Below are positions 1 to 64,000 of a stretch of DNA of 64,000 nt, in pieces. The translations under genes and the position numbers were made by a program. The notes beneath the pieces were generated by a model, which saw only the letters and a program-made list of their open reading frames with translations, was not told the origin of the DNA and did no database searches. Position 1 is the first letter of the stretch. Each line of letters opens with the position of its first letter. The DNA is taken from the NCBI RefSeq assembly GCF_000376845.1, contig NZ_AQXY01000028.1, positions 248,001-312,000 on the forward strand. Reading direction: 5' to 3'. Origin of the DNA: Thioalkalivibrio sp. ALE14 (GTDB lineage Bacteria > Pseudomonadota > Gammaproteobacteria > Ectothiorhodospirales > Ectothiorhodospiraceae).

Positions 1-2103
1 TTCTGGCAACACATGGTCACCATCGGCCTCGGCTTGGGGGTAGAACCGGCAGGATTACCGTCTGGCTGGGACGTTGATCGCATCTTCGCGTCCATTCTCG
101 ATGACGATGACGAGTTTCCCGAGGATGGCTGGCCCACTCCGGTCGCGAATACAGCAACAACGATCACCGACTTAGCTCACGCGGCGGTCAACAGCCGGGG
201 GCAATTCTATGCCACTCAAAGCCCGGAAGAGTTCGCGGACGGCATCCGCGAAGCCGTTCGCAGAGCAACCGAACGGGTTGGCGCGAGCTCGTCGGTTGCC
301 GCGAACTCTACCGAACTGGAGACGGACTCGCGCATCTATCAGGCCCAGTACGTCAGCGGAACGTGGGCAGGGGATCTGCGCGCATTTGATCTGGACCCGG
401 ATACCGGAGTCGCATCGGACAACCCCGTGTGGTCGGCTTCCGAAGAACTCCCCCTCCCGAATGATCGAGGGATTTACTCTACCCGGGTCCAAGGGAATTC
501 CCTGCTGCTGGAGCCTTTTGAGTGGCCGGAATTCAGCGAGGTTGGCTCCGAAGCGGTTCTCGACTACATCCGGGGCGACCAGTCGTTAGAGCAGCAAAAC
601 GGCGTCGGCGATTTCCGGGACCGAGAATCGGTTCTCGGATCTCTTATCAACTCTCAACCCGTCTTCGTTGGTGCACCGTCGCTAACACGCTTTCTTGGTG
701 CGGGGTTCTCCGGCTCGGACGACTACCAGCAGTTTGCGGAAGACAACATCGGCCGCACACCGGTAGTTTACATTGGGGGCAATGACGGCATGCTTCACGG
801 ATTCAATGCCGACACGGGTGAAGAGCTTTTTGCGTTTATTCCGCGATTCCTCGTGAACGACCTGGCCGCCCTGGCGGATCCCGCCTACGAACACCAGTAC
901 TTCGTCGACGGCGAGCTCACTGTGGCGGACGTCTACCTTCCCGGAGGGCAGGGAGGCTGGAAAACGATACTCGTCGGGACCCTGGGCCGCGGTGGCCCAG
1001 GAGCTTTCGCGCTCGACGTAACCGATCCCAACGATATCGAAATCCTGTGGGAACTCGACGGCGATGCCTTTGGCGACGAGTTGGGGCAAAACCTCGGCAA
1101 GCCGATCATCGCGCAAGTAGCCGATGGTGATTGGCGCGTACTAATGGGCAACGGAGCAAACGCTTCCGACGGCGGTGCCCGACTGGTCTCGGTCGGCATC
1201 GACGATGGCGACATCACCACCATCCTGGCGGAAACGGGTGACTCCAACGCGCTTGCCGGCATCGCGGCATGGGATGCCGAAGGCGACGGCTTCACCGACA
1301 CGGTCTACGCCGGCGACATGGAAGGCAACGTCTGGCGCTTTGATCTGGACAACAACAGCCGGGAACTGCTGTTCGCTGCCGAAGACAGCAGCGGCAACCC
1401 TCAGCCCATCACCGCCGCCCCGCTGGTCGGAATTGACCCGCAAACCGGCCGCACCTGGGTGTTCGTGGGGACCGGCCGCTACCTGGGCGAGAGCGATCTC
1501 GACGACACCAGCGTGCAGACCTGGTATGGCCTGATCGACGACGGCTCCACAATCGACGACCGCGATGATCTGGTAGAACGCCAGATCGAAGCACAAACCA
1601 CAGTCAGCGGACGCGAAGTGAGGACTATCGAGGATGGTTCGGCCTCGGACTTCGAAGACGCCACCACTGGAGAACAGCGTCGCGGCTGGTACATCGACCT
1701 GGTCGCCAACAGCAATCCCCAAGGCGAACGCATGGTGACCCCCAATCAGTTCCGGGCGAACGTGCTGATCGGGCAAACCCGCATCCCCGACGGAAGTGAC
1801 CCCTGCGAACCGACAGGGCGCGGGTTTATCTACGCCATCAATCCGTTTACAGGCGCACGTCTCCCGTTCACATTCTTCGACGTGGATGGCGACGGCGACT
1901 TCACCGACGCCGACATGATGGACGTCAACGGCGAACTGGTACCTGTATCCGCCATCGGCACGGTGAGCAGCCCGAACCAGCCAACGTTCGTTGGGGATTC
2001 CATGCAGATCAGCACCGAGGACGGCCAGATCGAATCGGTGCGTACCCAGACCTTGGGGACCGACACCGGCCGCATGTCCTGGCGCGAGATCATCATGCAA
2101 TAG
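1..2103 (+). CDS. pilY1: PilY1-type pilus tip protein, C-terminal part
   Basis: C-terminal ~700 residues of a PilY1/PilC-type protein, a type IV pilus-associated adhesin and biogenesis factor on the cell surface. The reading frame is open to the left edge with no stop, so the N-terminal part lies outside the window; the first ATG at 13 is probably internal. The beta-propeller domain is recognisable from [19 protein letters not shown] and the following [20 protein letters not shown] (about residues 250-340 from position 13). An Asp-rich loop [15 protein letters not shown] (1879-1923) resembles the Ca2+-binding loops that control pilus extension and retraction in PilY1. The protein is rich in Asp and Glu, as expected for an exported protein of a halophile. 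A pilin gene follows 73 bp downstream. Confidence 0.9.
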
Positions 2104-2176
2104 TCGGCCGGACCCGGGCGGGGCGTTTTGCCTCGCCCGCGGCTGGCAGGCTTCACGAGTAAAACAGGATGACACC

Positions 2177-2614
2177 ATGAACCACCACATGCGGAAGGCG
2201 AGTCGCACGCCCGGTCAGCACGAGGGCTTCACCCTCATCGAGGTCATGATCGTAGTCGCAATCATCGCGATCCTGGCCGCCATCGCGTGGCCCGCCTACC
2301 AGAACCACGTAACAACCTCGAACCGGGCCGCCGCCACAGCTTGCCTGACCGAGCACGCTCAGTTCATGGAGCGCTACCACACGAGCAACCTCACCTACGA
2401 GAACGCTGACCCAACCCTGGGGTGTGCCTCCGAAGGCCGAATGGATGATCTGTACGAGTTCAACGTGAACAATGCGGCGCGAAGCAGCTTTGACCTGACA
2501 GCCGTTCCCCAAGGCGTCCAGGCAACACGGGATACCCGCTGCGGCACGCTGTCCCTGGATCACACCGGGGAGCGCGGCGTCAGTGGAACCGGCGACGTCG
2601 CCAGTTGCTGGTAG
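2177..2614 (+). CDS. pilE: type IV minor pilin, PilE/ComP-like
   Basis: A 145-residue prepilin. A short basic leader ends in the class III signal [19 protein letters not shown]: PilD would cut after Gly and methylate Phe, and Glu5 of the mature protein is present. The rest fits a small globular pilin head, with four Cys in total and a C-terminal pair (TRCGTL and ASCW) that could form the D-loop disulfide. The ATG at 2177 follows AGGA at a suitable distance; an in-frame start further upstream would lie inside pilY1 and destroy the leader. Last gene of a pilus cluster whose earlier genes (probably pilVWX-pilY1) are outside the window. It is probably a minor pilin rather than the main subunit. 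Confidence 0.88.
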
Positions 2615-2673
2615 CCACGGCCACAGATCTACCTTCGGATACGGATAGGGCGTAAGACGCCCGTTGGCTATAC

Positions 2674-2693
2674 ACACAAAAAAGCGCCCGGCG
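2674..2693. repeat. 20-bp direct repeat, left copy
   Basis: acacaaaaaagcgcccggcg, identical to 3589-3608. This copy lies between the pilin gene and the toxin-antitoxin pair. It can fold only weakly: GCCCGGCG with CGCTGGGC about 30 bases to the right, with one G-T pair. No minus-strand gene ends here, so a terminator function is not evident. Confidence 0.7.
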
Positions 2694-2833
2694 TTAAGCC
2701 TTCGGGGTCAAACCTTGCCTTTTGCGCTGGGCCCGGCGGAGACCCAATCGACAGAGCAACCCGCTGAAACATTGATTGATGCAACGCCGGCATATAGGCT
2801 TAGTCATAGGACTTAGTCAGATGAGGCGAACTC

Positions 2834-3064
2834 ATGAGCACGACAGTCAACGTACACGAAGCAAAGACGCACCTGTCGCGACTGCTGAAGCGCGCGCATG
2901 ACGGCGAGGAGATCATCCTGGCGAAGTCCGGGCGGCCGTATGCGCGGCTGGTGCCGCTGGAGCCCACTCCGCAACGGCGCCAACCCGGGCGCGTAACGGG
3001 CCAGGTTGAAGACGCATTCTTCGCCCCCTTGCCGGAGGATGAACTCGCCGCCTGGGAGCAGTAG
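2834..3064 (+). CDS. Phd/YefM-family antitoxin
   Basis: A 76-residue antitoxin. The N-terminal half, VNVHEAKTHLSRLLKRAHDG followed by EEIILAKSGRPYARLVPL, is the Phd/YefM DNA-binding fold that dimerises and represses its own operon. The C-terminal tail (PEDELAAWEQ) would wrap the toxin. It starts at the ATG at 2834 and ends one base before the toxin's GTG, so the two are translated together. By family, the pair is a type II toxin-antitoxin module in which the antitoxin neutralises a PIN-domain RNase. Confidence 0.9.
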   Translation: MSTTVNVHEAKTHLSRLLKRAHDGEEIILAKSGRPYARLVPLEPTPQRRQPGRVTGQVEDAFFAPLPEDELAAWEQ

Positions 3065-3065
3065 T

Positions 3066-3452
3066 GTGCGAGTCCTGCTCGATACCCATGCGTTGCTCTG
3101 GTGGTTCACAAACGATGCGCGGCTATCGGCACGCGCACGGGAAGTTATTGGAGACCTGGAAAGCACCGTCCTCGTAAGCGCCGCCAGCGCATGGGAGATT
3201 GCGACCAAGCACCGCCTGGGCAAACTGCAAATTGGCGGTGTGGTCATCCAGCGCTTCGATGAGCTGGTCACCGCAGATGGCTTTACGCATCTGGCCGTTA
3301 ACTACTCGCAAGCCATTCACGCCGGGACGTATTCCGTCGACCATCGCGACCCGTTTGACCGCATACTGGCTGCCCAGGCAGAGCTCGAGCAGATCCCCTT
3401 ACTGACCACCGATCCGGCCTTACGCGACTTTCCGATACGCTGCGTCTGGTAA
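3066..3452 (+). CDS. VapC-type PIN-domain toxin
   Basis: A 128-residue PIN-domain ribonuclease of the VapC group that pairs with Phd-like antitoxins. Acidic metal-binding residues are visible: Asp in LLDTHALLWW at the N-terminus, Glu in SAWEIATKHRLGK, and Asp in HRDPFDRILAAQA and LLTTDP. The GTG at 3066, one base after the antitoxin stop, is chosen because the family begins with (M/V)-R-x-LLDTH; an upstream in-frame ATG at 3006 would overlap the antitoxin heavily. All catalytic acids are present, so it is probably active. RNA target unknown. Confidence 0.9.
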   Translation: MRVLLDTHALLWWFTNDARLSARAREVIGDLESTVLVSAASAWEIATKHRLGKLQIGGVVIQRFDELVTADGFTHLAVNYSQAIHAGTYSVDHRDPFDRILAAQAELEQIPLLTTDPALRDFPIRCVW

Positions 3453-3588
3453 CACGCTGGCCCGCCCGACTCGACTCATCGTTCATGGTAAAACCGACAA
3501 CCCTGAACTCCGGGGGTTGCGGCATGGAAATCCCGGATAATAGCTTTGCGACTTCGGGATGGCGAAAATCGTGGTCCCAGCGGACGAG

Positions 3589-3608
3589 ACACAAAAAAGC
3601 GCCCGGCG
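3589..3608. repeat. 20-bp direct repeat, right copy
   Basis: Identical to 2674-2693, 915 bp apart, with the toxin-antitoxin pair and about 130 bp of non-coding DNA between them. This copy is part of the typA terminator: A6 tract plus the left stem arm. Confidence 0.7.
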
Positions 3609-3628
3609 GATGATCCGACCGGGCGCTT
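3593..3628 (-). terminator. rho-independent terminator of typA
   Basis: Read leftward, a perfect 10-bp stem (AAGCGCCCGG with CCGGGCGCTT) with an additional inner CGGAT/ATCCG pairing is followed by six U. It lies 40 bp beyond the typA stop. Confidence 0.9.
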
Positions 3629-3667
3629 CTGTCTGCCTTGCCCACTGGCGGGGCGTTGGCGTCGGCC

Positions 3668-5488
3668 TTACGCCGAGGCGGCGCGGGAGGCCTTCTTGCG
3701 TTCGTGCTCCAGCAGGAACTTCTTGCGGATGCGCAGGCTTTCCGGGGTGACCTCGACCAGTTCATCGTCATCGATGAACTCGATGGCTTGTTCCAGCGTC
3801 ATGCGGATCGGCGGCGTGAGCTGGATGTTCTCGTCGGTGCCGGAGGCGCGCACGTTGGTGAGCTGCTTGGCCTTGAGCGCGTTCACGACCAGGTCGTTCT
3901 CGCGCGAGTGCAGGCCGATGACCATGCCCTCGTAGACCTCTTCGCCGGGGCCGATGAACATCTTGCCGCGACTCTGCAGGTTGAACAGGGCGAAGCCCGG
4001 CGCCTTGCCGGCGGCATTGGCGATCAGCACGCCGTTCTGGCGCGAGGCCACGGCACCGCTCTGATACGGGCCGTAGTGGTCAAAAACGTGGTGCAGGATG
4101 CCGGTGCCGGAGGTGGCCGTCATGAACTCGGTCTGGAAGCCGATCAGCCCGCGCGACGGGACGATGAAGTCCAGGCGCACGCGGCCCTTGCCGTCCGGGA
4201 CCATGTTGGTCATGTCGCCGCGGCGTTCGCCGAGCTTTTCCATGACGGTGCCCTGGTGCTCTTCCTCGACGTCCACGGTGACGTGTTCGTAGGGCTCCTG
4301 CTTCACGCCGTCGACTTCCTTGATGACGACCTCGGGGCGCGCGACGGCTAGCTCGTAGCCTTCGCGGCGCATGTTCTCGATCAGGATGCCCAGATGCAGC
4401 TCGCCACGGCCGGATACCTTGAACTTGTCCGGGTCCTCGGCCTCTTCGACGCGCAGGGCGACGTTGTGCTTGAGCTCTTCCTGCAGGCGATCGCGCAGCA
4501 CACGCGAGGTGACGTACTTACCCTCGCGGCCAGCCAACGGCGAAGTGTTCACCTGGAAGGTCATGCTGACGGTCGGCTCGTCGACGGTCAGCGGCTCCAT
4601 CGCCTCGACGTGGTTCGGATCGCACAGGGTGTCGGAGATGAACAGCTTGTCCATCCCGGTGAAGGTGATGATGTCGCCGGCGCGGGCCTCTTCGACCTCC
4701 ACACGTTCCAGGCCGTGGAAGCCCATGATCTGCAGCATGCGGCCATTGCGGATGCCGCCTTCGCGGTCGACGATCTTGACCGAGGTGTTCGGCTTGATGC
4801 GCCCGCGCTTCACGCGACCGATGCCGATCAGGCCCTGGTAACTGTTGTAGTCCAGCGAGGAGATCTGCATCTGGAACGGCCCGTCCGCGTCGACGTTCGG
4901 CGGCGAGACATGCTTGACGATCGTCTCCAGCAGGCAGGTCATGTCGCCTTCGGTCACGCTGGAATCCATGCCGGCAAAGCCGTTCAGCGCAGAGGCGAAC
5001 ACGATCGGGAAATCCAACTGCTCGTCGGTCGCGCCCAGGCGATCGAACAGGTCGAACACCTGATCCACGGCCCAGTCGGGGCGCGCGCCGGGGCGGTCAA
5101 TCTTGTTGACCACCACGATCGGCTTGAAGCCCATCGCGAAGGCCTTCTGGGTGACGAAACGCGTCTGCGGCATCGGGCCGTCCACCGCATCTACCAACAG
5201 CAGCACCGAGTCGACCATCGACAGCACGCGCTCGACCTCGCCACCGAAGTCGGCGTGTCCGGGGGTGTCGACGATGTTGATGCGGTAGTCCTGCCATTCG
5301 ATGGCCGTGTTCTTGGCCAGGATGGTGATCCCGCGCTCTTTCTCGATGGCGTTGGAGTCCATGATCCGCTCGCCGTGGTCGCCACGCTTGTCGAGGGTGC
5401 CGGACTGGCGCAGGAGCTGGTCGACCAGCGTGGTCTTGCCATGATCAACGTGGGCGATGATGGCGATGTTGCGAAGCTTCTCGGTCAT
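3668..5488 (-). CDS. typA: ribosome-associated GTPase TypA/BipA
   Basis: 606 residues, the usual BipA length. It is a translational GTPase that binds the 70S ribosome and helps 50S assembly, especially in cold or stress. N-terminal G domain: HVDHGKTT (G1), GIT in [12 protein letters not shown] (G2), DTPGH (G3), NKID (G4), SAL (G5). EF-G-like domains and the BipA-specific C-terminus follow, ending in a basic tail (KKASRAASA). The ATG at 5488 ([13 protein letters not shown]) matches the family; a TTG nine bases upstream is unlikely. A monocistronic leftward gene with its own terminator at 3593-3628. Confidence 0.97.
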
Positions 5489-5872
5489 GGAATGCAAACT
5501 CTGGATACTGGCAAAAGGGCCGACACTATACAGACTTATGCGTGACCGCGCTGCGACTCCCGCGTTTTATGCGCAGGCACCGTCACCACCAGGAGTCGAT
5601 GGCGCATCGCACCAGTCACCAGACCCGCATCGGTAATTGCCGCGCCGGTCGCAAACGCTTCACGGCGTCACCCCACTACAGCCACACCCCCCTACGTCAT
5701 CCCGGCCGCAGCGCAACGAAGAGCTGGGATCTCCCACGCCGAATAGACCCCACGGTTTGGAATACCCCGACGCGTGGGATCCCGGATAACCGCTTCGCGG
5801 TTTCCGGGATGACCAAGAGAGCGCTGGTTCTGGGAGTGTGGCGGCGCCATGTGCGGGCGGCCGCGCGGGAGA
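5489..5872. other. non-coding gap between typA and ycgL
   Basis: 384 bp without a convincing gene. It should hold the typA promoter next to 5489 and contains the palindromic REP/BIME-like element at 5696-5813. Nothing else was recognised. Confidence 0.6.
5696..5813. repeat. REP/BIME-like palindromic element
   Basis: Outer arms GTCATCCCGG and CCGGGATGAC are perfect inverted repeats. Inside, ATCCCGGATAACCGCTTCGC pairs with GCGGTTTCCGGGAT around a TTCG turn, and TGGGATCTCCCACG has a diverged partner CGTGGGATCCC. A similar but degraded hairpin (ATCCCGGATAATAGC...TTCGGGAT) lies at 3531-3560. Confidence 0.7.
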
Positions 5873-6121
5873 TCAGGTGCTGGGCTCGTCTTCCGGGGGC
5901 GGGAACTGGAGGTGGAAGCCCTGCTCCTTGAGGTTGGCCAGGACCTTTTGCGGATCCTCCTGGGCCAAGGTGCGAACCGGGGTCAGTTCGAACTCCAATG
6001 CGAATTCGAGGCGACCGAGTGCTCGGGTCAGGCCGTCGGGGAGTTCGGAGAAGTCGTCCTTCTCTGGGAGGTAGACGTAGGTATCGGCGCGCCGGGTCGC
6101 GCGGTAGACATAGCACTGCAT
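5873..6121 (-). CDS. ycgL: YcgL domain protein
   Basis: 82 residues matching the small cytoplasmic YcgL family: MQCYVYRATRRADTYVYLPE, the KDDF motif, and the end GFHLQFPPPED, like the family's GFYLQLPPP. Biochemical function is not established. In many gammaproteobacteria it sits beside rnd; here it follows speA by 4 bp and is probably co-transcribed with it. No link to polyamine metabolism is known from the family. Confidence 0.85.
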   Translation of the reverse strand: MQCYVYRATRRADTYVYLPEKDDFSELPDGLTRALGRLEFALEFELTPVRTLAQEDPQKVLANLKEQGFHLQFPPPEDEPST

Positions 6122-6125
6122 GGGT

Positions 6126-8030
6126 TCAGTCCTCGAGATAGGTGTAGCCGGTCAGGCCCTGTTCCAGCTCGGCCAGCAGCCGGCCGGCGGCCTCGCCACG
6201 CAGTCCGGCGGCGTCGATCTTGGCGCGGAAGGCGCGGCGGAGGTCATCCGGGGCAAAGTGCACGTACGACAGCAGCTCGTCGACGGTATCGCCACGCTCC
6301 GGGTCCACCAGTCGGTAGCCACCCTCCGGCAGCAGCTCCACGTTTACAGTGTCGGTGTCCCCGAACAGGTTGTGCAGATCGCCCAGGATCTCCTGGTAAG
6401 CGCCGACCAGGAAGATGCCGAGATAGTACGGCTCGCGGTCGTTCCACGGGTGCAGGGCAAGCGTGGTGTGCGTGCCCTCGCGCTCCACGTAGTGCTCGAC
6501 ATGGCCGTCGGAATCGCAGGTCAGATCCTGCAGCACCGCGCGCCGAGTGGGCCGCTCGTCCAGGCGATGCAGCGGCATGATGGGGAAGATCTGGTTGATC
6601 GCCCAGGTGTCCGGGATCGACTGGAACACGGAGAAGTTGCAGAAGACCTTGTCCGCCAGCTTGTCGGTCAGCTCCGCGTGCACCTCCGCCGGCAGGGCCT
6701 CGGGCCGCGCCAGCAGGCGCTGGCACAGGGCAAAGTAGATCGCCTCGGCGCGGGCACGGTCCACCAGCGACAGCATCCCGCGGGCAAAGCGCGCCTGCAC
6801 CTCGGCCAGGCCATAGGCGGCATCGTGGTAGATCTCGGAGGCCGGGCGCTCGCCGTCCTCCAGCAAGGCGCGCATGGCGGCGATCTCGGGCAGCTCGCCA
6901 TCGTCCGCGGGCGGGACATCGCCATCCCCCGGGGCCGGCTCGCAGTCGATCACGTTGGTGATCAGCACCGCGTGGTGCGCGGTCAGGGCACGGCCGGACT
7001 CGCTGAAGACCTCTGGCATGGCCAGGCCCTGCTCGTCGCAGATGCGCTTGAGCGGGCGCAGGATGTTCAGCGCGTACTCCTCTACCGAATAGTTGATGGA
7101 GCACTCGTTGCGCGAGCGCGATCCCTCGTAGTCAATGCCCAGGCCACCGCCGACATCCACCACCCGCAGCGCCGCCCCGGCCTCGGTCAGCGCGGCGAAG
7201 TAGCTGGCCGCCTCGCCCATGCCGTTCTGGATGTCGCGGATGTTCGCGATCTGCGAACCCATGTGGAAGTGCAGCAGTTGCAGCCGGTCCAGCCAGCCAA
7301 GGCCGCGCAGGCGCTCGAGGATGCCCAGCACATCTGCCGCGGACAGGCCGAACTTGGCCTTCTCGCCGCCAGTGTTCTGCCACTTGCCCTTGCCGATCGA
7401 GGCCAGGCGCACGCGCAGGCCCAAAAGCGGCGCGATATCCATATTCTCGGCCTGGCGGATCACCTCCTCCAGCTCCGAGGGCTTCTCGATCACGATGTAC
7501 ACGCGATGCCCGAGCTGGCGCCCGATCAGCGCCAAGCGCACATATTCGCGGTCCTTGTAACCGTTGCAGATGATCGCCGCACCCGGGCGCGACTGCGCCA
7601 GCACGGCCATCAGCTCCGGCTTGGAGCCGGCCTCCAGCCCCACGCGCGGGGTCAGCCCCTCGGCATCCGGCTGATCGCCAGCCGCCAGGATCTGGTCCAC
7701 CACGCTGCGCTGCTGGTTGACCTTGATCGGGTAGATCGCGGTGAAGGCGCCTTCGTACTCCAGCTCGCGCGCAGCGGTATCGAAGGCCCGCGCCAGGCGG
7801 CGTACGCGCCCGTCCAGCACATCCTGGAACCGCACCAGCACCGGCGGACCCACATGCTCCTCGCGCAGGCGACCCGCCAGCTCGTACAGGTCCACGCCGG
7901 GGTGATCCGGCCAGTCCGCGCGGCGCATCGCCACGTTGCCCGCGGCGTTCACCTCGAAGAAGCCACCGTTCCAGTGATCAATCCCGTAGGTGGCGCGGGC
8001 CTCGTCCAGATTCCAGGGCGTGACAGACAT
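6126..8030 (-). CDS. speA: biosynthetic arginine decarboxylase
   Basis: About 634 residues. PLP-dependent decarboxylation of L-arginine to agmatine, the first step of the arginine route to putrescine. The PLP lysine lies in AIYPIKVNQQRSVVDQI; other family motifs are HFHMGSQIANIRDIQ, DVGGGLGIDYEG and ESGRALTAHHAVLI. The ATG at 8030 (MSVTPWNLDEARATYGI) is preferred because GGGA lies five bases upstream and homologues begin in this way; an ATG at 8051 is an alternative. It is divergent from speE, the enzyme that uses the putrescine, across about 100 bp. Confidence 0.96.
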   Translation of the reverse strand: MSVTPWNLDEARATYGIDHWNGGFFEVNAAGNVAMRRADWPDHPGVDLYELAGRLREEHVGPPVLVRFQDVLDGRVRRLARAFDTAARELEYEGAFTAIYPIKVNQQRSVVDQILAAGDQPDAEGLTPRVGLEAGSKPELMAVLAQSRPGAAIICNGYKDREYVRLALIGRQLGHRVYIVIEKPSELEEVIRQAENMDIAPLLGLRVRLASIGKGKWQNTGGEKAKFGLSAADVLGILERLRGLGWLDRLQLLHFHMGSQIANIRDIQNGMGEAASYFAALTEAGAALRVVDVGGGLGIDYEGSRSRNECSINYSVEEYALNILRPLKRICDEQGLAMPEVFSESGRALTAHHAVLITNVIDCEPAPGDGDVPPADDGELPEIAAMRALLEDGERPASEIYHDAAYGLAEVQARFARGMLSLVDRARAEAIYFALCQRLLARPEALPAEVHAELTDKLADKVFCNFSVFQSIPDTWAINQIFPIMPLHRLDERPTRRAVLQDLTCDSDGHVEHYVEREGTHTTLALHPWNDREPYYLGIFLVGAYQEILGDLHNLFGDTDTVNVELLPEGGYRLVDPERGDTVDELLSYVHFAPDDLRRAFRAKIDAAGLRGEAAGRLLAELEQGLTGYTYLED

Positions 8031-8063
8031 GGCGATCCCGGGGTTGCGCATGAGTGTGACCAG

Positions 8064-8091
8064 TTGCCCGCAGCGTGCGGGGCACTATCAT
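8064..8091 (+). promoter_or_regulatory. candidate sigma-70 promoter of speE
   Basis: TTGCCC, 16-bp spacer, TATCAT; about 47 bp upstream of the speE start and inside the speA/speE divergent gap. Recognised by eye only. Confidence 0.4.
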
Positions 8092-8137
8092 AGCGGCGCA
8101 TCATACCGTCCACCGCATCCGCAAGGGGAGCCGCCCA

Positions 8138-8989
8138 ATGGCACTCGACAACCACTGGTTCAGCGAGCCGCACGAAGACATGGCCCTGTCGCTTCGCATC
8201 AAGCAGAAGCTGCACGAAGAACAGACCCCGTACCAGAAGATCGAGATCTACGAGACCGAGGCCTTCGGCAACCTGATGGTGATCGACGACTGCGTGATGC
8301 TCACCAGCCGCGACAACTTCATCTACCACGAGATGATGTCGCACCCGGTGCTCTACTCGCACAGCGCCCCGAAGAACGTGGTCATTATTGGCGGCGGCGA
8401 CTGCGGCACCCTGCGCGAGGTGCTCAAGCACGACGAGGTGCAAAAGGCCGTGCAGGTGGATATCGACGAACGCGTCACCCGGCTGTCCGAGCAGTACTTC
8501 CCCGAACTGTGCGACGCCAACGACGACCCGCGCGCCGAACTGCTGTTCGACGACGGCGTGCAGTACCTGAAGGACGCCGCCCCCGGCTCCATCGACGTGA
8601 TCATTGTCGACTCCACCGACCCGGTCGGCCCGGCCGAAGGCCTGTTCTCCACCGCGTTCTACAAGGACTGCGTGAAGGCCCTGGGCCCGGACGGCCTGCT
8701 GGTGCAGCAAAGCGAATCGCCGCTGCTGCACACCGACAGCATCATCCGCCCAATGCACGACAGCCTGCGCGCGGCGAACTTCATCGACGCCCTGACGATG
8801 CACTTCCCGCAGGCCACCTACCCCTCCGGCTGGTGGACCTGCACCATTGCCGCCAAGGACTGCCCGGTCAGTTTCCTGCGCGAGGAGGCAGCGGAAGAGC
8901 TGGACTTCGTCACCCACTACTACAACGCCGCCATCCACCGCGCCGCCGGCGCCACGCCCGAGTTCTTCCGCCGCAAGCTGTTCGCCTGA
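8138..8989 (+). CDS. speE: spermidine synthase
   Basis: 283 residues. Transfers the aminopropyl group of decarboxylated S-adenosylmethionine to putrescine, giving spermidine and methylthioadenosine. Family signature: GNLMVIDDCVMLTSRDNFIYHEM, the nucleotide-binding VVIIGGGDCGTLREVLKH, and the catalytic VDSTDPVGPAEGLF. The ATG at 8138 follows AAGGGGAG at eight bases; the frame is open further upstream, but that part does not resemble the family. With speA it forms a small polyamine locus. No speD or speB was seen nearby. Confidence 0.97.
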   Translation: MALDNHWFSEPHEDMALSLRIKQKLHEEQTPYQKIEIYETEAFGNLMVIDDCVMLTSRDNFIYHEMMSHPVLYSHSAPKNVVIIGGGDCGTLREVLKHDEVQKAVQVDIDERVTRLSEQYFPELCDANDDPRAELLFDDGVQYLKDAAPGSIDVIIVDSTDPVGPAEGLFSTAFYKDCVKALGPDGLLVQQSESPLLHTDSIIRPMHDSLRAANFIDALTMHFPQATYPSGWWTCTIAAKDCPVSFLREEAAEELDFVTHYYNAAIHRAAGATPEFFRRKLFA

Positions 8990-9312
8990 CCCCGGGCGAA
9001 CTCCCCTTAGCGCGGTGCCATCGCCGGGAGATTGCTTCGCTGCGCTCGCAATGACGGGATTCCCTTCCTGTCATTGCGAGGCCCCGGGGGGCTTGGCACA
9101 AAAGCGCGAAGCGCGTTGAACGGCCGCACAGGCCGGCCCGAAGGGCGAGCGCAGCGAGGAACCTCCCGACGCAACCCCGACGTCGGCCCGGGCCGGCGTC
9201 GGGAGCGCCCACGGCGATCGCCACGGCGCTGCGCGCCTCGCGATGACGGGCATCACAAACGCCGCAGGGCGCATTGAGCGAATGCGAAATACACCGTTCG
9301 TGGTGGATATGG
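8990..9312. repeat. gap filled with REP-like palindromes
   Basis: 323 bp with no credible gene. TCGCAATGAC (9046-9055) and GTCATTGCGA (9070-9079) form a perfect inverted repeat. A GC-rich stem (CCCGACGTCGG...CCGGCGTCGGG) follows near 9176-9205, and a related TCGCGATGACGGG lies near 9238-9250. These resemble the short palindromic intergenic repeats common in proteobacteria. They may also end speE and fetB transcripts; no U-tract was seen. Confidence 0.6.
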
Positions 9313-10119
9313 CTACGTGTGTCGGCCCGGCTTCAGACGATCGAGGCGCAGGCGCTCGCGGGTGTCGAACAGGCGGCGCGAGGCGAACCAGACCGCGCCG
9401 AGGGTGCCGAAGCCCGTGCCGGCGGTGATCAGGAACATGATCAGGATCTGGTACTTGACCGCCTCCACCGGCGGGGCGCCGGCCAGGATCTGGCCGGTCA
9501 TCATGCCCGGCAGGCTGACGATGCCGGCGGCGGCCATGGCATTGATGGTCGGCATCAGGCCGGAGCGCGCGGCCTCGCGACGCATGGTCGTCACCGCCTC
9601 GCTCCAGGAGGCGCCCATCGCCAGCCGGCCCTCGATGGTGCGCCGTTCGCGCCAGACGGTCTGGGTCAGGCGGTCCAGCCCCAGTGCGATGCCGGTCATG
9701 GTGTTGCCGAGCAGCATGCCCAGCAGCGGGATCGCGTACTGCGGCTCCCACCAGGGGGTCGGGCCGACCATCGTCGTCAGTGCCAGCACCGTGACGGCGA
9801 ACGCCGAGATGAACATGGTCACGGCACCGATGCCATAGCCCCACAGCCCGGCGAAGCGGCGCTGCTGGCGTGCCATCACCTCGTAGCCGGCCACAGCGAG
9901 CATGATCACCGCCATCAAGGCCACCCAACCGAGCTGCGCATGGTCGAACAGCGTCTGCAGGATCAGCCCGACCAGCAGCAGCTGGATCACGGTGCGCGCC
10001 CCGGCGATCAGCAGGCTGCGCCCCAGCCCCATACGTGCCCAGACGGTCAGCCCTGCCAGCGCGACGACCAGCAAAGCCGCCAGCGACAAATCCAGCGCGG
10101 AAAGCGAGATCAGCTCCAC
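9313..10119 (-). CDS. fetB: ABC transporter permease FetB (UPF0014)
   Basis: 268-residue inner-membrane protein with about seven hydrophobic segments. It matches the FetB/YbbM family: GARTVIQLLLVGLIL, the permease core LLGMLLGNTMTGIALGLDRL, and SLPGMMTGQILAGAPPVEAV. In E. coli FetAB exports iron and protects against peroxide stress. The gene overlaps the fetA stop by 10 bp, so the two are one operon. The exported ion in this organism is inferred from family only. Confidence 0.93.
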   Translation of the reverse strand: MELISLSALDLSLAALLVVALAGLTVWARMGLGRSLLIAGARTVIQLLLVGLILQTLFDHAQLGWVALMAVIMLAVAGYEVMARQQRRFAGLWGYGIGAVTMFISAFAVTVLALTTMVGPTPWWEPQYAIPLLGMLLGNTMTGIALGLDRLTQTVWRERRTIEGRLAMGASWSEAVTTMRREAARSGLMPTINAMAAAGIVSLPGMMTGQILAGAPPVEAVKYQILIMFLITAGTGFGTLGAVWFASRRLFDTRERLRLDRLKPGRHT

Positions 10120-10730
10120 GCGGTCACCTCCAGCTTGCCGTTGGCGATGGTCAGGATGCGGCCGCCCAGGCGCTGACGTTGCAGGGTGTCGTGACTAACC
10201 CACAACGCCGCCGCGTCTTCCTCGGCGAGATACCCCCGTACCGCGCGTTCGATGCGCTTGGTGTTTTCCAGATCCAGATTGGCGGTGGGCTCGTCCAGCA
10301 AGAGAACACGCGGCTGGTTCAGCAGCGCGCGCACCAGCCCCAGGCGCTGCTTCTCGCCGCTGGAGAGGCGCTCGACCTCCCAGCCTAGAGAGGCCTCCGG
10401 CAGGGCGACCTGCTCCAGCAGGTGCAGGGCCGCCGCGCGCGCGAAGTCCACTGGCAGGTGCTCGTCCACGCGCTCGCCCCACCAGGCGGTCTCCGCCGGC
10501 ACATACGCCACGCGCCGACGCCAGTCGACCGGCGCCATGGCGTCCCGCGGCTTCCCGTTCAGCATGACCTGCCCCGTATTGGGGTCAAGATCGGCCAGGG
10601 CCCGCAGCAGCAGCGATTTTCCGGAACCGGAGGCGCCCGTGACCTGCACCAGCTCCCCGGGCTGAAGCGCCAGATCCAGCGGGCCGAGATGAGCGGTTTT
10701 CAGTTGGCGAACGTCCAGCAGGCGATCCAT
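10110..10730 (-). CDS. fetA: ABC transporter ATPase FetA
   Basis: 206 residues, a compact ABC ATPase that powers FetB. Walker A GASGSGKSLLLRAL, ABC signature LSSGEKQRLGL, Walker B RVLLLDEPTANLD, H-loop Val-Ser-His (LWVSHD). The ATG at 10730 (MDRLLDVRQLKT) is chosen; the longer open frame upstream has no family similarity and runs through the intergenic repeat. It overlaps fetB by 10 bp. Confidence 0.94.
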   Translation of the reverse strand: MDRLLDVRQLKTAHLGPLDLALQPGELVQVTGASGSGKSLLLRALADLDPNTGQVMLNGKPRDAMAPVDWRRRVAYVPAETAWWGERVDEHLPVDFARAAALHLLEQVALPEASLGWEVERLSSGEKQRLGLVRALLNQPRVLLLDEPTANLDLENTKRIERAVRGYLAEEDAAALWVSHDTLQRQRLGGRILTIANGKLEVTAWS

Positions 10731-11055
10731 GCGACAGGGTTCCGGTGCGGCGAAATGGCGATCGTAACCGAAGCCGGGGCGGCGGGATGAATGGCCGGAC
10801 AGGCAGGCGCTGCTTGCTGCGAGACGAACGCTCCGCCGTGACGGGTCGCCTCGGCGGATGTCGATCGCACTATCGGACGCGGGCAGGGGCTTCGCGGGCG
10901 AGCCCGCCCCACAGCTCTGGAAACAAAAAAAGGGCGCCCGGGGAGGGGCGCCCAAAGGCCAACATCCAAGTCCTGGGAGACTGTCTTGTCGGCGTCGGAG
11001 GAGACGATGTCGGGGCCGGGCCTGTGGCCCGACCCCGGTTCAGGTTAACGAGGGT
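10731..11055. other. non-coding gap between fetA and amtB
   Basis: 325 bp. It contains a hairpin like Pseudomonas REP (GGGGCTTCGCGGGCGAGCCC, near 10887-10906, continuing GCCCCACAG) and the amtB terminator. No ORF in it resembles a protein. Confidence 0.6.
10925..10953 (-). terminator. rho-independent terminator of torF-glnK-amtB
   Basis: Read leftward: GGGCGCCC, loop ctcccc, GGGCGCCC, then seven U. It lies about 100 bp beyond the amtB stop. Confidence 0.88.
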
Positions 11056-12309
11056 TTATTGCTTCCCGGTGAACTCCGGGTAGGCCTCGAGACCGCACTC
11101 GGCGATGTCGGCGCCCACATCCTCGTCCTCTTCGTTCAGGCGAATGCCCATCACCGCCTTGAGGATGGCCCAGACGATCAGGCTGGCCACGAAGACGAAG
11201 GCGAAGATGGCGAGCAGACCGGCAATCTGACCGAAGAAGGTCGCATCCGGGTTGGACAGCAGCACCGCCATCACACCCCAGATACCGGCGGTACCGTGCG
11301 CGGAGATCGCGCCGACCGGGTCGTCGATCTTCAGCTTGTCCAGCGCGACGATCGAGAAGACCACGATCACACCACCGATGGCACCGATGATCATCGCCAG
11401 GAACGGGCTGGGCATCAGCGGCTCGGCGGTGATAGACACCAGGCCCGCGACCGCGCCGTTCAGCGCCATGGTCAGGTCCGCCTTGCCGAACACCAGACGG
11501 GTGGTGATCAGAGCGGCGACCACACCCCCGGCCGCGGCCAGGTTGGTGTTGGCGAACACGGCGGCCACAGCGTTGGCGGACTCGATATCCGAGACCTTCA
11601 GCTCGGAGCCGCCGTTGAAGCCAAACCAGCCCAGCCACAGGATCAGCACACCCAGGGTGGCCAACGGCATGCTGGAGCCCGGGATCGCGTTGATCTGGCC
11701 ATCCTTGCCGTACTTGCCCTTGCGCGCCCCGAGGAGCAGCACACCGGCCAGCGCGGCAACGGCGCCCGTGAAGTGGACAATGCCGGAACCGGCGTAGTCC
11801 AGGTAGCCGATCTGGTCGAGGATCCCGCCACCCCAGCTCCAGAAGCCCTGGATCGGGTAGATGAAGCCGGTCAGGATGACCGCGAAGGCCAGGAAGGCCC
11901 ACAGCTTCATGCGCTCGGCCACGGCACCCGAGACGATGGACATCGCGGTGGCCACGAACACGACCTGGAAGAAGAAGTCGGCACGATCGGAGTAGTAGAT
12001 GTCGCCACCACTACCCAGCACGTCCGCGACCGCGTTGTCGCCCGAGATCAGAAAGCCCAGGCCCGGGATGATGGAGCTCAGGCCGTCGCTGTACATGATG
12101 TTGTAGCCGATCAGCATGTACATAATGCTGGCGATCGAATACAGGGCGATATTCTTGGTTGCAATTTCGGCCACACTCTTGGTGCGCACCATCCCGGCCT
12201 CGAGCATGGTAAAGCCCGCGGCCATCCACATCACCAGCGCGCCGGCCACCAGAAAGTAAAAGGTGTCCATTGCGTAGGCGAGTTCGACAACTTGCTGTTC
12301 AATTTCCAT
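11056..12309 (-). CDS. amtB: ammonium transporter AmtB
   Basis: 417-residue inner-membrane ammonium channel with about 11 transmembrane helices. The twin pore histidines are at H179 (SGIVHFTGA) and H338 (ISAHGTAGIWG), the conserved Asp at D171 (YLDYAGSG), and the Phe gate at RADFFFQVVF and WFGFNGGS. There is no cleavable leader; the N-terminus MEIEQQVVELAYAMDTFYFL starts directly, as in Amt1-type proteins. A GAGGA ribosome site precedes the ATG. It lies 36 bp downstream of glnK, whose product blocks the channel when nitrogen is plentiful. Confidence 0.97.
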   Translation of the reverse strand: MEIEQQVVELAYAMDTFYFLVAGALVMWMAAGFTMLEAGMVRTKSVAEIATKNIALYSIASIMYMLIGYNIMYSDGLSSIIPGLGFLISGDNAVADVLGSGGDIYYSDRADFFFQVVFVATAMSIVSGAVAERMKLWAFLAFAVILTGFIYPIQGFWSWGGGILDQIGYLDYAGSGIVHFTGAVAALAGVLLLGARKGKYGKDGQINAIPGSSMPLATLGVLILWLGWFGFNGGSELKVSDIESANAVAAVFANTNLAAAGGVVAALITTRLVFGKADLTMALNGAVAGLVSITAEPLMPSPFLAMIIGAIGGVIVVFSIVALDKLKIDDPVGAISAHGTAGIWGVMAVLLSNPDATFFGQIAGLLAIFAFVFVASLIVWAILKAVMGIRLNEEDEDVGADIAECGLEAYPEFTGKQ

Positions 12310-12345
12310 GATTGAAATTCCTCATTCGATGGAATGACGGAGGCC

Positions 12346-12732
<387 letters not shown>

Positions 12733-12750
12733 TTAGGCGGTAATGCGGAA

Positions 12751-13464
12751 TCAGAAGGTCTTGGACCAGCCCACCCAGGCGCCCAGGTCTTCGTCGGTCT
12801 CGTCGACATATTCGAGATTGAAGCTGAACTCGCCCCAGTCGCCGGCATCGCGAGTGAGGCTGGCGGTGTAGTGGGTGTAGTTATCCAGGCTGGAATCGTC
12901 GAAGCGGGTGCGCCCCACCATGAAACCAGCGCTGTAGACATCCATGAACGGGACATCCAGGCCGGCGTAGAAATACATATCGTCGTCTTGCAGGGCCGAG
13001 TCATCACTGTCGTGAATGACATAGGCCATACCGCCGTACAGTCCTACAACGCCGGTATCGAAGCTGACTTCGCCGTAGATCTCGCCGAAGTCGGCACTCA
13101 GGGAACCGGTATCGTCTCGGGCATCCGGATAGGCGTAATAGATGTAACCGACGTCGTAGCCGAACCCATTGGCGAACTCATCGGCAAAGCCGGCGTAAAG
13201 ATCGAGCTCGTAGCCGGTGTCATCACCAAAATCGACATTGGACATCCAGGTACCGACATAGAAGCCGGAGTCGTGCTCAAAATCGATACCACCCTGAACG
13301 GCAGCACCGTCGTCGGTTTCGGAAAAACCACGGAAGTAGTAATTGGACACCGCGCCGATGTTCACGGACAGCTCCGCGGCGGCGGTGGAGGTAAAGGCAA
13401 CGCCACCGGTGGAGCCCACAGTGAGGACAGCGGCGGCCAGCGCGGAACGGGTGAACTTCTTCAT
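12751..13464 (-). CDS. TorF-family putative porin
   Basis: 237-residue outer-membrane beta-barrel of the TorF family (TIGR02001). Signal peptide MKKFTRSALAAAVLTVG, with cleavage near STAAA-ELS, then the motif LSVNIGAVSNYYFRGFSETD and alternating aromatic strands ending in GWSKTF. It is very acidic. The ATG at 13464 is chosen because GGGAG precedes it by nine bases; the ATG at 13473 overlaps that ribosome site. Members of this family often precede glnK-amtB and may let small nitrogen compounds cross the outer membrane; the substrate is not known. Confidence 0.85.
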   Translation of the reverse strand: MKKFTRSALAAAVLTVGSTGGVAFTSTAAAELSVNIGAVSNYYFRGFSETDDGAAVQGGIDFEHDSGFYVGTWMSNVDFGDDTGYELDLYAGFADEFANGFGYDVGYIYYAYPDARDDTGSLSADFGEIYGEVSFDTGVVGLYGGMAYVIHDSDDSALQDDDMYFYAGLDVPFMDVYSAGFMVGRTRFDDSSLDNYTHYTASLTRDAGDWGEFSFNLEYVDETDEDLGAWVGWSKTF

Positions 13465-13520
13465 GTTGGTCATCTCCCAGATTGGTCAATCGAGTGTCGC
13501 GTAGTCGACACCCGGTCCTT

Positions 13521-13535
13521 GCACGGGCTGTGCCA
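13521..13535 (-). promoter_or_regulatory. sigma-54 promoter of torF-glnK-amtB
   Basis: Minus strand TGGCACAGCCCGTGC against the consensus TGGCAC-N5-TTGC: the GG and GC doublets are correctly spaced and there is one mismatch. It lies about 57 bp upstream of the torF ATG. Confidence 0.78.
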
Positions 13536-13613
13536 AGTACCAAAAGGGAGCAAAATCGGCTTTTCGCAACACCTGTTGCGGCCCAACCACGGGCTTTTGC
13601 CTTTAATTGGTGC

Positions 13614-13645
13614 GCACTAAAAGTGCACACGCACCAAAAGAGTGC
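13614..13645 (-). promoter_or_regulatory. NtrC-like enhancer sites
   Basis: GCACCAAAAGAGTGC at 13631-13645 matches the enteric NtrC site (GCACYAAAATGGTGC) at 13 of 15 positions. GCACTAAAAGTGC at 13614-13626 is a second dyad with a shorter spacer. They centre about 90-110 bp upstream of the sigma-54 promoter, a normal enhancer distance. Confidence 0.65.
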
Positions 13646-13712
13646 GATCAACGAAAAGTGTGAACACGGTCCGGCCTCCGCGCGGGGCAGACACGAAACA
13701 AGAGACAGGAAA

Positions 13713-13731
13713 GCGGGCCGAAAGGGCCCGC
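13713..13731 (-). terminator. hairpin after folB
   Basis: GCGGGCC/GGCCCGC 7-bp stem with a 5-base loop, followed on the minus strand by a short TTTCC. It is a modest rho-independent terminator 14 bp past the folB stop. Confidence 0.55.
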
Positions 13732-13744
13732 AGTAGAAGAGGGG

Positions 13745-14110
13745 CTAGTCGGACGTTGCGAGGGTGCCGCGTTCGATCTCGATGCCGACCTCGCGGACGC
13801 CGGGGACGGCCCCCGGCTTGCCCAGCCTGATGCGCACCCAGGGAGTACCGAACTGAGCCATCAGGGTCTCGGCGATCTCCTCGGCGAGGGATTCGAGCAG
13901 GGCGTGCGGCTCGCGCGTGACGATCGCGCGTACCGCGTTGGCCACCGCCTCGTAGTCGACGGTGTCGCCGATCTCGCCGGAATGGGCGGCGATGCGGGTA
14001 TCGGCCGCCAGTTCGATGTCGAATCGCAGACGTCGCAGGATCCGCTGTTCCCAGTCGTAGACGCCAACAACGGCGTCAATCTCGAGGTTGCGAAGATAGA
14101 TTCGATCCAT
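13745..14110 (-). CDS. folB: dihydroneopterin aldolase
   Basis: 121 residues, the usual length. Cleaves 7,8-dihydroneopterin to 6-hydroxymethyl-dihydropterin and glycolaldehyde in folate synthesis. Motifs: MDRIYLRNLEIDAVVGVYDWEQ, the catalytic region GDTVDYEAVANAVRAIV, LLESLAEEIAETLMAQF and the Lys in RLGKPGAVPG. Monocistronic here, divergent from the amidoligase gene. Confidence 0.95.
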   Translation of the reverse strand: MDRIYLRNLEIDAVVGVYDWEQRILRRLRFDIELAADTRIAAHSGEIGDTVDYEAVANAVRAIVTREPHALLESLAEEIAETLMAQFGTPWVRIRLGKPGAVPGVREVGIEIERGTLATSD

Positions 14111-14217
14111 GGGGTCGGCCGGCTCCTGTCAGTCGGCGCCTATCCTACTGCCCGGGCCACACAAGGTACACCGAACCGCTATCATGGAGGGCCGCACTGA
14201 CCCGCCTCGAGACCCGC

Positions 14218-15210
14218 ATGAGCGAGCCTTTTCACGAACTCCCCTGGCCCGCCAACCCGGACGGGGAGCCGCGGCGCATCGGCGTCGAGATCGAGATGGC
14301 CGGCGTCTCGCTGGAGTCGATGGCGGAAACCGTGCAGGCCGAGTTCGGGGGTCATGTCGAGTCGGACAGCGCCTTCGTCTTCCATGTGCGCGAGACGGAC
14401 GTCGGCGACTTCCAGCTGGAGCTGGACGCGCGGGTACTGAAGGACCGGGCGTATCGCGAACACCTCGCGCGCCTGGGGATCGAGCTGGACGACTCCGACG
14501 AGGCCGCACTGGATCGCTGGCTGGCTGGCGCAGCGGGCCGCCTGGTGCCGCACGAGATCGTGGCACCGCCGATCCCGGTCACCGACCTGCCCCGCCTGGA
14601 CCGGGTGCGCGCGGCCCTGCAGCAGGCCGGTGCCCTGGGTACGGAACGCTCGTTTCTCTATGCCTTCGGGCTGCAGATCAACATCGAGGTGCACCGCACC
14701 GATGCCGAATGGCTGCTCGCAATCCTGCGCAGCTTCCTGTTGATGGTCGAAGTCCTGACCGCGGCCGGTGCGATCGACCTGGCGCGGCGGCTTTCCCCCT
14801 ACATCCGCGCCTTCCCCGGCGCCTTCGTGCGCTACGTGCTGGACCCGGACTTCCAGCCCGACCAGGCCGGGCTGATCGATGCCTACCTGGCACACAGCCC
14901 GACCCGCAACCGTCCGCTGGATCTGCTGCCGCTGTTCGCCCACCTGGACCCGGAGCGGGTCGATGCCGCCCCGGTGGAACACGAGCTGATCAAGCCACGG
15001 CCCGCCTTCCATTACCGCCTGCCCAACTGCGAGATCGACAACGCGGAGTGGAGCCTGGCGCGGCCGTTCAACGGCTGGGTGGAGGTCGAACGCCTGGCGG
15101 CGGATCCGGAACGCCTGGAGCGCCTGTCACGGGAATACCTGGAACGCCCCGGCCAGGCCCTCGGCCGCTGGGCCGACGACTGGAGCCAGCGCCTCCGTGA
15201 CTGGTTCTGA
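14218..15210 (+). CDS. amidoligase family protein
   Basis: 330 residues of the Amidoligase_2 family (glutamate-cysteine ligase/glutamine synthetase fold), predicted to join a carboxylate and an amine using ATP. Visible: the metal-binding IGVEIEMAG (E24, E26), FQLELDARVLK (E68, D70), a HEIVAPPIPV strand and FGLQINIEVHRTD, where other GS-fold enzymes place nucleotide or metal ligands. No signal peptide or membrane segment. The substrate is unknown. It overlaps the next gene, a C26-family peptidase, by 14 bp, so the two are translationally coupled. Family and pairing are fairly sure; the reaction is inference. Confidence 0.8.
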   Translation: MSEPFHELPWPANPDGEPRRIGVEIEMAGVSLESMAETVQAEFGGHVESDSAFVFHVRETDVGDFQLELDARVLKDRAYREHLARLGIELDDSDEAALDRWLAGAAGRLVPHEIVAPPIPVTDLPRLDRVRAALQQAGALGTERSFLYAFGLQINIEVHRTDAEWLLAILRSFLLMVEVLTAAGAIDLARRLSPYIRAFPGAFVRYVLDPDFQPDQAGLIDAYLAHSPTRNRPLDLLPLFAHLDPERVDAAPVEHELIKPRPAFHYRLPNCEIDNAEWSLARPFNGWVEVERLAADPERLERLSREYLERPGQALGRWADDWSQRLRDWF

Positions 15211-16024
15211 GGACACCCCGGCCATCGCCGACTCCCCGGCACCACGCCTGCGCCGCCCGGTGATCGCCATCACCGGGCCCGACCAGGGCGGCGGTCCGGC
15301 CTGGCTGTTTACCGCACTGGCGGTATGGCGCGCCGGCGGCCGCCCGCTGCGGCTGCGTCCGGGCAGGCCGCGCAGTCACCGGCGTTTTGATGGCCTCATC
15401 GTCGGCGGCGGGGCGGACGTCGACCCCGAGCTCTATGGCGAGACCCTGCCGGAAGGGCCGGATGCGGCCGCCATCCGGCAGGCGGAGCGACGCCTCTCGC
15501 AGCGCCTGATCGGCTACCTCTTCTACCCGGCGCTGTGGCTGCTGCGTCGGCTGTTCCAGTCCCACGGCGGCGTGCTGGACAGCGATCGCGACCGGCTGGA
15601 AAAGGCCCTGATCCATCGCGCGCTGGACGATCACCGCCCGATTCTCGGCATCTGTCGCGGGATGCAGCTGGTCAACGTGGTACGCGGGGGCACGCTGCAC
15701 CGCGACCTGGCCGACTTCTACGTGGAAACCCCACAGGCCCGCAGCCTGCTGCCGGTCAAGCCCGTGCAACTGGACCCGCGCAGCCACCTGGCCGACATCC
15801 TGGGCGACACGACGCTGCACGTGAACGCACTCCACAACCACGCCGTCAACAACCTGGGGCAGGACCTGAAAATCGCCGGGCGTGAGTCCACCGGCGTCGT
15901 CCAGGCGATCGAGGCCGAACGCGGCTGGTGCATCGGCGTGCAGTGGCACCCCGAATACCTCCCCCAGAAGCGCCGCCACCAGCGCCTGTTCCACGCCCTC
16001 GTCCGCGCTGCCATGAACGACTGA
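15197..16024 (+). CDS. C26-family gamma-glutamyl hydrolase-like protein
   Basis: 275 residues, class I glutamine-amidotransferase fold of the peptidase C26 group (as in PuuD). Nucleophile C153 in LGICRGMQLVN; the His/Glu of the triad are H251 and E253 in GVQWHPEYL; the family motif GGGADVDPELYGE is present. The start is the GTG at 15197 inside the end of the amidoligase gene. Residues about 85-127 are longer than in PuuD-type relatives and contain a hydrophobic, basic-flanked helix (IGYLFYPALWLLRRLF), suggesting membrane contact. Probably it hydrolyses or edits the gamma-glutamyl-type bond formed by its partner; the substrate is unknown. Confidence 0.8.
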   Translation: MTGSEDTPAIADSPAPRLRRPVIAITGPDQGGGPAWLFTALAVWRAGGRPLRLRPGRPRSHRRFDGLIVGGGADVDPELYGETLPEGPDAAAIRQAERRLSQRLIGYLFYPALWLLRRLFQSHGGVLDSDRDRLEKALIHRALDDHRPILGICRGMQLVNVVRGGTLHRDLADFYVETPQARSLLPVKPVQLDPRSHLADILGDTTLHVNALHNHAVNNLGQDLKIAGRESTGVVQAIEAERGWCIGVQWHPEYLPQKRRHQRLFHALVRAAMND

Positions 16025-16073
16025 AAACCCGACGCACCACGAAACGCTCTGCGAGGCGAGGCGAGGGCAGGTC

Positions 16074-16227
16074 AAAAGCGATTTACAGGGAGTTTGGAAG
16101 ACAGGAAGGTTTTTTTGGGTGGAGAATCGGACCGGTGATCGTTTCGTAAAGCACCGCGCACCCAGCCACGAGAGGGCGCCAACATCCTCTCTCTTCCAAT
16201 CTTCGCGTCTTCCTGTGAATCGCTTTT
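16074..16227. mobile_element. inverted-repeat element, family 2, copy A
   Basis: 154 bp. Ends AAAAGCGATTTACAGGGAG and, on the other strand, AAAAGCGATTCACAGGAAG. The right part, 16193-16216 (cttccaatcttcgcgtcttc then ctgt), is repeated at 47637-47660 with one difference. No ORF. It lies between convergent gene ends (C26 peptidase and msrA). Confidence 0.7.
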
Positions 16228-16257
16228 CTTCGTAGTGGGCAAGAACCGGGTGGGTGC

Positions 16258-16890
16258 TCAGGCCGGGTACGGCACGGAGAGGCCGCCGAGGCCGCAGTAG
16301 CCGTTGGGGACCTTGGCCAGGTATTGCTGGTGGTAGTCCTCGGCGAAGTAGTACGCCGGGCCGTCGGCGATCTCGGTGGTGATCGCCCCGCGCCCGGCGG
16401 CATCCAGCGCCGCCTGGAAACGCTCGCGGCTGGCCTCGGCGGCCGCCATCTGGTCCGCGTCGGTGGTGTAGATCGCGGAGCGGTACTGGGTACCGACGTC
16501 GTTGCCCTGGCGCATGCCCTGGGTCGGGTCGTGTCCTTCCCAGAAGGTACGCAGCAGCGCCTCCAGCCCGACCCGCTGCGGATCGAACACCACCCGCACC
16601 AGTTCGGTGTGCCCGGTCTGGCCGCTGCAGACCTCGCGATAGGTCGGGTTCGGGGTGTAACCACCGCCGTAGCCCACGCTGGTGGAATACACGCCGTCCT
16701 GCTGCCAGAACAGGCGCTCGGCGCCCCAGAAGCAGCCCATGCCGAAGTGGATCACCTGCATGCCCTCGGGGTACGGCGGCGCCAGCGGTGCCCCCAGAAC
16801 CATGTGGCGCTGGGGTACCGGCATGAGTTCGTCGCGTCCCGGCAGAGCCTGTTCGGGGGCCGGCATGCGCGGCTCGGAAAATCCAAACAT
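16258..16890 (-). CDS. msrA: peptide methionine-(S)-sulfoxide reductase
   Basis: 210 residues. Reduces methionine-S-sulfoxide in proteins. The catalytic Cys is in [14 protein letters not shown] (C53), with the family motifs [39 protein letters not shown] and the Cys-containing C-terminus [15 protein letters not shown]. The ATG at 16890 is favoured because GGAG lies six bases upstream; the ATG at 16902 overlaps the stop of the preceding gene (TGATG) and is an alternative. The N-terminal extension [17 protein letters not shown] is typical of this MsrA subgroup. Confidence 0.95.
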
Positions 16891-16901
16891 CGGCGGCTCC
16901 A

Positions 16902-18062
16902 TCAGTCGGCGGGGGCGAGCCGGATCAGCTCGCCCGGGTTGTGGTCGGTGAGGACGTAGATCGCCCCCTCATGGGCGCGCACGTCACGCACGCGGCGGTT
17001 CAGATCCGGCAGCACCTCGCTCTCGTTCACCAATTCGCGCCCGTCGAAGGTCAGTCGGCGCAGCGTCTGGTGAGCAAGGCCACCGACGAGCAAATCACCG
17101 TCCCAGTCGGCGAAGGCCGGGTCGCGCAGGATCGCCATGCCCGAAGGGGCGATGGACGGCGTCCAGTGATGCAGCGGCGATTCCATCCCCTCCTTCTCGG
17201 TGATGCCTTCGCCCACCTGGCCACCGGCATACTCCCGGCCGTGGGTGATCACCGGCCAGCCGTAGTTCAGACCAGGCTCGATGATGTTGACCTCGTCGCC
17301 ACCACGGGGGCCGTGCTCGTTCTGCCAGAAGGTTCCGGTTTCCGGATCGATCACCATGCCCTGCGGGTTGCGCACGCCCCAGGCCCAGATCTCGGGACGG
17401 GCATCGGCGTCGTCCACCAGCGGGTTGTCGTCCGGCACCGTCCCGTCGTCGTGCAGCCGGATAATGGTACCAATATGCGTGGCGGTGTCCTGGGCATGGT
17501 CGCGGTTGCCGCGATCGCCCACGCTGATGTACACGTAACCCGCATCATCGAACACGATGCGGCTACCGAAGTGTCGCCCGCCGCGCACGCCCGGCTCGGC
17601 GGTAAACAGCGTCTCCACGTCCTGCAGTTCGCCCGCCTGGAAGCGCCCGCGTGCCAGGCGCGTGGTCAGCCCGCCGTCCACGCTGGCGGAATAGGTAAAG
17701 TACAGCCAGCGGTTCTCGGCGAAATTGGGGTGCAGCGCGAGGTCCAGCAACCCGCCCTGGTTGCGGGCCTCCATATCCTCCGGTAGCCCGGGCACCAGCG
17801 CGCCCCGACCCTCGAAGGATTCGGCGTCCTCGAACCAGCGCAGGGTGCCCGGGCGCTCACTGATCAGTGCCCCGCCTTCCGGCAGGAAGGCAATGGCCCA
17901 GGGGTGGTTGAGTTCTTCGTGCAGGACACTGACCTGCAGGTCCTGCTGCCCGGCCTCGAGGCCCTCGGCCGAGACACCGGAGGACCCGGTACAGGCCATC
18001 ACCAACCCCGCCAGCACGGGGACCAGAGTGATGCGGCCCGTTTTCATCGTGCGCGTCTGCAT
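16902..18062 (-). CDS. PQQ-dependent aldose sugar dehydrogenase-like protein
   Basis: 386 residues of the soluble aldose/sorbosone dehydrogenase family (YliI/Asd-like six-bladed propeller). Motifs: [51 protein letters not shown] (cofactor His), [36 protein letters not shown] and [10 protein letters not shown]-terminus: signal peptide with a near-lipobox LVMAC, so possibly a periplasmic lipoprotein. The ATG at 18062 follows GGAGG by six bases. It is co-transcribed with msrA through a TGATG junction. Substrate not predictable from sequence. Confidence 0.87.
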
Positions 18063-18173
18063 GGTTCGCCTCCTTGGAAAACGCGATCCTTCGCCTCGCG
18101 GGTACTACGCGGTCCCGCACGAAGCGGCGAGGATTCGCAAGCACGTCGTACCCTGTTGGTGCCCCCAATCGGT

Positions 18174-18995
18174 CTACGGGTTCCCCGCCTGACAGACCGG
18201 ACACCAGTAGGTCGAACGAAGGTGCTCGCCCAGCAGGGCATATTCGATCGGCGCACCACACTGGTGGCAGGGCTTGCCACGACGGCCGTAAACGTGCAGG
18301 AACGCGCCCTCCTCCGCGCGCTCGCGGGTGATGCGCGGCCCCGGTTTCACGTTGCGCCGCAGCAGGCGTTCCGCATCGCGGTACAACCCCTCCACCTTCG
18401 TCGCCGGCATCTGTCCCAAGGGCCGCAACGGGTAACAACCCTGCAGGAACAGCACCTCCGACTTGTAGATGTTGCCGATGCCGGCCGCCAGCGACTGGTC
18501 CAGCAGCACATCCAGGATGGGGCGCGCCGGATCGGCACGCTCGCGCACGCGGGTAACCACCGCGTCCAGGTCGACGGCCGGATCCAGCAGGTCGGGGCCG
18601 ACCCGCGCATCCAGCCGGGGCGCATCCAGCTCCCCGGTCTTGCGCGGGCGCCACTGCAGCTCGCGCGGGTGGAAGCAGACCAGCACGCGATCCGGCAGCG
18701 TCAGCAACGCCCACGCACCGGATGCCGGCTTGTGCCAGGCGGCGCCCGGCGCGTACTGGTGCCAGGTCCCGTACATCCCTAGATGGGTGCGCAGCTGCCA
18801 GGCGCTTCCATCCGCCGCCTCCAGATCCAGCAACAGGTGCTTGCCCCGGGCCTGCACGGCTTCGGCAGTCATCGCGCCGTGTTCCCGCAACGGATCCCCC
18901 CGCCGCGCACGCGTGGCCACTCTGCTCAACGCCGCCCCCTCCAGCACCGGGCGCAGCGCCGCCGCCAGCTTGTGGATCGTATCGCCCTCGGGCAT
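18174..18995 (-). CDS. Fpg/Nei-family DNA glycosylase
   Basis: 273 residues. Removes oxidised bases and nicks the abasic site. The N-terminal catalytic Pro2-Glu3 (MPEGDTIHKLAAAL) resembles the Nei2-type endonuclease VIII more than MutM, the helix-two-turn-helix region is LLDQSLAAGIGNIYKSEVLFLQG, and the C-terminal zinc finger is CHQCG with YWCPVC. A family-1 palindromic element begins 13 bp before the start codon, and no clear ribosome site remains (AACTCCGCCAGCC), so expression may be altered. Confidence 0.9.
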   Translation of the reverse strand: MPEGDTIHKLAAALRPVLEGAALSRVATRARRGDPLREHGAMTAEAVQARGKHLLLDLEAADGSAWQLRTHLGMYGTWHQYAPGAAWHKPASGAWALLTLPDRVLVCFHPRELQWRPRKTGELDAPRLDARVGPDLLDPAVDLDAVVTRVRERADPARPILDVLLDQSLAAGIGNIYKSEVLFLQGCYPLRPLGQMPATKVEGLYRDAERLLRRNVKPGPRITRERAEEGAFLHVYGRRGKPCHQCGAPIEYALLGEHLRSTYWCPVCQAGNP

Positions 18996-19008
18996 GGCTG
19001 GCGGAGTT

Positions 19009-19292
19009 AGGGAAACACTGAATAATGCACACGCTCGCGCTCGAGTCGCTTTTGCGTGCTAACAAGGCGCGGCGACCGCCGTGCAGTCATTCTGCACAAG
19101 GGAGCCGCAACGCCGTGCGCGCTCAAAAGCGGCCGAGCCCCTGCATTGAATGGTTTGTGGGGTTGGTACCCCAGGTTCCCCGATCCTGCGTTGCGCCGCT
19201 TGCGGATAGAACCGCTACCCACTGCACGACGCGCCTTGTCTCGGGAAACCTGGGGTGCCAACGCGAGTGTGTGCATTAATCAGTGTTTCCCT
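19009..19292. mobile_element. palindromic element, family 1, copy 1
   Basis: 284 bp flanked by AGGGAAACACTGA(A/T)TAATGC arms in inverted orientation. It is built of an outer stem plus two inner hairpins: GGCGCGGC...GCCGTGCAG...CTGCAC...GCCGTGC, and CCCCAGGTTCCCCG...CGGGAAACCTGGGGTGCCAA. No ORF of its own. It lies between nei and lpxL and overlaps the last codons and stop of lpxL. Internally inverted relative to copies 2 and 3. Confidence 0.85.
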
Positions 19293-20268
19293 TGCGCCTG
19301 CGGTCGGGGTACAGGCGCGGCTCGCCCTCGGGGCGGGTGCGGAACAGGCGCATGGACCACAGGTACTGGGCCGGGGCCTGTTCGATGCCGCGTTCCACGG
19401 CCGCGTTCATCTGCCGGGCATCCGCCTCGTCGTCGCCGGTGGGGTAGCCTTCCAGGGGTGGCCACAGGCGCATCACGTACTGGTCCGCCGCCGCGTCGTA
19501 CCAGGCAAAGCTGGGCAGCACCGCGGCCTTCGACATGCGCGCCAGGCGGCCAAGGGCGGTCAGCGTGGCCTTCTTCACGCCGAAGAAGTCGACGAATACG
19601 GCCCCCTCGGCGCCCAGGTCCTCGTCCGGCAGGTAGTAGAAGAAACGGCCACGCTTCAGCTGGCGGATCGCCGGGCGCAGGCCCTGGTCACGGGCGAAGA
19701 TGTCCCCGGAATAGCGCGTGCGGCTGCGGTGGTTGATCCACTCCAGTACCGGATTTTTCATGGGCTTGGCGAAGGACACGCCATCGAACATCTGGCTCAT
19801 GCGCACGCCGCCGTAGTCCAGCGCCAGCGAGTGCGGGGCCAGGATGATCACCGGCGTGCCGGCCGAACGCAGGCGCTCGTAGTGCTCCAGGCCCTCGATG
19901 CGGATGCGCGCGGCGTGCTGGCCCGGCTTGCCGAACCACAGCAGCCCGTAATCCAGCACCGTCTGGGCCTGGTAGCGGTAATAGGCCTCCAGACGCTGGG
20001 CGCGCTCGGCCGCACTCAGCTGCGGAAAGCACAGTTCCAGGTTTCGCTCCGCCACCGCGCGGCTGCGCCCGGCAAAGCGGCGGATCAGCCGGCCCAGGCC
20101 GCCGGCCAGACCCCGCACGGCGGGGCGCGGCAGCTCCTGCAGGACCCACGCCAGGCCCAGCAGCAGCCAGCTGCCCCAGTAGCGCGGGGCGAAGTGGGCC
20201 GCGGTCAGCGGGGCCTGGTAGGCGCCGGCGTCCTCGCTCCGGGTTCGGTCGCTTTCTGCTGCGCTCAT
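19276..20268 (-). CDS. lysophospholipid/lipid A acyltransferase (LpxL/HtrB-like)
   Basis: 330 residues of the LpxL/HtrB acyltransferase family, which adds a secondary acyl chain to lipid A at the inner membrane. The HX4D motif is LAPHSLALDYGG; the other blocks are GRFFYYLPDEDLGAEGAVFVDFFGV and AVLPSFAWYD. One N-terminal hydrophobic anchor (WGSWLLLGLAWVLQEL). The last residues GNTD and the TAA stop are encoded by the terminal repeat of the palindromic element, so the natural C-terminus was probably replaced. It overlaps the TPR gene by four bases. Confidence 0.88.
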   Translation of the reverse strand: MSAAESDRTRSEDAGAYQAPLTAAHFAPRYWGSWLLLGLAWVLQELPRPAVRGLAGGLGRLIRRFAGRSRAVAERNLELCFPQLSAAERAQRLEAYYRYQAQTVLDYGLLWFGKPGQHAARIRIEGLEHYERLRSAGTPVIILAPHSLALDYGGVRMSQMFDGVSFAKPMKNPVLEWINHRSRTRYSGDIFARDQGLRPAIRQLKRGRFFYYLPDEDLGAEGAVFVDFFGVKKATLTALGRLARMSKAAVLPSFAWYDAAADQYVMRLWPPLEGYPTGDDEADARQMNAAVERGIEQAPAQYLWSMRLFRTRPEGEPRLYPDRRRKGNTD

Positions 20269-20624
20269 GCGCCCCCGGACTCGTCGCCAGTCCCGTCCGC
20301 TGCGGCCTGCTGCTTGCGGGCGCGCTTGGCGAAGACCTCCATCTCTTTCACCGCCTGCAGGTCACCCTTGTCCGTGGCCACGCGAATGCCGCGCTCGCAG
20401 GTGTACAGCGCCGCCTCGGGGCGTTCGAGCTGGACCAGCGTCTTGGCCAGCAGCTTCCACGCGGCGGAATAGCCGCCGTCCAGTTCCAGCGCCCGCTCCA
20501 GGTGCGGCACCGCAGCCTCGAGCTGGCCGTCGGTCGCCAGGGCGTTGCCCAGCGAGAAACGCAGCATGGCAGAGTCCTGTCCGCCGTCGAGCATGTTCTG
20601 GAAACGTTCGATCATGTCACTCAT
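20265..20624 (-). CDS. small tetratricopeptide repeat protein
   Basis: 119 residues with about two TPR units (SAMLRFSLGNALATDGQLEA, AAVPHLERALELDGGYSAAW, KLLAKTLVQLERPEAALYTC) and a charged tail. Cytoplasmic; no other domain. GGAGGT six bases before the ATG gives a strong ribosome site. It lies between trkH (40 bp) and lpxL (4-bp overlap). Probably a protein-binding scaffold of unknown partner. Confidence 0.8.
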   Translation of the reverse strand: MSDMIERFQNMLDGGQDSAMLRFSLGNALATDGQLEAAVPHLERALELDGGYSAAWKLLAKTLVQLERPEAALYTCERGIRVATDKGDLQAVKEMEVFAKRARKQQAAADGTGDESGGA

Positions 20625-20664
20625 GGGGCACCTCCCGCGCCGCCGGCCAAACGATGCGTTCAGG

Positions 20665-22119
20665 CTAACGCCGCCAGAAGGCGGGCGACAGAAGCACCAG
20701 CACGGTAAAGATTTCCAGCCGCCCCATCAGCATGGCGAACACCAGCACCCACTTGCTGAAGTCATTAATGCCGGCGTAGTTCGCCCCGACCTCGCCGAGC
20801 CCCGGCCCGAGGTTGTTCAGGGTCGCCGCGACCGCCGAGAACGAGGTGACCTGATCCAGCCCGGTCACCATCAACAGCAGCATCATCACGACAAACACCA
20901 TCACGTAGGCGGCGAGAAAGCCCCACACGGCCTGGACCACGCGATCCGGGGCCTCCTTGCCGTTCACCTTCACGGTTATCCGTGCGTGCGGGTGGATCAG
21001 CCGCTTGATCTCACGCAGCCCCTGCTTGACCAGCAACAGCACCCGGACCACCTTCATGCCACCCCCGGTGGACCCGGTACAGGCGCCGATGAACGACAGG
21101 AAGATCAGGAGTACCGGCAGGAAGCCCGGCCACAGGTAGAAGCTGTCGGTTGCATAGCCGGTGGTGGTGGCAATCGACACCACGTGGAAGAGACCCTTGC
21201 GCAGCGCCTCCGTCGTGTCGCTGGCGAAACCGGTCACGAGCATGAAGGTCACCACGACCACACTGGCCCCGCCAAGCAGCAGCAGGTAGGTCCGCAGTTC
21301 CTCATCGCGGCGGTAGGGGGCAACGGTGGCGCGGTGGATGACCAGGAAGTGCAGAGCGAAGTTCATCCCCGCGATGATCATGAAGACAATCGCCACGCTT
21401 TCGATCAGGGCGCTGTCGAAGTGGCCGATGCTCGCGTCGTAGGGCGAGAAGCCTCCGATCGCGACGGTGGAAAAGGCATGCGCAACAGCATCGAAGGCAT
21501 CCATCCCGGCGGCCCAGTAGGCCAGCGCACAGGCCACGGTCAAGCCCAGGTAGATGTACCAGAGGTTGCGCGCGGTCTCCGCGATGCGCGGCGTCAGCTT
21601 GTTGTCGCGGATCGGGCCCGGGGTCTCCGCCTTGAACAGCTGCATGCCGCCCACGCCCAGCAGCGGCAGGATGGCCACCGCCAGCACGATGATCCCCATG
21701 CCGCCCATCCACTGCAGCTGCTGGCGATACCACAACAGCGCCCGCGGCAGGTCGTCCAGCCCGGTCAGTACCGTGGCCCCGGTGGTGGTCAGCCCGGACA
21801 TGGACTCGAAGGCCGCGTCGGTAAAGGAGATCTGCAGGCTCGGATCTAGGAACAGGGGTGTCGCCCCGGCGATCCCCAGACCCAGCCAGAACAGCACGAC
21901 CAGGATGAAGCCGTCGCGCGCCTGCAGTTCCTGGCGCATTCGGTACAGCGGCGCCCACAGCAACCCGCCGACCAGCAGGAGCAGGGCAAAGGCCTGCAGG
22001 AAAACGAAGGCGGTGGACTCCCCGTACAGGAAGCCGATGGCCGCCGGAGGCAGCATCGCCAGACTGAACAGCGTCAGCAGGACACCCAGCAACCGGGCCG
22101 TGGAGGCGAGATGCAGCAT
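20665..22119 (-). CDS. trkH: Trk K+ uptake channel subunit TrkH
   Basis: 484 residues, about 10-12 membrane helices in four M1-P-M2 units. The selectivity-filter loops are visible: SGLTTTGATVL, STVAIGGFS, SIATTTGYATD and ATLNNLGPGLG, with filter glycines that favour K+. The intramembrane gating loop region LSFIGACTGSTGGGMK is present. It forms the K+ uptake system with TrkA, encoded 13 bp upstream. In halophiles this takes up K+ for osmotic balance. Confidence 0.96.
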   Translation of the reverse strand: MLHLASTARLLGVLLTLFSLAMLPPAAIGFLYGESTAFVFLQAFALLLLVGGLLWAPLYRMRQELQARDGFILVVLFWLGLGIAGATPLFLDPSLQISFTDAAFESMSGLTTTGATVLTGLDDLPRALLWYRQQLQWMGGMGIIVLAVAILPLLGVGGMQLFKAETPGPIRDNKLTPRIAETARNLWYIYLGLTVACALAYWAAGMDAFDAVAHAFSTVAIGGFSPYDASIGHFDSALIESVAIVFMIIAGMNFALHFLVIHRATVAPYRRDEELRTYLLLLGGASVVVVTFMLVTGFASDTTEALRKGLFHVVSIATTTGYATDSFYLWPGFLPVLLIFLSFIGACTGSTGGGMKVVRVLLLVKQGLREIKRLIHPHARITVKVNGKEAPDRVVQAVWGFLAAYVMVFVVMMLLLMVTGLDQVTSFSAVAATLNNLGPGLGEVGANYAGINDFSKWVLVFAMLMGRLEIFTVLVLLSPAFWRR

Positions 22120-22132
22120 CCGCGCGCTCCGC

Positions 22133-23512
22133 CTAGAAGAACAGCGCGGTGGGCTGGAACAGGCGCTGGACCTGCTTCACCTTGCGCCGGTCGGTCACGA
22201 ACAGGATCACGTGGTCACCCGCCTCGATGACCGTGTCGCGATGCGGGATGATGACCTCCTCTTCGCGCACCACGGCGCCCACGCTGGTGCCTTCGGGAAA
22301 GTCGATCTCGTCGATCCGGCGGCTGACCACCTGCGAGGTGCGGGCATCGCCGTTGACCACGGTCTCGATCGCCTCGGCCGCCCCGCGCCGCAGGGTGTGC
22401 ACGGTGGCGGTGCCTCCCTCGCGCACCCTCGCCAGCAACGCCCCGATGGTCGCCTGCTGCGGCGAGATCGCGACGTCGATGGTGCCGCTTTGCAGCAGGT
22501 CCACGTAGCTCGGGCGATTGATCAGCGACATCACCTTGCGCACACCCCAGCGCTTGGCCAGCATCCCGGCGAAGATGTTCGCCTGGTCATCGTTGGTGAC
22601 CGCGCAGAAGACGTCGCTGTGCTCGACATTGATGGACTCGAGGAAGCGGTCGTCCGAGCTGTCCCCGTGCAATACCAGGACGTTACTGGGCAGCGTGCGC
22701 GCCAGATGGTCGGCGCGGTCGGAATCGCGCTCGATCACCTTGACCCGATAGCGCTTGCTCAACGTCTCGGCCAGACGCTCGCCGATATTGCCGCCACCCG
22801 CGATCATGATGCGCTTGTAGGGCTTTTCCAGCTTGCGCAGCTCGGACGTCACCGCACGAATGTTCTTCTTCGCGGCGACGAAGAAGACTTCGTCGTCCGC
22901 CTCGATCACCGTGGAGCCGTCCGGCTGGATCGGTCGGTCCTTGCGGAAGATCGCGGCGACCCGGGTATGGATGCCGGGCATATCGCTTTGGAGGTTCTTC
23001 AGCTCGTGCCCGACCAGCGGACCGCCGTAGTAGGCCCGCACGCCCACCAGTGATACCCGGCCCTCGGCGAACTCCAGCACCTGCAGCGAACCCGGGTGCT
23101 CGATCAGCCGCTGGATGTGGCTGGTTACGATCGCCTCGGGCGAGATCAGCATGTCCACCGGCATCGCGTCCTGGGCGAACAGCGCCGGCGTGTCGTGGTA
23201 GTCACGGGCCCGCACGCGGGCGATCTTGGTCTCGATATTGAACAGTGTGGAGGCCACCTGACAGGCGACCATGTTGGTCTCGTCCGAGTTGGTCACCGCG
23301 ATCAGCATCGACGCATCGCGCGCCCCCGCCGCCTCCAGCACCGACGGATGGGCGGCGAAACCGTGCACCGTCTTGATATCGTAGCGATCTTCCAGCTCCG
23401 ACAGCATCTCGGCGCGATAGTCGACCACGGTGATGTCGATCCCGTCGGCGCTCAGCGCCTCCGCCAGCGACTGCCCGACCTGCCCGGCCCCGAGGATAAT
23501 GATGTGCTTCAT
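22133..23512 (-). CDS. trkA: Trk system regulatory protein TrkA
   Basis: 459 residues with two RCK modules, each a Rossmann NAD(H)/nucleotide domain (MKHIIILGAGQVGQSLAEAL at the N-terminus and RIMIAGGGNIGERLAETL in the middle) followed by a TrkA-C domain (the second ends GDHVILFVTDRRKVKQVQRLF). Cytoplasmic gating ring of TrkH. It follows ntrX by 23 bp, the common gammaproteobacterial order. Confidence 0.97.
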   Translation of the reverse strand: MKHIIILGAGQVGQSLAEALSADGIDITVVDYRAEMLSELEDRYDIKTVHGFAAHPSVLEAAGARDASMLIAVTNSDETNMVACQVASTLFNIETKIARVRARDYHDTPALFAQDAMPVDMLISPEAIVTSHIQRLIEHPGSLQVLEFAEGRVSLVGVRAYYGGPLVGHELKNLQSDMPGIHTRVAAIFRKDRPIQPDGSTVIEADDEVFFVAAKKNIRAVTSELRKLEKPYKRIMIAGGGNIGERLAETLSKRYRVKVIERDSDRADHLARTLPSNVLVLHGDSSDDRFLESINVEHSDVFCAVTNDDQANIFAGMLAKRWGVRKVMSLINRPSYVDLLQSGTIDVAISPQQATIGALLARVREGGTATVHTLRRGAAEAIETVVNGDARTSQVVSRRIDEIDFPEGTSVGAVVREEEVIIPHRDTVIEAGDHVILFVTDRRKVKQVQRLFQPTALFF

Positions 23513-23535
23513 GCGTCTCCCGTCCCGGAGCGGAT

Positions 23536-24911
<1,376 letters not shown>

Positions 24912-24915
<4 letters not shown>

Positions 24916-27137
24916 TCGGGCTCCTCGTGAACCACCGGACCATGCTCCACCGGGATGCGGATGCGGAAGACCGCGCCCCCCTGCCCGGACTCCGCATTAT
25001 GGCACTCAATCATGCCGCCATGTTCTTCCACGATCTTCTGGGCGACCGCCAGACCGAGACCGGTTCCACGTGGCTTGTCCGTGGTGTAGGGCTCGAAGAT
25101 CCGCTCGAGGAACTCCGGCTTGATGCCGGGACCGGTGTCGGTCACGCGCAGCTCGATGTGCGGCCCGGCGGGATCGTCGAGGTAGGCGGTGGTCACGTGC
25201 ACCTCCATGTCCTCGTGGCCCTCGCCCGCCTCCAGCGCGTTCTTGATCAGGTTGTGCAGCAGCTGGCGCAGGCGCCCGGCATCGCCGTGGATGCGCGGCA
25301 GCCCGGCATCCAGCGTGACCCCGACCCGCGAGCGCCCGTCCTGGTCCAGGTACAGCTCGCAGACATCGCGGATCAGCTGGTTCATATCCACCGAGGCGCG
25401 CTCCAGCTGCGGGGCCTGGGCATAGTCGCGGAAGGCGTTGACCAGGGTCTTCATCGCCTCCACCTGCTGCACGATGGTGCCCGTGGCGCGATCCAGCACC
25501 TCGCGATCGGCCCCCTCCAGCACCTTGCCCAGACGCCTTGAGAGGCGCTCGGCGGACAGCTGGATCGGCGTCAGTGGGTTCTTGATCTCGTGCGCCAGGC
25601 GGCGCGCCACCTCGCCCCAGGCGGCATCGCGCTGGGCCTTCAGGAATTCGGTCATGTCGTCGAACACGATGGCGTGCAGGCCGCGGCTGGAGCCGGAGGT
25701 CGGCAGCCACACCGCGCGGGTCATCAGCACCTTGCGCCCGCTGCGGGTAAACACCACCACCTGGCGCGACCATTCCGTCTCCTGGCTCACCAGGGCGTCG
25801 CTGATCGCTTCGAAGAACTGGGCCACCAGCGGGCACTCGTCGCCCACCTCGGACATCACCCGGGTGCGCGCCCCTTGCAGATCGCATTCCAGGATCTCGC
25901 TGGCCGCGGCGTTCGCCGTGCGCAGGCGCAGGCTGCCGTCCAGTGCCAGCACGCCGGAGCGCAGGTGCTGCAGCACGCTTTCCAGATAGGCGCGCTCGGC
26001 GTCCAGCAGACGGCGGTTGCGCTCGGCCTCGTCGCGCGCCTCGTTCAGGGTACGGGTCATGGTGTTGAACGACTGCACCAGGAATCCCAGCTCGTCGGCA
26101 CGCTGCACCGCCAGGCGGGTGCTGTAGTCCCCCTGCGCGACCATGCGCGTGCCCTGCACCAGGTCGGAGATCGGGCGCACCATGCGCCGGGCCACCAGCA
26201 GCCCGGCCCACAACGCGGCCATCAGCGAGATCGCCAGTGCCAGCGACAGGGTGAACACGAACCCCTGGATCATTGGGCCACGCAGATAGGCGAATTCGCG
26301 GTAGTCGGCAAAGGCGTCCTGCACCCGCAGCGACAGCGCGCTCATGCGCGGGTCCACCGGGTAGATCCCCTGCAGGATGCGGTTCTCCGAGCCCGGCCGA
26401 CGGCTGCTGGTAGTGGCCACCACGCGGATGATCAGCGAGCCGTCGGACTGCGGCTCCAGGCGCGAATACGGCTGCTCCGGGCGCACCCGCATCAGGATGT
26501 CGGAACCTGGCGGGGTCGGGAGGCGGCGGATCGGGCTGTCGGTGCTGGAGGCGATGATGCGGTTGTTGGAACCGACGAGGGTCAGCTCCTGCGCCCCGAC
26601 CTGGCGGCGATAGTCATTGAGCGCCAGCGGCACCAGGCCCTCGGACACACCCTCGAGGTCGCTCATCAGTTCCTGGGTCTCGGTCGCCAGCTGGCGCACC
26701 CGCAGGTCCAGCGACGAACGCGACAGCTCCAGCGCATCCTCCAGTGCCGACTCCACGCGCACGTCGAACCAGGCGTCCACGCCCTCGTTGAGGAACTTGA
26801 AGGAGAAGTAATAGACCACCGATACCGGCAACACGGCGACCAGCATGAACACCGCGACCAGGCGCAGGGTCAGCCGGCTGCCGGGCACCCCGCGCCGGTA
26901 CTGAACCGCCATGCGCACCAGCTGGTAGACAATCAGCCCCCCGAGCACCACCAGCACGGCGACATGGAACACGAGCAGCCACAGGAACAGCTGCTCGAAG
27001 CGCGCCTGATTCTGGGCGGCATCGCCCATCACCACCAGCGAGGTCAGCAGCAGCGCGAACAGAAGCCCGATGCCGAAGAGCCCCCACGGGAACCCCCTTA
27101 GGGAAACGCTGATCAACGTACACCCTCGCGTTGGCAA
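24912..27137 (-). CDS. ntrY: NtrY sensor histidine kinase
   Basis: About 741 residues if started at TTG 27137. Two N-terminal membrane helices, a third at LRLVAVFMLVAVLPVSVVYY, a periplasmic domain, another helix, HAMP (ARRMVRPISDLVQGTRMVAQ), PAS (LRTANAAASEILECDLQGA), HisKA with phospho-His in RRLAHEIKNPLTPIQLSAER, and HATPase (LLHNLIKNALEAGE, DTGPGIKPEFLERIFEPYTT, GTGLGLAVAQKIVEEHGGM). No ATG exists before the first helix. Candidate starts are TTG 27137 and TTG 27116 (with GAGGG six bases upstream), both inside the palindromic element, so the original 5' end was probably replaced. Confidence 0.92.
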
Positions 27138-27413
27138 CCCAGGTTTTCCGAAACAAGGCGTGCTCCGCAGCCGGTAGTGGTTCTACCGGCCCGTTGTTGA
27201 CTGATTCGGGCCGCAACGCCGGATCGGGGAACCTGCGTTACCAACCCCACGAACCATCGAAAGCAGGGGCTCGGCCGCCCGTTGTTGATGAAAGCGGGCG
27301 CGCGCACGGCGTTGCGGCTCCCTTGTGCAGAATGACTGCACGGCAGTCGCCGCGCCTTGTTCGCACGCAAAAGCGACGAAGCAGCGCGCGTGTACGTTGA
27401 CCAGCGTTTCCCT
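27100..27413. mobile_element. palindromic element, family 1, copy 2
   Basis: 314 bp. Arms AGGGAAACGCTGATCAACGT and, on the other strand, AGGGAAACGCTGGTCAACGT, flanked by T on the left and A on the right (TA at both ends). Same inner hairpins as copy 3, with two extra insertions containing cccgttgttga. It lies exactly between the DUF4390 gene and ntrY; its left end gives the ntrY start and its right end gives the DUF4390 stop (TAG). Confidence 0.88.
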
Positions 27414-27993
27414 AATCCAGCGACCATCGCTTCCACTCCTGTCGCGTCGTCAGGTCACCACGCAATCCGGCATCCAGCTGCAGGGGCAGCGGCAGGGCCG
27501 AATACACCAGCATCAGCCGCGCCGCCAGATCGAACTCGCCGGGGTTCGCGCGGGCCGCTTCGGGCAATTCATCCAGGCGCAGCCGCCCGAGCCGCCGGGC
27601 GACCGCGTCCAGGGCATCCCCCAGGGTCGGTTTCAGGTCTATGCGTTCGTCGGTCACCGCGGTTACCAGGTAATGCCGGTTCAGCGCAAAGTATTGCAGC
27701 TGGACCCGTCGTGTCTCGCGGGCCAGGGTGTCGCGCCCCACCCGACGGCCGCGCTCCAGCCGGGCCTCCGCCTCGAACTCCAGGGTCACGCCGTTGGCCA
27801 GCGCATCCTCCAGCACCGCGGGCAGGCGCATGTCGATATCGAGGCGCACCAACACGGTGGCGTCATCCAGCCACATGTGATTAGCACCCCGGATCTCCAC
27901 CGCGTGCGCCGTCGCGGGCAGTGCCAGCAGGGCCAGCAGCCCGCACAGCGCTGCCAGGGGCCCGCCGCGCCAGGCCGTCGAATACCCCGGCAT
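27412..27993 (-). CDS. DUF4390 domain protein
   Basis: 193 residues with a signal peptide (LAALCGLLALLALPATAHA) and a beta-rich DUF4390 domain (VEIRGANHMWLDDATVLVRL...VTLEFEAEARLERGR...RRVQLQYFALNRHYLV...VYSALPLPLQL). Predicted periplasmic or membrane-attached. Function unknown. It is conserved between rsmB and ntrY in gammaproteobacteria, which suggests a link to the NtrY sensor. The stop TAG comes from the adjacent palindromic element. Confidence 0.85.
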   Translation of the reverse strand: MPGYSTAWRGGPLAALCGLLALLALPATAHAVEIRGANHMWLDDATVLVRLDIDMRLPAVLEDALANGVTLEFEAEARLERGRRVGRDTLARETRRVQLQYFALNRHYLVTAVTDERIDLKPTLGDALDAVARRLGRLRLDELPEAARANPGEFDLAARLMLVYSALPLPLQLDAGLRGDLTTRQEWKRWSLD

Positions 27994-29351
27994 CAGGGGG
28001 CCTGCTTCTCCAGCAGCGCGTAATAGAAGCCGTCCCCGCCTTCCAGCCCCAGCGGCAGCGACACGCCCACCGGACGGGCCTTGCTGCCCGGGATGGCGTA
28101 TTCGCCCTCCAGCGGCCGGGCCTGCGCATCCGCGTTCGCCTCCATGAACGGGGCAACCACCGCCTCGTTCTCCGGCGACAGCAGCGAACAGGTGGCGTAC
28201 AGCAACCGGCCGCCCGGCCGGAGCAGCTTCCAGGCACCCGCCAGCAGGCGGGCCTGCTCCGCGGCCAGGCGCGGAATGTCATCCGCCCTGCGCAGGGTCT
28301 TGATGTCCGGGTGGCGCCGGATCACACCGGTGGCGGAACAGGGAACGTCCAGCAGGATCGCGTCGAAGGGCTCGCCATCCCACCAGTCATCGATTGCGTC
28401 CAGATCGGCCGCGACCAGGCAGGCGTCATACCCCAGCCGGTCGAGGTTCTCGCGCACCTGCTCCAGGCGCTCGGGATCGTTGTCCAGCGCGGTGAGGTCC
28501 AGTTTCCCGCCGGCGCGCTCCAGCAGATGCCCGGTCTTGCCGCCCGGCGCCGCGCAGGCGTCCAGCACGCGTTCGCCGGGCTGGGGGTCCAGCAACTGGC
28601 CGGCCCACTGCGCCGAGGCGTCCTGAACCGACAGTGCCCCGTGGCCGAACCCTGGCAGTGCGGCCACGTCGACCGGGTCGTCCAGGGTCATCGCGCAGGG
28701 CAGCGCCGGGTGCGCGCGCGCCGGGATGCCGGCCGCGGACAGGGCCTCCAGCGCCGCCTCGCGACTGTCGCGATGCAGGTTCACGCGCAGGGTCATCGGC
28801 GCGGGGCGGGTCGCGGCCTCCAGCAGCGTCTCCCAGTCTTCCGGCCAGGCCTCGCGAATGGCCTCCAGCAGCCATTCCGGGACCGCATAGCGCAGCATCG
28901 GGTCGGCCTCGATCTGGCTGGCCAGCTCGTCCTGCTCGCGCAGGGCACGGCGCAGCACCGCGTTAATCAGGCCCACCGCACCAGGGCGATGGATCTCGCG
29001 CGCCAGTTCGGCGGTCTCGCGCACCGCCGCGTGATCCCGCGTACCGAAATGCAGCACTTCGGCCAGGCCCTGCGCCAGCAGCACGCCGATCACGGCATCC
29101 TTCTTGCGCAGCGGCCGGTCGAGAAAGCCGCCGACCAGCCCCTGCAGCTGCGGATACCAGCGCAGCGTGGTGTAGGCGAGTGCCTGAACCCAGGCCGCGT
29201 CGCGCGACGCGAGCCCCTCGGTGACCAGCTCCACCGCCCGGGTCAGCGACTGCCCCTGCAGCACCACGCGCTCCACCGCCTCCAGCGCACGCTGGCGCGG
29301 CGAACGCGAGTCCACCCGCGAGGGCACCACGCGTTTCGGCTTGCCCGCCAT
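27993..29351 (-). CDS. rsmB: 16S rRNA m5C967 methyltransferase RsmB
   Basis: 452 residues. N-terminal NusB-like RNA-binding helices (residues about 20-150), then a SAM methyltransferase domain: VLDACAAPGGKTGHLLE (SAM site), LDVPCSATGVIRRHPDIK and YATCSLLSPENE (the two Cys that attack and release the target cytosine). Methylates C967 of 16S rRNA. It shares one base with the DUF4390 start and is in the def-fmt-rsmB run. Confidence 0.97.
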   Translation of the reverse strand: MAGKPKRVVPSRVDSRSPRQRALEAVERVVLQGQSLTRAVELVTEGLASRDAAWVQALAYTTLRWYPQLQGLVGGFLDRPLRKKDAVIGVLLAQGLAEVLHFGTRDHAAVRETAELAREIHRPGAVGLINAVLRRALREQDELASQIEADPMLRYAVPEWLLEAIREAWPEDWETLLEAATRPAPMTLRVNLHRDSREAALEALSAAGIPARAHPALPCAMTLDDPVDVAALPGFGHGALSVQDASAQWAGQLLDPQPGERVLDACAAPGGKTGHLLERAGGKLDLTALDNDPERLEQVRENLDRLGYDACLVAADLDAIDDWWDGEPFDAILLDVPCSATGVIRRHPDIKTLRRADDIPRLAAEQARLLAGAWKLLRPGGRLLYATCSLLSPENEAVVAPFMEANADAQARPLEGEYAIPGSKARPVGVSLPLGLEGGDGFYYALLEKQAP

Positions 29352-30316
29352 CAGGCCGCCCCCGTCAGGGTTTCGCCGACCAGATCCGCATTGCGGGCCC
29401 AGTCGGCCGCCGCGACCGCACGACGACCGGGCAGCTGCACGGCCTGCAACCGCAGGACACCGTCGCCCGTGGCCACATCCACACCCTCCGGGCCGGCGCG
29501 CAGGATGGTTCCCGGCGACGCATCGGACGCGGCAGACAGCGGGGTCGCGGCGTACACCCGCAACGCCTGCCCCTGCCAGCCGGCCTGTGCCACCGGCCAG
29601 GGATTGAAGGCGCGCACCTGGCGATCCAGGGCCGCGGCCGGCTGCGACCAGTCCATCCAGGCCTCCTGTTTTTCCAGCTTGCGGGCGTAGGTGGCCTGCG
29701 TGTCATCCTGCGGCCAGGGCGCGGATTCGCCCGCCGCAATCATTGGGAGCTGTTCCACCAGCAATTCCGCCCCCGCACGGGCGAGGACGTCGTGCAGGCT
29801 CCCGGTGGTGGTCTCCGGCGTGATCGGGACGCGGCGGCAGGCGTGCACCGGCCCAGTATCCAGCCCCGGCGCCATCTGCATCAGGCAGACCCCGGTCTCG
29901 GCATCCCCCTCCAGGATCGCGCGATGAATCGGTGCCGCACCGCGCCAGCGCGGCAGCAGCGAGGCGTGGATGTTGAGGCCGCCCAGCGGCGGGATCGCGA
30001 GCACGGCGCGCGGCAGGATCAGCCCGTAGGCCGCCACGACCAGGATGTCCGGGCGCCAGGCGGCGAGTTCCGCTTGAGCCTCGGCGGACTTCAGACTCTC
30101 CGGCTGCACCACCGGCAGGCCGCCTGCCTCGGCGACCTGCTTGACTGGGCCGGGGCGCAGCTTGCGCCCGCGGCCGGCCGGGCGGTCCGGCTGGGTGTAG
30201 ACCGCGACCGGCGCATGCCCCGCCTCGATCAGGGCCTGCAGCGCCGGGACCGCGAAATCCGGCGTCCCGGCGTAGACGATGCGCAGGGAGTCGACGTCCG
30301 TGCCCGCCACCCCCAT
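29351..30316 (-). CDS. fmt: methionyl-tRNA formyltransferase
   Basis: 321 residues. Formylates initiator Met-tRNA using 10-formyl-tetrahydrofolate. Motifs: [31 protein letters not shown], catalytic Asn/His/Asp in [22 protein letters not shown] and APGLDTGPV, and a C-terminal OB-fold domain. It shares one base with both rsmB and def, indicating tight translational coupling. Confidence 0.97.
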
Positions 30317-30849
30317 CAGACCGCGGGAACCGCGGTCTTGTCACCGGCCCCGGTACGCCCACCCTGCTTCTCGAGTTTCTTGCGGATGCGGCTGCGCTTG
30401 AGGCTGGACAGGTAATCGACGAACAGCTTGCCTTCGAGGTGGTCGATCTCGTGCTGGATGCACACCGCCAGCAGGCCATCAATTTCCAGCTCGAAGGGCT
30501 GGCCGTCGCGCCCCAGGGCACGCACGCGGATCCGGTCGGCGCGCTGCACCTTCTCGTAGAAGCCGGGCACGGACAGGCAGCCCTCGTCCATCTCCTCCTC
30601 GCCGGAGGTCTCCAGGATCTCCGGGTTGATCAGGGCATGCGGCTCGCTCTGATCCTCGGAAATATCCGCCACCAGCACGCGCTTCTGGACGTTGATCTGG
30701 GTGGCGGCCAGACCGATGCCGGGCGCGGCGTACATGGTCTCGAACATGTCGTCCACCAGGGTGCGGATCTCGTCGTCCACCTCGGCGACCGGCTCGGCCT
30801 TCAGGCGCAGCCGGGGGTCAGGGAAGTGCAGGATTTCACGCTTGGCCAT
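30316..30849 (-). CDS. def: peptide deformylase
   Basis: 177 residues. Fe/Zn enzyme that removes the N-formyl group from new proteins. The three motifs are [20 protein letters not shown] (Cys ligand) and [12 protein letters not shown] (two His ligands and catalytic Glu). First gene of the leftward operon; its promoter must lie in the 142-bp gap shared with the rightward LysM gene. Confidence 0.97.
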
Positions 30850-30991
30850 GAAAAAACCTCAAACTTTGTACTGTACAGACGTCGCAATTCTGCTAACGTT
30901 GGACCGCAATATCCGCGGAATTGCGTCATCCGATTGGGGGCCGGGCCACAGGAAGGCTCGGGGAGCGCGCGGACCTGACAGGGGACACCAA

Positions 30992-32146
30992 ATGTACAAG
31001 ACCAGGGCCACCACGACCTTCGTTCTGCCGGGCATTCTCTTCAGTGTAACGCTGTTGCTGGGCGCCTGCGCGGCCACGCCGGACAACGGCGGCGGAGAAA
31101 CGACCGCCTCCGACACCCGCGAGACGCCGACCACCGCCCGCCAGACGCGCAACGCCCTGGAAGAGCGCACAGCCGCCGAACCGGAGATCCGTGAATCCGC
31201 GCCGGAACGCTACGTGGTGAAGAGGGGCGACACCCTCTGGGACATCTCCGCGATGTTCCTGCAGGACCCCTGGTACTGGCCGGAGATCTGGCTGGTCAAT
31301 CCCGAGATCGAGAACCCCCACCTGATCTACCCAGGCGACGTCCTGAGCATCCACTACGTGGACGGCCAGCCGCGCATCATGGTCGACGGCGGCCCGCGCG
31401 TGCGCCCGACCCATCGCCTGTCGCCCGAAGTGCGGGTAGTGGAACGCGACGAGGACGTCTCGCCCATCTCCACCTTGCAGTCGTTCATGTTCCGCCCGCA
31501 GGTGCTGGACGAAGAGACCCTCGAAAACGCCCCGTACATCCTTGCCTCGCAGGACGAGCGCGTGATCTTCGGCCCGGGTGACCGCGTCTACGTGCGCAAC
31601 GCCGAGGACACCGAACGCTACGAGCTCTATCACATCGTGCGCCACGACGGCATGCTCACCGACCCCGACACCGGCGAGGACCTCGGTATTGCCACCCTGC
31701 CGGTGGGCGAGGCCGAGATCATCGAACCGGGCAACGTCGCCCGCGCCGACATCCGCAAGGGCGAGCGCGAGGCCATCCGCGGCGACCGCCTGGTGCCCTA
31801 CGCGGACGAGCAGGACATGCTGTTCGACATCGGCCGCCCGCCCGCCGGGACCGAGGGCACGATCATCTCGCTGTTCGACGCGATCAGCCAGATCGGGCAG
31901 CTGCAGGCCGCCATCATCAACCGTGGCGAACGCGACGGGATCGAGAATGGCCAGGTCTTTGCCGCCTTCACGGCCGGGCGCGAGGTACGCGACCCGATCA
32001 GCGACCGCGCCAACGAGGTGGTCACCCTGCCGGAAGAGGAAGTTGGCACCGTGATGGTCTTCCAGACCTTCGAGAAGGTTTCCTACATCCTGGTGACCGA
32101 CGCCGAGCGCACCCTGCGCGAGGGCGACAAGGTTCGCACTCCCTGA
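30992..32146 (+). CDS. LysM-domain lipoprotein
   Basis: 384 residues. The lipoprotein signal ends in LLLGAC (Cys18-20 region), followed by a low-complexity acidic linker and a LysM domain (YVVKRGDTLWDISAMFLQDP...NPHLIYPGDVLSIHY), then a C-terminal region rich in beta strands. Probably binds peptidoglycan in the periplasm. The ATG at 30992 follows GGGGA by seven bases. It commonly lies between def and dprA in gammaproteobacteria. Precise role unknown. Confidence 0.87.
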   Translation: MYKTRATTTFVLPGILFSVTLLLGACAATPDNGGGETTASDTRETPTTARQTRNALEERTAAEPEIRESAPERYVVKRGDTLWDISAMFLQDPWYWPEIWLVNPEIENPHLIYPGDVLSIHYVDGQPRIMVDGGPRVRPTHRLSPEVRVVERDEDVSPISTLQSFMFRPQVLDEETLENAPYILASQDERVIFGPGDRVYVRNAEDTERYELYHIVRHDGMLTDPDTGEDLGIATLPVGEAEIIEPGNVARADIRKGEREAIRGDRLVPYADEQDMLFDIGRPPAGTEGTIISLFDAISQIGQLQAAIINRGERDGIENGQVFAAFTAGREVRDPISDRANEVVTLPEEEVGTVMVFQTFEKVSYILVTDAERTLREGDKVRTP

Positions 32147-32167
32147 TCGGACTTGCGGCCCGGCTGC

Positions 32168-33307
32168 ATGCGTGATGCCGGAACGGCGGCCGCTCCGCAC
32201 CAGGACTGGCTGCGCCTGATCAATACCCCCGGCCTCGGCCCGCGGCGCCTGCTGCAACTGGTCGAGGCCTTCGGCACCCCGGGCCACGCTCTGGATGCCC
32301 CCGCCGCCGAATGGCAGCGCGCGGGCATCGACCTCAAGCTGGATGACGCCGCGCGCCAGACCCGCGACGCCGGCGCCGAGGCCGACCGGGCCTGGCTGGA
32401 TGCCGATCCCCGGCACTCCCTGCTGTGCCTGGACGACCCGGCCTACCCACCCCTGCTCGCCGAGCTCCCCGACCCGCCGCCCGTGCTGTACCTGAACGGC
32501 GATCCCGCGCTGCTGCGCACCCCGCAGGTGGGGATCGTCGGCAGCCGCGAGGCCACGCCGCAGGGCGAGCGCCTGGCCAGCGAATTCGCCCGCGAACTGG
32601 CCGGCGCCGGCCTCACCGTCACCAGCGGCCTGGCGCGCGGTATCGACGGCGCCGCCCACGAGGGCGCGCTGGCCGCACCCGACGGCCGCACCATCGCGGT
32701 GGTCGCCACCGGGCCCGACCGCATCTATCCCGCCCAGCACCGGCGCCTCGCCCACCGCATCGCGGACCACGGCCTGGTGGTCTCGCTGTGGCCCACCGGC
32801 ACCCGGCCCCTGGCGCGCAACTTTCCCCAGCGCAATCGCGTGATCAGCGGCCTGTCGCTGGCGACGCTGGTCGTCGAGGCGGCCCTGAAAAGTGGCTCGC
32901 TGATCACCGCGCGCCTGGCCGCCGAGCAGGGGCGCCAGGTCTATGCCGTCCCCGGCTCGGTGCTGAGCCCGGCCAGCCGCGGCTGCCACCGACTGATCCG
33001 CGATGGCGCCCAGCTGGTGGAGTCGGCCGACGAGATCCTCGATGACCTCGCGGACTGGCTCGGCGTCGCACCGAATGCGCCCGCTACTCAAGCGGAACCC
33101 GCCCGCGAGCCCTTGGACCCGGAGCAGGAACGCGTGCTGAACGCGATGGGTTTCGACCCGGTCCCGCTGGAAACCCTGCGCGAACGCACCAAATTGACCA
33201 TCGAACAGCTTTCATCCATGCTGGTTTTGCTTGAACTCCATGGCCGCGTGGCCGCCCTCGACCACGGGCGCTACCAGCGCCTCGACGCAGGATCCCCCGA
33301 ATCATGA
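32168..33307 (+). CDS. dprA: DNA-processing protein DprA
   Basis: 379 residues. Binds incoming single-stranded DNA during natural transformation and loads RecA. Rossmann-like core: GIVGSREATPQGERLA, TSGLARGIDGAAHEGAL, VVATGPDRIYPAQHRRL, RNRVISGLSLATLVVEA, SGSLITARLAAEQGR. C-terminal winged-helix DML1-like domain (LDPEQERVLNAMGFDPVPLE). ATG at 32168. The type IV pilus genes at the window start could provide DNA uptake, but competence is inference. Confidence 0.95.
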   Translation: MRDAGTAAAPHQDWLRLINTPGLGPRRLLQLVEAFGTPGHALDAPAAEWQRAGIDLKLDDAARQTRDAGAEADRAWLDADPRHSLLCLDDPAYPPLLAELPDPPPVLYLNGDPALLRTPQVGIVGSREATPQGERLASEFARELAGAGLTVTSGLARGIDGAAHEGALAAPDGRTIAVVATGPDRIYPAQHRRLAHRIADHGLVVSLWPTGTRPLARNFPQRNRVISGLSLATLVVEAALKSGSLITARLAAEQGRQVYAVPGSVLSPASRGCHRLIRDGAQLVESADEILDDLADWLGVAPNAPATQAEPAREPLDPEQERVLNAMGFDPVPLETLRERTKLTIEQLSSMLVLLELHGRVAALDHGRYQRLDAGSPES

Positions 33308-33789
33308 ACGAGAACGTGCTGGATGTGCTCATGTATCTCTTCGAGCACACCATCGACGAGGAATCCGACGAGGAGCCGGACCGCTCGGAACTGGAACGCC
33401 ACCTGGTGGAGGCCGGTTTTGCCCGGCGCGAGATCGATCGCGCCCTCGGCTGGCTGGATCGCCTGATGAGCGAGGCCCCGCTGGCCGGCCGCGGCGGCGA
33501 TGGCGCCGCCCAGCGGATCTACGCCCCGGAAGAGCGCAAGCGTCTGGACACCGAGGCCCACGGCTTCCTGCTGCACCTGGAGCAGAACGGCCTGCTGACC
33601 GCCGGCACCCGCGAGCTGGTGCTGGATCGCGTGATGGAGCTGGACGCCGAGGAGATCGACCTCGACCAGCTGCGCTGGGTGGTGCTGATGGTGCTGTTCA
33701 ACCAGCCGGACGACGCGATCGCCTATTCCCGCCTGGAAGAGGTCATGCGCGACGATTCGGGGCCGTCGGCCGTGGATTATCTGCACTGA
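33304..33789 (+). CDS. smg: Smg protein (DUF494)
   Basis: 161 residues, acidic, matching Smg/DUF494: MNENVLDVLMYLFEHTIDEE, a helical middle, and LRWVVLMVLFNQPDDAIAYS at the end. Cytoplasmic; function not established. It overlaps dprA by four bases and precedes topA, the standard order. Confidence 0.93.
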   Translation: MNENVLDVLMYLFEHTIDEESDEEPDRSELERHLVEAGFARREIDRALGWLDRLMSEAPLAGRGGDGAAQRIYAPEERKRLDTEAHGFLLHLEQNGLLTAGTRELVLDRVMELDAEEIDLDQLRWVVLMVLFNQPDDAIAYSRLEEVMRDDSGPSAVDYLH

Positions 33790-33820
33790 CTCCCCCGTCT
33801 TTCGAGGGTCATGCGGTAGC

Positions 33821-33857
33821 CACGGGCGTTTTCCTCCTCTAGTCTTTAGCGCCCGTG
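33821..33857 (+). promoter_or_regulatory. hairpin in the topA leader
   Basis: CACGGGCG and CGCCCGTG form a perfect 8-bp stem with a 21-base pyrimidine-rich loop, about 75 bp before topA. No following U-tract. Could be a weak terminator of smg or a leader structure. Confidence 0.4.
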
Positions 33858-36490
33858 ACCCCGGTTGCGTACCTGCAACCGCCACCGCCCCGAAACGGAA
33901 CCCGCTGCCACGGAGACGGTCCCGAGCGACATGAGCAAGCACCTCGTCATTGTAGAGTCCCCCGCCAAGGGCAAGACCATCGAGAAGTACCTGGGTCCCG
34001 ACTACCAGGTCCTCGCCTCGTACGGCCATGTACGCGACCTGGTACCCAAGGAGGGCGCGGTGGACCCGGAAGACGGCTTCCGGATGAAGTACGACATCAT
34101 CGAGCGCAGCGAGAAGCAGATCGAAGCGATCGCCAAGGCGCTGAAGAAGGCCGACGACCTGATCCTCGCGACTGACCCCGACCGCGAAGGCGAGGCGATC
34201 TCCTGGCACCTCTACGAGGTCCTGCGCGAGCGCGGGCTGCTGGAGAATCGTGGCGTGCACCGGGTCGTGTTCCACGAAATCACCAAGAAGGCGATCCAGC
34301 AGGCGATCGCGGAGCCACGTGACCTCGCCCAGCCGCTGATCGACGCCCAGCAGGCGCGGCGCGCGCTGGACTACCTGGTCGGCTTCAACCTCTCGCCGCT
34401 GTTGTGGCGCAAGATCAAGCGCGGCCTGTCGGCCGGGCGCGTACAGAGCCCCGCCCTGCGCATGATCTGCGAACGCGAGAACGAGATCGAGGCCTTCGTC
34501 GCGCGCGAATACTGGACCCTGGATGCCCTGAGCGAACGCCAGGGCCAGGCCTTCACCGCGCGCCTGACCCACCTCGATGGCAACAAGCTGGACCAGTTCG
34601 ACCTCAACAGTGCCGATCTCGCGCATGATGCGCAGAAGCGGCTGACCGACGCCGCCGGCGGCGAACTCAAAGTCGCGAAGGTCGAGAAGAAGCAGCGCCG
34701 CCGCAACCCGGCCGCGCCGTTCACCACCTCGACCCTGCAGCAGGAGGCCTCGCGCAAGCTCGGCTTCACCGCCAGCCGCACCATGCGCACCGCGCAGCAG
34801 CTCTACGAGGGGATCGACCTCGGCTCCGGCGCGATCGGCCTGATCACCTACATGCGTACCGACTCCGTAGCCCTGGCCGGCGAGGCGATTGCCGAGATGC
34901 GCGGCCTGATCGAGGAGCGCTACGGCGCGAACAACGTCCCCGACAGCCCGCGCCAGTACAAGACCAAGTCGAAGAACGCGCAGGAGGCCCACGAGGCCAT
35001 CCGCCCGACCTCCGTGCGCCGCCTGCCGAACGAGGTCCGCGACCGCCTGAGCAGCGACCAGGCGCGCCTGTATGACCTGATCTGGAAGCGTACCGTCGCC
35101 TGCCAGATGATCCACGCGACCTTCGATACCGTCGCCGCCGACCTGGTCCCGGGCGAGACGCAGCACCGCTTCCGCGCCACCGGCTCCACCCTGGTCGACC
35201 CCGGCTTCATCGCCGTCTACCAGGAGGGCCGCGACGACGCGCAGGACGACGACGAGGACAAGCGCCTGCCGGAGATGGCCGAGGGCGACACGGTCCAGCT
35301 GAACGAGGTCACCGCCGACCAGCACTTCACCGAACCGCCGCCGCGCTACACCGAGGCCAGCCTGGTGAAGACGCTGGAGGAATACGGCATCGGCCGCCCG
35401 TCGACCTACGCCAGCATCATCTCCACCCTGCAGTCGCGCGAGTACGTGGAGATGGACGGCAAGCGCTTTATCCCGACCGATACCGGCCGGATCGTGAACA
35501 GCTTCCTGACCCAGCACTTCGACCGCTACGTCGACTACGACTTCACCGCCAAGCTGGAAGACGAACTGGACGCCATCTCGCGCGGCGAGAAGGACTGGGT
35601 CCCGGTGCTGGAGGATTTCTGGGGCGATTTCCGCGACCGGGTGAAAGAGAAGGAAGAGAACGTCACACGCGCCGAGGCCGTGCAGTCGCGCGAACTGGGC
35701 ACCGACCCCAAGAGCGGGCGCCCGGTCTCGGTACGCCTCGGTCGCTTCGGTCCGATCGTGCAGATCGGCACCAAGGACGACGAGGAAAAGCCGCTGTTCG
35801 CCGGGTTATTGCCCGGGCAGAAGATGGACAAGGTCACCCTCGACGAGGCCCTGGAACTGTTCAAGCTGCCGCGCGATCTGGGCGAGACACCCGAGGGCGA
35901 ACCGGTGATGGTGAACATCGGACGCTTCGGCCCGTACGTGAAGTACGGCTCCAAGTACGCCTCCCTCGGCCCCGACGACGATGTCTGGACCATCGAGCTG
36001 CCGCGAGCGCTGGAGATCGTCGCCGAGAAGAAGAAAAAGGATGCCGAACGCTTCATCAAGAGCTTCGACGAGGAGGGCATCCAGGTCCTCAACGGGCGCT
36101 ACGGCCCCTACGTGACCGACGGCAGCAAGAACGCCAAGATCCCGAAAGAGACCGACCCCAAGTCCCTGACGCTGGAGCAGTGCCAGGAACTGATCGCGGC
36201 CGCCCCGGAACGCAAGGGCCGCGGCCGCAAGGGCGCCGCCAAGTCGACCGCCAAGGCCTCCGGCAAGACTGCCACCAAGGCCGCTGACAAGAAGGCCACT
36301 GGCAAGACCGCGGCCAAGTCGACCTCGAAATCGGCCGGGACGAAGAAGACCACCACGAAGAAGGCGGCCACGACCAAAAAGGCCGCCAGCAAGTCGGGTA
36401 CCAAGAAGACCGCCAGCAAAAAGACCCCGGCGAAAAAGTCCGGCGCTTCGAAGCCCGGCGACAGTGGCAATGCCGGCGACAGCCGCCTGA

Positions 36491-39947
<3,457 letters not shown>

Positions 39948-40049
39948 CCCGCGGCGTACCCGGGTTCATGGACGGTTCACCCGTATAGCCGCAAGCTGGG
40001 TTCATCACGTCCGCTGCCTTGCGGATCACACGAACACGGGAGACTCGCC

Positions 40050-40712
40050 ATGCAACGCATTCTTGCTCTGGCCGCCACCGGCGCCCTGGTGCTGGTGATG
40101 GGCTGCACCACCACCGATCCGTACACCGGGGAAGAACGTGTCTCGCGCGCCACCATCGGGGCCGGCATCGGCGCTGCTACCGGCGCGGTTCTCGGGAGCG
40201 TGACCAGCAGCCGCAACCGCACCCAGCGCGCAATGATCGGCGCCGGGATCGGGGCACTGGCCGGGGGCGCGATCGGCAACTACATGGACCGTCAGGAGGA
40301 TGCCCTGCGCGAACAGCTGCGCGGGACCGGCGTCAGCGTGACCCGCGACGGCGACAACATCATCCTCAACATGCCGAGCAACATCACCTTCGATTTCGAC
40401 CGCAGCGACATCAAGCCGCAGTTCCACGACGTCCTCGATTCGGTCGCGCTGGTCCTGGAGGAGTTCGACCAGACCGGCATCGAGGTCGCCGGCCACACCG
40501 ACAGCACCGGCCGGGTGGAATACAACATGGATCTGTCCGAACGTCGCGCCCAGAGCGTGGGCCAGGCCCTGATCCGTCGCGGTGTGCAGCCCGTGCGCGT
40601 CCACACCATTGGCTTCGGGCCGCATCAACCGGTCGCAACCAACGAGACCGACGCGGGCCGCGAACAGAACCGCCGGGTCGAGCTGACCCTGTTCCCGCTG
40701 ACCGCCAACTAA
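40050..40712 (+). CDS. OmpA-family lipoprotein with glycine zipper
   Basis: 220 residues. Lipobox LVMGC, then two glycine-zipper segments ([16 protein letters not shown] and [18 protein letters not shown]) and a C-terminal OmpA/Pal peptidoglycan-binding domain ([56 protein letters not shown]). YiaD-like; outer-membrane anchored and linking to the cell wall. GGGAG six bases before the ATG. Own transcription unit, followed by a strong hairpin. Confidence 0.92.
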
Positions 40713-40725
40713 TCGGCCTTTGGCA

Positions 40726-40751
40726 GGCCCGGCGGCGCAGTCCGCCGGGCC
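40726..40751 (+). terminator. hairpin after the OmpA lipoprotein gene
   Basis: Perfect 10-bp stem GGCCCGGCGG/CCGCCGGGCC with 6-base loop, 14 bp past the stop. It lacks a U-tract, so the termination strength is uncertain. Confidence 0.55.
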
Positions 40752-40890
40752 GCCCCGATGCGGCTTGTTCGGTGCTTCGCGCTGGACACCCCCACCCTTC
40801 CTGCGGCAGAATCCCGGTCATTCGCCGCATCGACATTTTTCGGTGCAATCGCGTCCATTCACGACAGGATCGCTACCGATTCCCCCTGCC

Positions 40891-41331
40891 ATGGCGTCCA
40901 TACTGCTGCTCAACGGCCCCAACCTGAACCTGCTGGGACAGCGGGAGCCGGAGCGCTACGGTGCGCAGACCCTGGCGGATATCGAGACCGACCTTCGGGC
41001 CCGGGCGGAACAGGCCGGGGCCTCCTTCGACTGCTTCCAGAGCAACCACGAAGGCGACCTGATCGACCGCATCCATGCCGCCCCCGGCGAGGGCGTGCAG
41101 CGAATACTGATCAACCCGGGCGGCCTGACCCATACCAGCGTCAGCCTGCGTGATGCCCTGCTGGGCGTCGCCATCCCGTTCTACGAGATCCACATCAGCA
41201 ACATCCACGCCCGCGAGCCCTTCCGCCAGACCTCGCGTCTGAGCGATGTCGCCGCCGGTCTGGTCAGTGGCTTCGGGGTCATTGGCTATCGGCTGGCGCT
41301 GGATGCGGCGCTTGCAGCTATCAAGGAATAA
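40891..41331 (+). CDS. aroQ: 3-dehydroquinate dehydratase, type II
   Basis: 146 residues. Dehydrates 3-dehydroquinate in the shikimate pathway. Motifs: [21 protein letters not shown] (catalytic Tyr and Arg), [45 protein letters not shown]-like [19 protein letters not shown]. The ATG at 40891 ([11 protein letters not shown]) is the family start. First gene of aroQ-accB-accC-prmA; accB follows by nine bases. Confidence 0.97.
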
Positions 41332-41340
41332 GAGGCTTCC

Positions 41341-41802
41341 ATGGACATTCGCAAGGTCAAGAAATTGATCGACCTGCTCGACGAGAGCGGCATCCACGAG
41401 ATCGAGATTCACGAGGGTGAGGAGTCGGTCCGCATCACCCGCTCGGCCAGCGGCACTGCCGTCGCCGCTCCGGCCCCGGCACCCCTGCCCGCCGCGGCAC
41501 CGGCACCGGCCGGCGCTCCGCCCGCCGCCGCCCCGGCCGGCGAGGCCGAGGCACCCCCGGAGATGGACGGTCACCGCGTCACCGCGCCGATGGTCGGCAC
41601 CTTCTACCGGGCACCCAGCCCGGGCTCGAAGCCGTTCGTCGAGGTCGGCCAGACGGTGGAGGTCGGCGAGACCCTGTGCATCATCGAGGCGATGAAGATG
41701 CTCAACCCGATCGAGGCCGACCAGGCGGGGACGGTCCGCGACATCCTGGTCGAGAACGGCAACCCGGTGGAATACGGCCAGCCGCTGTTCATCATCGGCT
41801 GA
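41341..41802 (+). CDS. accB: biotin carboxyl carrier protein of acetyl-CoA carboxylase
   Basis: 153 residues. N-terminal domain ([20 protein letters not shown]), a flexible Ala-Pro linker of about 40 residues, and the biotinyl domain with the modified Lys in [15 protein letters not shown]. Carries the carboxyl group from AccC to the transferase in fatty-acid synthesis. Confidence 0.97.
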
Positions 41803-41833
41803 ACCCTCCGATTCCCTGCCAACAGGTCCGAGC

Positions 41834-43180
<1,347 letters not shown>

Positions 43181-43211
43181 GCCCTTTCCGCAACCACCAG
43201 AGCCTGACGCC

Positions 43212-44093
43212 ATGAGCCTTGCCGAACTCGAATGCCAGATCAGCCCGGAACAGGCCGAGCCGCTGGAAGACACGCTTTTTGAACTCGGCGCGGTCAGCGT
43301 CGAGTTGTTCGATGCCGCCGACGAGCCGCTGTTCGAGCCTCCTCTCGGCACCCACCCACTGTGGTCCACTGTGCGCCTGAAGGCGGTATTCCCGGACACC
43401 ACCCAGGCGGACCTCGCCGCCGCCGCGCTGGAGCGCCAGGCGCAGGCCCCCGAGGCGATCCAGGTGCAGCCCATCGAAGACCAGGACTGGGTGCGCGCCG
43501 GCCTCGACGGCCTCGGCGCCATTCACTGCGGCAGTTCGCTGTGGATCGTGCCGTCCTGGGAGGACGAGCCGGCCATCGAGGAGGGCACCTTCGTGCGTCT
43601 GGACCCCGGCCTCGCCTTCGGCACCGGCAACCACCCGACCACCGCGATGTGCCTGGCCGCGCTGGCCCAGCATCCGCCGCGGGATCAGGAGGTGCTGGAC
43701 TACGGCTGTGGCTCCGGCATCCTCGCCATCGCGGCCCTGAAGCTGGGCGCCCGTCATGCGCTGGGCATCGACATCGACGAGCAGGCGGTGCAGGCCACGC
43801 GCAGCAATGCCGATGCCAACGCCATCCCGCCCGAACGACTGGAAACCGGCCTGACCGACCACCCGGTCCCCGCGGCGGAATACGATCTGGTGCTGGCCAA
43901 CATCCTGGCCAAGCCGCTGATCGACCTGGCCCCGGAGCTCGCGCGGGCCGCGAAACCCGGCGCGCGTATCCTGCTGGCCGGTCTGCTGGAACGCCAGGCG
44001 GACGAGGTCATCGCGGCCTATTCCGATGCCTTTGACATTGGCGTCGAGGACTGCCGCGAAGGCTGGGCCCTGCTCGGCGGGCGCCGGCGCTAG
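43212..44093 (+). CDS. prmA: ribosomal protein L11 methyltransferase
   Basis: 293 residues. Trimethylates L11. N-terminal L11-binding domain (SLAELECQISPEQAEPLED), then a SAM methyltransferase domain: FGTGNHPTTAMCLAAL, VLDYGCGSGILAIAALKLGA, IDIDEQAVQATRSNA and LVLANILAKPLIDLAPEL. The C-terminus GWALLGGRRR is complete; the stop TAG is the first base pair triplet of the palindromic element that follows directly. Confidence 0.96.
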   Translation: MSLAELECQISPEQAEPLEDTLFELGAVSVELFDAADEPLFEPPLGTHPLWSTVRLKAVFPDTTQADLAAAALERQAQAPEAIQVQPIEDQDWVRAGLDGLGAIHCGSSLWIVPSWEDEPAIEEGTFVRLDPGLAFGTGNHPTTAMCLAALAQHPPRDQEVLDYGCGSGILAIAALKLGARHALGIDIDEQAVQATRSNADANAIPPERLETGLTDHPVPAAEYDLVLANILAKPLIDLAPELARAAKPGARILLAGLLERQADEVIAAYSDAFDIGVEDCREGWALLGGRRR

Positions 44094-44360
44094 GGAAACA
44101 CTGATCAATGTACACACTCGCGTTGGCACCCCAGGTTTTCCGAGACAAGGCGCGTCGTGCAGCGGGTAGTGGTCCTACCCGCAAGCGACGCAACGCTGGA
44201 TCGGGGAACCTGGGGCACCAACCCCACGGGGCTCGGCCGCTTTTGCGCGCGCACGGCGTTGCGGCTCCCTTGTGCAGAATGAATGCACGGCAGTCACCGC
44301 GCCTTGTTCGCACGCAAAAGCGACTCGAGCGCGAATGTGTACATTGATCAGTGTTTCCCT
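44092..44360. mobile_element. palindromic element, family 1, copy 3
   Basis: 269 bp, flanked by TA on both sides. Arms AGGGAAACACTGATCAATGT and its inverse, with one mismatch in the first 31 positions. Inner hairpin 1: TTGGCACCCCAGGTTTTCC with GGGAACCTGGGGCACCAA. Inner hairpin 2: GCGCGCACGGCGTTGCGGC with TGCAGAATGAATGCACGGCA and CGCGCCTTG. No ORF. The left end provides the prmA stop. Confidence 0.88.
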
Positions 44361-44446
44361 AGGAACACGCCAACCCATGGGCATCGTCGCGCCGGTACCG
44401 TCCTTCTCGCTCGACCGGACGCAGCTACGGCCATCCGGACGCTGAC

Positions 44447-45166
44447 ATGCTCGCCCGCTGCCCGCAATGCGGCGTCACCCACGCCCTCGCCCGCGGGTCC
44501 AAGATCCGCCAGCGGCGGGTGCACTGCACCCACTGCGGCGCCGAGTTCGATCTGTTCCCGGCCCTCGAGATCGGCGGCGCCGGCGAACGCGTCCTGGGGG
44601 AGGGGCTCCTTCCCGCGCAGCCCGCTCGCACCCGCGCGATCGAGAGTGCGCCGGTCATCGCCACCGCCATCGACATCGAACGCCACCCGGGCCCTCTGGA
44701 CCTGGCCGCCCCCGCCCGACGCCGTGTCTGGCCGGGGCTGTTCGTGGCCGCCGGCCTGAGCGTTCTGCTGGGCGCGCAACTGCTGGCCTTCCCGCCCGTG
44801 GCACCGGGTCATAACCATTACCTGGACCAGACTCGCGCCCAGCTGTGCGCCACCCTCCCCTGCCCGGTCTGGAACCCGCTGCGCGCGCCCGAGCGCATCC
44901 GGGTGTCGACACCGGACTTCTTCACCAGTATCGATGGCACGCTGCACCTCCAGTTCCAGCTGGAAAGCCCGGTGCGGCAGGCCTGGCCCGTCCTCGACAT
45001 CCATCTGAGCGACCAGCTGGACACGCGCCATGGCGCTCTGCGCCTGACCCCGAACGACTACACCGACACGGACGCCCCGATGCCCCCCCACAAACCCGCC
45101 ACCCTGCGCCTGAGCCTCACCAGCCCCCATGCCCACATCACGGGCATCCAGATCCAGCCCCGCTGA
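44447..45166 (+). CDS. zinc-ribbon, DUF3426 membrane protein
   Basis: 239 residues. N-terminal zinc ribbon (CPQCGVTHALARGSKIRQRR, then VHCTHCGAEFDLFPAL), a disordered linker, one transmembrane helix (GLFVAAGLSVLLGAQLLAF) and a periplasmic DUF3426 domain with two Cys (LCATLPCPVWNPL). The family commonly lies between prmA and dusB-fis in gammaproteobacteria. Function unknown. Confidence 0.87.
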   Translation: MLARCPQCGVTHALARGSKIRQRRVHCTHCGAEFDLFPALEIGGAGERVLGEGLLPAQPARTRAIESAPVIATAIDIERHPGPLDLAAPARRRVWPGLFVAAGLSVLLGAQLLAFPPVAPGHNHYLDQTRAQLCATLPCPVWNPLRAPERIRVSTPDFFTSIDGTLHLQFQLESPVRQAWPVLDIHLSDQLDTRHGALRLTPNDYTDTDAPMPPHKPATLRLSLTSPHAHITGIQIQPR

Positions 45167-45169
45167 CCT

Positions 45170-45979
45170 ATGCCCGACACCCCCGACCCGCAACTCGTTC
45201 AAGCGGCGCAGGATCGCCTAGCGCGAGATCCGGGGCGCATTGTCAGCCTGGATTTCTGCGGAGCACGCTACGTCATCAAGCGGGTACGCGAGAAGGCGCG
45301 CAGCCGTCACCAGCAATGGGCCATCCGGGTACTTTGCCGTACCTTCTTCCCATTCCTGACGGCGCCGGGCAACGCCCCGCCACGCGATGGCTGGTACGAG
45401 ATGGAGCGCGTTCGGGCACTCCAGACGCTGGGGCAACCGGTTCCACAGGTGGTCGCGCAATTGCCGGACGCGGTGATGTACAGCCATTGCGGCGAAAATG
45501 TCGAACACACGCTTCGGGAACAGGACCCGGCGGCCCGCCGCGCCACACTCGAGGCAGTGACACGCAACCTCGCTACTTTTCATCGCGCCGGCTGCTGGCA
45601 CGGCGGCGCCCAGTTGCGCAACGTACTGTTCGACGGCCAGCACTTCTATCGCGTGGACTTCGAGGAGGACCTTGACCGGGTCCTGTCACTGGAATTGGCC
45701 CAGGTCTACGACCTGTTCCAGCACCTGGCGGATGCCACCACCTGGGCCGCGGGAGACGACACCGCCGAGTCTCTGGGGCGCGACCTGCTGGCCCTGTACC
45801 AGGCCGAACACTGGAGCCCGCGGCACACCCGGGCCCTGCGCGGCGTGGCCCGGCTTCTGGCCCCGTTCCGCTGGCTGGGGCCGTGGCTGGACAACGCCCG
45901 TAGCCGCGACGTCCGACGCAGCGTGGCGATGGCCCGCGTGACCCGAGAGGGCATACGCCGAGGGCCAAGGAAACACTGA
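45170..45979 (+). CDS. protein-kinase-fold protein, LPS/Kdo-kinase- or BUD32-like
   Basis: 269 residues, cytoplasmic. The fold is suggested by YVIKRVRE (ATP-binding Lys), a Glu-containing helix, and the catalytic region FHRAGCWHGGAQLRNVLFDG followed by FYRVDFEED. The usual catalytic HGD/HxD reads HGG and the DFG reads DFE, so the active site is atypical but the Asn and metal-binding Asp remain. Substrate unknown; Kdo or another sugar phosphorylation is possible. The final RKH and TGA come from the short palindromic element that follows. Confidence 0.6.
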   Translation: MPDTPDPQLVQAAQDRLARDPGRIVSLDFCGARYVIKRVREKARSRHQQWAIRVLCRTFFPFLTAPGNAPPRDGWYEMERVRALQTLGQPVPQVVAQLPDAVMYSHCGENVEHTLREQDPAARRATLEAVTRNLATFHRAGCWHGGAQLRNVLFDGQHFYRVDFEEDLDRVLSLELAQVYDLFQHLADATTWAAGDDTAESLGRDLLALYQAEHWSPRHTRALRGVARLLAPFRWLGPWLDNARSRDVRRSVAMARVTREGIRRGPRKH

Positions 45980-46041
45980 TCCATCTACACGCTCGCAATA
46001 GCCTTGAGGCAGGGAGTGCGGATATCAATCCGTGTTTCCCT
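45967..46041. mobile_element. short derivative of palindromic element, family 1
   Basis: About 75 bp. Left AAGGAAACACTGATCCATCT, right (other strand) AGGGAAACACGGATTGATAT; the inner hairpins are lost. It carries the stop of the kinase-like gene (TGA in CACTGA). Confidence 0.75.
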
Positions 46042-46132
46042 GGAACGGGAAATGCGAGCACGCTGACCACCGGCGGCGGGCGCCTCGAGGTGCTAGACTC
46101 CCCGGCTTCCCCGATTCAATCGTCAGCCCCAG

Positions 46133-47125
46133 ATGCAGCTCGGAATCCATCACTTCGCGGACCCCGTCGTGTTCCTGGCCCCCATGGCCGGCGTGAGCGA
46201 TCGCCCGTTCCGGTTGCTGGCCCGCCGCCTGGGCGCCAGCGCGGCGGTATCCGAGATGGTCACCTCCAACACCCGGCTGTGGGCCAGCGACAAGAGCCGC
46301 CACCGGCTGGACCACCGTCAGGAGCCGCGCCCGCGCATCGTCCAGCTGCTGGGCAACGAACCCGAGCCGCTGGCCGAGGCGGCCCGCGAGAACGTGCGCC
46401 GGGGCGCCGACGTGATCGACCTGAACCTGGGCTGCCCGGCGAAGAAGGTCTGCAGCAAGGCCGCAGGGTCGGCCCTGCTGGGCGAGCCGGAACGGGTGCG
46501 CGAACTGCTCCAGGCGCTCACGGAGGCGGTCACCGTGCCGGTCACGCTGAAGATGCGCCTGGGCCTGGACCGCGAACGGATGAACGGCGAAGCGATCGCC
46601 TCCATCGCACAGGCGTGCGGCATCGCGATGCTGACCGTGCACGGGCGCACCCGGGCCGACGCCTACCGCGGGCAGGCGGACCATGCCGCGATCGCGCGCA
46701 TCGTCCGGTCGGTTTCCATCCCGGTGCTCGCCAATGGCGACATCACGGACCCGGACACGGCGATGCGGGTACTGGATACCACCGGCGCGGCCGGGGTGAT
46801 GATCGGACGCGCCGCCCAGGGCCGGCCCTGGCTTCCGGGTCAGATCCGCGCCGCGCTGGCCGGCGAAGCGATCCCGCCGGCACCGGACCCGGTCGCGCGC
46901 CTGGCCCTGATCGAGGAACACGTCACCGGCCTGCACGCCCAGTACGGCGAACCGCAGGGTGTGCGTATCGCGCGCAAGCACCTGGGCTGGTATCTTCTTG
47001 GTCTGGGTCTCGACGAGGCCCGCACCCGGGCGGCCCGGGCTGACCTTCTCGCCGCCCCCACGGCCAGCGAACAACTGCGGCGCCTGCGCGCCCACCTGAC
47101 GGGAATCGCAAGCGAGGCTGCATGA
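46133..47125 (+). CDS. dusB: tRNA-dihydrouridine synthase B
   Basis: 330 residues. FMN enzyme that reduces U17 of tRNA. N-terminal barrel: VVFLAPMAGVSDRPFRLLA, SEMVTSNTRLW, VIDLNLGCPAKKVCSKAAGS (catalytic Cys), VTLKMRLGLD, LTVHGRTRADAYRG, PVLANGDITDPDTA, GVMIGRAAQGRPWL. C-terminal RNA-binding helices. It overlaps fis by four bases, the classic dusB-fis operon. Confidence 0.96.
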   Translation: MQLGIHHFADPVVFLAPMAGVSDRPFRLLARRLGASAAVSEMVTSNTRLWASDKSRHRLDHRQEPRPRIVQLLGNEPEPLAEAARENVRRGADVIDLNLGCPAKKVCSKAAGSALLGEPERVRELLQALTEAVTVPVTLKMRLGLDRERMNGEAIASIAQACGIAMLTVHGRTRADAYRGQADHAAIARIVRSVSIPVLANGDITDPDTAMRVLDTTGAAGVMIGRAAQGRPWLPGQIRAALAGEAIPPAPDPVARLALIEEHVTGLHAQYGEPQGVRIARKHLGWYLLGLGLDEARTRAARADLLAAPTASEQLRRLRAHLTGIASEAA

Positions 47126-47460
47126 GCGTGAACATGCCACTCGAACAGGACCCGGACGTCCAGGAAGCATCGGTTGCGGCCACACTCCCGTCCGACTGTG
47201 TGCTGGCGGACTCGGTCCGGCGAGCGCTGGATCAGTATTTCGAGACCCTGGACGGGCAAAGCAGCCACGACCTCTACGCACTGGTCATGAACGAGGTGGA
47301 GCGCCCCCTGCTGGCCAGTGTGCTGGAGCGCTGCGGAGGCAACCAGAGCCGCGCCGCCGCCCTGCTTGGGCTCAACCGCGCCACCCTGCGCAAAAAGCTG
47401 CGCGCCCACGGGCTGGTGGAGGCCAACGGGAACGGCAACGGGAACGGCGCCGCGACCTGA
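47122..47460 (+). CDS. fis: Fis-family nucleoid protein
   Basis: 112 residues. The C-terminal helix-turn-helix SVLERCGGNQSRAAALLGLN-RATLRKKL matches Fis. Unlike enteric Fis, which ends right after the helix, this one has a tail of repeated Asn-Gly (ANGNGNGNGAAT) encoded by four AACGGS hexamers at 47425-47448. An N-terminal extension of about 25 residues is also present. Likely growth-phase DNA bending and transcription regulator. Confidence 0.92.
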   Translation: MSVNMPLEQDPDVQEASVAATLPSDCVLADSVRRALDQYFETLDGQSSHDLYALVMNEVERPLLASVLERCGGNQSRAAALLGLNRATLRKKLRAHGLVEANGNGNGNGAAT

Positions 47461-47475
47461 CGCTCGGTTCTGGTC

Positions 47476-47660
47476 ACAGGAAGACAGGAAGGCCGGAAGA
47501 ATTACTCCGGTTTCCGACACGGATGCCATTTACGGCCAGCTGGAAAAACCAACAGGTTACTGATGCAGGGCCTGGCCAATGACCGCCCCGAAATGCGCGG
47601 CATCACCAGCCAGCCTGCAGCCAATCACTGCTTTCCCTTCCAATCTTCCCGTCTTCCTGT
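47476..47660. mobile_element. inverted-repeat element, family 2, copy B
   Basis: 185 bp. Left end 47476-47499 (ACAGGAAGACAGGAAGGCCG then GAAG); the right end read on the other strand is ACAGGAAGACGGGAAGATTG then GAAG: 20 of 24 identical. The right end matches copy A (16193-16216) at 23 of 24 positions; the middle parts do not resemble each other. No ORF. It lies after fis, between convergent genes. Confidence 0.7.
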
Positions 47661-47713
47661 AGACCGCCCTTCTCGGTGTCCCCTGTGTCCTCAGTGGTTC
47701 AATCAGCCCGCCG

Positions 47714-48493
47714 CTAGTCCTTCCAGGCGAGACGGTTCAGGGCCGTCCGGTGCAATTCCGGAGTGGCCGCGGCCAGGACGTTCGCGGTCTTCAGGTCGAG
47801 CTCGCCACCGGAGAGGTTGGTGAACACGCCGCCCGCCTCGCGCACGATCACCGCCAGTGCGGCGATGTCCAGGATGTTGACGTCGGACTCGATGATCAGG
47901 TCGATGCTGCCACGTGCCAGCAGGTGGTAGTGGTAGAAATCCCCGTAGCCGCGGGTGCGGTTGACCTCGGCCATAATGCCGCCCAGCGCGGTCCACCCCT
48001 CGGGGCTCTGCGCCAGGGACTTGAGGTTGCCGGTGGACAGCGAGGCGCGCCCGAGATCGACGGTCTTCTCGACCGCAATCGGGTTGCCGTTCAGGAAGGC
48101 GCCCTGGCCCTTCTCCGCCCAAGCCCGTTCGCCGAACTGGATGCCGTTGGACAGCCCCAGGATCAGCTCGCCCTTGTACATGAGCGCAATCTGGGTTGAG
48201 AAGAACGGGTAGCGCCGCACGAAGCTCTTGGTCCCGTCGATCGGGTCGATCAGCCAGACATAGTCGGAGTCCATGTCCGACTGCCCGGTCTCCTCGCCAT
48301 AGAAGCCGTGGTCCGGAAAGTGCTCGCGGATCACCTGGCGGATCGCCTGTTCGCTCTCCACGTCGGCCCGGGTCACCGGGGTGTCGTCGGGTTTGGTTTC
48401 GACGTCGACACCCGCCTCGTAGTAGTGGCGGATCACCTTCTCGGCGGCATCAGCGGCGGCCTGGGCGGCCTCCATGAACGCGCTTCGCGACAT
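47714..48493 (-). CDS. inositol monophosphatase-family enzyme, HisN-like
   Basis: 259 residues, Mg-dependent phosphatase. Metal sites: YGEETGQSD (Glu), WLIDPIDGTKSFVRRYPFFS (DPIDGT) and DVNILDIAALAVIVREAGG. The KSFVRRYPFF form is the one seen in histidinol-phosphatases of this family, so histidinol-phosphate is a likelier substrate than inositol phosphate, but this is inference. The ATG at 48493 follows GGGGA by six bases; the ATG at 48520 is less likely. Confidence 0.88.
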   Translation of the reverse strand: MSRSAFMEAAQAAADAAEKVIRHYYEAGVDVETKPDDTPVTRADVESEQAIRQVIREHFPDHGFYGEETGQSDMDSDYVWLIDPIDGTKSFVRRYPFFSTQIALMYKGELILGLSNGIQFGERAWAEKGQGAFLNGNPIAVEKTVDLGRASLSTGNLKSLAQSPEGWTALGGIMAEVNRTRGYGDFYHYHLLARGSIDLIIESDVNILDIAALAVIVREAGGVFTNLSGGELDLKTANVLAAATPELHRTALNRLAWKD

Positions 48494-48637
48494 GTTCGTG
48501 TCCCCTCGAAAAAAGGCCATAGCTTAACATGCGCCCTATTCGCCGCTGACCCGGGGCGACCCTGCCGCCTTCGCGGGTTGGTTGTCGCCGCCGGGTCATG
48601 CCCCGATAATGCCGCGATTCTTTCGAGGAGCCGGAAC

Positions 48638-48955
48638 ATGTCCAAGAAGCTGCCCGACGTCAGCAATATCGAACGCCTGGAGTTATTTGGCGAGGACTAC
48701 AACCCCACCGCGACCATCGAGAACGTGGACGGCCAGAGCCTGTCGCTGCAGATCTACTACCAGCTGGCGCTGGATTACGGCGGCATCGGGCCCAAGGCGG
48801 CCAACTCGGGCCTGCTGCTGTACGGCAGCCACGCCGACGACGCCCGCGCCAACCCGGGCAAGCATCCGAACATCGACCGGCTGATCGACGTCCTGAACAA
48901 CGACTACTACCTGTCGGTGAAGGCCGTCCCCAAGCGCGGCAGCCAGGCCGGCTAA
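48638..48955 (+). CDS. small conserved protein, DUF2322-like
   Basis: 105 residues, cytoplasmic, acidic. ERLELFGEDYNPTATIENVD, QIYYQLALDYGGIGPKAANS and the HPNIDRLIDVLNNDYYLSVK end recall the small DUF2322 family from memory. No catalytic motif is visible. GAGGAG precedes the ATG at 48638 by about eight bases. Its own short transcription unit between oppositely oriented genes. Function unknown. Confidence 0.7.
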   Translation: MSKKLPDVSNIERLELFGEDYNPTATIENVDGQSLSLQIYYQLALDYGGIGPKAANSGLLLYGSHADDARANPGKHPNIDRLIDVLNNDYYLSVKAVPKRGSQAG

Positions 48956-48964
48956 CAACCGGGC

Positions 48965-49549
48965 TTAGACCCGGTTGGCGTAAAGCAGCCGCCAGCCCCG
49001 GGTCGGATGCCGATGCAGCCGGGTGCGGCTGGCGTACTCGCAATCGAGCTGGTACAGGCGGTCGTCCGGCACGCCCAGCACCCAGCCGACCAGCCCGCGT
49101 ATAACCCCCGCATGCACCACCATCAGCACCCGTTCGGACTGCAGCGGCCGCAAGGCCCCATCGAAACCGGCCTCGACCCGGCGGCGAAAGGCCGTTAGCG
49201 GCTCCGCACCAGCCGGGCGCGCGTGCACCGGGTCGGCATAGAAGGCGCGGTATTCCTCCGGTCGATCCCGCTGCAGGTCGACCCGCGTACGCCCCTCCCA
49301 GTCGCCAAAACCGATCTCGCGCAGGTGCGGCTCCAGAATCAACGGAAGGTCCTGTGTGGAGGCGAAGCGCTCGGCAAACGCGCGGCAGCGCTGCATTGGC
49401 GAGCTGACCACATACTGCCACTCCTCCTCGCCCCGGACCGCCCGCTCCATCTGGCTCCAGCCGCGCGCGCTCAGCGGATCGTCGCAGCCGTGGCCACGGT
49501 AGCGCTGGCCGCCCTCCGGCTCGCCGTGACGCAGCAGGTCCACAATCAT
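48965..49549 (-). CDS. histidine phosphatase superfamily protein
   Basis: 194 residues of the phosphoglycerate-mutase-like superfamily. Catalytic RHG motif in VDLLRHGEPEGG, second His in VVHAGVIRGLVGWVLG, plus SPMQRCRAFAERFA and EIGFGDWEGRTRVDLQ. Resembles CobC-type phosphatases, but no cobalamin genes are nearby. The ATG at 49549 overlaps the ampD stop (ATGA), so it is the last gene of a three-gene leftward run with ampD and the thioredoxin-like gene. Confidence 0.87.
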   Translation of the reverse strand: MIVDLLRHGEPEGGQRYRGHGCDDPLSARGWSQMERAVRGEEEWQYVVSSPMQRCRAFAERFASTQDLPLILEPHLREIGFGDWEGRTRVDLQRDRPEEYRAFYADPVHARPAGAEPLTAFRRRVEAGFDGALRPLQSERVLMVVHAGVIRGLVGWVLGVPDDRLYQLDCEYASRTRLHRHPTRGWRLLYANRV

Positions 49550-50124
49550 GCGCTCACCTCGTGCAGTTCCTGCCGCAGGCGCGCCCAGTCGAAATGGGGG
49601 CCCGGATCCGTCTTGCGTCCCGGGGCGATATCGCTGTGGCCGGCCAGCGCATCCGGCCCGATATCCGGCCAGCGGGTGCGGACCCAGCCAATCATTCGCG
49701 CGAGCGCGGCGTACTGCGCTGGGGTAAAGGGATCCTCGTCGGTCCCCTCCAGTTCGATCCCGATGGAGAAGTCGTTGCAGCGCTCGCGTCCCTGCCACCG
49801 CGACACCCCGGCATGCCAGGCGCGTCGGGAGAACGGCACGAACTGGGTCGCCTGGCCCTCGCGGTCGATCAGCACATGGGCGGAGACGCGCAGGCCGCCG
49901 ACCTCGGCAAAGTAGGGGTGGGCATCCGGATCGAGCCGGTTCTGGAACAGCTCGGCGACGTGCCCTCCACCGAACTCGCCCGGCGGCAGGCTGATCGCAT
50001 GCACCACGATCAGTTCCGGTTGCTGACCGGGCGGACGCTCATCCTGGTTCGGGCTGTCGAGGCGCTGCGCCGGCGGGTACCAGTCCCGGTCCGGCGTGAC
50101 GGTTTCGGCGTGCAGGGATTTCAC
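49546..50124 (-). CDS. ampD: 1,6-anhydro-N-acetylmuramyl-L-alanine amidase
   Basis: 192 residues. Cytoplasmic zinc amidase that splits the peptide from anhydro-muropeptides during cell-wall recycling. Zn ligands lie in VVHAISLPPGEFGGG (His), AGHSDIAPGRKTDPGPHFDW (second His and Asp). Substrate loop: RAWHAGVSRWQGRERCNDFS and IGIELEGTD. The GTG at 50124 overlaps the preceding stop (GTGA). In some bacteria loss of ampD induces AmpC; no ampC is seen here. Confidence 0.95.
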   Translation of the reverse strand: MKSLHAETVTPDRDWYPPAQRLDSPNQDERPPGQQPELIVVHAISLPPGEFGGGHVAELFQNRLDPDAHPYFAEVGGLRVSAHVLIDREGQATQFVPFSRRAWHAGVSRWQGRERCNDFSIGIELEGTDEDPFTPAQYAALARMIGWVRTRWPDIGPDALAGHSDIAPGRKTDPGPHFDWARLRQELHEVSA

Positions 50125-50504
50125 GGCGCCTCCTCGGGCGGTCGGGCCAGTACGGCCGCCAGCGCCTCGCGCAACAGGGGCAGGCGCGGCGGGGCTTCCA
50201 GGCGACCGTGATAGGCCCCCGCCTGAAACACGAACAGTGCCGGCAGATGGAAGACCTCGAACTCCCGTACCAGGGCGGTATCGGTCTCGGCATCCACCTC
50301 GAACAGCGCCGGCGCATCCCCCGCCGCCTGCCATTCCGCCAGGACCCGCCCCATGACCTTGCAGGCCCCGCAGCCCTGGCGCGTGAACAGGATGACCGCC
50401 GGCCCCGGGACATCCATCAGATGCTGATGAAAGTCGAACTGGGTCAATATCGGGAGCGACTCCCGGCCCACGGCGGATGCCGCGGCACGCGGTCCGTTGG
50501 TCAA
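50121..50504 (-). CDS. thioredoxin-like protein, CGAC
   Basis: 127 residues, no signal peptide. Thioredoxin fold: VILFTRQGCGACKVMGRVL (active site CGAC), VDAETDTALVREFEVFHLPALFVF (cis-Pro). The dipeptide Gly-Ala differs from thioredoxin's Gly-Pro, so its redox potential is likely different. First gene of the run with ampD; four-base overlap. Partner unknown. Confidence 0.85.
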   Translation of the reverse strand: MTNGPRAAASAVGRESLPILTQFDFHQHLMDVPGPAVILFTRQGCGACKVMGRVLAEWQAAGDAPALFEVDAETDTALVREFEVFHLPALFVFQAGAYHGRLEAPPRLPLLREALAAVLARPPEEAP

Positions 50505-50590
50505 TGGATTACCCTCACCGCTGCTGTCTTTATGAATCGGGGATCGTGGGTTAGTTTACGCGGCCCGCTGCGAAGGAATCGACCGCCCCG

Positions 50591-52642
50591 GTGTCCGAAC
50601 TGAATCCCCAACAACAGGCCGCCGTGACCACCACGGACCGCCCCCTGCTGGTCCTGGCCGGGGCGGGTTCCGGCAAGACCCGCGTGATCACCGAGAAGAT
50701 CGCTCACCTGATCGAGCGGCGCGGCCTCGCCGCACGCCAGATCGTAGCAATTACCTTTACCAACAAGGCCGCGCGCGAGATGCGCGAACGTGTCCAGGGG
50801 CGACTGTCACGCGAACAGGCCCGGGGCCTGAACGTCTCCACCTTCCACACCTTCGGGCTCAACTTCCTGCGTCGCGAGCTGCAGGCGGCGGGGCTGCGCC
50901 CCGGCTTCTCCATCCTCGACCCCGGTGACTGCCGGCAGCTGCTGCGCGAGATTACCTACCGCGACGATACCGGCTCCGAGGTCGACGCCCTGATTGGCCA
51001 CATCAGTCGCTGGAAGAACGACCTGATGACGCCGGAAGAGGCGCTGCACGAGGCGAGCCAGATGAGCGACGCCCCGGAGGCGATCGCCGCGGCCAACCTG
51101 TACCCGCGCTATCAGGACGCCCTGCGCGCCTACAACGCGGTGGACTTCGACGACCTGATCAAGCGCCCGGTGGACTGCCTGCGCGACGACCCCGAGCTGC
51201 GCAACCGCTGGCAGGACCGCATCCGCCACCTGCTGGTGGACGAATACCAGGACACCAACTCCGCGCAGTACCAACTGGTGCGCGTGCTGATCGGTGTCAG
51301 CGACGGGCTGACGGTGGTCGGGGACGACGACCAGTCGATCTACGCCTGGCGCGGTGCGCGCCCGGAGAACCTCGCACGGCTGCAGCAGGACTTCCCGCGC
51401 CTGGAGGTCATCAAGCTGGAGCAGAACTACCGCTCCACCAACCGCATCCTGCACACCGCGAACGCCCTGATTGGCAACAACCCCCACGTGTTCGAGAAGC
51501 GGCTGTGGAGCGCGCTGGGCGAAGGCGAGAAGATCGAGGTCATCGGCTGCTCCGACGCCGACACCGAGGCCGCGCGCGTAGTCTCCGAACTGATGCGCCG
51601 GCGCTTCCGCCTGAATGCGACCTGGGGCGACTTCGCCATCCTCTACCGCAGCAACCACCAGTCGCGGCTGTTCGAGAAGCTCCTGCGCGAGCAGGGCATC
51701 CCCTATCGCCTGAGCGGCGGCCAGTCGTTCTTCGAGAAGGCCGAGATCAAGGACCTGGTCGCCTACCTGCGCCTGCTCGCCAACCCGGACGACAACACCG
51801 CCTTCCTGCGCGTGGTCAACGTGCCGCGCCGCGAGATCGGGCCGGCCACGCTGGAGAAACTCGGCCACTACGCCAACCAGCGCGGGGCCTCGCTACTACA
51901 GGCCGCGCGCGGCGCCGGCCTGTCCGAATACATGGACGCCCGCGCCCAGGCGCGGCTGGAACGCTTCACCGACTGGGTCGACGGCTTCCAGCGCCGCGGC
52001 GCGGAGGAGGCCCCGGACGCGCTGCTGCGCGCCCTGGTCGAGGACATCGACTACGAGTCCTGGCTGCTCGAGAACAGCCCCAACCCGCGCGCCGCCACCC
52101 GGCGCATGGACAACGTGCGCGAGTTCATCGACTGGGTCGGGCGCATGGGCGGCGGCAACGCCACGGCCGAATATGGCGACGACGAGGCCGAGGATGACCG
52201 GGGCATGGACCTGGCCGACATCGTCAACCGCATCAGCCTGATGGACATCCTCGACCGCAACCGTGAATCCCAGGACGGCAACGAGGCCGTACAGCTCCTG
52301 ACCCTGCACACCGCCAAGGGTCTGGAGTTTCCACACGTGTGCCTGGTCGGTTTCGAGGAGGAACTGCTGCCACACCGCGTCAGCGTCGAGGACGACTCCA
52401 TCGAGGAAGAGCGCCGCCTGGCCTATGTCGGCCTGACCCGCGCCCAGCAGACCCTGCTGATCACCTACGCCCAGCAACGCTCCCGCTACGGCGAGACGAT
52501 CGACTGCGAGCCCTCGCGCTTCCTCGACGAACTCCCGGAAGAACACCTCGACTGGCCGGACGCCAAACCGCCGGACCCCGAGACCCAGCAGCTCACCGCC
52601 CGCGCCCACCTCGCCGGCCTGAAGGCCATGCTGGAGAAATGA
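50591..52642 (+). CDS. rep: ATP-dependent DNA helicase Rep
   Basis: 683 residues, superfamily 1A 3'-5' helicase. Motifs: LNPQQQAAVTTTDRPLLVLA (Q), GAGSGKTRVITEKIA (I), AITFTNKAAREMRERV, LLVDEYQDTNSAQYQL (II), VGDDDQSIYAWRGARP (III), LEQNYRSTNRIL (IV), LLTLHTAKGLEFPHVCLVGF (V) and RLAYVGLTRAQQTLLITYA (VI). GTG start at 50591. Length and the PYRLSGGQSFFEKAEIKDL block suit Rep rather than UvrD. It clears replication blocks. Confidence 0.95.
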   Translation: MSELNPQQQAAVTTTDRPLLVLAGAGSGKTRVITEKIAHLIERRGLAARQIVAITFTNKAAREMRERVQGRLSREQARGLNVSTFHTFGLNFLRRELQAAGLRPGFSILDPGDCRQLLREITYRDDTGSEVDALIGHISRWKNDLMTPEEALHEASQMSDAPEAIAAANLYPRYQDALRAYNAVDFDDLIKRPVDCLRDDPELRNRWQDRIRHLLVDEYQDTNSAQYQLVRVLIGVSDGLTVVGDDDQSIYAWRGARPENLARLQQDFPRLEVIKLEQNYRSTNRILHTANALIGNNPHVFEKRLWSALGEGEKIEVIGCSDADTEAARVVSELMRRRFRLNATWGDFAILYRSNHQSRLFEKLLREQGIPYRLSGGQSFFEKAEIKDLVAYLRLLANPDDNTAFLRVVNVPRREIGPATLEKLGHYANQRGASLLQAARGAGLSEYMDARAQARLERFTDWVDGFQRRGAEEAPDALLRALVEDIDYESWLLENSPNPRAATRRMDNVREFIDWVGRMGGGNATAEYGDDEAEDDRGMDLADIVNRISLMDILDRNRESQDGNEAVQLLTLHTAKGLEFPHVCLVGFEEELLPHRVSVEDDSIEEERRLAYVGLTRAQQTLLITYAQQRSRYGETIDCEPSRFLDELPEEHLDWPDAKPPDPETQQLTARAHLAGLKAMLEK

Positions 52643-52645
52643 AGA

Positions 52646-52677
52646 AAGGGTCCGGAGCCAGTCGGCTCCGGACCCTT
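52646..52677. terminator. bidirectional terminator between rep and the chemoreceptor gene
   Basis: Perfect 14-bp stem AAGGGTCCGGAGCC with GGCTCCGGACCCTT and a 4-base loop, a few bases after the rep stop and between convergent genes. Confidence 0.8.
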
Positions 52678-52700
52678 CAGCCCTCTCCCCCATTACGCCT

Positions 52701-54581
52701 TTACAGCCGGAAACGCGAGGTCAGCTCCTGCAGTTGAGCCGCGAGCCGCGCCAGTTCCTCGGTTGCCGCGGTCGTGTTTTCCGAAGCCCGGGAGGTCTCC
52801 TCGGCGACATCCCGGATGTTGGTCACGCCCTCGTCGATGTGCGCCGCCGTGGCACTTTGTTCCTCGGCCGCACCCGCGATCTGGTGATTGACGTCGGTAA
52901 TCTGATCGACCGAGGCCTTGATCCCGGAGAACGCTTCCTCGGCCTCGTGGGCATCGGCCACCGTAGTGGAGACCCGCTCCATACCGACCGCCATCGACTT
53001 CGACGACTGCCCGGCACGATCCTGGAGCTTGGTGATGATCTCCTGGATCTCTTCGGTCGAATTCTGTGTACGGCTGGCCAGCGTGCGCACCTCGTCGGCC
53101 ACGACGGCAAACCCGCGCCCCTGCTCTCCCGCTCGCGCCGCTTCGATGGCCGCGTTCAGCGCCAGCAGGTTGGTCTGTTCCGCCACACCCTTGATGACAT
53201 CCAGCACCACGGTGATGTTCTCGACATCCGACTGCAGGGCCTGGACAGACTCGGAGGTCTCGCCAACGGACGACTCCAGGGAACGGATGGACTGCAACGT
53301 CTTCTGCAGTGACGACTGCCCGACGTCGATATCCTTCTTGGCGCTGTCCGCGGACGTGGCCGCCCCCTGGGCACTGCTGGCCACCTCCCGGGTGGTCTGC
53401 GTCATCTCGTTCATGGCAGTGGCGATCTGCTCGATCTCCTGATGCTGCCGATGCATGCCCGAGTTGGTCTGCTGGGTCGTTGCGGACACCTGTTCCGCCG
53501 CGGAAGCGACCTGGCGAGTCGCATCGTTGATGGCCTCGATCATCGAGCGCAACTGAGTGAGCATTGTCCGCATCGCCTGCGAAAGACGCCCCGTTTCGTC
53601 GTTGCGCGCAGTCTCGGGGATGTCGTGGCTCAGATCGCCCTGGGCGATCGCGTCCGCCGCGTCCACCGCACGCAGGAGCGGGGCGAACGAGCGCTGCATG
53701 TACCAGTAGATCAGGATGGCCAGCCCCACGAGGACCAGGATCGAACTCGCAATGGCGACCCGGTTGATGAACGCCTGCCGCCCGAAGCTCTCGGTGAAGT
53801 CGCTCACGCTGACCAGGTGCGCCAGTGCCTCGCCATCCGGTGCGCGGACGGGGTGGGTTACGACGGAATAGGACCGCTCGCGACCGGAGGTGCGCGCGAC
53901 GCGCGTCTCGCCCAGCTCGGGGAGATTCAGATCAATCCGGTCCAGAAGATTGTTCTCCTCCGGATCGAAGGAGCGGTATTCAACACCGCCCCGGGCGTTG
54001 AAAATCAGGTTGAGGGAGTTATCGGCGCCCGCCATCTCGGCCAGGGCCGAGTTCATCTCCCGCATGAACACGCCGACGCCGACCAGATCGGCACGGTCAT
54101 ACAGGGGAAATGCCAGCACGGCGACCAGGACGCCGTCCTCGTCGCGCTGGATGCCGTTGAGGACATTGCCGGTCTCCAGGACCGACCTCACCAGCGGCTT
54201 ACGGACCGCTCCCGAGAAGTCGCCCGCACTGGAGAACTGGATGCGTCCGTCGGCGTTGACCACCTGGAGGCGATCCAGGACGCCCGACGAACTCATGCGG
54301 TTAAAGGTAGGCCGCGCGGCCGCCTGCAAGGCCTCGCGGTCGCCCTCGAAGAGCGCGCCAATCGCATCGCGGTTACGCGTGAGGCTCGGCACCCCCGGCT
54401 CCATCCGCTCGATCTCGGTGGAGATAATGCGCTCCCATAGCTGCCCCTTGCTGCTTTGCATCAGCTCCTCGAACCGCGTCTCCGTGACGCCCTGTGAAAC
54501 GCGAGCGAGGCTGATCAGGACGATCGAAGCGAGTACGAGGGCACCCAGTGCCAGCAAGGTCAGACGAAGTTTGAGCGACAT
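52701..54581 (-). CDS. methyl-accepting chemotaxis protein
   Basis: 626 residues. Membrane helix at the N-terminus ([20 protein letters not shown]), a periplasmic Cache-like sensor region to about residue 270, a second helix ([15 protein letters not shown]), HAMP, and a signalling coiled coil with the hairpin tip [40 protein letters not shown] and [13 protein letters not shown]. No NWETF-type CheR tether. ATG at 54581. No che genes are nearby, so it acts as an orphan receptor. Ligand unknown; the adjacent rhodanese gene suggests a sulfur link. Confidence 0.93.
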
Positions 54582-54693
54582 GACGCCCCCGGTGATCTTC
54601 TTGTTATGTAAAAACCTGAACCGCTGTGCGACGCTTCCAATGAGGCATCGCACAGCAAGTTCTTTAACGGCTTTTCAGGGGATTTCTTGAGGA

Positions 54694-55131
54694 TTATTCA
54701 ACCGGGTAACCAGCTTCCTGCCAGGACGGGAAGCCGAGACGATAGTAGTGGACACCGGTAAAGCCCCACTCCACCGCCCGCTCGGACGCAGCCGCGGTCC
54801 GCCAGCAAGGGGTGCTGTTGCAGTAGAAGACCACATCGGCATCCTTAGAGCCGATGAATTCCAGCAGCGACTCCTCGGTGATGTCGCTTTGGGACTGATC
54901 GCGCTCGACGGTCAGGTTGATCGCACCCGGGATACGGCCGGCTTCGTAGTCGGAGGTGCTGCGCACGTCGACAAACGGCACCCGCTGATCGAACAGGGCA
55001 CGCGCCTCCGCCGGGCCGACGTAGGTGGTGCCGTCAACGGTCTCGGGAGACTCGTAGTCAGCGAGCAGGGCGAACGGGAAAAGGAAGGCGAGCACGACAG
55101 AAAAGCGGGCAAGGGATCTAAAAACGTTCAT
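54694..55131 (-). CDS. exported rhodanese-like protein
   Basis: 145 residues. Signal peptide MNVFRSLARFSVVLAFLFPFALLADY, then one rhodanese domain: FVDVRSTSDYEAGRIPGAIN and the active loop VVFYCNSTPCWRTAAAS. The loop has Cys-x4-Cys-Trp rather than the usual Cys-x4-Arg, so it may act as a thiol carrier and not as a classic sulfurtransferase. Periplasmic. A CRP/FNR-like dyad lies upstream at 55171-55184. Confidence 0.85.
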   Translation of the reverse strand: MNVFRSLARFSVVLAFLFPFALLADYESPETVDGTTYVGPAEARALFDQRVPFVDVRSTSDYEAGRIPGAINLTVERDQSQSDITEESLLEFIGSKDADVVFYCNSTPCWRTAAASERAVEWGFTGVHYYRLGFPSWQEAGYPVE

Positions 55132-55170
55132 GTTTTATTTCTCCTGATGGGAACGGGATGCACCCATAAC

Positions 55171-55184
55171 GTGACGAAAATCAC
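55171..55184. promoter_or_regulatory. CRP/FNR-family-like dyad
   Basis: GTGACGAAAATCAC, matching GTGA-N6-TCAC, 40 bp upstream of the rhodanese gene in an unusually AT-rich stretch (about 55180-55300). It may bind a CRP/FNR-type regulator; unproven. Confidence 0.4.
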
Positions 55185-55325
55185 GCTATGTAACGTTCAG
55201 TTAACCCAACCAGGCACCTTTTGGCAAGGATTTTATTGTCGGATTTTTTTACATCTATACCCGCCATAATATGAGAATTTACTCACATAAGGCGCCAAAA
55301 CAGGGCAGAGCCCCGCGCCGCTATG

Positions 55326-57053
55326 TCAATGCCTTTGCAGGAGCTTCAGCCCCACCCGGGTGATGCGGGCGCCGTCCATTTCGCGGATAACCAGGCGCAT
55401 GGGGCCAAGATCGACGGCGTCGCCGACGACCGGTTCGGCCTGGAGCTCGTGGCGCAGGTAGGCCTCGAGGGTATCGCCCTGGCGTTCCGGCGGGACCGGG
55501 GCACCGTAGGCCATGCCGACCGCGCCCAGCTGGGCATCGCCGTTGAGGGCGAACTCGCCGAACACGCTGCGCTCGGTGAGACGCTCCGGCACCTCGTCCT
55601 TGGGCACGAACAGGCGGTCGAGATCATGCAGATCCGACGGAGCCACCATAATGTAGAGGTGATCGCCGGCGTGCAGATCCAGCAGCTCCAGGGTCTCCAG
55701 CAGCTTGCCGCCACGCAGGTGGGCCACCACCCGCGCGGTCCCCGGCAGGCGGAAGTTCGACCAGGCCTCGCGCACCACCGGCGTCGTCTCCGCCAGGCGA
55801 TAGCCCACCAGCTCCATCTCCTGCTGGCCGGGGATATCCAGCTCGGTGCGCTGCACGCGTGCGGTGGTGGGCGGCAGTTCCAGGCCCAGCCAGCGCGCCG
55901 AGGGCGCCACGGTCCAGCCCTGTACCAGCAGCGAGATCAGCACCACGAAGAAGACGACGTGGAAGAAGTGGCCGGCCAGCTCCAGCCCGGCCAGCAGCGG
56001 GAACAGGGCCAGGATGATCGGCACCGCCCCGCGCAGGCCGACCCAGGCGATGAACACCTGCTCGCGCCAGGGGAAGTGGAACGGATACAGGCAGATCCAG
56101 ACCGCCAGCGGCCGCGCGACCAGGATCAGCACGGCGGCGACCAGCCCCGCGTCCAGCGCCACCGGCGGCAGTCCGGAGGGCGTCACCAGCATGCCGAGCA
56201 TCAGGAACATGCCGATCTGGGCCAGCGAGGCAATGCCGTCGTGGAAGCGCTTGATGTTCTGCGACGCCTCCAGCGGCCGGTTGCCCAGCAGCAGGCCGGC
56301 CAGGTACACCGCCAGGAACCCGGAGCCACCGACCAGGCCGGTGAGCCCGAAGATGGCCAGGGCCCCCGCCATCGCAAACAGTGGATAAAGCCCGGCGGCC
56401 ATGGGCACCCGGTTGATCAGCGCCAGCAGGGCCAGGCCACCGCCAACCCCGAGCACCGCGCCCAGGCCCATCTGCTGGATGAACTCGACCAGCACCACCA
56501 GGCCGAACTGCTGATCGGGCATCAGCAGCAGCTCGATCAGCACGATGGTCAGGAAGATCGCCATCGGATCGTTGGAGCCGGACTCGATCTCCAGGGTCGC
56601 GCCGACACGGCTTTTCAGCTCCAGCCCGCGCGAGCGCAGCAGAGAGAACACGGCGGCGGCATCAGTGGAGCCGACGATCGCCCCGAGGAGCAGCCCCTCC
56701 AGCCAGGAAAGCCCCAGCCACCACACGGCGAACACGCCCGTCAGTCCCGAGGTCACCAGCACCCCGATGGTCGCGAGTCCCAGCGCCGGCTTCAGCCCGA
56801 TGCGGAAATTGCGTGCGGGCGTTCGCATCCCGCCATCAAACAGGATGATCGCCAGGGCCGCCGAGCCGATCAGATAGGCGAGGGTGATATTCTCGAAGAC
56901 CAGACCGCCCGGGCCTTCCGGGCCCAGCAGCATCCCGATGACCAGGAACACCAGCAACAGGGGCACCCCCAGCCGCGAGGTGATCACGCTCGAAAGGATG
57001 CTCCCCAGCAGCACGATCGCGGCCAGGAAGATGATCTGGTTGGAGAGGTCCAT
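55326..57053 (-). CDS. nhaP2: K+/H+ antiporter NhaP2 (CvrA) type
   Basis: 575 residues. About 12-13 membrane helices of the CPA1 type (GVPLLLVFLVIGMLLGPEGP, AIVGSTDAAAVFSLL with the ion-binding Asp, ESGSNDPMAIFLT, GLRGAVPIILALF), then a TrkA-C domain (HLRGGKLLETLELLDLHAGD) and a CorC/HlyC-type transporter domain (VFGEFALNGDAQLGAV). Exports K+ for protons, complementing Trk uptake and useful at high pH. The ATG at 57053 shares bases with the lpxR ATG on the other strand. Confidence 0.93.
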   Translation of the reverse strand: MDLSNQIIFLAAIVLLGSILSSVITSRLGVPLLLVFLVIGMLLGPEGPGGLVFENITLAYLIGSAALAIILFDGGMRTPARNFRIGLKPALGLATIGVLVTSGLTGVFAVWWLGLSWLEGLLLGAIVGSTDAAAVFSLLRSRGLELKSRVGATLEIESGSNDPMAIFLTIVLIELLLMPDQQFGLVVLVEFIQQMGLGAVLGVGGGLALLALINRVPMAAGLYPLFAMAGALAIFGLTGLVGGSGFLAVYLAGLLLGNRPLEASQNIKRFHDGIASLAQIGMFLMLGMLVTPSGLPPVALDAGLVAAVLILVARPLAVWICLYPFHFPWREQVFIAWVGLRGAVPIILALFPLLAGLELAGHFFHVVFFVVLISLLVQGWTVAPSARWLGLELPPTTARVQRTELDIPGQQEMELVGYRLAETTPVVREAWSNFRLPGTARVVAHLRGGKLLETLELLDLHAGDHLYIMVAPSDLHDLDRLFVPKDEVPERLTERSVFGEFALNGDAQLGAVGMAYGAPVPPERQGDTLEAYLRHELQAEPVVGDAVDLGPMRLVIREMDGARITRVGLKLLQRH

Positions 57054-58101
57054 GCCCCAATCATACCGGAACGCCCTCGGATCCCGAGGGCGTGAGCCCC
57101 GCCGCGCCCTGGCTGCTTTGCTACTCGGGACGACCCTTGCGGCGCTGACGGCAACCCCGGCTGCTGTGGCTGGCCCCGGGGTGGACGCCCTGCACTTCGA
57201 GTTCGAGAACGACCTGTTCGCGGGGGAGGACCGCTATTACACCAACGGCGTGCGCATCGGCTGGACGCGCAGCGAGGAGAAGGTCCCGCCCTGGCTGCAG
57301 GATGTTGCCGACTTCCTGCCTTTCTTTGTGGGCCCCGACGACCCCGGACGCCTGAAGGCCGCGATCCACCTCGGGCAGAACATGTACACCCCCGAGGATA
57401 TCGAACGCACAACACCCGACCCGGATGACCGCCCCTACGCCGGCTGGCTGTACCTGAATTTCAGCATGGCCCAGGAACACGACGACCGCCTGGACCGGCT
57501 GCAGGTCACCCTGGGCACCGTGGGGCCCGCCTCCCTGGCGGATCGCACCCAGAAAGAGGTCCACAGCTGGTCAAGCGCGCCGCAGCCGCAGGGATGGGAT
57601 CACCAGATTGGCAATGAACCCACGCTGATGGTGGCGTACGAACGTCAGCTACGCGGTTATACGCAACGTGCAAGGGGCGGCTGGGGCCTGGATCTGACCC
57701 CGCACTGGGGCGCGGCGGCGGGAACGCCATTCACCTTTGCGAATGCCGGCGCCATCCTGCGCGCGGGCCGCAACCTGCCGGGCGATTACGGGCCGCCCCG
57801 CATCCGGCCCGCCCTGTCCGGTTCCCACACCTTCGAGACCAGCGCCCGCGTCGGCGGCTATGCGTTTGCCGGTGTCGACACGCGGCTGATGCTCTACGAC
57901 CTGTTCCTGGACGGCCCGGTCTTTCGCGACGGTCCATCGGTCGACAAGCACCCCGTAGTGGGCGAATTGACCGCCGGCTTTGTGTTTCACATCGGCGCGG
58001 TACGCCTTGGCTACACCCACGTCTGGCGCTCGCGTGAATTCAGCGGTCAGGCCAAGGGTGCGGCCGAGTTCGGCTCGCTGCACGCCACCTGGCAGTTCTG
58101 A
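57052..58101 (+). CDS. lipid A deacylase LpxR-family protein
   Basis: About 349 residues of the LpxR/DUF2219 outer-membrane barrel family, whose members cut the 3'-acyloxyacyl group of lipid A. Signal peptide (RRALAALLLGTTLAALTATPAAVAG) then LHFEFENDLFAGEDRYYTNGVRIGWT (conserved Asn/Asp/Tyr), DRPYAGWLYLNFSMA and HSWSSAPQPQGWDHQIGNEP. The ATG at 57052 with GGAG six bases upstream is the only good start. It faces nhaP2 head to head. Confidence 0.85.
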   Translation: MPQSYRNALGSRGREPRRALAALLLGTTLAALTATPAAVAGPGVDALHFEFENDLFAGEDRYYTNGVRIGWTRSEEKVPPWLQDVADFLPFFVGPDDPGRLKAAIHLGQNMYTPEDIERTTPDPDDRPYAGWLYLNFSMAQEHDDRLDRLQVTLGTVGPASLADRTQKEVHSWSSAPQPQGWDHQIGNEPTLMVAYERQLRGYTQRARGGWGLDLTPHWGAAAGTPFTFANAGAILRAGRNLPGDYGPPRIRPALSGSHTFETSARVGGYAFAGVDTRLMLYDLFLDGPVFRDGPSVDKHPVVGELTAGFVFHIGAVRLGYTHVWRSREFSGQAKGAAEFGSLHATWQF

Positions 58102-58110
58102 ATACGGGGG

Positions 58111-59085
58111 TCAGAAGACCGCGGCCTCGACATCCGGGTAGGTGGTGGCCACCGAGCGGTCGATCTTGTCGTCGAAGCCCGGATAGTCGTCGACCAGTTC
58201 GCCCATGCGCTCGCGCACCAGCGGCACGGTCTCGAAATCGGCCAGGCCCTGTTCCACGCCCTCCTCGATCGCCGCCCACAACGTGACCAGGTAGCGCTGC
58301 AGACGATCCAGGGTCCGCGCATCCTCCAGCCGGCCGTGGCCGGGCACGACCACAGCCGGCTCCAGCGCGATCAGCTCGTCCAGCAACTCGATCCACCGGG
58401 CGACATCGCCATCCCAGACCGATGGCGCACGATCGCTGTAGACCACGTCCCCGGCCAGCAGGACCCGTGCTTGCGGCAGCCAGACACTCAGATCACCCGG
58501 CGAATGCGCACCCCCGGACGGGATGATCACGACCTCGGTCCCGCCGAGGTCGCGGGTGATGCGCTCGTCGACTGCGGTATCGGGCAACCGCAGCGTGGTA
58601 TCGCCAGTCGCACCCTCGGTCATCTCGCGGAAGTTCTCGACCCAGCCCTCGCCCTCGGCCTCCATGCGCGCAATGGACGCGGAACCGGCCATGATCTCCG
58701 GCTCCTCGTCGGCGAAGGCCGCGTTGCCCAGCCAGTGATCGCCGTGGCTGTGGCTGTTCACGATCCAGCGCACCGGCTCGTCGGTGACCCCGGCGATCGC
58801 TTCGCGCAGGGCCACGCCCATCGTCTCGGAGGAGCCGGTGTCGAACACCAGCACCCCGTCACCGGTCACCACGAACGCCATGTTCGCGTTCCAGCCGAGA
58901 TTTTCGCGGCTGGGGAAATCCCGGGCGGGCGTCATCACCGCGTAGACACTCGGCGCGACCGCCTCCGGTGTCATCGCGTAGTCCGCGGGCGCCACCGCGC
59001 CGGTCGAGCCCGCCGGCACGGCCTGCGGCAGGAGGATCATCACGAACACCAGGGCCCAAAGACCCCCTCTCGTCGGCATCGTCAT
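58111..59085 (-). CDS. exported metallo-beta-lactamase-fold hydrolase
   Basis: 324 residues with a signal peptide (GGLWALVFVMILLPQAVPAGS). Zn ligands: NSHSHGDHWLGN (HxHxDH), SGGAHSPGDLSVW (His), LLAGDVVYSD (Asp) and VVPGHG (His). All are present, so it should be an active periplasmic hydrolase. Similar exported enzymes occur in sulfur and quinoprotein systems. Substrate unknown. ATG 59085 follows GGAGGA. Confidence 0.88.
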   Translation of the reverse strand: MTMPTRGGLWALVFVMILLPQAVPAGSTGAVAPADYAMTPEAVAPSVYAVMTPARDFPSRENLGWNANMAFVVTGDGVLVFDTGSSETMGVALREAIAGVTDEPVRWIVNSHSHGDHWLGNAAFADEEPEIMAGSASIARMEAEGEGWVENFREMTEGATGDTTLRLPDTAVDERITRDLGGTEVVIIPSGGAHSPGDLSVWLPQARVLLAGDVVYSDRAPSVWDGDVARWIELLDELIALEPAVVVPGHGRLEDARTLDRLQRYLVTLWAAIEEGVEQGLADFETVPLVRERMGELVDDYPGFDDKIDRSVATTYPDVEAAVF

Positions 59086-59244
59086 CAGTCAATCTTCCTC
59101 CAGGCGGCTATCGACGCACACATCGGACCATAGACTCTACCCAATCACGGAAGTGCCGATCCTGCGCCGCCGCGCTCCCTGTCGCACCGTGCACCAACCG
59201 CGAATGCGTTAGCATCCGGAGAACGTCCCTGCACGGAGTTCACT

Positions 59245-59841
59245 GTGCGTCAGATCTCTCGCACCTTCCTGACCGGCCTGGCCGCCATACTCCCGGCCGC
59301 GATCACGCTGGCGCTGCTGTGGTGGCTGGGGAGCACCGCCGAGGAGGTGCTCGGAGGTCTGCTGCAGGCCATCCTGCCGGACCTGCTCTATTTCCCGGGC
59401 ATGGGGATCCTGGCCGGGATTGGCCTGATCTTCGGTCTGGGGGTACTGCTTCAGGCCTACGTGGTCCGCTGGCTGTTCGACTGGCTGGAGGGGCTGATGC
59501 AGCGCATCCCGGTGGTCAAGACCATCCACGGCACGGTGCGCGATGTGACTCGCCTGCTCTCCGGCGACATTCACGAGCAGTTCGGCCAGGCGGTGCTGGT
59601 GCAGTTTCCCGGCACCGACTTCAAGCTGGTGGGCTTCGTCACCCGCGAGGATTTCGCGGGCCTGCCGGACAACCTGGGTGGCCCCGAGACGGTCGCGGTC
59701 TACATGCCCATGAGTTACCAGATCGGCGGGTACACCCTGATGCTCCCGCGCGAGCGCATCGAACCGCTGGACCTGTCACTGGAAGACGCGATGCGCTACG
59801 CCCTGACCGCCGGTGTCTCCGCGCGCCAGAAAAAGGACTAA
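59245..59841 (+). CDS. DUF502 membrane protein
   Basis: 198 residues. Two N-terminal helices (FLTGLAAILPAAITLALLWW and GMGILAGIGLIFGLGVLLQA) followed by a cytoplasmic part with VVKTIHGTVRDVTRLLSGD and VFPGTDFKLVGFVTRE-type blocks typical of DUF502. GTG start at 59245. It precedes coaBC by 18 bp, so they are probably one transcript with dut. Function unknown. Confidence 0.88.
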   Translation: MRQISRTFLTGLAAILPAAITLALLWWLGSTAEEVLGGLLQAILPDLLYFPGMGILAGIGLIFGLGVLLQAYVVRWLFDWLEGLMQRIPVVKTIHGTVRDVTRLLSGDIHEQFGQAVLVQFPGTDFKLVGFVTREDFAGLPDNLGGPETVAVYMPMSYQIGGYTLMLPRERIEPLDLSLEDAMRYALTAGVSARQKKD

Positions 59842-59859
59842 GCGGGTAGAATCCGCCGC

Positions 59860-61077
59860 ATGACGGAATACGATCCCAAGCCACGGATACTGGTTGGCGT
59901 AAGCGGCGGCATTGCCGCCTACAAGGCCTGCGAACTGGTGCGCGAACTCAAGCGCGCCGGCTGCGCCGTGCGCGTGGCGATGACCGAGGGCGCCCAGGCC
60001 TTTGTCACCCCGCTGACTTTCCAGGCCCTGTCCGGCGAGCCGGTGCGCACCGGCTTGCTGGAGGCCGAGGCGGAGTCCGGCATGGATCACATCGCCCTGG
60101 CGCGCTGGGCCGACCACGTGGTCGTCGCCCCGGCCACCGCTGACCTGATGGCCCGCATGGCCCACGGCCACGCCGATGACCTGCTGACCACCCTGCTGCT
60201 GGCAACCGAGGCCCCGGTAACCCTGGCCCCGGCGATGAACCATCGCATGTGGGCACACCCGGCGACCCGCGCCAACCATACGCTGCTACAGGAGCGCGGC
60301 ATCCGTTTCCTCGGTCCGGATGCCGGGGAGCAGGCCTGTGGCGAACAGGGGCCCGGGCGGATGTACGAGCCAGCCGCCATTGCCCGGGCCCTCCTGCAAC
60401 CAGGGCCCGCCCCCCTGGCCGGACGCCGGGTATTGATCACCGCGGGACCGACCCACGAACCGATCGACCCGGTACGCTTTCTGGGTAACCGCAGCTCCGG
60501 CCGTATGGGCCTGGCACTGGCCGCCGCGGCGCGCGACGCCGGCGCCGACGTCACCCTGGTCCACGGCCCGATCGCGCTGGCGCCTCCCGCTGGCGTGACC
60601 TGTGTCGCCGTGGATACCGCCGCCGCCATGCATGCCGCCGTCCTCGATCATCTGCCCGGAACCGACATCGTTATCGCCGCGGCGGCCGTCGCCGATTATC
60701 GTCCGACCGAGCCCCGGCGAGAGAAGCTGAAAAAGGCCCCGGATACGCTGACCCTCGCGCTGGAGCGCACCGCCGACATCCTGGCCGATGTATCCGCACG
60801 GGCCGAAACGCTCAGGCCCCGCCCGTTCCTGGTGGGCTTTGCCGCCGAAACCCGCGACCTGCGCGACTACGCCCGCGGCAAGCTGGACACCAAGGGACTG
60901 GACCTGATCGCCGCCAACGATGTCAGCACGGGCCAGGCCATCGGCACCCCGGACAACGCCCTGTTATGCCTGTGGCCGGGCGGAGAGCGGGAGTTGCCGC
61001 GCCAGCCCAAGACGCAGCTGGCCCGGGCGCTGATCGACCTGATCGTCGAGCGCCTGGCTGAACATAAAACCGACTGA
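59860..61077 (+). CDS. coaBC: CoaBC bifunctional coenzyme A enzyme
   Basis: 405 residues. N-terminal phosphopantothenoylcysteine decarboxylase (Coa[58 protein letters not shown]) and C-terminal phosphopantothenate-cysteine ligase (Coa[37 protein letters not shown], Lys in LKKAPDTL). Catalyses two CoA synthesis steps. Followed by dut after 19 bases, the common coaBC-dut order. Confidence 0.97.
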
Positions 61078-61096
61078 TACTGGAAAGGATGACCGG

Positions 61097-61558
61097 ATGC
61101 CCGTCCCCGAGATTGACCTGAAGATCCTCGACCCGCGCATGGGTTCGGACTTCCCGCTGCCCGCACCGGCCACGGATGGCTCGGCCGGCGTGGATCTGCG
61201 CGCCATGATCGAACAGCCACTGACGCTGGAACCCGGCGCTGCGGAACTGATCCCGACCGGACTGTCCATCCACATCGAGGACCCGGGCTATGCCGGGATG
61301 ATCCTCCCGCGCTCGGGCCTGGGCCACAAGCACGGCCTGGTGCTGGGCAACCTGGTCGGCCTGATCGACGCCGACTACCAGGGGCCGCTGATGGTCTCCT
61401 GCTGGAACCGGGGCACCAACGCCTACACCCTGGAGGTCGGCGAACGCCTGGCGCAGCTGGTCATCGTCCCGGTCGCCCAACCGAAATTCCGCGTCGTCGA
61501 GGACTTCGAGGCGACCGCCCGCGGCGCGGGCGGCTTCGGCTCCTCGGGCCGGGGCTGA
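61097..61558 (+). CDS. dut: dUTP diphosphatase
   Basis: 153 residues, trimeric dUTPase. Five motifs: [36 protein letters not shown] (Asp), [19 protein letters not shown] and the C-terminal arm [12 protein letters not shown]. Hydrolyses dUTP to dUMP, preventing uracil incorporation. Confidence 0.97.
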
Positions 61559-61564
61559 CGGAGG

Positions 61565-62218
61565 TCACGTCCCGGCCGGGGCCTGCTCGGCAACCGATCG
61601 GGAGGGGGTGACAGCCTCTCGCCTGGAGGGCTGCGCCGGGCCGGTATTGGCGCTCCGTCGACGCGGCGGCCCCAGCAGCAGCAACGCCAGGATTGCCGCA
61701 AGGCTGAGCGCGCCCAGCCCGAGCATCACGTTGCCCAGAAGCTGCTGCTCGCCCAGCAGGTAGGCATTGCACAGCCGGTCCGGGGCCTCGCGGTAGAGCC
61801 AGCCCATCACGAAGAACATCGCCGTAGCCTTGACCCACAGCACCCCGCGCACCAGCAACGGCAGCCGGTGCGCCACCAGCCCCAGCGGCATGCCCGCCAG
61901 CAGGACCAACGTCGCAATCTTGGCCCAACCGGCCCCGGCCTCGAGCACGGCCGCATCCAGGTTGCGGGGCAGCAGCCAGTAGACCACGACGAACAACGCC
62001 AGCAGCAGGCCCAGTACGCCGTACGCATCCAGGCGGCCCGCCCGGAGGCGCCAGACCTCCGGCAGTGACCGGGCGATCAGCACGCCGGCCAGCACCAGCA
62101 ACGGGATCTGCACCAGCATATGGCCGATCAGGCTGGCCTCCAGCCACGGCCGCAGCGGCGGCAGGACCAGTACCACCAGCAGGGCCGGCCCCGCCCAGAC
62201 GGCGGACCGCCGCATCAC
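61565..62218 (-). CDS. six-helix membrane protein following SCO ('orf1'-like)
   Basis: 217 residues, about six transmembrane helices (ALLVVLVLPPLRPWLEASLI, HMLVQIPLLVLAGVLIARSL, VLGLLLALFVVVYWLLP and so on), with conserved-looking His and Cys inside membrane segments (GHMLVQIP; LCNAYLLGEQQLLGN), ending in a basic, disordered tail. It overlaps the SCO gene by four bases and so works with the oxidase cluster. No known domain recognised; the position matches orf1 of the norSY-senC-orf1 clusters. Confidence 0.65.
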   Translation of the reverse strand: MMRRSAVWAGPALLVVLVLPPLRPWLEASLIGHMLVQIPLLVLAGVLIARSLPEVWRLRAGRLDAYGVLGLLLALFVVVYWLLPRNLDAAVLEAGAGWAKIATLVLLAGMPLGLVAHRLPLLVRGVLWVKATAMFFVMGWLYREAPDRLCNAYLLGEQQLLGNVMLGLGALSLAAILALLLLGPPRRRSANTGPAQPSRREAVTPSRSVAEQAPAGT

Positions 62219-62826
62219 CAGCGTGGCTCCAGGTAGGCCAGCACGTCGTCCACCGCATCGATGTCGTGAATCGCGGCGACGCGCGCATCCGGCTCGACCA
62301 CGTAGATGGCCCCGTTGTGCACGAAGTCCTCGCCGTCCGGGATCACCACCACCTGGAAATGATTCAGCAGGCGATCCAGATCCTCGCGGCTGTGCGGACG
62401 CGCGAGATACCAGACCTCGGGGTTGGCCGAGAAACGCTCGCCGTACTCGCGCAGGCGCTCGGCATTATCGTTCTCGAGGTCAAAGGTGATACTGAGCAGG
62501 GCCACGCGCTCGCCCAGTACCGCCTCCGGCAGCGCCTCCTGGATCCGGTGAAAGCTCGCGCCCAGCGTCGTGCAGGCGTGGTGGCAGCCGGTGTAGATGA
62601 AGTCCAGCACCACATAGCGATCCCCCAGCTCGGCCAGGTCCAGCTCCCCGCCTCGCGCATCCTCCAGCGTCATCGCGGGGATCGGTTCGGGATTCTCGCG
62701 GGCAGCAACACGGCGCGCCTCCTCCGCGGTGAAGGCGCGATAACCGTCGGTGGCCAGGGCCAGGGTGGTGAACCCACCCAGGCCCAGGGCGATGATCGTC
62801 AGCCCGTAGACCGCGTTACGCCACAT
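62215..62826 (-). CDS. senC: SCO1/SenC copper chaperone
   Basis: 203 residues. N-terminal anchor (VYGLTIIALGLGGFTTLALA), thioredoxin-like SCO domain: FIYTGCHHACTTLGASFHRI (C81 and C85) and the distant His in DGEDFVHNGAIYVVEPD, giving the full Cu-binding set. Delivers copper to the CuA or CuB site. It overlaps the oxidase gene by 11 bp. Confidence 0.93.
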   Translation of the reverse strand: MWRNAVYGLTIIALGLGGFTTLALATDGYRAFTAEEARRVAARENPEPIPAMTLEDARGGELDLAELGDRYVVLDFIYTGCHHACTTLGASFHRIQEALPEAVLGERVALLSITFDLENDNAERLREYGERFSANPEVWYLARPHSREDLDRLLNHFQVVVIPDGEDFVHNGAIYVVEPDARVAAIHDIDAVDDVLAYLEPRW

Positions 62827-64000
62827 TGTTCGCCACCCGCTTCAGTCCGGCGAAGAACCGCAGGGCCAGCAGCAGCGTGCCGAGGATCACCAGGGCCGCG
62901 GCGACCGAACCCAGCTGGGCATAGGTCGCCCATTCGGGCAGGTGCTCGGCAAAGCGGCGCGGAACGCTGCCAGCCCCGCTGTACAGGAACACCGCCACCA
63001 GCGCGAGACCGCCGCCAGTGAAGGTCCAGAACCCCAGCCGGTCGAAGAAGCCGTCGCCCTGCGCCTGCGAGCGGGTCAGCCACGCCATGAAGCCGAACGT
63101 CATCGCGACCACGCCCAGCAGCAGATAGAAGTGGAAGTGGCCCGGCACCCAGAGGGTGTTGTGCATAACCGTATTCACCGCGATGGTCGCGTCGATGATC
63201 GCCGGGATCACGCCCGCGGCCCAGCCAAACACGCCGAGGAAGGCGAACCCGGAGGCAATGTCCCAGCGAATGCCCGAGCGGTAGACGTTGGTCAGCGCGC
63301 CCCAGGCGGTGACCAGCAGCACCGGCAGCCCGCTGGTGTAGGAAATCACCTGCCCCAGCACGTGCAGCGAGGTCGGCTGCGAGAAGTCCATCAGCAGATG
63401 GTGCGGATAGACGATCAGCACCATCACGGTGGAGGCGGCCCAGGCCGCGAGGAACACGCGCGAGACCTTCCACGGACGACCGGTGTAACGCGGCAGGATC
63501 TCGTAGACCGCGATCACCGCCATGTAGATGGTGGCGTTAATGAACACGTGGCCGAAGAAATAGATCAGGTTCTTGGCCCACAACGCGTCGAGCTCGAAAC
63601 CCGGCTGATAGAGGTTGATCAGGCTCATGGTCAGGATCGCGGCACCCGCGACAATCCCGAGGGTGTTCACGATCAGCACCATGGTGCTGGCGACCACCGC
63701 CGCCGGCGGCGGATCACCGGCCCGTCCGAACAGCTGGGGCAGCCCCAGGGAGCGGCCCAGCCCGCCGCAGTTCGTGATCAACGCGCGGGCGATATCGATG
63801 TACAGGAGCAGGAAGCCCACCCCGATCGCCAGCAGCCCGAGGAAGAACGACGCGGCCGCGGCCTGGGTCCACAGCCCCATCGGGGTCTGCGGCAGCGGGT
63901 ACAGGAAAGTCCAGGCCCCGGCGAACCCGCCAATAAAGATCCCGCCCAGGATCAGCACCGCGCCCAGCAGGAACAGGGCGAGATTGAGCAGGAATACGCC
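62816..64000 (-). CDS. heme-copper oxidase subunit I homologue, N-terminus outside window (NorY-like)
   Basis: The frame is open to the right edge; about 395 residues are visible. CuB ligands: His in YFFGHVFINATIYMAV (helix VI) and VYPHHLLMDF (two His); heme ligands: WVPGHFHFYLLL (His on both sides of Phe). At the +4 position after the helix VI His, where O2 reductases have the cross-linked Tyr, this reads Asn (63536-63538), and the motif is GHVFIN rather than GHPEVY. Together with the downstream SCO and membrane gene it resembles the norSY-senC-orf1 type of NO reductase cluster. Family placement is sure; NO reductase function is inference. Confidence 0.8.
   Translation of the reverse strand, partial: GVFLLNLALFLLGAVLILGGIFIGGFAGAWTFLYPLPQTPMGLWTQAAAASFFLGLLAIGVGFLLLYIDIARALITNCGGLGRSLGLPQLFGRAGDPPPAAVVASTMVLIVNTLGIVAGAAILTMSLINLYQPGFELDALWAKNLIYFFGHVFINATIYMAVIAVYEILPRYTGRPWKVSRVFLAAWAASTVMVLIVYPHHLLMDFSQPTSLHVLGQVISYTSGLPVLLVTAWGALTNVYRSGIRWDIASGFAFLGVFGWAAGVIPAIIDATIAVNTVMHNTLWVPGHFHFYLLLGVVAMTFGFMAWLTRSQAQGDGFFDRLGFWTFTGGGLALVAVFLYSGAGSVPRRFAEHLPEWATYAQLGSVAAALVILGTLLLALRFFAGLKRVANNVA

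Follow-up and report, generated by a model that had tools for sequence, protein, structure and literature searches.

An sNOR-type operon in Thioalkalivibrio sp. ALE14 shares its chromosomal slot and promoter type with flavohemoglobin, which suggests a role in nitric oxide removal

Bacteria of the genus Thioalkalivibrio oxidise sulfur compounds and are found in soda lakes. In the strain ALE14, whose genome comprises 3.02 Mb in 31 contigs, a heme-copper oxidase gene lies at the right edge of the window, as the stretch of 64,000 nucleotides which was analysed (G000:C28:248001-312000) is called here. A sequence-only reading of this window had pointed out that the gene encodes an asparagine where oxygen reductases have their active site tyrosine, and had proposed that this lithotroph probably has here an NO reductase of the kind encoded by norSY-senC-orf1 clusters. 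The locus raises the question whether the enzyme acts on NO or on O2, and for sNOR the literature on nitrifiers disagrees on which of the two is the cellular substrate (PMC6967387).

The gene norY encodes subunit I of the enzyme, which would carry heme b and the heme b3-CuB site. It is located on the minus strand at positions 62816..64000, where its open frame leaves the window, and extends to 64267 in window numbering (G000:C28:310816-312267; L002:1423-2874), yielding a whole protein of 483 amino acids. Pfam assigned it to COX1 with 167 bits, and NCBIfam gave only weak oxidase matches far under cut-off. For comparison, 97 members were aligned, consisting of ALE14, a set of 80 loci, 15 sequences from further genomes, and one from Ruegeria. 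The six histidines expected as copper and heme ligands (H61, H240, H289, H290, H377, and H379) are kept in 97/97, which extends to all aligned members what had been noticed for the ligands visible in the window. Three of them, the CuB ligands H240, H289, and H290, are found together with Asn244 and Tyr248 in the helix VI-VII stretch (63398..63550, minus strand), and the codons of H377 and H379 at 63131..63139 (minus strand) specify the ligands of the high-spin and the low-spin heme, respectively, the heme assignment being taken from the family. In the helix VI motif, GHVFIN, the codon of H240 occupies 63548-63550 and that of N244 63536-63538. The column of Asn244, which holds tyrosine in three B-type and two A-type references of the same alignment, is asparagine in 96 of the 97 members and masked in the remaining one (L047), so that the missing tyrosine is borne out as well. 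Among three Thioalkalivibrio sequences norY has a dN/dS of 0.04-0.07, indicating purifying selection. Taken together, the kept ligands, the asparagine pattern, the operon described below, and the purifying selection are far beyond chance.

How much these residues say on the substrate was considered next to known enzyme types. According to Table A4 of PMC8756737, the tyrosine position is occupied by Asn in sNOR and CuA-NOR, by Gln in eNOR, by Asp in gNOR, and by Glu in cNOR and qNOR; NorY has asparagine rather than the glutamate by which cNOR and qNOR are recognised. The same table lists 0 complete proton channels for sNOR. A tyrosine supplied by helix VII, as in cbb3 oxidases, was looked for and not found. 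At the position which we take to correspond to the cbb3 tyrosine, five residues before the two-histidine pair, ALE14 has leucine and all 97 members have Leu, Ile, Met, or Val. Another tyrosine, Tyr248 (63524-63526), located a single turn of the helix beyond Asn244, is present in 97/97 sNOR sequences and also in the divergent sequences of L022 and Thermomicrobium roseum. In this column the B-type references have Met or Leu, and those of the A type have Leu. When NorY is compared to the B-type ba3 oxidase, Y237, Y244, and S309 align with N244, V251, and V316, and T312 and Y248 with T320 (97/97) and Y255 (96/97). From a ba3-like K path, two equivalents (T320 and Y255) are thus kept, and those of Y244 and S309 are lost. 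Judging from their spacing rather than from coordinates, H240, N244, Y248, and Y255 would lie on one face of an ideal helix.

Residue chemistry by itself leaves room for an O2 reductase. With the B-type enzymes of Thermus (ba3), Aquifex, and Haloarcula it shares the fold, the six histidines, the CuA subunit, and the two K-path residues that are kept. It might be a high-affinity terminal oxidase of the B type, tolerant to NO and working without the cross-linked tyrosine, for which the two K-path residues and the CuA subunit and SenC protein, as oxidases have them, would speak. Such a function has been put forward for the sNOR of Nitrosomonas europaea, which is raised under O2 limitation and was read by the authors as a high-affinity oxidase (PMC6967387). 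In contrast to the B-type O2 reductases, however, NorY has lost the tyrosine and two K-path equivalents and has gained Tyr248, and the absence of the tyrosine from 96 of the 97 members speaks against this explanation.

The sequence-only reading had further compared the gene order to norSY-senC-orf1 and had called for a NorS-like subunit II with CuA ligands beyond the window edge. Such a gene is indeed present. The operon norS-norY-senC-orf1 runs on the minus strand and is bordered by dut and argB. The gene norS (about 64274-64792 in window numbering, minus strand) was read as a frame of 196 amino acids with a complete CuA ligand set and two hydrophobic segments; since this frame would contain the promoter, translation probably begins at codon 25, which follows AAAAGGGAG, and this gives a protein of 172 amino acids. 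NorS of ALE14 has the ligand set H, C, C, H, and M of CuA, and the set is found in 83/83 aligned NorS sequences. Downstream of norY follow senC (62215..62826, minus strand), a copper chaperone of the SCO1/SenC type (PF02630, 46.7 bits), and orf1 (61565..62218, minus strand), a membrane protein with six hydrophobic segments and no Pfam match. Among the 80 sNOR loci, senC was found beside norY in 77 and an orf1 match in 79; the complete order norS-norY-senC-orf1 occurs in 76, three loci lacking a senC match and one an orf1 match. The product of orf1 is perhaps an assembly factor. Its assignment to CtaG was tried and stayed a guess, as Pfam gave no match for the ALE14 protein and matched one of 13 relatives at an E value of 0.15, and hhalign gave a probability of 0.8%. 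Only 6 bases separate orf1 from dut (61097..61558, plus strand), which forms one border of the slot in the comparison of 21 genomes described below. The other border, argB, is located outside the window, as is the norS promoter.

Among named organisms, the closest relatives of NorY, with 95% identity, are found in Thioalkalivibrio thiocyanoxidans ARh2 and Thioalkalivibrio sp. ALJ21. At an E value of 1e-10, matches occur in 15 of the 369 genomes that made up a class sample and in 15 of the 398 in a phylum sample, ALE14 being counted in both. They fall into an upper set with at least 54% identity (13 in the class and six in the phylum sample, ALE14 included) and a lower set with about 25% identity (one and nine, respectively) whose motif, HPEVY or HPAVY, resembles that of O2 reductases; a single match with 37% identity and asparagine (L022) stands between both. 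Together with a locus on a Thermomicrobium roseum plasmid (L119, 3339-7133), L022 represents divergent sNOR-like genes with 37-38% identity, Asn, and Tyr248. On the T. roseum plasmid, a gene for a formate/nitrite channel (FNT) and a cytochrome oxidase assembly gene directly follow the sNOR-like genes. In a gammaproteobacterial metagenome-assembled genome, norY (L102:4001-5425) is interrupted by a stop codon at about residue 408 and is either a pseudogene or affected by a sequencing error.

A tree of 111 rows, which was of a quick type with long branches and was computed without bNOR, eNOR, and gNOR rows, placed 94 sNOR rows in one group with an SH-aLRT support of 98. Eleven A-type rows (support 100) and three B-type rows (97) group separately, and the one cbb3 row forms a very long branch. 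In this tree norY of ALE14 groups with two Thioalkalivibrio rows, and the sNOR clade, to which norY-type sequences from Nitrosospira, Nitrosomonas, and Nitrococcus also belong, is separate from the O2 reductases of types A, B, and C that the tree contained. Within these rows, the phylogenetic check proposed earlier puts norY with sNOR and outside the O2 reductases, and the separate clade argues against the oxidase explanation. The clusters of ammonia oxidisers for which norSY-senC-orf1 is named in print (Nitrosomonas and Nitrosospira; NE0683-86 and Nmul_A2667-64, PMC4940428) have the same gene order, asparagine, and CuA subunit; the sequences of Nitrosospira multiformis and Nitrosomonas communis are 56-58% identical to NorY of ALE14 and belong to one clade with it. 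By sequence, the ALE14 enzyme is an sNOR. It is not a new enzyme type, as sNOR has already been named and classed (Table A4 of PMC8756737; PMC4940428). The earlier suggestion of an under-described route of NO reduction in a lithotroph is to be qualified in two respects: the family already has a name, and the context presented below favours detoxification over denitrification.

Placement in a neighbouring subfamily was also weighed. The biochemically characterised bNOR, the CuA NO reductase of type I (qCuANOR) of Bacillus, would catalyse the same reaction; the enzyme purified from B. azotoformans also has asparagine for tyrosine, and bNOR comes with a CuA subunit and with genes for SenC and for a six-helix protein. 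Type I is itself likened to the sNOR of N. eutropha in PMC3475470, from which these data are taken. By the same description, however, type I has 13 helices and a CuA subunit with one helix, and type II has 12 and two. A predicted structure of the ALJ21 protein yielded 12 long helices with a mean pLDDT of 87.8, and NorS has two segments. The ALE14 proteins are set apart from bNOR by this description, and in a tree that contained no bNOR sequence they fall into a clade with genera for which norSY-senC-orf1 has been named in publications. We regard bNOR as very improbable here. In helix number NorY, as modelled, and NorS look like the predicted qCuANOR type II of Bacillus and Geobacillus, which by description also shares the asparagine, SenC, and a small membrane protein encoded by a fourth gene, the latter with 4-5 helices (PMC3475470) versus the six segments of ALE14 orf1. 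A fold search matched various kinds of heme-copper oxidase and did not tell them apart.

Evidence on the substrate which is independent of the active site comes from the surroundings of argB, which were surveyed in 21 genomes, two of them (G010 and G035) being uninformative. In ALE14 and in three congeners (G001, G021, G029) the sNOR operon adjoins argB. The slot is empty, with dut next to argB, in G003, G007, G012, G013, G015, G016, G017, G018, and in G033, which belongs to another genus. A frame of about 390 amino acids is located between dut and argB in G002, G004, G009, G011, and G022, and beside argB in G005, where dut is out of view. Two of these frames were scanned and proved to be flavohemoglobins: they score 550 and 566 bits for the model NF009805, which has a cut-off of 432, and they contain globin, FAD, and NAD domains; for one slot frame searched, the best PDB match was a flavohemoprotein. 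At 1e-40 the flavohemoglobin gene hmp, which encodes an NO dioxygenase, occurs in 14 of 144 relatives, 12 of these within the genus, and the same search found none in the ALE14 genome. In G007, hmp is a homologue of 45% identity elsewhere in the genome. In G001, G021, and G029, hmp follows orf1 on the same strand at a distance of about 0.2-0.3 kb. Across the genus the slot may hence contain sNOR, hmp, both, or neither; a mutual exclusion of the two genes is ruled out by the three congeners which carry them side by side.

Not only the slot but also the type of promoter is shared. Before norS and hmp the same layout is found, TTGAC followed by a spacer of differing letters and TATAAAGCTG. The pattern TTGACN{17,19}TATAAAGCTG has 14 matches in 11 of 20 congeneric genomes, four before norS and ten before hmp, and its backward control has 0 in the same 20 genomes; in G024, which has an hmp of 85% identity, the pattern has no match. 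The norS promoter site, TTGACG-N17-TATAAA, was found by species comparison. A sigma-70 scan of the operon, the rule of which demands T at the last -10 position, yielded 0 sites. Directly upstream of the -35 element, before norS as well as hmp, is a palindrome which resembles the NsrR motif gATGyAT-N5-ATrCATc (PMC1274295). When an 18-letter form of the motif is used for scoring, 12 of the 14 promoters have their best site at one common offset, and the scores range from 11 to 16. The norS site of ALE14 scores 15, which is reached by 3/1000 background segments from a pool containing some of these promoters, and it matches 12 of 14 positions of a 14-letter form. The NsrR regulon as described in PMC1274295 shares with norS the hmp-type promoter and the palindrome, here a predicted site; the targets named there include hmp, nnrS, norB, nirK, norVW, and others, and sNOR is not among them in the available text. 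Boxes of the FNR type were also looked for before norS and reached at least 9 of 10 positions in 8/80 regions (control mean 1.35); as six of these were from Aromatoleum and ALE14 had none, they were not taken as general regulation.

A candidate for the regulator is available. An NsrR-like Rrf2 protein of at least 141 bits is encoded in 14 of 20 congeners, ALE14 included, none reaching the NsrR cut-off of 182; the ALE14 protein (G000:C14:17369-17788) has the cysteine pattern C-x4-C-x5-C and 146 bits. Of the 14 genomes with this protein 13 have hmp or sNOR, as compared to 0/6 without it (p 0.0002, for genomes that are hand-picked and related). The exception, G026, has the NsrR-like protein and neither hmp nor sNOR, which counts against the explanation favoured here.

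In other genera the neighbourhoods agree in part. An Rrf2/NsrR-like gene is adjacent in 21/80 sNOR loci. Six Rrf2 proteins were scanned, five from these loci or from further genomes and one from Ruegeria; the best fit was NsrR for five and RirA for the other, with none over the NsrR cut-off. An NsrR-type palindrome with at least 11 of 14 positions precedes norS in 21/78 loci, as compared to 58/1950 random segments, 79/1950 dinucleotide shuffles, and 2 to 8 of 78 with other spacers, and is absent at this threshold from 57/78 norS upstream regions. It occurs in 13 of 21 loci with and 8 of 57 without an adjacent Rrf2 gene, and as many of the 78-80 loci are related, p values overstate their independence. 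Near sNOR, hmp is found in 3/80 loci, two from Thioalkalivibrio and one from Nitrococcus mobilis (clipped by the locus end). Twenty other COX1-family loci, which came from 20 genomes, were picked by score, and included two short ones, had no hmp, Rrf2, or FNT gene.

Several further observations were made in these neighbourhoods. An activator of PAS-sigma54-Fis architecture with clustered cysteines in the PAS part is encoded upstream of norS in 22/80 loci and one further locus (L042, L043, L048, L055, L056, and 18 others), and may be the sNOR regulator where NsrR is absent. An FNT gene is found at most 4 kb away from norY, on either side and in either orientation, in 34/80 loci (L041, L045, L056, L075, L088, L093, L100, L118, and others; a looser clustering, which was set aside, gave 41/80), and also at the sNOR loci of Ruegeria and the T. 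roseum plasmid; the one protein scanned (L056) fit FocA better than NirC, under cut-off. As the ALE14 genome has no FNT gene and only 2/20 further loci outside the 80-locus set have one, FNT was left out of the explanation. In six loci (L069:780-1517 and five others) a small membrane protein near sNOR presumably belongs to the HPP family, members of which transport nitrite in plants and cyanobacteria. On plasmid pFER3 of Paracoccus ferrooxidans (L124), an oxidase subunit I with the motif HPEVY is located beside ric and an Rrf2 regulator; such a tyrosine-bearing oxidase in NO-response surroundings somewhat weakens arguments from neighbourhood.

The remainder of the ALE14 genome was searched for other enzymes of O2 and NO metabolism. 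COX1 matched three places: norY, a gene read as the ccoN of a cbb3 oxidase, with ccoO- and ccoP-like frames following it, and a match of 23.7 bits below cut-off. The latter (L003, G000:C31:253744-256908) is a short COX1-like membrane protein beside frames read as hemerythrin-like, and is perhaps another NO-response cluster. A cNOR or qNOR was not seen among the COX1 matches. With a cbb3 oxidase already available, and with the hmp-type promoter, the slot, and the NsrR-type sites pointing to NO, the terminal oxidase explanation appears unlikely. Whether sNOR might instead belong to a dissimilatory denitrification chain, as its NO-reducing step, has to be judged by the nitrite reductases. In the ALE14 genome, NirK had a best match of 58 bits versus a cut-off of 296 and NirS no match, and this favours detoxification. 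NirK over cut-off or NirS over 400 bits occurs in 6/22 genomes with sNOR, which fits a denitrifying role in some of them, versus 7/34 without (p 0.75; 56 hand-picked genomes, the 22 including the one of 37% identity). Because the co-occurrence is not enriched, and in view of the hmp-type promoter, the denitrification chain was not adopted and is considered a very slim chance for ALE14. The nitrite reductase results also count against the explanation favoured here, as do the score of the ALE14 NsrR-like protein below cut-off, the Rrf2 protein which fits RirA best, and the 57 norS upstream regions devoid of an NsrR-type site.

The sequence, the operon, the tree, and the gene context hence agree on the probable NO reductase proposed at the outset, and the slot, the promoter, and the NsrR evidence favour NO as substrate and detoxification as role; the context supports NO detoxification over O2 respiration. 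According to this explanation, the operon codes for an sNOR, which would be a heme-copper NO reductase with CuA and in which electrons would pass from the periplasmic side to CuA of NorS, to the low-spin heme of NorY, and on to the heme-CuB site. There 2 NO would be reduced to N2O, with Asn244 in place of the tyrosine used by O2 reductases. SenC, and perhaps orf1 too, would serve assembly of the metal sites. The Thioalkalivibrio operon would be driven by the hmp-type promoter under a predicted repression by an NsrR-like Rrf2 protein, from which NO would release it, and sNOR would detoxify NO, in ALE14 in a genome where flavohemoglobin is absent. To this explanation as a whole we assign a probability of roughly 0.8. 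More tentatively, and somewhat short of an even chance, sNOR might regularly belong to the nitrosative-stress regulon of NsrR, the Thioalkalivibrio operon having entered the hmp slot and running from an hmp-type promoter under NsrR control, so that in the ALE14 genome a membrane heme-copper enzyme replaced flavohemoglobin in NO defence, with Tyr248, Tyr255, and Thr320 forming a rewired proton or electron input to a heme-CuB site devoid of tyrosine. A listing of norSY-senC-orf1 under NO detoxification exists already (PMC3764937). In the portions of the literature searched, no mention was met of NsrR control of sNOR, of sNOR in Thioalkalivibrio, or of the regulatory context with its shared hmp slot and promoter.

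Unlike the ammonia oxidisers, ALE14 oxidises sulfur compounds, yielded no NO-forming nitrite reductase in the searches, and has an sNOR which shares slot and promoter with hmp. If the explanation holds, a membrane enzyme converting NO to N2O would serve NO defence in such an organism. The slot, a promoter signature which across the genus occurs only before hmp and norS, and the NsrR-type sites elsewhere provide regulatory evidence for NO that does not depend on the active site residue. With sNOR only, hmp only, both, or neither at a single locus, the question of NO versus O2 is testable within one genus.
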